DNA of 25,262 nucleotides from a virus, in IMG/VR virus record IMGVR_UViG_3300001213_000031, positions 1 through 25,262 of that record, one strand, 5' to 3'. Both the position numbers and the translations under genes were made by a program. The notes below the pieces were generated by a model, which searched no databases, was not told the DNA's origin, and saw nothing but the letters and a program-made list of their open reading frames with translations. Positions 1 to 25,262 of the stretch are shown piece after piece (position 1 is the first letter of the stretch; each line of letters opens with the position of its first letter).

Positions 1-1999
1 CGTAGATGTCGTTGACTCTTGTAGCAAGCGCGTCGAGCCGCTCGAGAACATCAGCTAAGGATGCCGAGGCAGGAGCGTCGCCTTCAGGTTCGGCTGCCTC
101 CTTCGTAACGGGAGCGGTCGCCATCAACTGCAACTGTGCCTTGATGACTTCGCTTACACTGTCGGCAATCGCCTTGACCGCGTCGTCTGTCAGCACAACG
201 GTGAAAGACTCGTCAGATGCTTCCTTCACAGTGACTTCTGGCTCTTCGCCGACCTGCTCTTGTTCTACCTCGGCTTCCTTGGCACGCACGAGCTGCTTGA
301 GCTCGTCGGCAAACAAAGGCAGTCGCTCTACGATCTGATTGGTACGCTCCTCGCCGAGGATCTTGACCAGGAAATCCCGTTTGCGGGCGTCGATGGTGGG
401 GGCCTGGGTTTTCACTCCAACCTCTTTCAGTGCAAGGCCGCTCCAGGGGAACGCGGCGGCATCCAGGGGCAGAATCGATCGCTCGACGATCATGCCCGGC
501 GGCAAGTACTGGCCGTCATCGGTACGACGACCGTACAGGAACCTGATCGAGGTGCCCATCTTCTCGGCACTCCAGTCGAAGTCGCGAGCTGCACGGCCAA
601 ACTCGGTGTCAGCAAAGAGGCCGGACTCGAGAAGGAACCCTGGCTCACCTTCCTTGGCAACCACGGCCTGGAAGTCGCAGGTACCGACGTCGGCGCCTGC
701 TACGTGATACAGACGCAACGGACCACGCTCGCCACTTTCATCAGCAGCCTTCACACACGAGCGCAGGAAGTCGGTGGTGACAATCTCCTTGTCGCGGTCC
801 TGGAAGCCACCCGATGAGATAGTGAACCAGCGTGTCGGCCCTTCTACTTCGTTGGCCTGCTTGAACACGTACAGGCCTGGTGTCATGTCGTCGCCCCCGA
901 TGCTCGAGAGCAACATCTCAGTCGACACAACGCCTGCTTCCTTCTTCTCCTCGTCCTCGGGTTCTACGACCTCTGCGATGTCCTCAGGCTCTTCCACGAC
1001 TTCGGTTACATCAGGAGCCGGCAGCCCTACGGCCTCATTCGCCTTGGCTTCCGCCTCGATCTCGTCCCAACTCTCGTTGAAAGCGGTCACGTAGGTTTCA
1101 ACCCAGAGCCGCTGCTTTTCCTCGTCGAGTTCCTTGACGGCAGCCGGTATCATGTCCTGCGTGATCATGTCAACGGTCATTTCAGCGGCGACGAAGTTCC
1201 CGCTCGTGGGCTCACCACTCGTGGGATCAGCAGCACCGTCCGCCTTTTCCTGCTGGCCTTCCATTACATCCTTCTCCTTTCGCCTGCTCGGCGGTGGCCA
1301 TGTGAAGGTGTTGCTCGCAACGCCCTCGCCTTGTTTCATACCAATCTTACGGAAGAAGCTGAAGGCATCGGGATGTGCTACGACCTTCACACCCAACCCT
1401 TGTGTGGCTGCCTGTCTGAGCACCTCGAACATTGCATGCCGCGCATAGCCGCGATCGCGTGTAGAGACATGGGTCAGCCCCATGTACTTTGTACCGCCAC
1501 GCCCAATGACATCCTTGCGCAGACCTATGATACCAACAGGCAGGTCACGCCCTGACTTCTCATCACGTCGGCGTACCGTCATGATACCGATCTCGCCGCG
1601 GTCGGCTTTGTTCAAGGCATCACGGGCTACGATGCCACGCACACCGGACCAGCGAGCAACACGGTCACGGGCGTCTTGGGGTACATCCTGCCCCTTCTCG
1701 AACTTAGCGTAGGATCGCTCACCAGCGACACCGGTTGGTCGATCACCAGAAGAGCCACCGCCGCCCTCTGAAGGTGCGGAGCCGCCGATCTCGCCAGGAC
1801 GGCCTGTATGGCCCCAGTGACCGCTACCTTCGCCACCTTTGGTACTAACGCTGTGTTCGCTTATGTTGATCGCACGAATTTGTGACAACGCTTCCGCTTC
1901 TAGGTCGTGGGTCCCTAGAGTCTTGCCCTGACGCTTGCCGTCTGGGTCTGTCTTGTACACACGGTACTTGTCGTTGATCTTGAAGACTTTATACGGCAT
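1..1999 (-). CDS. GNAT acetyltransferase-capsid maturation protease fusion (partial, runs off left edge)
   Basis: The open frame starts at an ATG at 1999 with AGGAGG a few bases upstream and is still open at base 1 (about 666 residues visible). Residues 54-76 are the module tag (GGEGSGHWGH...GRPGEIGG). Residues about 100-225 look like a GNAT fold: a basic strand region, R-x-x-G-x-A as RDRGYA at 181-186, and a C-terminal FFRKIGM typical of GNAT ends. Residues about 270-320 are acidic and helical, followed by an acidic linker. Residues about 375-520 resemble a head maturation protease of the HK97/Mu type: SSGGFQDRDKE, candidate catalytic His432 (LYHVAG), then Ser484 in MGTSIRF, then IVERSILPLDAAAFPW. 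The visible end is coiled-coil-like, perhaps scaffold. The protease would cleave head proteins inside the prohead. GNAT substrate is unknown. It has its own promoter. A second ATG with strong ribosome site lies at 1264. Protease call fairly sure, GNAT call moderate. Confidence 0.75.
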   Translation of the reverse strand, partial: MPYKVFKINDKYRVYKTDPDGKRQGKTLGTHDLEAEALSQIRAINISEHSVSTKGGEGSGHWGHTGRPGEIGGSAPSEGGGGSSGDRPTGVAGERSYAKFEKGQDVPQDARDRVARWSGVRGIVARDALNKADRGEIGIMTVRRRDEKSGRDLPVGIIGLRKDVIGRGGTKYMGLTHVSTRDRGYARHAMFEVLRQAATQGLGVKVVAHPDAFSFFRKIGMKQGEGVASNTFTWPPPSRRKEKDVMEGQQEKADGAADPTSGEPTSGNFVAAEMTVDMITQDMIPAAVKELDEEKQRLWVETYVTAFNESWDEIEAEAKANEAVGLPAPDVTEVVEEPEDIAEVVEPEDEEKKEAGVVSTEMLLSSIGGDDMTPGLYVFKQANEVEGPTRWFTISSGGFQDRDKEIVTTDFLRSCVKAADESGERGPLRLYHVAGADVGTCDFQAVVAKEGEPGFLLESGLFADTEFGRAARDFDWSAEKMGTSIRFLYGRRTDDGQYLPPGMIVERSILPLDAAAFPWSGLALKEVGVKTQAPTIDARKRDFLVKILGEERTNQIVERLPLFADELKQLVRAKEAEVEQEQVGEEPEVTVKEASDESFTVVLTDDAVKAIADSVSEVIKAQLQLMATAPVTKEAAEPEGDAPASASLADVLERLDALATRVNDIY
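1262..1264 (-). promoter_or_regulatory. Candidate internal translation start separating GNAT from protease half
   Basis: On the minus strand AAAGGAGAAGG precedes an in-frame ATG (Met246 of the fusion) by 5-9 bases. This is as good a ribosome site as the gene's own. It lies exactly in the linker between the GNAT-like domain and the protease half, so a shorter, tag-free and GNAT-free protease could be made from the same mRNA. Inferred from spacing only. Confidence 0.45.
1772..1840 (-). repeat. Module tag 1 (GHW variant) in GNAT-protease protein
   Basis: It encodes 23 residues, KGGEGSGHWGH-T-GRPGEIGGSAP, between a short N-terminal segment and the GNAT-like domain. Compared with the commonest form it has E for P at position 4, HW for NF, and I for the second E. 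It is followed by a Ser/Gly-rich linker. Confidence 0.9.
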
Positions 2000-2024
2000 T
2001 GCGGCCTCCTGGAGTTACTATTTT

Positions 2025-2053
2025 ATTATACCTCACTAAGGTGTTGAAAGCAA
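2025..2053 (-). promoter_or_regulatory. Sigma70-like promoter for the GNAT-protease gene
   Basis: On the minus strand TTGCTT (2053-2048) and TATAAT (2030-2025) are 17 bases apart, about 26 bases before the ATG at 1999. The -10 context GGTATAATAA is the same as at the promoter at 16733-16761. It gives the capsid protease and the genes to its left a transcription start separate from the cargo genes upstream. Confidence 0.7.
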
Positions 2054-2073
2054 CCTAACCGAAAGAAGCAGTT

Positions 2074-2104
2074 AAAAATGCCCGACATGCTACGATCGTT
2101 GTCG
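2074..2104 (-). terminator. Weak candidate terminator at the end of the cargo operon
   Basis: On the minus strand CGACA (2104-2100) can pair with TGTCG (2087-2083), and five T follow at 2078-2074. The stem has only 5 pairs and a 12-base loop and overlaps the stop codon of the upstream gene. It sits between that gene and the promoter at 2025-2053, which is where a partial terminator would make sense. Low confidence. Confidence 0.25.
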
Positions 2105-3187
2105 TGGAGGTACGGAATACACCTTAGCAGTACCTGCAGATGTATGCCCCGCGATCATTATAACATCGGATCGTCGTGCTGCCCCCATCCCCGTCTGTGG
2201 TACCGCTAAGATACGATCTCTTGGTATGAACGAGCGTATCACATATCTATTCTCCGCGGCTGCCTCAGTTAGCGCATGTCGCAGATCTGACGTCCACGTA
2301 AAAAGAACATGTCGCGCGTTGAAAGAGATCGTCTCGTTGCGCTCGTGTGGTTTGCTCATGGTCACTGCTGCATAGGCTTCGATGCCTTCAACGTCAGCGT
2401 CTTTCAGTAGGCTCTGCGTGTACTCGTACTGTGCTTGAAGTTGAGCTACAAGAGCCTTCTGGTCGTCTGGATTAAGCTCTTTCGGTAACTCAGCTAAAAA
2501 CTTTTTCAAATTAGCGTCAGCAGGTGGGTACTCATAGGGGTGTGCGATGGCTCGCGCGAGTGAGATGTCACCTTTGGCAATCGCATTGGCGCGCACACCT
2601 AACCACCTGTAGTATTGATCGCCTGTTTTACGATCAAGGCTGAGTGAGAAAGCGCGTGCTGCTGCGCTCTCGTAGGCAATGAGAGCAAGTGAACTGCTCG
2701 GTGGTGCGCTTGTCCAAGTACGTAGGGCACGCTCGACTTGCGTTACGCTCCTGCTATTTCGTTGTGCGATAGCAAGGGCAGCTTCGCGTCTTTGAATGCT
2801 ATCGCCACCGTAAGAACTTCGGGTTGCTATGAATTTGCTGTAACGTCCTAGGGCTAGGATCCTCTCAGGTCCGGCAACGCTTCTGGGTGCGATACCTGAT
2901 AGACGAGCACCACCGTAGGTAGCGCCGTTATCGCCACCGTCGCCGGGTGCACTGCCACCTTCTTCCCCTGGTCTACCTGAGTGTCCGAAATTACCGCTGC
3001 CTTCGCCACCTTTGCTCGTGTCTCCCTGCGTCATCTCGCCAATAAGAAGGTATGGGGGCAATGCAATCAATAGTTCTTGATCGTCTAGAGGAAATAGCAC
3101 CTCGGCACCAAAAGACCCAGGTTGTGTTACGTAGATCTTATAACCAACACCTAACGGTGCATCAGGTACAAGAGCAGCTACCGTCAT
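2090..3187 (-). CDS. Tagged head-associated protein with ADP-ribosyltransferase-like C-terminus
   Basis: 365 residues. The ATG overlaps the stop of the 1216-residue gene as ATGA (3184-3187), so it is translationally coupled. Residues 1-58 are a short unknown N-terminal part. Residues 59-81 are the tag (KGGEGSGNFGH-S-GRPGEEGG). The middle is helical, with repeated Ala and Arg and no recognised motif. The C-terminal 90 residues resemble the ADP-ribosyltransferase fold of the neighbouring gene: FTWTSDLRHALTEAA (about 297-311) matches the aromatic-S-T-S motif region (ESWTSDRETAAGFA next door). Where the neighbour has the catalytic E-x-E (EYEYVTT) this protein has RRSDVIMI (338-345). The catalytic glutamate therefore looks replaced, and the enzyme may be inactive or use another residue. 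The ART assignment is moderate and rests on that local match. Confidence 0.6.
   Translation of the reverse strand: MTVAALVPDAPLGVGYKIYVTQPGSFGAEVLFPLDDQELLIALPPYLLIGEMTQGDTSKGGEGSGNFGHSGRPGEEGGSAPGDGGDNGATYGGARLSGIAPRSVAGPERILALGRYSKFIATRSSYGGDSIQRREAALAIAQRNSRSVTQVERALRTWTSAPPSSSLALIAYESAAARAFSLSLDRKTGDQYYRWLGVRANAIAKGDISLARAIAHPYEYPPADANLKKFLAELPKELNPDDQKALVAQLQAQYEYTQSLLKDADVEGIEAYAAVTMSKPHERNETISFNARHVLFTWTSDLRHALTEAAAENRYVIRSFIPRDRILAVPQTGMGAARRSDVIMIAGHTSAGTAKVYSVPPRQRS
2945..3013 (-). repeat. Module tag 2 in the ART-like protein
   Basis: It encodes KGGEGSGNFGH-S-GRPGEEGGSAP, followed by GDGGDN. Its only differences from the common form are E for P at position 4 and S for A after GH. 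Much of its DNA (for example the stretch around 2955-2995) is nearly the same as in the tag at 5365-5433. Confidence 0.9.
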
Positions 3188-6100
3188 TTCACGCCCTTCC
3201 TTGTCGTAACGACAATGTGCACTTTTTCACGCAGCACGTCGGCCCACTCCTTCAGAGTACGTTCAACCTTTGTCTGTTTGTACTCATCGAGTGAGCCCGA
3301 GCGATAAACGATAGCCCACGTGGTACTGTCGGGTAAGCCAATATCAATCAGCGCTTTAGCGCACTGTGATGCGTAAAGCAAGCCCTTGAAATTCCAGTCG
3401 CTTAAGTCAGCATACTGATCGTATGCCTCGTCGTTGAACTTCTGGAATTCGTCACCAGAGAGCAAATCGATAGCATCACTCTGATACATAGTACCACTAT
3501 ACGGTTTGTATGTCACATGGGGGTATTGATAGAAGAGCTGCAGTGGCATGCCTGTGGCTAGCTGCATCTGCCCGTGTGTTATGAACTCGTATTTCCGATC
3601 GGGTGAGATCTGCGGCATGTACACGTCACCACGACGCGGGTTCACAAGTATCGGTGTAGACTCTGGTAGCATATACCCGCGTTCTACACTGATAGGATGC
3701 TCCTTGTCGTAGTGACAAACGTTAATACCTGCCGGATACCTCTCGATCTTCTGTGAGATCGCAATGCTGCCCCAGCGCTTCCAGACGGGCGCGCTACTAC
3801 CAGCACTCACACTATCACCGGGAGCGCTGCCGCCTTCTTCGCCGGGACGTCCGACGTGTCCGAAATTCCCTGACCCCGGGCCACCTTTCACAACGGTGAT
3901 AATCTTATGCTTTCTCTGTGTCTGTGGTGGGTAGTCGTAAATGCTCTGTAGTTTCGCTGCCCCATTAGCAGCATAGAGTTCAGCGAGATTTCGCCAGTAA
4001 GTAGCACATGCCCCACTGTCGTTACGGTGCAGGTACACGTAGTAGGCATCGCTTAACGTGTCTAGTGAGCCGCGCGTTACTGCTGTAGGTCGTACACCAT
4101 ACAGTTTAACCATCTGTAACGGCTCAACACTTGCGAGTTGCTCTTGGAATGCCTCAGTCTGTTCTCTCTGAAGTGAAAAAGCACTATTTTTCGTTGCACT
4201 GAGAGCATACAACAATGCGTGTCCAACCTCGTGTGTTAACGTAAACTCCAAGCGTCCCTGTATCACACTGAGGGGGATATGTATACGAGCATTTTTAGAG
4301 GCTGCAAGTCCCTCCGTGTCGGCGTCCGTTTGACAAACACCGATGACCCTCTCACCTGTCAGCATGTCGAGAAATACGTCCTCGCACACGACCATGTGAT
4401 CTGGTGGGTTAGTACTTATTTTAGCGACTAACTGTAAGTGTTGTGCTGGTATGAGTTTCAGCATGTCCTGCAGTTCTGCGTGCAGTCCTGCAGGTACGCC
4501 TTCGATCACAGGTGCTAAACGTACGTTCTCACTTTCTTTTGCTTTATGGTGTATAATCTCACCCTCGAAGCCAGCACTCAGAAAGGCTGTGTACAGTTCG
4601 TCACGTGCTTTCGTTATTTCGTTGAACGCCGCGACTTGCACTGCAACTGGTGCGCCCTCATACATTTGAGCCTGTCGCAGTTGTTCTAGCCACTCGCGTT
4701 GCTCATTTATGTGGGCGCGCAGTGCAGCGGCCGGCAGACCCTCAACAGCTGGCGTACGTGTCAAATGCATGGTTTCATCGCGCGCTACTAGATAGAAATC
4801 CGTAGCACGTGAGTTTAATAGCTGTGTGGCATCCTGTACGGACAGTCTAGCACCACCAACGCTATGAGTCTCACCGTCCGGAGTGGTAATCTCGTGTATA
4901 GGGTGGTTGTGTAGAACTGTATACACAAGACCACTGTGTTGTAGTAGGTCCCACTCCGCCTCGTTTAGGTGAACCTGATCGTCAGTACCAGGTACGCATA
5001 GTGCCACATTGTCGTTGATATCAAGACCTACAACCCATTCAATATCGCCGCTTAGCACATGCTCCCTGAAGGCCGCTACTTTGTCGCCGCTGTTGTTCAG
5101 TGCCCTGTTCATAGTGTCAACAGCACGTTGGCGGCCGGCTGCGAAGACCCGTTGCTCCTCTTCTTGTGCCTTGCGTAGCACGTCGCTAGACGCCTCCGGG
5201 TTTTGAGCAGCTACTTTGAGACTAACATCACCGCCTCCTAGCCACTCGTGCACAAGGACGTATGCTAAGCCAGCAGCAGTAAGAGACACGCCAACGGCAC
5301 CAGTTACAAACAACGCTCGTCGCTGACCTGGGCTCATACGCTCTAGAGATGTATCGCTCCCTCCGGGCGCACTGCCGCCTTCTTCCCCTGGTCTACCGGC
5401 GTGCCCGAAATTACCGCTGCCAGGACCACCTTTCTGGACTATAGACTCTGTAGCCGTGATCTCAGCGTCTCGATCCGCTACGTCTGGGACGTAATGTATC
5501 CAGTTGGCGTTAACAGGATCTTGAATCTCGATTACTGTAGTATCATCTGTCACTTTATCACGTACGTTGCCTGTGCGTTTGTAGTATGCATACGGTACAC
5601 CGTGACTGAGATCGCGTAGGTCATAGCTCTCTGCTACGAGCGTCTTTGTACCCCTAATACCGCCCGTAGTTACATACTCATACTCAGGCAGGCTGCCGAA
5701 CCCGGTGCGGCAGGTACTTACGATGTTACGTACCTTAACGTCGGTAGCTAGCACATAGGAGTGAGAGTGCGGTGTTATTGAAGTGTCGTCAATACGCCGG
5801 CCTGCGAAACCTGCGGCTGTCTCACGGTCACTTGTCCATGATTCTAGGACGTTACCCACAACGCTGACGAGCATCCCGACTTTGAGATCCTTCTCAGACG
5901 TAACACCACGATACAGACGTAACGTGTCGTCAGGATCGAGGCCTTTGAGTTGCAGTTCAGTTTGTGTGTTTCTGTAGATCTCACGCAAAGCGGCATCGAG
6001 ATTAGCACCGGCATTGGTCGCTACTACGGGTGTCACACCCATGTGACCTGGAGGTATCTCACCTCCCATGCTAGTACCATTGAAGGCTATTAACTCGCGT

Positions 6101-6834
6101 GCTGCGTTCAATGCCGCGTCCGGCCATAGGTGAAATGGTGGCAGTGCGTACCCTGCAGAGTCACCGCTATTTACGACTTTATCGGGATCTTGTTCGTTCA
6201 AGATCTTGTAGTACAAGGGTGCGAAGAAGTCGGCAACCTCACTATCGCGTTTATCATAAGGATCGACAGCTAGGTCGTTGAGGACAGAGAGGGTCAAGTA
6301 TTCACGCAGCTCACCATCCGTTGGCATACCGTTCTGGGTTACGCGCCACGAGAGCATCTGTTGTTGTTGCCAAAGAGAGGGCGTCACACCGTACACGCGA
6401 GCTGCTGAGGCCTGCATAACCAGGCCGGATCTACTATCATTTGCCGAGAGTGCCCATCCACGTAGTAGACCATCAGCGATCTCACGGCGCACACCGGAAC
6501 CGACGGGTCGATTACTAATGTGCTCTTTCATTGCCACCCGGACTTCATCGTTACGTAGAGCAAGTCGCTGTGTCTCACGTGCTTCTCTGTCAGGATCTCG
6601 CGCGAACTCCTTTATGTTAAGGGCATCCGCTGGATTTCCAAAGAGTATGAAGTCATTCGACCACGTGTTAGTGTCGCCCCTACCCGGTACGTAGTTTGGT
6701 GGTTGCTTACTGAAGCCCTCAGGCACACCATCGTCACCGGGGGCAGATCCACCTTCTTCACCAGGACGGCCTGCATGGCCAAAGTTACCTGAGCCAGGAC
6801 CACCTTTGTAGGCTACCTTCAGTGCCCGCGTCAT
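3184..6834 (-). CDS. Multi-domain tagged polyprotein: ADP-ribosyltransferase + JAMM-like + HExxH zinc protease + unknown module
   Basis: 1216 residues. The ATG overlaps the upstream stop as ATGA (6831-6834). Three tags divide it into modules. Module 1 (tag 10-32) ends in a convincing ADP-ribosyltransferase domain, residues about 300-400: R309 in RLYRG, aromatic-S-T-S as ESWTSD (331-336), and catalytic E-x-E as LPEYEYV (E384, E386). Module 2 (tag 468-490) has a hydrophobic segment at about 508-531, then a JAMM/JAB-like metal motif (E599, HNHP 642-645, S665-x-x-D668), then a zincin motif HEVGH at 868-872 within FTLTHEVGHALLYAL and a downstream EAFQEQL (894-900) that could supply the third ligand. 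Module 3 (tag 983-1005) has about 210 residues with no recognised motif. The parts suggest toxin- or effector-type enzymes carried by the virion, as T4 Alt is. That role is inferred. Whether the chain is cut into separate proteins is unknown. Confidence 0.8.
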   Translation of the reverse strand: MTRALKVAYKGGPGSGNFGHAGRPGEEGGSAPGDDGVPEGFSKQPPNYVPGRGDTNTWSNDFILFGNPADALNIKEFARDPDREARETQRLALRNDEVRVAMKEHISNRPVGSGVRREIADGLLRGWALSANDSRSGLVMQASAARVYGVTPSLWQQQQMLSWRVTQNGMPTDGELREYLTLSVLNDLAVDPYDKRDSEVADFFAPLYYKILNEQDPDKVVNSGDSAGYALPPFHLWPDAALNAARELIAFNGTSMGGEIPPGHMGVTPVVATNAGANLDAALREIYRNTQTELQLKGLDPDDTLRLYRGVTSEKDLKVGMLVSVVGNVLESWTSDRETAAGFAGRRIDDTSITPHSHSYVLATDVKVRNIVSTCRTGFGSLPEYEYVTTGGIRGTKTLVAESYDLRDLSHGVPYAYYKRTGNVRDKVTDDTTVIEIQDPVNANWIHYVPDVADRDAEITATESIVQKGGPGSGNFGHAGRPGEEGGSAPGGSDTSLERMSPGQRRALFVTGAVGVSLTAAGLAYVLVHEWLGGGDVSLKVAAQNPEASSDVLRKAQEEEQRVFAAGRQRAVDTMNRALNNSGDKVAAFREHVLSGDIEWVVGLDINDNVALCVPGTDDQVHLNEAEWDLLQHSGLVYTVLHNHPIHEITTPDGETHSVGGARLSVQDATQLLNSRATDFYLVARDETMHLTRTPAVEGLPAAALRAHINEQREWLEQLRQAQMYEGAPVAVQVAAFNEITKARDELYTAFLSAGFEGEIIHHKAKESENVRLAPVIEGVPAGLHAELQDMLKLIPAQHLQLVAKISTNPPDHMVVCEDVFLDMLTGERVIGVCQTDADTEGLAASKNARIHIPLSVIQGRLEFTLTHEVGHALLYALSATKNSAFSLQREQTEAFQEQLASVEPLQMVKLYGVRPTAVTRGSLDTLSDAYYVYLHRNDSGACATYWRNLAELYAANGAAKLQSIYDYPPQTQRKHKIITVVKGGPGSGNFGHVGRPGEEGGSAPGDSVSAGSSAPVWKRWGSIAISQKIERYPAGINVCHYDKEHPISVERGYMLPESTPILVNPRRGDVYMPQISPDRKYEFITHGQMQLATGMPLQLFYQYPHVTYKPYSGTMYQSDAIDLLSGDEFQKFNDEAYDQYADLSDWNFKGLLYASQCAKALIDIGLPDSTTWAIVYRSGSLDEYKQTKVERTLKEWADVLREKVHIVVTTRKGVK
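3820..3888 (-). repeat. Module tag 3 in the 1216-residue polyprotein
   Basis: It encodes KGGPGSGNFGH-V-GRPGEEGGSAP, preceded by KIITVV. The 26 bases at 3881-3906 are identical to 7765-7790 at the third tag of the next polyprotein, covering the start of the tag and the residues before it. This points to a recent DNA-level exchange or duplication between modules. Confidence 0.95.
5365..5433 (-). repeat. Module tag 4 in the 1216-residue polyprotein
   Basis: It encodes the common form KGGPGSGNFGH-A-GRPGEEGGSAP. It follows the ART domain of module 1 and comes about 15 residues before a hydrophobic segment that opens module 2. Confidence 0.95.
6739..6807 (-). repeat. Module tag 5 at the N-terminus of the 1216-residue polyprotein
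   Basis: It encodes the common form of the tag starting at residue 10. Upstream residues KVAY resemble TVAY before the tag at 8703-8771, and the bases around 6800-6817 match that copy, so similarity extends beyond the tag itself. Confidence 0.95.
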
Positions 6835-9800
6835 GCAACACCTACCGTGATACGACGATTCTTACCACCGAGGCGCAGCCGCGCTGTCGTCTGCTCATGT
6901 TGTACACGCATGCCCATCCCAGGTTGCAGGTCGGGGTGTTCTAATTTGTAGTACAGGTCTTTGATTGCGTCGTTATCAACACGATAACAGCGCAGACCTA
7001 AATTGCTATTGTTTAGTTTGTGCACCAAGTCATCTGACAGTTTCTCGTCCGCTTGCGCTCTAGATCTACGACCTGACAACACAGAAAAGGTAGATATCAT
7101 CATACCCCTAGCGAGCTCAGGCTCAAGTAGCTTCGCGACAGCCTCTGCGCTCGGCCACTTAGCGCCTGGCTCACCTTTTGGGTTCATAGGGTATAAGATG
7201 TATGTTGCCTTCGGTGTTATCACTCGCGTCTGATCAACATCATTGTTTATAGCTATGAAGACGTCTTCGAGACTGAATGCAAGGTCTCGCGAAACACTGT
7301 CGTCCTCGTATGTGGTCTCCTGATGGTTATGTACAAGTATGGAGCCTTGCAGCGATGGCAGGTCAGAGTCAGCTATATGCACACTGTAGGGGTTGTCGTC
7401 AGATGCTCTCTCATGCAGCAGCGTGTTACCAGCACCGTCGAAGACGTATAGCTCTTCATGCATGAGACCCACCATGCTCAATCCCGTCAGACCTATAGCC
7501 AGAGCTGTCTCTGGCTTCAGCGCTTCGAAGTTCGAGATGTGCATATACGGGTCAAGGAACCAAGTACTACCCAGACCACGAGCCATATCAACTGACAGTT
7601 GGTTAGCGAAGGCTGGAGTGTCACGCGTGGCATACCGTAGCCCTGCAGCCCGCAGATCGGCTATCGATCGTGGACTACCTACAGCGGCACTGCCTCCGTC
7701 GCCGGGAGCGCTGCCGCCTTCTTCCCCTGGCCGACCTGCGTGACCGAAATTCCCGCTACCCGGACCACCTTTCACAACGGTGATAATCTTGCGTGCCTTC
7801 GTGGGTTGCTCTCGTGTGTCTTCAGGCAGCACCCAAATACAAGGGCCCTGGATCTCAGGACAGAGCAAGTCAATCAGTTGTGCCCCTGCGCTAGCACTCT
7901 CTTTACGCGTCACGGGCACGATAGCACGAGGAGGTGTATGTTCGACCGTGACACCCTCGAAGGCATCAGCATCTTTAGGTAATGGCTTAATACCGTACCA
8001 TGTGTTACTGCTACCCTCAGGCTTGAACGCCTCTAATCCGATGATGTCACACATTTTACGCACTGGCGGTAGTGGCGTATAGAAGTCAATCTCTTTATCT
8101 TGTGCGTTGGCGAGAACGTGCAACGTGGTAAGCATCCAGCGCTGTTGCATAGGACTAACAGCGAGAGCTGCAACGTAACTGCTATTCTCTCTCGGGCCGT
8201 CACGGCGCAGGATAAGCATCGCTTGAGTTTGTCCATTCGTGTCAGTGATAACTATAGGCACAGCTGCTGTTGCCTCGATACGTATGTCATTCTGCACAAC
8301 GCTGCCCCAAAGATTCGTGAACCTATCAGTGGCCTGTAGGTCCTGAAATGACGGCGAAGGACCAGACCAGCTAAGAGGGATGCTTCCGCTCTCGTGAGGT
8401 CCCCCACGTATCGCAGCAGCACCAATGTGAAATGTCAGGTCCTCACCGCCCTCATGAGCCATTTGTTGGGCCAACTTCGTCAGTTGCACTGTATCGCGAG
8501 CAATCTGAGCTGCGGCTGCAATGTCGTTTTTGTAAGTTAGTGCCACGAGTCCCAGCACAGCGGCTGTAGCGGATAGCTGCACTGTCGCGCGCAGCCCACG
8601 ATTAGAGTTCAGTGCTACACGTAGACCTGTTAGACCACGACCAGCGACATCTAGGTTGTGTTGTATCGTACGGACTACACTATCTCCAGTGGCCCCATCA
8701 CTTGGTGCACTGCCTCCTTCCTCGCCGGGTCGACCAGCATGTCCGAAGTTACCGCTACCAGGGCCACCTTTGTAGGCTACTGTTAGTAACCGCGTTGCCT
8801 CTTTGGACACCTTGCGAGGTCGCTCACTTGCAGGAATACGCTCGTAGTGGAAATCATATACCTTAGCAGCAGAGATCCACGCTTGATGTAGAGCCTGCCG
8901 TTGTATCTCGTGTTTCGGAAGCTCAGGGTGTGCCTTACCGATTACCTGCAGTCGCCGTGTGTACGAGTCGGTCACGTATTTGTTCATTAACGAACCGGCG
9001 TGACCCCAGCGGCCCTTGCCGCTCTTGTCGTGTAGTGAGCGTCGAATTACATACGTCTCGTGCGGCGTCACAACACGCAGCTCGCCTACGCGTAGCCGAG
9101 CAGCGGTTTCAATGTCCTTGGGGTTGGGTGGCATAGCGTAGTGCATACTCCCATCACGATATCGCGCGGGGGTGCCACGTACTAGCACACCGTCGATGCC
9201 GTGTGAGATGATCAGATCATTCTTGGGAAAGTCCAGGTACCCAGGCTTCGTAGTTGCTTTGAACGTCTCGAGCGTACCCGTAAGGGATACTAAGGCTATG
9301 GTATCGAAGTTGTTACGTCCTAAATGGCTTTCGACAATGTCTGCAGCTGCCTTAGCAAAGGACATAACACCTTCTTCGACCCAGAGTACTGATTGCTTAT
9401 GTCCCTCTGTATCACCTTTGAACGGCACGTATGGGTACTCACGTGCCGGCGTACGTGACAATATGGCTCGGTACACAGCTGTAGCGGCCATGGTACCTAC
9501 AACGCCGACGTTAGCTAAGAACATCAGTTTCTTGTCGGCTGGCATCTGTTGCCATTCCTCACGCGAGGTCTGTACGAAGCGACCACCTGCATCGCGAGCA
9601 CTGCTGATAAGGCGATTGCTGACACGTGTGACTCGCCCCACTACGCCGTTGCCCCCACTGCCTCCGCCTTCGCCGTCGCCAGGGGCACTACCGCCTTCTT
9701 CACCTGGACGTCCTGCGTGTCCCCAGTGTCCAGACCCTGCCCCGCCCTTGCTGTGCGAACGCACAGTGCGCCAGGCTGCTTGCTTCGCAGCACCGTCAGT

Positions 9801-9935
9801 GAAACCGTTATCCATCAGCTGCGTGTAGTAGCACTCTACCCAAGTACTACGCAGTTCATCAGGCAACTGTAGCACACTACGTGAAGGTCCTACGTAATCA
9901 GCCGGCTCAACCACCGTATCTTGTTTCTGGACCAT
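6831..9935 (-). CDS. Multi-domain tagged polyprotein: ChaB-like N-terminus, two JAMM-like modules and a GNAT-like module
   Basis: The frame is open from an ATG at 9995, but the ATG at 9935 is preferred: AGAGAGG lies 5-6 bases before it and it follows the upstream stop by one base, while 9995 has no ribosome site (1034 residues from 9935, numbering below). Residues about 22-60 look ChaB-like (LPDELRSTWVECYY, then KQAAWRTVRS). Module A (tag 63-85) has a hydrophobic stretch at about 138-160 and a degenerate JAMM-like region (SHG 244-246, PPNPKD, VVTPHETYVI). A shortened tag lies at about 303-315. Module B (tag 389-411) has a hydrophobic stretch at about 450-468, then a GNAT-like region at 555-650 (MLILRRDGP, YVAALAVSP, IIGLEAFKP). 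Module C (tag 722-744) has a JAMM-like region with HNHQ (869-872) and S888-x-x-D891. Role inferred as head-carried effectors; catalysis is uncertain for module A and for module C, where Q replaces P. Confidence 0.75.
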   Translation of the reverse strand: MVQKQDTVVEPADYVGPSRSVLQLPDELRSTWVECYYTQLMDNGFTDGAAKQAAWRTVRSHSKGGAGSGHWGHAGRPGEEGGSAPGDGEGGGSGGNGVVGRVTRVSNRLISSARDAGGRFVQTSREEWQQMPADKKLMFLANVGVVGTMAATAVYRAILSRTPAREYPYVPFKGDTEGHKQSVLWVEEGVMSFAKAAADIVESHLGRNNFDTIALVSLTGTLETFKATTKPGYLDFPKNDLIISHGIDGVLVRGTPARYRDGSMHYAMPPNPKDIETAARLRVGELRVVTPHETYVIRRSLHDKSGKGRWGHAGSLMNKYVTDSYTRRLQVIGKAHPELPKHEIQRQALHQAWISAAKVYDFHYERIPASERPRKVSKEATRLLTVAYKGGPGSGNFGHAGRPGEEGGSAPSDGATGDSVVRTIQHNLDVAGRGLTGLRVALNSNRGLRATVQLSATAAVLGLVALTYKNDIAAAAQIARDTVQLTKLAQQMAHEGGEDLTFHIGAAAIRGGPHESGSIPLSWSGPSPSFQDLQATDRFTNLWGSVVQNDIRIEATAAVPIVITDTNGQTQAMLILRRDGPRENSSYVAALAVSPMQQRWMLTTLHVLANAQDKEIDFYTPLPPVRKMCDIIGLEAFKPEGSSNTWYGIKPLPKDADAFEGVTVEHTPPRAIVPVTRKESASAGAQLIDLLCPEIQGPCIWVLPEDTREQPTKARKIITVVKGGPGSGNFGHAGRPGEEGGSAPGDGGSAAVGSPRSIADLRAAGLRYATRDTPAFANQLSVDMARGLGSTWFLDPYMHISNFEALKPETALAIGLTGLSMVGLMHEELYVFDGAGNTLLHERASDDNPYSVHIADSDLPSLQGSILVHNHQETTYEDDSVSRDLAFSLEDVFIAINNDVDQTRVITPKATYILYPMNPKGEPGAKWPSAEAVAKLLEPELARGMMISTFSVLSGRRSRAQADEKLSDDLVHKLNNSNLGLRCYRVDNDAIKDLYYKLEHPDLQPGMGMRVQHEQTTARLRLGGKNRRITVGVA
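7704..7772 (-). repeat. Module tag 6 in the 1034-residue polyprotein
   Basis: It encodes the common form of the tag, preceded by RKIITVV. It shares 26 identical bases (7765-7790) with the tag at 3820-3888. It opens the C-terminal JAMM-like module. Confidence 0.95.
8703..8771 (-). repeat. Module tag 7 in the 1034-residue polyprotein
   Basis: It encodes the common form of the tag, followed by SDG rather than GDG and preceded by LTVAY. It opens the GNAT-like module with a hydrophobic segment about 40 residues later. Confidence 0.95.
8991..9029 (-). repeat. Truncated module tag
   Basis: It encodes DKSGKGRWGHAGS. The GxGxWGHAG core matches the GHWGHAG form of the tag at 9681-9749, but the N-terminal GGxG and the C-terminal RPGEEGG parts are lost. 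It sits at the end of the degenerate JAMM-like domain, where a module boundary would be expected. Confidence 0.55.
9681..9749 (-). repeat. Module tag 8 (GHW variant) near the N-terminus of the 1034-residue polyprotein
   Basis: It encodes KGGAGSGHWGH-A-GRPGEEGGSAP. It has A at position 4 and HW instead of NF, as in the protease-gene copy. It directly follows the ChaB-like segment and is followed by a Gly/Ser-rich linker. Confidence 0.95.
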
Positions 9936-9936
9936 G

Positions 9937-11550
9937 TCAACCTCTCTGGGGTGTGATACCTCTACGTCTACCGGGAGCACGTACAGGCGACACATGAGGT
10001 AACGTGAAAGCTAAGTTAGGCGTCGGCCTTCCGTATACAGCACCGTAAGGGTCACGCAACCTGTCTTGTAGTACTTTAGGCGACAGACCATAGCTCTTGA
10101 TCAGCACATCGAGTGACGTAGCTATCGGCTGGAAATCACCGTAAGACCAGAAGCTAGTGCCTACAGCCTGCTCTAACTTGGGGTCTGATATGTAACGCCT
10201 CAGGTACTGTGTGAAAGCTTTTTCAAAGAATTGTGACCAGTTAGGCTCGAGCGCCTGCAGTTGGTTATTCTCTGCGTATACTTTGAAAGCGGCAGATTGA
10301 CGTACACTGTCACGGAACAGCAACCACTCAGATTTGAACGACGATGTTGAACCTGGCAGCCCACGGCTTTCAGTTAGCAACCTATTATCTAGATCATTAG
10401 CTACGGCGCGTGTTAGGTTAACTACATTCTGAGGTCCTGTGTACAACACAGCTCCAGGACGTGCATTATCACTGACTGCAATTCTGTGTAGACCACGCTC
10501 CTCAAAGCCAACTGAAGCGTCGAGTGCATCAAGTAGATCTTGCACCTGCTCGAGGATATCCTTGTTCTGTATGGTGACGTCAAAGTCACGACTGTACAGG
10601 TTGGCATCGAACATACGTTGAATCTCAGGCTGAATGTAACTTACTAGCTGCGGTAGGTGCTGCGTCACGTAAGCTGCAGATGCTGTTATACCGAAAGCGA
10701 CACCGGCGTTCACTGCACGCCCGAGAGGGTGCTCCAGATCTAGCGCGTTAGCTGCGGCTTGGGACCAGGCATCATCGCGAGGGCCTACAGGTTCTAAGTG
10801 ACAACGACAGTTCGGATGTGCAGGTATCGTATAGGCAACGCCGTCTAAGGAAAACACAGGGTTGCTTACACTAGCAATGGCACCTCTACCTTGATTCATG
10901 TCACCGAGGGCAGCACACACACTACATGTTCGCTCGTTCGGATCTGTACGCCAGGCAACTTGTTTATAGCCCTTCAATTTGAAAACTTCGTTGCGTGTCA
11001 GACCATATATACGTGACGTTTCAGTTATAGCTATACGGCTCGCCCTGTTGGCGGTTGCAGCGCCTGGACCTCCCGGTAGTATTGTTGCTATATTGTCGAT
11101 CAGCTCTTGTCTACTACCGCCGCGCTCTGACCAGGAGCGAAAGGCTTGTGTTAGCTGGTTTGCCGTACTCTTATCCAGGTCGGTTACAAACTGTGTGGGG
11201 TCATACTTTGCCACTATCTTCCGTGAGGTAGCATCAAACTGTCGATCAGTAATCGCATCCGACGCCGTGCGTCCGACGACCTCGAGCGAGCGCACTAACG
11301 TGGTCTGCAACACGTTGGCGAGTGCTGACTGTGTTGCTTTGCTTGTGGTGTCGTCATGCAGCAGTTGAGCGACAAGATCGGTTAGCTGTACCTCTTTGGC
11401 TGCCTGTTGCACTGCTGATATGTACTTTTGTAAGTTGGTAACAATCAAGCGTTTCTGGCGTACGAAATGACGGGACAAAGTCGTTTGTAGCTTGTCCTCT
11501 GCAGCCTTACGCTGTTGGTGTAACGGATCCAGTGACGTCGCTCCACTCAC
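9937..11550 (-). CDS. Mu F-like minor head protein with extra C-terminal domain
   Basis: 537 residues from a GTG that overlaps the portal stop as GTGA (11547-11550). Residues about 130-255 are a clear Mu F/SPP1 gp7-type head morphogenesis domain: SRIAITETSRIYG (171-183), VAWRTDPNERTCSVC with C209 and C212, and AHPNCRCHL with H245, C248 and C250, the usual metal-binding pattern. Family members bind the portal inside the head, and some are ejected with the DNA. About 280 residues follow, more than a plain family member needs. They contain a mildly hydrophobic stretch (GVAFGITASAAYV) and, near 430-450, NWSQFFEKAFTQYL, which resembles the EFFAEAF-type C-terminal part of lethal-factor-like zincins. 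No HExxH is present, so if it is a zincin it is inactive. It carries no tag. It is the gene directly before the tagged polyproteins. Confidence 0.88.
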   Translation of the reverse strand: MSGATSLDPLHQQRKAAEDKLQTTLSRHFVRQKRLIVTNLQKYISAVQQAAKEVQLTDLVAQLLHDDTTSKATQSALANVLQTTLVRSLEVVGRTASDAITDRQFDATSRKIVAKYDPTQFVTDLDKSTANQLTQAFRSWSERGGSRQELIDNIATILPGGPGAATANRASRIAITETSRIYGLTRNEVFKLKGYKQVAWRTDPNERTCSVCAALGDMNQGRGAIASVSNPVFSLDGVAYTIPAHPNCRCHLEPVGPRDDAWSQAAANALDLEHPLGRAVNAGVAFGITASAAYVTQHLPQLVSYIQPEIQRMFDANLYSRDFDVTIQNKDILEQVQDLLDALDASVGFEERGLHRIAVSDNARPGAVLYTGPQNVVNLTRAVANDLDNRLLTESRGLPGSTSSFKSEWLLFRDSVRQSAAFKVYAENNQLQALEPNWSQFFEKAFTQYLRRYISDPKLEQAVGTSFWSYGDFQPIATSLDVLIKSYGLSPKVLQDRLRDPYGAVYGRPTPNLAFTLPHVSPVRAPGRRRGITPQRG

Positions 11551-13100
11551 GGGTACACAACCTCGGTTGGGCGCCAGACCATCTCTTTGCGCGCACTTAT
11601 GTTAGGTGAGGGTATCGAGTAGGTGCGTGTAGACCAAAGCACGTCAACGCGACCACTCTTGTTGATGGACACGTAAGGCTCGCCAGGCCCAAGCTGCGCC
11701 TTCTGAGTTGCTTCCTGCAGTGCCTTGTTCTCCAGCAGCGTCGTAGCTGCGGCTGTGCTTGCAACGTCAGCAGCGTCGGGTTGAGGCCCTGTATCTCCCG
11801 TCGAGGTGCTATGTAGTACGACGTCAGTATCCGACAGTGAGACCCAGGAGGGCAGGGCCTCCAATTCCACAAGCAACCTGCGCGCTTCATCGCGTGTGAT
11901 AATCGCGTAAGGTTGCCCCATAGCGTCAAAAGTAGCAGGTGTCCACAAGGCCCTGACGTTGTTAATCTTGGTTGCCCTTATTTGCTCAGCAAGGAGGTCG
12001 CCCTCAGAGTCAGTATTATCGAACGAGAAGTCAACACCTTCAGGTAGCAGGTTCCAACTGATTGCTCTCTCGATGCTAGAGATTGCACGACCGAAGCCTT
12101 TACCCTTTGCTTTCTCAGCCTGCACTTGTGCTTCAGTAGCACTGCCGAGGGGGCCTGCCGACATTGGCCAGAACTCCCTGACATCCACACCGAAGTCTAG
12201 GGCTAACGTCGCGATGTACGTACTTACGAGGTCCCTGCGGTCGAAGTGTTCTGGCAGCGTTGAGAACGGCACTATTTTGACGTCAACGTTCGATTGCGGC
12301 GACATGGTCGACGCCAGCCAAAGAACGCCCTTGAAGATTAGGTTGTTCTTCGACAGCTCTTTGTTCTTGAACAGCTGCATCGCCTCTTCAAGCTCCGGCA
12401 TTGTGATACCTGAGGCGGTGACAATACCTTGAGGTGGCAGATCGGACAACCTCTCCTGCTCGTAACGGTGCAACATCCAGAGCACACGGGCAGACATCAT
12501 GGCGCGTGAGGCAGCACAGTAACCAAGACCGAAGTGCGCTTCGCGCGGCGACGGCATGTCAACAATGCGCATGAACTGCTCTGGCTTTAGTTTGACACTG
12601 CGTCCGGGAGCCTCAACGGGGTTGTAAATGATGTGGTTCTTAACCCACGTACAGCGGTGAGAATCTAAGTTGTAGATGCCCTTCACAGCACCGGTGTATG
12701 AATCGTTACCGTAACCGAGCTCGGCCACACCTCCGAGATCGGTTGCCCAGTAATCCTGCGCATACATCGAGATGAAAGAGTCCCAGCCCATACCATCGTT
12801 CGCGAGCGATACAAGCTCATGACCGGCAGCGGCACGATTACGTCCGCCGACGACTTTGAAATCCAGTGACACTACCTTGGATACCATTGTCGATAGTGCC
12901 CCAGCCAGGATTGATTCACCACGAATGAACTCGTCCATGTACGCGGCGCGGTCACTCGAACCCCACTCAGGTATCACATCTTCTTTGCGTTGTTGGATCC
13001 AGGTGAGCAGGTAGCCTGCTGCCCTATCAATCGCGTCCTCGTCTATTGCGAAACGCGGTTGAACGGAGGCTGTACTTTTACGGTTACGCGTTGTAGCCAC
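11547..13100 (-). CDS. Phage portal protein
   Basis: 517 residues from a GTG at 13100 with TAGGAGC 7 bases upstream. The longer frame from 13139 would overlap terL and has no ribosome site. The protein forms the dodecameric ring at the head vertex through which DNA is packaged and ejected. The sequence fits the family: FIRGESILAGALSTMVSKVV near the N-terminus, a central clip/stem region, YIATLALDFGVDVREFWP, and the late SATEAQVQAEKAKGKGF helix followed by ERAISWNLLP, which are typical of portals. Position between TerL and the Mu F-like protein is the standard order. It ends in the GTGA overlap with the Mu F-like gene, so the two are probably coupled. Confidence 0.88.
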   Translation of the reverse strand: MATTRNRKSTASVQPRFAIDEDAIDRAAGYLLTWIQQRKEDVIPEWGSSDRAAYMDEFIRGESILAGALSTMVSKVVSLDFKVVGGRNRAAAGHELVSLANDGMGWDSFISMYAQDYWATDLGGVAELGYGNDSYTGAVKGIYNLDSHRCTWVKNHIIYNPVEAPGRSVKLKPEQFMRIVDMPSPREAHFGLGYCAASRAMMSARVLWMLHRYEQERLSDLPPQGIVTASGITMPELEEAMQLFKNKELSKNNLIFKGVLWLASTMSPQSNVDVKIVPFSTLPEHFDRRDLVSTYIATLALDFGVDVREFWPMSAGPLGSATEAQVQAEKAKGKGFGRAISSIERAISWNLLPEGVDFSFDNTDSEGDLLAEQIRATKINNVRALWTPATFDAMGQPYAIITRDEARRLLVELEALPSWVSLSDTDVVLHSTSTGDTGPQPDAADVASTAAATTLLENKALQEATQKAQLGPGEPYVSINKSGRVDVLWSTRTYSIPSPNISARKEMVWRPTEVVYP

Positions 13101-13116
13101 TTGATTGCTCCTAATA

Positions 13117-15693
13117 TTAGAACATCGCGCCTGCAGCACCTGTTGTTGTCGCGCCTACCATGCAGTAACGCAAGGCATCGAGCATATGGAACTTGCTTTT
13201 GTCTTTGATTTCCGAAGTCGGCAGCCCTCTAGCATCGGACTGCCTTGAGTAGGTTCCCAGTTCATCTCGCAGTGAATGCAAACTATCAAAAACAAAGAAC
13301 CTGCCGGTACGCGCGGCAGCAACGACGCGCGTGATACCAGATTCAACATCTGAGATCGGTGGAGCGAGTACGGGGATATGCTTCGCACCCCAGTCCCAAC
13401 GGAACTGGTGCTCGCTTGGAGCACCACCAAACCATGCTACGACTTTGTAACCCTCTGCATCTTTTATTGCAAGGTCCGTTTGTTCATCTGTTGTCAAACC
13501 ACCGCGCATTTCTTCTTTGAACACATAGTACTTGCGCTCGCTAGGTTTGCTGCCTTCAGGATCGACAGCAACAAAGATGAGGGCTGTGTGCAACGGACCG
13601 ATATCGATTCCTACGTAGCAAGGCCAGTTGAAAGGTATCTTAAACGGCTTTACAATATGCTTCTCGGTAACGTCGCCATAGATCAACCCTGCAGGTCTGG
13701 CATACTCGCCCTTATAGAACATTGAGAATAGCCAGGGTTGTAAATCCTTCTTTGCTTCCTCAAACTCCTCTTGTGAGAATGCAGGGTTCTCTGCGCTATC
13801 GAATTGTATGACGTCGTAGTTGGTGTCGCCGTTCTTCCACTTGTCGTATACTTCGAACTTCAACCAGCCTACGTTGTATAGAGTCGTCGCACCAAGCACA
13901 CGGCCCCTAGATAGTGATAAACGACGGCGTACAGCCTGCCAGGTACCTACTCTGTAATCGTCGTGCCCTACTTCGTCCAGCACAGCCGCCATTGCGGATG
14001 CTGATTCAAGGCCACTACCTGACTGTGCTGACCGTAAAATGATACGGCCCCACATTGTATCATCTGCACGTTTAGCCTGGAACTTGCCGGTCTTCGGATT
14101 CCGTAACTCGATAACTTTATCACCTGACCAGTAGCGCCCTAGATTCAGCACCTCTTCAAAAACGGTGCGCATCTCCGGTAGTAGCTTGAGCTTAAACATA
14201 TCGAAGGATGCGCTTACTGCAAGGTAGTCACCGCCGCCTTTCCCTTTGAAGCTACCTGCGCCATAGATCTCACGCCACAACCACCAAGGGACGAAACTTG
14301 TGTTGTGTGCAAAGATATCTTGTGCTACGAAGTTCCGGGTTCCTTCGATTTCCAAGTCCCAGGTCTCTTGCATACCTGTGTCGAGTATCTCTGTAATCTT
14401 GTCCCAGTAGATGTCAGAGTACGCCTCATTAATACCAACACCGAAGTGTTCTGCCAGCTGCTGTGCTACGTCACGTGAGGGGTACTGCCTTATGTAGCCC
14501 TTACCCTTCCTACCACGTGGCGCAAAGCCATGTAGTAGCTCTCTACCTTCTTGATCTACGTATCCATTGTGCTTTGTTTCGGGTCTGTACTGCGGATGAC
14601 CCAGAGCTCGCCAACATTTATCCAACGGGAAGTCGACACATACGTCCTTCACGTTCTCGCGATGGTTGAGTTTACGCTCTAGAAGTTCCAGTAGTTTCGC
14701 CTGCTTGTCACCTACGAAGCCGATATTCTCAGCAAACTTGAACAGTGACTCACGATCCGTGATTCTAAGGCGCCAGCTGTCGAAGATATTACCACGTTCG
14801 TCGTATCCAACGGCACGGTACCACTTGTAAGTAATAATACCGAACCTTAGCAGCAAATGCTGTACGTCATCGAGCATGCCCTCTGACGACAGACCTAGTA
14901 CTACACTTTTCACATCGACAGTGCCGTCTGTACTATACAGGCCTTGTAGCACCTCTGCTATGAACTCGTTGCGTAACGTAAATACGAACTCCGGGATACG
15001 TTTATGAATCGCTAAGGTATCCCAAATGCCCCATTGCACGCACAACTCCCGCAGTGCGTTACCCCTTGGTGCGTCTTTGCTGCGTCTGATTCGGTAGTCT
15101 GGACGCTTCTCACTTTGCTGCACCAACGTACACGCTTGTGGTAAACAGTCGTTGAAGTCTTTCAGGATCGTGACATCGGTGTTGGTAAACTGCGGCGTAA
15201 TGCCGCGAGTGCAACCATCACCGAGAATGTAGCCCAATAGGCGCATTTCTTGCGGGTCAGCTGTATTCTGACCAAGTTCAGGGTAGCTACGTGGTACCCC
15301 AATCCAATCACCAACCAGCATTTCACCTGCGGGTTTCCAGCCTGTTTCGCTGTATAACGGATGCTCTTTAGTTACCTCGATCTTACGGCCTGTCGCAGTG
15401 ACAATCGCAAGTAATGGCTTTACACCCATACTCTGCGACTGTAACACCTTAGACCTTTGTATCCGTAATCCTTTGCCGAGGCTTAGTATATGATCGCCAG
15501 GTCTTATCTTACAAACTTCAACCGACGCTCCAGTCCCTGTAAAAATCTTCGCCAATGCTGCCAGGCATTTCCCGCCCTGTGTACCGGCGAGTACAAAAAT
15601 GTTGCGTGCGGAGGAGTCCCATGCACGTAACTGTCCAGGGTGAAAATTCAGACGTAGCGCACCGCCTGTAACGTCATAGAGGGTCTTGGCCAT
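13117..15693 (-). CDS. terL: Terminase large subunit, interrupted by an intein
   Basis: 858 residues from the ATG at 15693 (GAGG 6 bases upstream); a TTG two codons earlier is also possible. The start overlaps the terS stop by 20 bases. After removal of the intein (residues 43-464) the host protein is about 436 residues, normal for TerL. N-extein HPGQLRAWDSSARNIFVLAG leads to the Walker A region GTQGGK, which is completed by TS after the intein. Walker B is AAVLDEVGHDD. The nuclease half has VGIDIGPLHTALIFVAVD for the first catalytic Asp and KFHMLDALRY near the end. TerL is the ATP-driven packaging motor and the headful or cos nuclease. It can be active only after protein splicing because the intein splits the ATP-binding loop. 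Confidence 0.93.
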   Translation of the reverse strand: MAKTLYDVTGGALRLNFHPGQLRAWDSSARNIFVLAGTQGGKCLAALAKIFTGTGASVEVCKIRPGDHILSLGKGLRIQRSKVLQSQSMGVKPLLAIVTATGRKIEVTKEHPLYSETGWKPAGEMLVGDWIGVPRSYPELGQNTADPQEMRLLGYILGDGCTRGITPQFTNTDVTILKDFNDCLPQACTLVQQSEKRPDYRIRRSKDAPRGNALRELCVQWGIWDTLAIHKRIPEFVFTLRNEFIAEVLQGLYSTDGTVDVKSVVLGLSSEGMLDDVQHLLLRFGIITYKWYRAVGYDERGNIFDSWRLRITDRESLFKFAENIGFVGDKQAKLLELLERKLNHRENVKDVCVDFPLDKCWRALGHPQYRPETKHNGYVDQEGRELLHGFAPRGRKGKGYIRQYPSRDVAQQLAEHFGVGINEAYSDIYWDKITEILDTGMQETWDLEIEGTRNFVAQDIFAHNTSFVPWWLWREIYGAGSFKGKGGGDYLAVSASFDMFKLKLLPEMRTVFEEVLNLGRYWSGDKVIELRNPKTGKFQAKRADDTMWGRIILRSAQSGSGLESASAMAAVLDEVGHDDYRVGTWQAVRRRLSLSRGRVLGATTLYNVGWLKFEVYDKWKNGDTNYDVIQFDSAENPAFSQEEFEEAKKDLQPWLFSMFYKGEYARPAGLIYGDVTEKHIVKPFKIPFNWPCYVGIDIGPLHTALIFVAVDPEGSKPSERKYYVFKEEMRGGLTTDEQTDLAIKDAEGYKVVAWFGGAPSEHQFRWDWGAKHIPVLAPPISDVESGITRVVAAARTGRFFVFDSLHSLRDELGTYSRQSDARGLPTSEIKDKSKFHMLDALRYCMVGATTTGAAGAMF
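14302..15567 (-). mobile_element. Intein with LAGLIDADG homing endonuclease inside the TerL Walker A motif
   Basis: 422 residues, from Cys43 to Asn464 of TerL, with Thr465 as the +1 nucleophile. Splicing motifs are all present: N-terminal CLAALAKIFTGTGA, block B VTKEHPLY with the T-x-x-H pattern, and the C-terminal WDLEIEGTRNFVAQDIFAHN with penultimate His and final Asn. The endonuclease has two LAGLIDADG helices, LLGYILGDG and LQGLYSTDG, each keeping its acidic residue, so cleavage activity looks intact. The insertion point lies between GK and TS of GTQGGKTS, a highly conserved ATPase site and a favoured intein location. The element is in frame with no stops. Confidence 0.93.
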
Positions 15694-16183
15694 CCACAAC
15701 CTCGGTCACGCGGGTTGCAACGCCGTCGACAACGTCCAGGTGTGTCGGTTTGATGTCGATAACGTCGGCCGCTTCTATTGCGAGTTGCTCACGTGGTCTT
15801 ACAATCTCAACCACGTTGAAGTTAACTATCTGCGTGTTACCTTCGGATTTCTCTGCAGTCACGTAACCGAGGCGTGCCTGCAGATCCGTTACCCTCACTA
15901 GCGAGTCGATAGCCTTAAGGCTACCAGCTAGCACAGCGGGCATTAACGACTCCACAGCCACTTCCAGGCGATAGAATAGGGTCGAGCGTAGCTCGTTCGC
16001 GGCTGCCTCGTTGATGGCGCCTGCACGGTCAAGTGCATCTCTCAGATAACGCTGTACTTGACCGACACTCAGATCCATATCCTTCGCGATCTGGTCGACA
16101 CGCGTGCCGTGCAAACGTGCTGCTAGTACCTGCGACTGGATCGTGAGGTTCTTAGCGGTGTGCCCAATCGGTTTGAAGATCAC
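15674..16183 (-). CDS. terS: Terminase small subunit (probable)
   Basis: 169 residues from a GTG whose first bases overlap the upstream stop as GTGA (16180-16183), with GGAG 8 bases before it. Residues about 24-55 form a helix-turn-helix: AARLHGTRVDQIAKDMDL then SVGQVQRYLRDALDRAG. The rest is helical and could oligomerise, with an acidic and Val-rich tail. The small subunit recognises the packaging site and presents DNA to TerL. The call rests on the DNA-binding motif, the size and the position directly before terL. No family-specific residue was identified, so it is probable rather than certain. Confidence 0.72.
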   Translation of the reverse strand: MIFKPIGHTAKNLTIQSQVLAARLHGTRVDQIAKDMDLSVGQVQRYLRDALDRAGAINEAAANELRSTLFYRLEVAVESLMPAVLAGSLKAIDSLVRVTDLQARLGYVTAEKSEGNTQIVNFNVVEIVRPREQLAIEAADVIDIKPTHLDVVDGVATRVTEVVDGQDPL

Positions 16184-16698
16184 GTGGCTTCTCCGATGCG
16201 TCTGTACATACGAGATACAGCGTCCGCTATCTGGACACGCATGAGTGCATCGCCTGCAGCGCGTTCCATGAAGCGTTGGCCTTTCTGACCCTTTATCGAA
16301 CGTGCGAAGATGTAGCCAGCACGCCCGTTACGTGTAACCTTGCCGACAATACGTGCTATCTTACCATGCATCCCAGGTGCAGTCCACACCATTGCTTTGC
16401 CCTTCGCGTAGATTCTCTGTCCACGCGGCCCGTAAATGCCGGTGCCGTACTCCACAAAGGCAGCATAGGGGACAGGAATGTGTACTTTGAATTCATCACC
16501 GCGGTTGTCAACGTTGATATCAACTCGCAACATAGACCACATGTGCCCTGAGCGACGTGGCACATAGCGGCGGTAGGTATTCAACACAATCGAGTGTATC
16601 TCACCGCGGGTTCGCTGTTTCTCAGCCGCAATACGCCGAGCTACCTGGCCTGGCGTTAGAGGTTTTTTACTGAACATTACAATGCCCATTGTCACCAC
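16180..16698 (-). CDS. HK97 gp10-like head-tail connector/neck protein
   Basis: About 172 residues; first gene of the leftward operon. Start choice is uncertain: GTG at 16698 has AAGGTGA 6 bases upstream, and a second GTG (16695) and ATG (16689) follow in frame. The sequence has the pattern of the HK97 gp10 family: an N-terminal basic helix, YVPRRSGHMWSML, then VPYAAFVEYGTG, a basic middle, and QRFMERAAGDALMR near the end. Family members join the neck or tail completion complex, although they usually lie after the head genes. Its place before terS is a little unusual. The upstream promoter at 16733-16761 directs its transcription. Confidence 0.7.
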   Translation of the reverse strand: MVTMGIVMFSKKPLTPGQVARRIAAEKQRTRGEIHSIVLNTYRRYVPRRSGHMWSMLRVDINVDNRGDEFKVHIPVPYAAFVEYGTGIYGPRGQRIYAKGKAMVWTAPGMHGKIARIVGKVTRNGRAGYIFARSIKGQKGQRFMERAAGDALMRVQIADAVSRMYRRIGEAT

Positions 16699-16732
16699 CA
16701 GAAGTCACCTTGTTAGAGCATTCTCTAATGTT

Positions 16733-16761
16733 ATTATACCGAAAAACACTGTGCAAGGCAA
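16733..16761 (-). promoter_or_regulatory. Leftward sigma70-like promoter of the virion operon
   Basis: On the minus strand TTGCCT (16761-16756) and TATAAT (16738-16733) are separated by 17 bases, about 35 bases before the first candidate start of the gp10-like gene. It shares the GGTATAATAA context with the promoter at 2025-2053. Confidence 0.72.
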
Positions 16762-16804
16762 CGTCCAGATGGAAAGGCCCGAACATCTCTACAGAATATG
16801 CAAA

Positions 16805-16946
16805 AATTAGAAGAATTAGAAGATTAGGCGTCGAAGATGCCCCTATAATAGCTATTTAAGGAAAACGTACCTTGTTCGTTGACCTTTCATTTTTCTTAAT
16901 GTATAGGAGTAAATCTAATTCGTCTAATCTTCTAATTCTTCTAATT
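16805..16946. repeat. 23-base inverted repeat built of iteron-like TCTAATTCT units in the divergent control region
   Basis: The arms at 16805-16827 and 16924-16946 are perfect inverted copies of 23 bases, 96 bases apart. The right arm belongs to four head-to-tail units, TCTAATTCG, TCTAATCT, TCTAATTCT and TCTAATTG (16914-16947), and the left arm holds about three units in the opposite orientation. Stacked short repeats between two divergent promoters suit a repressor operator or the binding array of a replication origin. The arms could also form a hairpin. Which of these applies cannot be told from sequence alone. Confidence 0.85.
16879..16907 (+). promoter_or_regulatory. Possible second rightward promoter inside the inverted-repeat loop
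   Basis: TTGACC (16879-16884) and TATAGG (16902-16907) are 17 bases apart. Transcripts from it would run through the right-hand repeat arm and carry a leader of about 150 bases before the RuvC-like gene. The -10 is weak, so this is tentative. Confidence 0.35.
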
Positions 16947-17011
16947 GTTACAGTGCGCCTTAAAGTTTGCCACATTTGCTGTCATATCCACAGGCCGTTT
17001 TCAATTGGGGC

Positions 17012-17040
17012 TTGCAAAAAACGAGATGTTATGTTAAAAT
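17012..17040 (+). promoter_or_regulatory. Rightward sigma70-like promoter of the replication operon
   Basis: TTGCAA (17012-17017) and TAAAAT (17035-17040) are 17 bases apart and directly precede the RuvC-like gene. The -35 has the same TTGC start as the two leftward promoters. The closest repeat arm ends 65 bases upstream, compatible with regulation by a protein bound there. Confidence 0.62.
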
Positions 17041-17061
17041 AGAGTTCTACAATTAAGAAAA

Positions 17062-17538
17062 GTGGGGGACAATACAACACTGATGCCGATTGCTACTACG
17101 ATCCTTGCCCTCGACCCAGGGGAGACAACCGGTTACGCATTTCTCCATGATTGTGAACTTGTAGCAGCGGGCGCGTTGCGCATGAATGTATTAGAGCTCT
17201 GGCAGTTTCTGCTGTCGACCTGCCCCGACGAGATAGTGTGTGAGAACTTTATCGTCTACGCCGATAAGGCACAGAGTTTGTCGTGGTCACCTGTGTATAC
17301 AATCAGGTTGATCGGGGTTGTCGAATTATATGCGGAACTGAATCACCTACCTTGGCGACTACAACTTGCAGCAGAGGCAAAAGGATTCATTAAGGATGTT
17401 GGAGAGACCAAAAACAAACATGCCGCAGACGCCGTCCGGCACGCCTACTACTACTGCTACAAGACCGGAAAGCTCGGGGCGCGTCAGTGTATTGCAAAAG
17501 CGAGCGGAGGTATACGCCCTGAAAGTGCAACCGCCTGA
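17062..17538 (+). CDS. RuvC-like (RNase H-fold) Holliday junction resolvase
   Basis: 158 residues from GTG at 17062, or 151 from the in-frame ATG at 17083; neither has a textbook ribosome site (GGGGGA lies 13 bases before the ATG), so the start is uncertain. From the ATG, ILALDPGETTGYAF holds the first catalytic Asp, EIVCENFIVY gives the central Glu, and KHAADAVRHAYYYCY near the C-terminus gives the last acidic residue. This is the arrangement of phage RuvC-like nucleases, which resolve branched DNA during recombination or before packaging. It is the first gene of the rightward operon, just before a helicase. A related RNase H-fold nuclease with another substrate cannot be excluded. Confidence 0.75.
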   Translation: MGDNTTLMPIATTILALDPGETTGYAFLHDCELVAAGALRMNVLELWQFLLSTCPDEIVCENFIVYADKAQSLSWSPVYTIRLIGVVELYAELNHLPWRLQLAAEAKGFIKDVGETKNKHAADAVRHAYYYCYKTGKLGARQCIAKASGGIRPESATA

Positions 17539-19156
17539 CGGTAGCGACCCTACATTACTAGAAGCCAGCGCGCTGAATCTACGCGACCTGATTTCGGAGG
17601 GTTATGTACCTTCGTCGCATGCTACTGCCTGGCTACAGCGACAGGAAGCGCTACGCGACCAGCTGACGGCGGCTGCTACCGACACGCGGCCTCTAGTAGA
17701 AGAACCACGATTGCTTGATTATCAAACGGCAGGCGTTAGATTCATCCTGCGTTCTAAACACACGCTGCTTGGAGACACTACAGGTGCCGGCAAGACAGTA
17801 CAGGTGCTTGCTGCCGCTCGTATAGCGAAGGCGACACGTATCGTAGTAGCTGCTCCGCGTTTTTTGCATCTTAAGTGGGCACAGGAAGTCATGGAATGGT
17901 ATCCCGAAGCGGCCCCCTTAGTCTACGAGAGTACGATAAAGCGCAACAACTTCCTCAAAGACTTTGACCTAAACGATGACCTACCTCAGCCTGTAGTCCT
18001 AATAGTTACAGGCAAGGCCCTGAAGAATGAAAATATCAAGAGAGTTAAATGGGACTGGTTCGTCTACGACGAGTCTTCAGCGGTACGTAACAGAGGTACG
18101 CAGCTTGCACATGCTGCAACGGGCATACAGGCTAATTATAAGACCTTGATTACAGCCACGGGTCAGGACTCTTTGCCGAGCGAGTTATGGTCACTCCTGC
18201 ATGTTCTAGAACCACAACGGTTTACCTCTTACTGGCGCTTTGCCAATCAGTTCGTCGACTTCGACGTTGCCCGCGGCCGCGGTGGCATGCAGATCAAGGT
18301 ACCTAGGGGAGTAAATAAACGAAATCTACCGTACTTGCATGATATCTTAAGTCTGTATCTACTGCGCAGAAGTAGAGCTGACGTAGGATTTGACGAGCCG
18401 CAGGAAGAGACCATACCTGTAGAGATGGAACCAACACAGCGCGAAGTTTACGAGCGCGTGGCCCACGAGACGGTAGTCTCATTAACCGACGGTACAGATG
18501 TTGTAATACTAAACGAAATGTCACGTCTAATGCCGCTACGTCGCATCTGTGTCAGTCCCCATCTGTTTGATGATAGCTTCCCTGAAATGTCAGGTAAAAT
18601 ACGTGTTGCCGTGGAGTATGCACAGCTGCACAGTGATGAGCAGCTGCTAGTTTTTTGCTCGTTTCGCCCAGGCGTAGAGAGCCTATGTAAACAGATGCAG
18701 CTCGTGAAAATATCTGCTGCCTTTATACACGGCGGTTTGACAGATACCACGATTGAGACGGAGATCGCGCGCTTCCAGCAGGGTCATACCCGCGTCTTGG
18801 TAACCACGCCTGCTATCGGTGGTTTCGGGCACAACCTCCAAAACAGCAGACGTCTTTTACTTGTCGACAGACCCTACAGCAGGTTGCAAGTACAACAACT
18901 TATCGGTCGTCTAATCAGACACGGAGGAGAAGGTACTGTTACTGTTAGCTCACTTGCCTGCATCGACAGCATTGACCAAGACATCGAGTTGCTGCACGGT
19001 GATAAACAGGCACGCTTCGATGATGTTTACGTTGCACGCAAAGTTCTTGCTAATCTGCTAGCAAAGTATGCGAGCGGTACGAGAATAACAGGCCGTTCTG
19101 CGAAGCAGGCTTGCGGAAAACCTAAGGTTGTAATAAAATTCAAGAAAGAGAGGTAG
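17525..19156 (+). CDS. SNF2/SF2-type DNA helicase
   Basis: 543 residues from GTG at 17525. The frame is open back to an ATG at 17366, but that part overlaps the RuvC-like gene and is Pro/Thr-rich without domain character. GGAGG at 17506-17510 is 14 bases before the GTG and 8 before an in-frame CTG, so the start is not settled. Motifs are complete: LLDYQTAGVRFIL (Q-motif-like), GDTTGAGKT (83-91), VYDESSA (motif II), TATGQDSLPSELW (motif III), then the second RecA-like domain with LLVFCSFRPGVE, FIHGG, RVLVTTPAIGGFGHNLQ (motif V) and QQLIGRLIRHG (motif VI). SNF2-like phage helicases remodel DNA in replication or recombination. Its place before a Sak4-like ATPase supports that role. Confidence 0.88.
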   Translation: MQPPDGSDPTLLEASALNLRDLISEGYVPSSHATAWLQRQEALRDQLTAAATDTRPLVEEPRLLDYQTAGVRFILRSKHTLLGDTTGAGKTVQVLAAARIAKATRIVVAAPRFLHLKWAQEVMEWYPEAAPLVYESTIKRNNFLKDFDLNDDLPQPVVLIVTGKALKNENIKRVKWDWFVYDESSAVRNRGTQLAHAATGIQANYKTLITATGQDSLPSELWSLLHVLEPQRFTSYWRFANQFVDFDVARGRGGMQIKVPRGVNKRNLPYLHDILSLYLLRRSRADVGFDEPQEETIPVEMEPTQREVYERVAHETVVSLTDGTDVVILNEMSRLMPLRRICVSPHLFDDSFPEMSGKIRVAVEYAQLHSDEQLLVFCSFRPGVESLCKQMQLVKISAAFIHGGLTDTTIETEIARFQQGHTRVLVTTPAIGGFGHNLQNSRRLLLVDRPYSRLQVQQLIGRLIRHGGEGTVTVSSLACIDSIDQDIELLHGDKQARFDDVYVARKVLANLLAKYASGTRITGRSAKQACGKPKVVIKFKKER

Positions 19157-19160
19157 TTGA

Positions 19161-19424
19161 GTGAGCGCTATGACGCGCGCGTTAGGGGAAGGCATCCAAC
19201 GCGTAAACAAGCAGGCATTACAGCTGTACACCTCAGGCCGTGTAACGGATGTTGAACTGCAGAAGATCGTTGCTGCGGGCAAGACGTACGTTGACACCGT
19301 CGAAGAGGTACTGACGGATACGACAGCTCTCGAGCTGGACGTATTCAGCGACCCTGTTCTTGCGGTAATGGATCTATTCACACCAGGGAGGAAAACCAAT
19401 GCCGCCGAAGGCTCCAGTTCGTAA
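19161..19424 (+). CDS. Small protein of unknown function
   Basis: 87 residues from a GTG with GAGAGG 7 bases upstream, 4 bases after the helicase stop and overlapping the next gene by 26 bases. This fit in an otherwise tight operon is the main reason to accept it. The sequence is mostly helical (VNKQALQLYTSGRVTDVEL, then TYVDTVEEVLTD) with a slightly acidic character and a polar tail. There are no cysteines and no membrane segment. The product is not recognised. Context suggests a small accessory factor of replication or recombination. Confidence 0.65.
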   Translation: MSAMTRALGEGIQRVNKQALQLYTSGRVTDVELQKIVAAGKTYVDTVEEVLTDTTALELDVFSDPVLAVMDLFTPGRKTNAAEGSSS

Positions 19425-20487
19425 GGCAACCGCGGTTGGCGCGTCGCCACAACCAAAGCAGCTCGCAGCAAGGGAAGCGACGGGACCACAGGCTGCAAGT
19501 AGTACTAAAGTACCTCTCGACGTACATGACTACTTGAAAGCACTGGTTTTCGGGTACAGTGGTAGCGGCAAGTCTCACCTGCTAACTACAGTACTCGACT
19601 GCCCAGAAGCTCTGCCGGCTCTTGTGATCTCTGTCGATCAGGGTACACGTACACTCTGGCGTCGTTTCAGAAACGCAGACCCTTCACTAGTTCGTCTAGC
19701 GCAGGCAAACACTACTGCAGATCTTGACAAAGAGCTTCTGGTCTTGTCGAAGCCACACAACCCTTATAAGCTGTTGGCGATCGACGGTATCTCGACAGCC
19801 TACCGGCGGATTCTGCAAGACATCGAGCCACCCTTGACCGTAGCGGGGCACATACTGCCTACATCCATGTCAGAATGGAAGAACGCTACGATAAGAGACC
19901 GCGGTATCGTGCTCGAGATCATGACGTACTTAGGTGACTGGCTGACCCGGAAGGTGAACGTACACGTGATTGTCACTGCTTTAGCTGACGATCTAACGAG
20001 TGACGAGGGGAAGCAGACAGGCCAAACCGGTGTGCTGCTGCCCGGCAGACTCCGTCGTGCATTTCCTGGCATGTTCGACATGGTCGGGTTTCTAACGGTA
20101 GAGGCAGGACCGAAAGTTAGAAACGAACCGAGGCGTACTTTCTGGCGCTTGCAACTGCTGCCCAGCGCGAGCGTTGTAGAGGTGCGTTCAAGGTACGCCG
20201 ATAGTTCACAGGTAACTGACCTGGTGAACCCTACAGTTGCGATGCTGCTGCAGGCTGCTGCGTTGGAAGGTATAACATACGCACAGACCGCAACTGTCGC
20301 AGAGGAAGAGAGTGATGTGTCGGAGGACGCTGTCCTGGAGGACGAGGTGTCGGAAGATGTGACCGCAGCAGAGTCGCAACCAATAGTCCAGGATGTCGTA
20401 CAGTCAGAGTACGACAACGAGGGTCTAGAATCCGACAGCGGTGTCGTAGGAGATGATGACGGCAATCTCGATCTTGTTGCCGTTTAG
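19399..20487 (+). CDS. Sak4-like RecA-fold ATPase (phage recombinase/ssDNA-annealing related)
   Basis: 362 residues from ATG with GGGAGG 7 bases upstream. Residues 1-45 are a polar Ala/Lys-rich leader. The ATPase core has Walker A in VFGYSGSGKSHLL, a strand VISVDQG, Walker B KLLAIDGIST, and HVIVTALADD followed by an exposed GKQTGQTGVLLPGRLRR loop, then FDMVGFLTVE. This matches the single-domain RecA-like proteins of phages (Sak4/AAA_24 type) that work in single-strand annealing or as replication-linked ATPases. The C-terminal 80 residues are strongly acidic (EEESDVSEDAVLEDEVSED), like tails that recruit partners or mimic DNA. It is followed by a DUF669 gene, the usual neighbour of this family. 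Confidence 0.8.
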   Translation: MPPKAPVRKATAVGASPQPKQLAAREATGPQAASSTKVPLDVHDYLKALVFGYSGSGKSHLLTTVLDCPEALPALVISVDQGTRTLWRRFRNADPSLVRLAQANTTADLDKELLVLSKPHNPYKLLAIDGISTAYRRILQDIEPPLTVAGHILPTSMSEWKNATIRDRGIVLEIMTYLGDWLTRKVNVHVIVTALADDLTSDEGKQTGQTGVLLPGRLRRAFPGMFDMVGFLTVEAGPKVRNEPRRTFWRLQLLPSASVVEVRSRYADSSQVTDLVNPTVAMLLQAAALEGITYAQTATVAEEESDVSEDAVLEDEVSEDVTAAESQPIVQDVVQSEYDNEGLESDSGVVGDDDGNLDLVAV

Positions 20488-20581
20488 GAGGTGAAAATAG
20501 GGCAAGAAAGCGGGACCTGTCGAAACATACAGCTCTAGGTGGAGATACCTAAAAATCACAACACAAGAAAGGAACATCACA

Positions 20582-20992
20582 ATGGCTATCTCATTGAATC
20601 TGTCCGGTGTGCAAGCACGCTCCTTCGAACCGCTGCCTGAGGGCAAGTACCTGGTCGAGGTCCTCGAGGTCAAAGCGAAGATTGCGGCATCCTCAGGTGC
20701 CCCTATGTTGGCTTGGACGTTCCGTGTGCTCGACGAGGATTACGAAGGGCGTCAACTGTTCACGAACACCGTGCTGACCGACAACAGCCTCTGGAAGTTG
20801 AAGTCCTTCCTGATCGCTCTCGGTTATACCGAGGAAGAACTGAACGGCGAAATCGAACTGGATCCCGACGAGCTCGTTGGCCTGCAGGCTGTGGCCAGGG
20901 TCAAAACACGCGAGTACCAAGGCGAGACGCGCAACGACGTCAACGCACTGGAGGCAGTAGCGGTCGCAGAGCCTTCGACGGCAGCCGAATAG
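20582..20992 (+). CDS. DUF669-family protein, probable single-stranded DNA-binding partner
   Basis: 136 residues from an ATG with GAAAGGA upstream. Visible family features are the N-terminal FEPLPEGKYLVEVLEVKAK, then PMLAWTFRVLDEDYEGRQLF, DNSLWKLKSFLIALGY, and the late VGLQAVARVKTREYQGETRN, giving an OB-like alternation of strands. DUF669 proteins accompany phage recombinases and are thought to bind single-stranded DNA. The end is an Ala/Glu tail. The 94-base gap before it (20488-20581) holds an AGGAGG just after the previous stop but no sensible start codon, and a very small TAGGT...ACCTA hairpin. Codon choice here is more G/C-ending than in neighbouring genes, consistent with high expression. 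Confidence 0.78.
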   Translation: MAISLNLSGVQARSFEPLPEGKYLVEVLEVKAKIAASSGAPMLAWTFRVLDEDYEGRQLFTNTVLTDNSLWKLKSFLIALGYTEEELNGEIELDPDELVGLQAVARVKTREYQGETRNDVNALEAVAVAEPSTAAE

Positions 20993-21010
20993 AACGGAAG
21001 TCCCTCACAT

Positions 21011-21040
21011 TGTCCAGGCTGCAGAGGAGCAGCCTGGACA
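21011..21040 (+). terminator. Strong 12-pair hairpin between the DUF669 gene and the primase gene
   Basis: TGTCCAGGCTGC at 21011-21022 pairs perfectly with 21029-21040 around the 6-base loop AGAGGA. There is no run of T directly after it (TCCTATGCTC follows), so it is not a textbook intrinsic terminator. It could stop part of the transcription, protect the 3' end of the upstream mRNA, or limit primase expression. The stem itself is certain, the role is not. Confidence 0.55.
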
Positions 21041-21079
21041 TCCTATGCTCTTATATCTTGCCCTGGGGGTTGTAGTGCC

Positions 21080-23635
21080 ATGATAGACTTTCCGTTCTTC
21101 GAGACATTGTTCGCGAAGGGGTTGCAGACCGACGAGACAATCGAGCTAAGGGCTGTCAGCCCAAGGAAAGGTGAGGAGGCTCTCACACGTAGAGAGTTTG
21201 TTACCACTATCCCCTCTATTGACAATTTCGCGCTGAGATACGGGGCCACACATAATATCTACTTCGGTGTGTGCACACGCTTACATGGCATACCCACACG
21301 TGCCTTTGCGCTGTGGGCAGATATCGACGGTTTTACTCCTGAGAGTGTGTCAGCATCATATTTGGGTGCCTACCCAATTCCAGCGACATTCATCGTTTCA
21401 TCAGGCAACGGCACACACCTTTACTGGTGTCTAGATAACACCTCAACCGATCTGGACGAGGTAGAGAAGTCTGTATCCGATATAGCCAAAGCTCTCGGTT
21501 CTGATGCTACAGTATACGACCGTGCAAGGATGATGCGAGTACCCGGCACGCTTAACCACAAAAGTGCTACGCCGAAAGGCACCGCCGTCTTAGTGAATAA
21601 CGCAGGGCTACATTGGGCCTTAAGCGACCTGCATGCAACAGCTCACATTCCTAGCGATGTGCTTAACCTCATTAATACGGGCACTTCGCGTGGATATAAG
21701 TCACGTTCAGAGCGTGACTGGCGCGTATTGAAGCAGTTAGCCGAAGTTGGCATCTCAGATGCTGTAGTAGAGTTTATATTCCTAAACAATAAGATAGGCG
21801 AAAAGGTATCTGAGAGAGGCGGCGAATATTACCTAAGACATAGTATCAACAGGGCACGCGAGCAAGCTGAAAAGGAAGCGAACAGATCACCGTGGGGTAT
21901 CGAGGAAGTAGACGGACAGTATGTAATCGACGGTGAAGTAGTCTCAACGTTCGTTTTCAATCCAGCGATGCTATTGGTGACTGAAAGCGAAGATGTCCTG
22001 TGTGGCGGCATACAAGCAGCAGGGTATAACTGGGACGGTGTGATGCTACCGCGCAGTGCATTTACAAGGACTGACGCTCTGCTGCGTAATCTACCAAAGG
22101 CAGCCTGGCAGTGGCTTGGTAATGACCACGATGCACGTCTACTGTTACCCTACTTCATGGACAAGGTGCGTGATCTCGGACTCCCTAAAAAGAAAGGCAC
22201 ATACCAAATGGGTCGGCATGGTGATCTGTGGGTAACACCAGATGTATTGATCAAGGCCGATAGCGTTGTAGGACGGGATGCTGCCGAGTTGGTGTACATA
22301 CCGACTAAAAACGAGGCACCTCTTGTAACAGTTGAGGCTGTGGAGCAAGCAGAGATAACAAGCATCGTAAATGATATGATCAAGTACCTGCCGGCACTTA
22401 ACACACCTGACGTTGTGTGGCAGATGTTAGGCTGGTTCTTCGGTACCTTCCTCAAACCTGCTCTCTTTGAACGTGAGGGAGCTCGCTTCCCCATTATGAA
22501 CCTAACAGGTACTAGAGGCGCTGGTAAGACAAGCCTGATTCAACTTTTTCTGCGTCTTGCAGGCTACGCTAAACCGATCTCCTTCGACTGTAATACGACG
22601 AACTTTGTCCTATTATCACTAATGGGCTCAACAACGTCCACGCCGATTTCGTTGGCTGAGTACAGGGTATCAACGTTAAGAGATCCACAGCGTATATTGC
22701 GTTATATTCTGTTATCATATGACCAGAGCAAGGACATGCGCGGACGGCCGGATCAGACAACTGTTTCGTATCCGCTGACTGCGCCCCTTATCATCGACGG
22801 TGAAGAGCCTATCACAGACGCTGCAGCTCTCGAAAGGGTTATCACATTACTTGTGCATCCCGAGACGATCAAAGAGGGCACTGTAGCAGCACACTGCTTC
22901 AACAGTCTGACAGAGCTACGACTGCAGCGTCTGGTGCTAAGTATAATACAGCACGCTCTCTCATTTGATGTTACAGCTGCATGGCAAGAGGCTACAGCAC
23001 TCATAGCAGAGTGTATACCTGAGTCTGTACCGTTACGTGTAAGAAACAACGTTACGGTAGTTACTTGTGGTCTATTGCATGCGAACTCCTATGCACTTAA
23101 AATGACAGGTCACATGTTCTTGCCGAAGATCAACGCGGAGACACTGCGCGAGATATTCGTGCAAGTAGATACCACACGTGATAAACACAGTCAAATGCTC
23201 GGCAGTATGGTGGACTTAGGAGCGGGTAGAACACGTCTCTTGGCTGATGACCTCATCGAGGATGCGCTCAACGCAGCTGCAATGCACTCGCAGACGGGAG
23301 GTCCTGCACCCTTCGTGTACAAGACGGAGTTACCAAAGACCATCTGGTTGCATCTGTCATCCACACTAAACTGGTGGGTTACTCAGAGGCGGCTCAGAGG
23401 TATGCCCTCAATGGACAGATCGGCGTTGCGTACGCAGCTGCACGAACGCGAGGGCGGCACGACGTCGGGTCAGTATGTTCTGGGTTATCGAACCAGCTCT
23501 GTTGGTGGGCAGGCCTGGCACATGACAGGCATCGACGTTACACAGTGTGTTAGCCTAGGTCTCGACGTACCGACCACACTCGTAGAGGCCTTCGGTGTAC
23601 ATGTAGTAGGAATGGGTAGGAAGGCAGCGGCCTAA
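21080..23635 (+). CDS. Primase-helicase (AEP/PrimPol-type primase fused to P-loop helicase)
   Basis: 851 residues. GGGGG lies about 10 bases before the ATG, a weak ribosome site, so expression may be low. N-terminal half: an archaeo-eukaryotic primase pattern with ALWADIDGF (D81, D83), IVSSGNGTHLYWCLD (His113) and RMMRVPGTLNHK, as in RepB-type and PrimPol enzymes. C-terminal half: a helicase ATPase with Walker A in MNLTGTRGAGKTSLIQLF (GTRGAGKT at 477-484), followed by PISLAEYR and a region with PLIIDGEEPITDAAALERV, consistent with an AAA+ or SF3-type loader or helicase. It would lay primers and unwind DNA for phage replication. It is the central replication gene of the window. No separate polymerase gene is present here. 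Confidence 0.82.
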   Translation: MIDFPFFETLFAKGLQTDETIELRAVSPRKGEEALTRREFVTTIPSIDNFALRYGATHNIYFGVCTRLHGIPTRAFALWADIDGFTPESVSASYLGAYPIPATFIVSSGNGTHLYWCLDNTSTDLDEVEKSVSDIAKALGSDATVYDRARMMRVPGTLNHKSATPKGTAVLVNNAGLHWALSDLHATAHIPSDVLNLINTGTSRGYKSRSERDWRVLKQLAEVGISDAVVEFIFLNNKIGEKVSERGGEYYLRHSINRAREQAEKEANRSPWGIEEVDGQYVIDGEVVSTFVFNPAMLLVTESEDVLCGGIQAAGYNWDGVMLPRSAFTRTDALLRNLPKAAWQWLGNDHDARLLLPYFMDKVRDLGLPKKKGTYQMGRHGDLWVTPDVLIKADSVVGRDAAELVYIPTKNEAPLVTVEAVEQAEITSIVNDMIKYLPALNTPDVVWQMLGWFFGTFLKPALFEREGARFPIMNLTGTRGAGKTSLIQLFLRLAGYAKPISFDCNTTNFVLLSLMGSTTSTPISLAEYRVSTLRDPQRILRYILLSYDQSKDMRGRPDQTTVSYPLTAPLIIDGEEPITDAAALERVITLLVHPETIKEGTVAAHCFNSLTELRLQRLVLSIIQHALSFDVTAAWQEATALIAECIPESVPLRVRNNVTVVTCGLLHANSYALKMTGHMFLPKINAETLREIFVQVDTTRDKHSQMLGSMVDLGAGRTRLLADDLIEDALNAAAMHSQTGGPAPFVYKTELPKTIWLHLSSTLNWWVTQRRLRGMPSMDRSALRTQLHEREGGTTSGQYVLGYRTSSVGGQAWHMTGIDVTQCVSLGLDVPTTLVEAFGVHVVGMGRKAAA

Positions 23636-23655
23636 TACAACAAGGAGATACTACA

Positions 23656-24075
23656 ATGGGGAAAAACAACGTAGCAGTGGCAATTCTCTCTGGTGGCCTT
23701 GATTCAACCGTGGCGGTGCAGATGGCTCTGTCCCAAGGTCTGCATATTGCAGGAGCAATCACGTTCGTGTACGGCCAGCGACACTCGCGTGAGCTATATC
23801 ACGCGAAGGCGGTAGCAGGTGTTTACGGCCTAACGGGCCTACGGCATCTCGTAGTGGAAATCCCACCAGCACTAATGCGTGGCAGCGCGCTGACCTCGGG
23901 CGGTGGCGACGTGCCCGAGAATCGCACGCCGGAGCAGATGATGCATGGCATTGCTCCGACCTACGTGCCGAACCGTAACATGGTCATGCTCGCGATGGCA
24001 GGCTCTTTCGCGTGGCAGCACGACGCCGACACGCTCATAGGCGGTTGGCACTGGGACGACAGCAGCGGCTACCCT
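23656..24075 (+). CDS. queC: 7-cyano-7-deazaguanine synthase QueC, exon 1
   Basis: 140 codons of the N-terminal half, starting at ATG with AAGGAG 9 bases upstream. AILSGGLDSTV (from residue 9) is the PP-loop that binds ATP, followed by FVYGQRHSRE, then VPNRNMVMLAMAGSFAW and GGWHWDDSSGYP, all typical of QueC. The unspliced reading frame runs on only to a stop at 24084. QueC converts CDG to preQ0, with ATP and ammonia, in the queuosine/7-deazaguanine pathway. In phages preQ0 is usually a precursor of modified guanines in DNA. Joined to exon 2 it makes 249 residues, the normal length. The splice point splits the conserved GYP-DCREEF sequence. Confidence 0.92.
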
Positions 24076-24660
24076 AGACAATAATTGGGGTAGTAAAACC
24101 CTCTCTGAATAACGGGAAAATCCGCCAATGAAACAGATCACGGACAACCCGATGCAAGCAGACGTAATCTATGCTGCAGGTTTCTTCGATGGTGAAGGTT
24201 CCTTCGGCATCTACAACGGTTCTGGTCCGAGCCGTAAAGCTCTCGTATTCGTATGCTCAGTTTGGCAGAGCTACCGACCCGTCCTCGAGTGGTACGTGGA
24301 AACCTTCGGCGGTGGTATCTTTGACAGGAAACCAACGCTAGGTAAGGCAGGTTTCGAATGGCGAGTTACGGGACACAGAGCTGCTTGGTTTATCAACTTG
24401 ATCCAACCCTTCTTGAAGGTAAGGCAAGCTGACGCAGAACTAGCTCTTTGGGTTTGGGAAGCACACCTGAAACCGGAGGAGCGGGTAGTAAGGATTGCAG
24501 CCTGGAAGGCGCGTCGTGCAGCAGCAACGACTAAGCGAGAGGGCACCAGTGTAGTAATCGCTGGTGGTGCGATAGTCTGATCTGCAGAAATGGCAAATCT
24601 GCAGAGGCGGCAGAAATGACCGCCCGCTCCGTGAGCTAACGGAGTCTAAGTAACAGAATG
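24076..24660 (+). mobile_element. Group I intron in queC
   Basis: The 585-base insertion interrupts queC at GYP|DCREEF. The exon 1 end CTACCCT pairs with GGGGTAG at 24086-24092 in the intron, forming a 7-pair P1 with the obligatory U.G at the splice site, and the intron ends in G (24660). These are the marks of a group I intron. The intron start also has CAAT (24079-24082), which could pair with ATTG of exon 2 as P10. Near the 3' end are several stems, including CTCCGT/ACGGAG (24627-24632 with 24639-24644) and GGCGG (24606-24610)/CCGCC (24620-24624), likely parts of the catalytic core, whose P3-P7 assignment was not worked out. It carries a homing endonuclease gene. Confidence 0.88.
24128..24580 (+). 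CDS. Intron-encoded LAGLIDADG homing endonuclease
   Basis: 150 residues, inside the intron, with no overlap of exons. One LAGLIDADG motif, YAAGFFDGEGSF (about residues 15-26), keeps the catalytic Asp, so the protein should act as a homodimer. GGGIFDRKPT and GFEWRVTGHRAAWFINLIQPFL follow, as in intron-encoded single-motif enzymes. The C-terminus is basic (WKARRAAATTKR). It would cut intronless queC alleles and spread the intron. Ribosome binding is poor at both ATG 24128 and ATG 24152, and the start lies in the 5' core of the intron, so translation is probably low, a common feature of such genes. Confidence 0.87.
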   Translation: MKQITDNPMQADVIYAAGFFDGEGSFGIYNGSGPSRKALVFVCSVWQSYRPVLEWYVETFGGGIFDRKPTLGKAGFEWRVTGHRAAWFINLIQPFLKVRQADAELALWVWEAHLKPEERVVRIAAWKARRAAATTKREGTSVVIAGGAIV

Positions 24661-24990
24661 GATTGCAGGGAGGAATTCCTGGCAGCTACCGAGAACGCGT
24701 TGCGCCTCGGGATGGGCCGCTCAGAGTTTACGATCCTACGGCCGTTGATCGGGATGGGCAAGGACGACATTATCAAGGTCGGGCTCGGCATCGGAGCGCC
24801 GCTGCGTCTGACATGGAGCTGCTACAAGGGTGGCGACGTACCTTGCGGCAAGTGTGACTCCTGCATCCTGCGCGCGAACGGCTTCGCAACCGCTGGAGTG
24901 CAGGATCCTGCCATCGCGTCAGGCATCACACTGAGTCAGATCAAGGCCATCGCATACGAACCTGGAGCAGAGGTCACAAGGGAGGAGTAA
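24661..24990 (+). CDS. queC: QueC, exon 2
   Basis: It supplies residues 141-249 of QueC after splicing. A start at ATG 24658 exists only by chance: it uses the last three intron bases. DCREEFLAATENALRLG is the usual QueC helix, TILRPLIGMGKDDI the middle, and TWSCYKGGDVPCGKCDSC supplies the four zinc-binding cysteines (C194, C202, C205, C208). GFATAGVQDPA is the conserved end. All catalytic and metal residues are intact, so the gene is interrupted, not broken. Its stop overlaps the next ATG as TAATG. Confidence 0.92.
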   Translation, partial: DCREEFLAATENALRLGMGRSEFTILRPLIGMGKDDIIKVGLGIGAPLRLTWSCYKGGDVPCGKCDSCILRANGFATAGVQDPAIASGITLSQIKAIAYEPGAEVTREE

Positions 24991-25262
24991 TGTCTACGTC
25001 TACAGTCCTAGACCAGGTAGCGGAGGCCGAAGCAGCTGCCTTCGCATACTACAACAAACTACTTAACAGCAACTTGGCCAGTATCAGCGCACTCATTCGT
25101 GAGAGAGGTGATCTGTACGACGCGAAGGGCACCGTACCTGTTTGGCAGAAGATGCCCTTCGGGGATACTTCTTTCATGACACTCGTGTTCATGAAGGCAC
25201 AGAGGGCGAGGGCTCAAGTTGCCAGCGACGTGCATCCCGATGCACTACGTGACAGTTTGCGC
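24990..25262 (+). CDS. Unrecognised protein, partial (runs off right edge)
   Basis: The ATG at 24990 overlaps the queC stop (TAATG), with GGAGGAG directly before it. 91 codons are visible and the frame is open to the edge. The sequence is helical and Ala-rich, then PVWQKMPFGDTSFMTLVFMKAQRARAQ and HPDALRDSLR. The alternation of a helix rich in K/R and a DxLxD-like end loosely recalls small phage proteins found near nucleotide-modification genes. That is a weak impression only. Coupling to queC suggests a role in the same nucleotide pathway. Confidence 0.7.
   Translation, partial: MSTSTVLDQVAEAEAAAFAYYNKLLNSNLASISALIRERGDLYDAKGTVPVWQKMPFGDTSFMTLVFMKAQRARAQVASDVHPDALRDSLR

Follow-up and report, generated by a model that had tools for sequence, protein, structure and literature searches.

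Background

The internal proteins of phage T4 are ejected head proteins that are processed by the prohead protease, and in phage lambda an in-frame internal start within the head-protease gene C gives rise to a second product, Nu3. In phage SPN3US, the head protease trims N-terminal propeptides from capsid and ejected proteins (gp245) at AXE (PMC10052503). Multidomain phage polyvalent proteins, which carry effector-type domains including GNATs and are thought to be packaged, have been described by Iyer et al. 2017 (PMC5512222), and in the part of that account drawn on here a C-terminal assemblin-like peptidase is proposed to process them. Phage head-region proteins with diverse enzymatic domains are also known as the MuF polymorphic toxins (PMC5576092).

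The window analysed here is an entire viral record of 25,262 bases, and the gene of interest, ORF 1999-2, lies at one edge of it. Like the polyvalent proteins, ORF 1999-2 appears to combine an effector-type domain and an assemblin-like peptidase in one chain; unlike those in the part of the account of Iyer et al. (PMC5512222) considered here, its predicted peptidase is the head-protease gene itself and is followed by a scaffold-like tail, and a repeated tag, a residue set per genome before such a tag or an internal start is not mentioned in that part of the source. In the window, the MuF protein (9937-11550) has no tag; the tagged domains belong to other ORFs, the protease ORF among them. ORF 1999-2 resembles lambda C/Nu3 in that a head-protease gene contains an internal start in frame; the differences are a cargo domain at the front of the long form and a predicted internal product that comprises the whole protease and not the scaffold part. 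The processing proposed below is similar to that of SPN3US and T4, where a head protease acts on head proteins at a fixed short site; in contrast to those systems, the putative site is a single residue in front of a long, conserved tag, this residue is not the same in all phages, and one of the cargo domains is joined to the protease.

Architecture of ORF 1999-2

On the minus strand, ORF 1999-2 reads as leader, tag, GNAT-like domain, internal ATG, ChaB-like segment, head protease and acidic tail (Table 1). A preliminary description of this DNA, made from its letters and open reading frames, had placed a tagged GNAT-like domain in front of the head protease in a single gene, and this was confirmed, the ORF being open throughout with the tag at aa 54-76. 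Its tag sequence is KGGEGSGHWGHTGRPGEIGGSAP. The first start is preceded by the Shine-Dalgarno sequence AGGAGG (-10.3 kcal/mol), the motif in the leader is also present near the N-terminus of the protease ORFs of relatives, and the acidic tail is probably scaffold-like, judging from its sequence and the layout of relatives. The ORF gave no confident match in Pfam, PHROGs or NCBIfam and, when used whole as a query, no homologue in viral contigs or sequenced phages.

Table 1. Features of ORF 1999-2 and further tag copies in the window
Feature	Position	Strand	Remarks
Whole ORF	2..1999	-	666+ aa, open from ATG 1999, runs off contig edge
N-terminal leader, aa 1-50	1850..1999	-	MPYKVFK...GTHDLEAEALSQIRA
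Tag and preceding residue, aa 54-76	1772..1840	-	K54-GGEGSGHWGHTGRPGEIGGSAP
GNAT-like acetyltransferase domain, about aa 95-234	1298..1717	-	
Shine-Dalgarno AAAGGAG of internal start	1274..1280	-	
Internal ATG, aa 246	1262..1264	-	At GNAT/protease joint; TAATG overlap in +1 frame
ChaB-like segment, aa 285-324	1028..1147	-	
Predicted S78-like head protease, herpesvirus-assemblin fold, aa 378-540	380..868	-	Conserved His432, Ser484
Acidic tail	2..379	-	Incomplete at contig end; read from sequence; relatives with same layout
Tag copy, ORF 2090-3187	2967..3001	-	Preceded by K
Tag copy 3, ORF 3184-6834	3842..3876	-	Preceded by K
Tag copy 2, ORF 3184-6834	5387..5421	-	Preceded by K
Tag copy 1, ORF 3184-6834	6761..6795	-	Preceded by K
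Tag copy 3, ORF 6831-9995	7726..7760	-	Preceded by K
Tag copy 2, ORF 6831-9995	8725..8759	-	Preceded by K
Tag copy 1, ORF 6831-9995	9703..9737	-	Preceded by K and ChaB-like segment

The protease part was modelled as a herpesvirus assemblin fold with a pLDDT of 87.6, and the first 16 PDB matches found with Foldseek were all herpesvirus proteases, at modest E-values (best 5e-3). The catalytic His and Ser are invariant across 36 protease sequences, and D, E, H, S and P are invariant in the protease alignment; the curated Pfam profile Peptidase_S78 did not match ORF 1999-2. On the strength of this model and of the invariant residues, the C-terminal part of the ORF is assigned as a head protease of the assemblin-like (S78-type) kind. 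In the relatives examined, the protease gene is located directly before the major capsid gene; the window ends inside ORF 1999-2, before the capsid gene of this phage.

For the domain in front of the joint, the segment RDRGYA, read in the sequence, conforms to the acetyl-CoA motif R/Q-x-x-G-x-G/A, and Pfam Acetyltransf_10 matched below its cut-off of 23.6 (13.2 bits, E 0.088). A single-sequence AlphaFold2 model of low confidence (pLDDT 50) had a GNAT-like topology, and its best PDB matches in Foldseek were nearly all GNATs, including AtaT and KacT (best E 1e-4). Taken together, these results weakly suggest a GNAT fold for aa 95-234. No homologue of the domain was found in viral contigs or sequenced phages when it was used as a query, and hence the exact GNAT-protease fusion is known from one case; at the loci of the protease relatives, too, none carries this GNAT ahead of the protease.

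Relatives and their fused partners

A profile built from six proteases detected 51 loci in viral contigs, while the alignment of the six gave no match in bacterial genomes and the protease of a relative, used as a query, gave none in sequenced phages. The four closest relatives (46-55% identity) begin at ChaB, without tag and without GNAT, and the remaining ones have N-terminal regions of varied kinds. Among the latter, nine divergent relatives have a different, conserved domain of the HGFLIWRGK type, for which no Pfam match was found, fused in frame ahead of the protease; each of the nine has an in-frame ATG at the joint, with Shine-Dalgarno energies of -10.6 to -4.9 kcal/mol, most of them below -7. 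Strong internal ribosome sites are present in the protease ORFs of L139, L171 and L179 as well. Over all protease ORFs, ATGs with a Shine-Dalgarno energy of -8 or lower were more frequent in frame (23 of 310) than out of frame (15 of 460). The nine in-frame fusions with an ATG at the joint thus indicate that a partner domain joined to the protease, together with an internal start, recurs as a layout in this family, and the GNAT fusion of the window is one example of it.

The preliminary description had named homologues lacking both the internal site and the domain as evidence against its reading. What the relatives have kept is the in-frame internal start with its ribosome site, together with other N-terminal domains and not the GNAT of the window. 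Evidence against the reading was found in part: the four closest relatives have no such domain and the GNAT itself occurs in none, but nine relatives do have a fused domain and an ATG at the joint, and L139, L171 and L179 have strong internal sites.

One gene with two possible starts

When the codon usage of the remaining structural genes in the window is taken as the training set, ORF 1999-2 codes in frame 0 throughout, but over aa 233-245, immediately ahead of the internal ATG, the signal falls nearly to zero. Exactly at this start the +1 frame reads TAATG, so that a one-base change would yield two overlapping genes. Both features would fit two separate genes, with the GNAT gene ending at the +1 TAATG and the fusion due to an event in the 13-codon linker, either a sequencing or assembly error or a real frameshift of one base. 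We consider this unlikely, since the GNAT and protease sides share one frame with no stop between them, and in-frame fusions ahead of the protease are found in nine relatives on other contigs, which makes a fusion ordinary in this family.

The claim of a strong ribosome site and an ATG exactly at the joint was borne out, AAAGGAG being located 9 nt upstream with an energy of -8.7 kcal/mol, and only 6 of the 356 ATGs on the minus strand reach -8.5. As 23 in-frame starts were examined in ORF 1999-2, one chance site of this strength among them is not rare, and the weight therefore rests on the position at the joint and on the recurrence in relatives. If only the long protein were made, the internal site would be a relic or a product of chance; the stronger site at ATG 1999 and the fact that in-frame sites of -8.5 or lower are not rare over 23 starts are compatible with this, but the placement of the site exactly at the joint, and the recurrence of ATGs with ribosome sites at the cargo/protease joint in divergent relatives, render it improbable. 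We infer that ORF 1999-2 would give two products from two starts.

The tag and the residue before it

The window contains eight copies of the tag, as against none in 100 dinucleotide shuffles, and K precedes all eight. The core of the tag is GGxGSGxxGHxGRPGxxGGS, and with the preceding residue X the tag is written X-GGPGSGNFGHAGRPG. Its DNA pattern was found in at least 119 stretches of viral contigs and the tag itself in at least 249 copies in at least 112 viral loci; the same tag precedes many unrelated domains, both in this phage and in others. A tblastn search with the tag gave no match, probably because glycine-rich sequence is masked by BLAST, exact tag strings had no match in the open-access papers searched, and none of the Pfam, PHROGs and NCBIfam matches to window proteins covers it. 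The tag is widespread and apparently undescribed.

Among the matches listed (at least 249 copies), the residue before the GG of the tag is 92% identical within loci and 17% between loci, and with L, A and M pooled, agreement within loci is complete among these matches (342 of 342 pairs). Record G023, with nine diverged tags that each follow K, is an example. Such fixation per genome points to a phage-specific factor reading one residue, and suggests that this residue is most simply the P1 position of a protease.

A purely copied tag was rejected as the cause of the fixed residue, as other tag columns vary freely. In a related explanation the head protease leaves the tag uncut, and the tag serves as a flexible docking or packaging linker, its fixed residue stemming from recent copying of one tag within each genome. 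In length and conservation the core goes far beyond what a protease site requires, and the other tag columns do have a degree of similarity within genomes (among the matches listed, kappa reaches 0.48 in columns that vary well). The linker explanation nevertheless has a low probability in our view: among the same matches listed, the preceding residue has a kappa of 0.91, far above every other variable column, it agrees in 98% of the pairs whose cores differ at five or more positions, and positions -2 to -12 are close to random.

The tag is found beyond viral contigs as well, in bacterial genome contigs (L207-L221) that are mostly of Clostridia; it always follows D in the Clostridia-type contigs, and L or A in Sulfuricaulis and Terriglobus. 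Three records (L030, L080 and L108) have 9 to 11 copies in a few very long ORFs, with a constant preceding residue (R, R and N, respectively). In the window, one segment of the three-tag ORF 3184-6834 (minus strand) resembles an ADP-ribosyltransferase (DRAT, E 0.003, under the cut-off), and others look like a JAB-like HNHP motif and a SprT-like metallopeptidase. ORF 6831-9995 (minus strand), also with three tags, has a ChaB-like segment at its start, directly before the first tag; since ChaB also heads the protease of relatives, it may target proteins to the prohead.

Protease type and probable capsid cleavage site

S78-type proteases were detected with the family alignment, PF04586 or PF14550 (E ≤ 0.001). 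Such a protease was found in 7 of 10 K records and in 0 of 39 others, 49 other tag records having been scanned (Fisher 1.4e-6, with the three seed records left out and phylogeny ignored by the test). The seed records are K as well, and all tag records in which a profile detected an S78-type protease are of the K type; G056, a K record with a sub-threshold S78_2 match, was left out of the count. In the other residue classes, the S49, ClpP, S78 and S78_2 profiles gave a single ClpP match, in a D record, and no protease match in the remaining non-K records. By eye, divergent assemblin-like proteases are apparently present in N- and E-type records and were missed by every profile; hence the link is to a protease sub-lineage and not to S78 as such.

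The capsid proteins encoded after the proteases of relatives have K at the joint of N-arm and core in 39 of 41 cases and R in one, which is the place where the HK97 capsid protein is cut, at K103/S104 (PMC10275583). Three further K-type capsid proteins read K/A at that joint and one of N type reads N/S, as judged by eye; for the N, E, R and L/A classes the comparison consists of single cases, also by eye, and no site is claimed for these classes. The connection that the preliminary description drew between the tag and head maturation gains independent support from the residue before the tag, which is constant within each genome and, in all records with a detected S78-type protease, is K. One N-type tag phage (L226:274-2412) has a protease-like domain, scaffold and capsid protein fused in a 713-aa ORF with N/S at the start of the capsid core.

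Proposed processing of tagged proteins

We propose, with an even chance of being right, that the head protease of the phage itself cuts at the tag, that a dual-start gene supplies a long isoform carrying GNAT cargo, and that tagged domains are freed in the capsid. A cargo unit of leader, K/tag and GNAT would have been fused in frame onto a ChaB-protease-scaffold gene, with the ribosome site of the protease retained. Initiation at 1999 would produce a GNAT-carrying protease and initiation at 1264 a bare one, and the long form would be brought into the prohead by its protease/scaffold part. The active protease would then cut K/GG (the slash marking the cut) at the tag it carries and at the remaining seven in the head operon, and the tagged domains would be released inside the capsid and ejected with the DNA. 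Use of both starts, cleavage of K/GG, its cleavage by this protease, and packaging and ejection of the GNAT are all presumed here. For ORF 1999-2 itself, the putative cleavage site K/GG would be at K54. No second tag follows the GNAT, so that a cut at K54 alone would remove the leader and keep the GNAT attached to the protease; its release would take a further site, one without a tag. The proposal also gives no role to the long conserved core of the tag beyond the cut. That the GNAT acetylates the head itself (capsid, scaffold or protease) instead of being ejected as cargo would agree with its joining to the protease and the missing second tag, but is still less probable than the alternatives above because the tag also precedes many unrelated domains in the window and in other phages, as expected for cargo.

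Slightly more doubtful than the proposal for this locus, and held tentatively, is a wider one: the tag would mark head-cargo domains in many phages, with the preceding residue (K, D, N, R, E, Q or L/A/M) set genome-wide by the maturation protease of each phage, so that one protease frees a set of tagged effectors, and the protease of this phage would itself carry one effector by way of the dual-start gene. If true, the residue before the tag would be a sequence-readable cutting preference of the head protease of each phage, and the tag would be a search key for proteins, many without a match to any known family, that phages carry in their heads and inject into bacteria. The locus would also exhibit a one-gene way for a phage to tie an effector to its maturation protease.

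Elsewhere in the window, an intein that includes a LAGLIDADG endonuclease domain interrupts the large terminase (13117-15699, minus strand). A QueC-like 7-deazaguanine synthesis protein (23656-24990, plus strand) is apparently split, as seen by eye in the translations, into an N-part (23656-24084) and a C-part (24658-24990), and a LAGLIDADG-like ORF, perhaps within an intron as judged by eye, lies between them (24128-24580).
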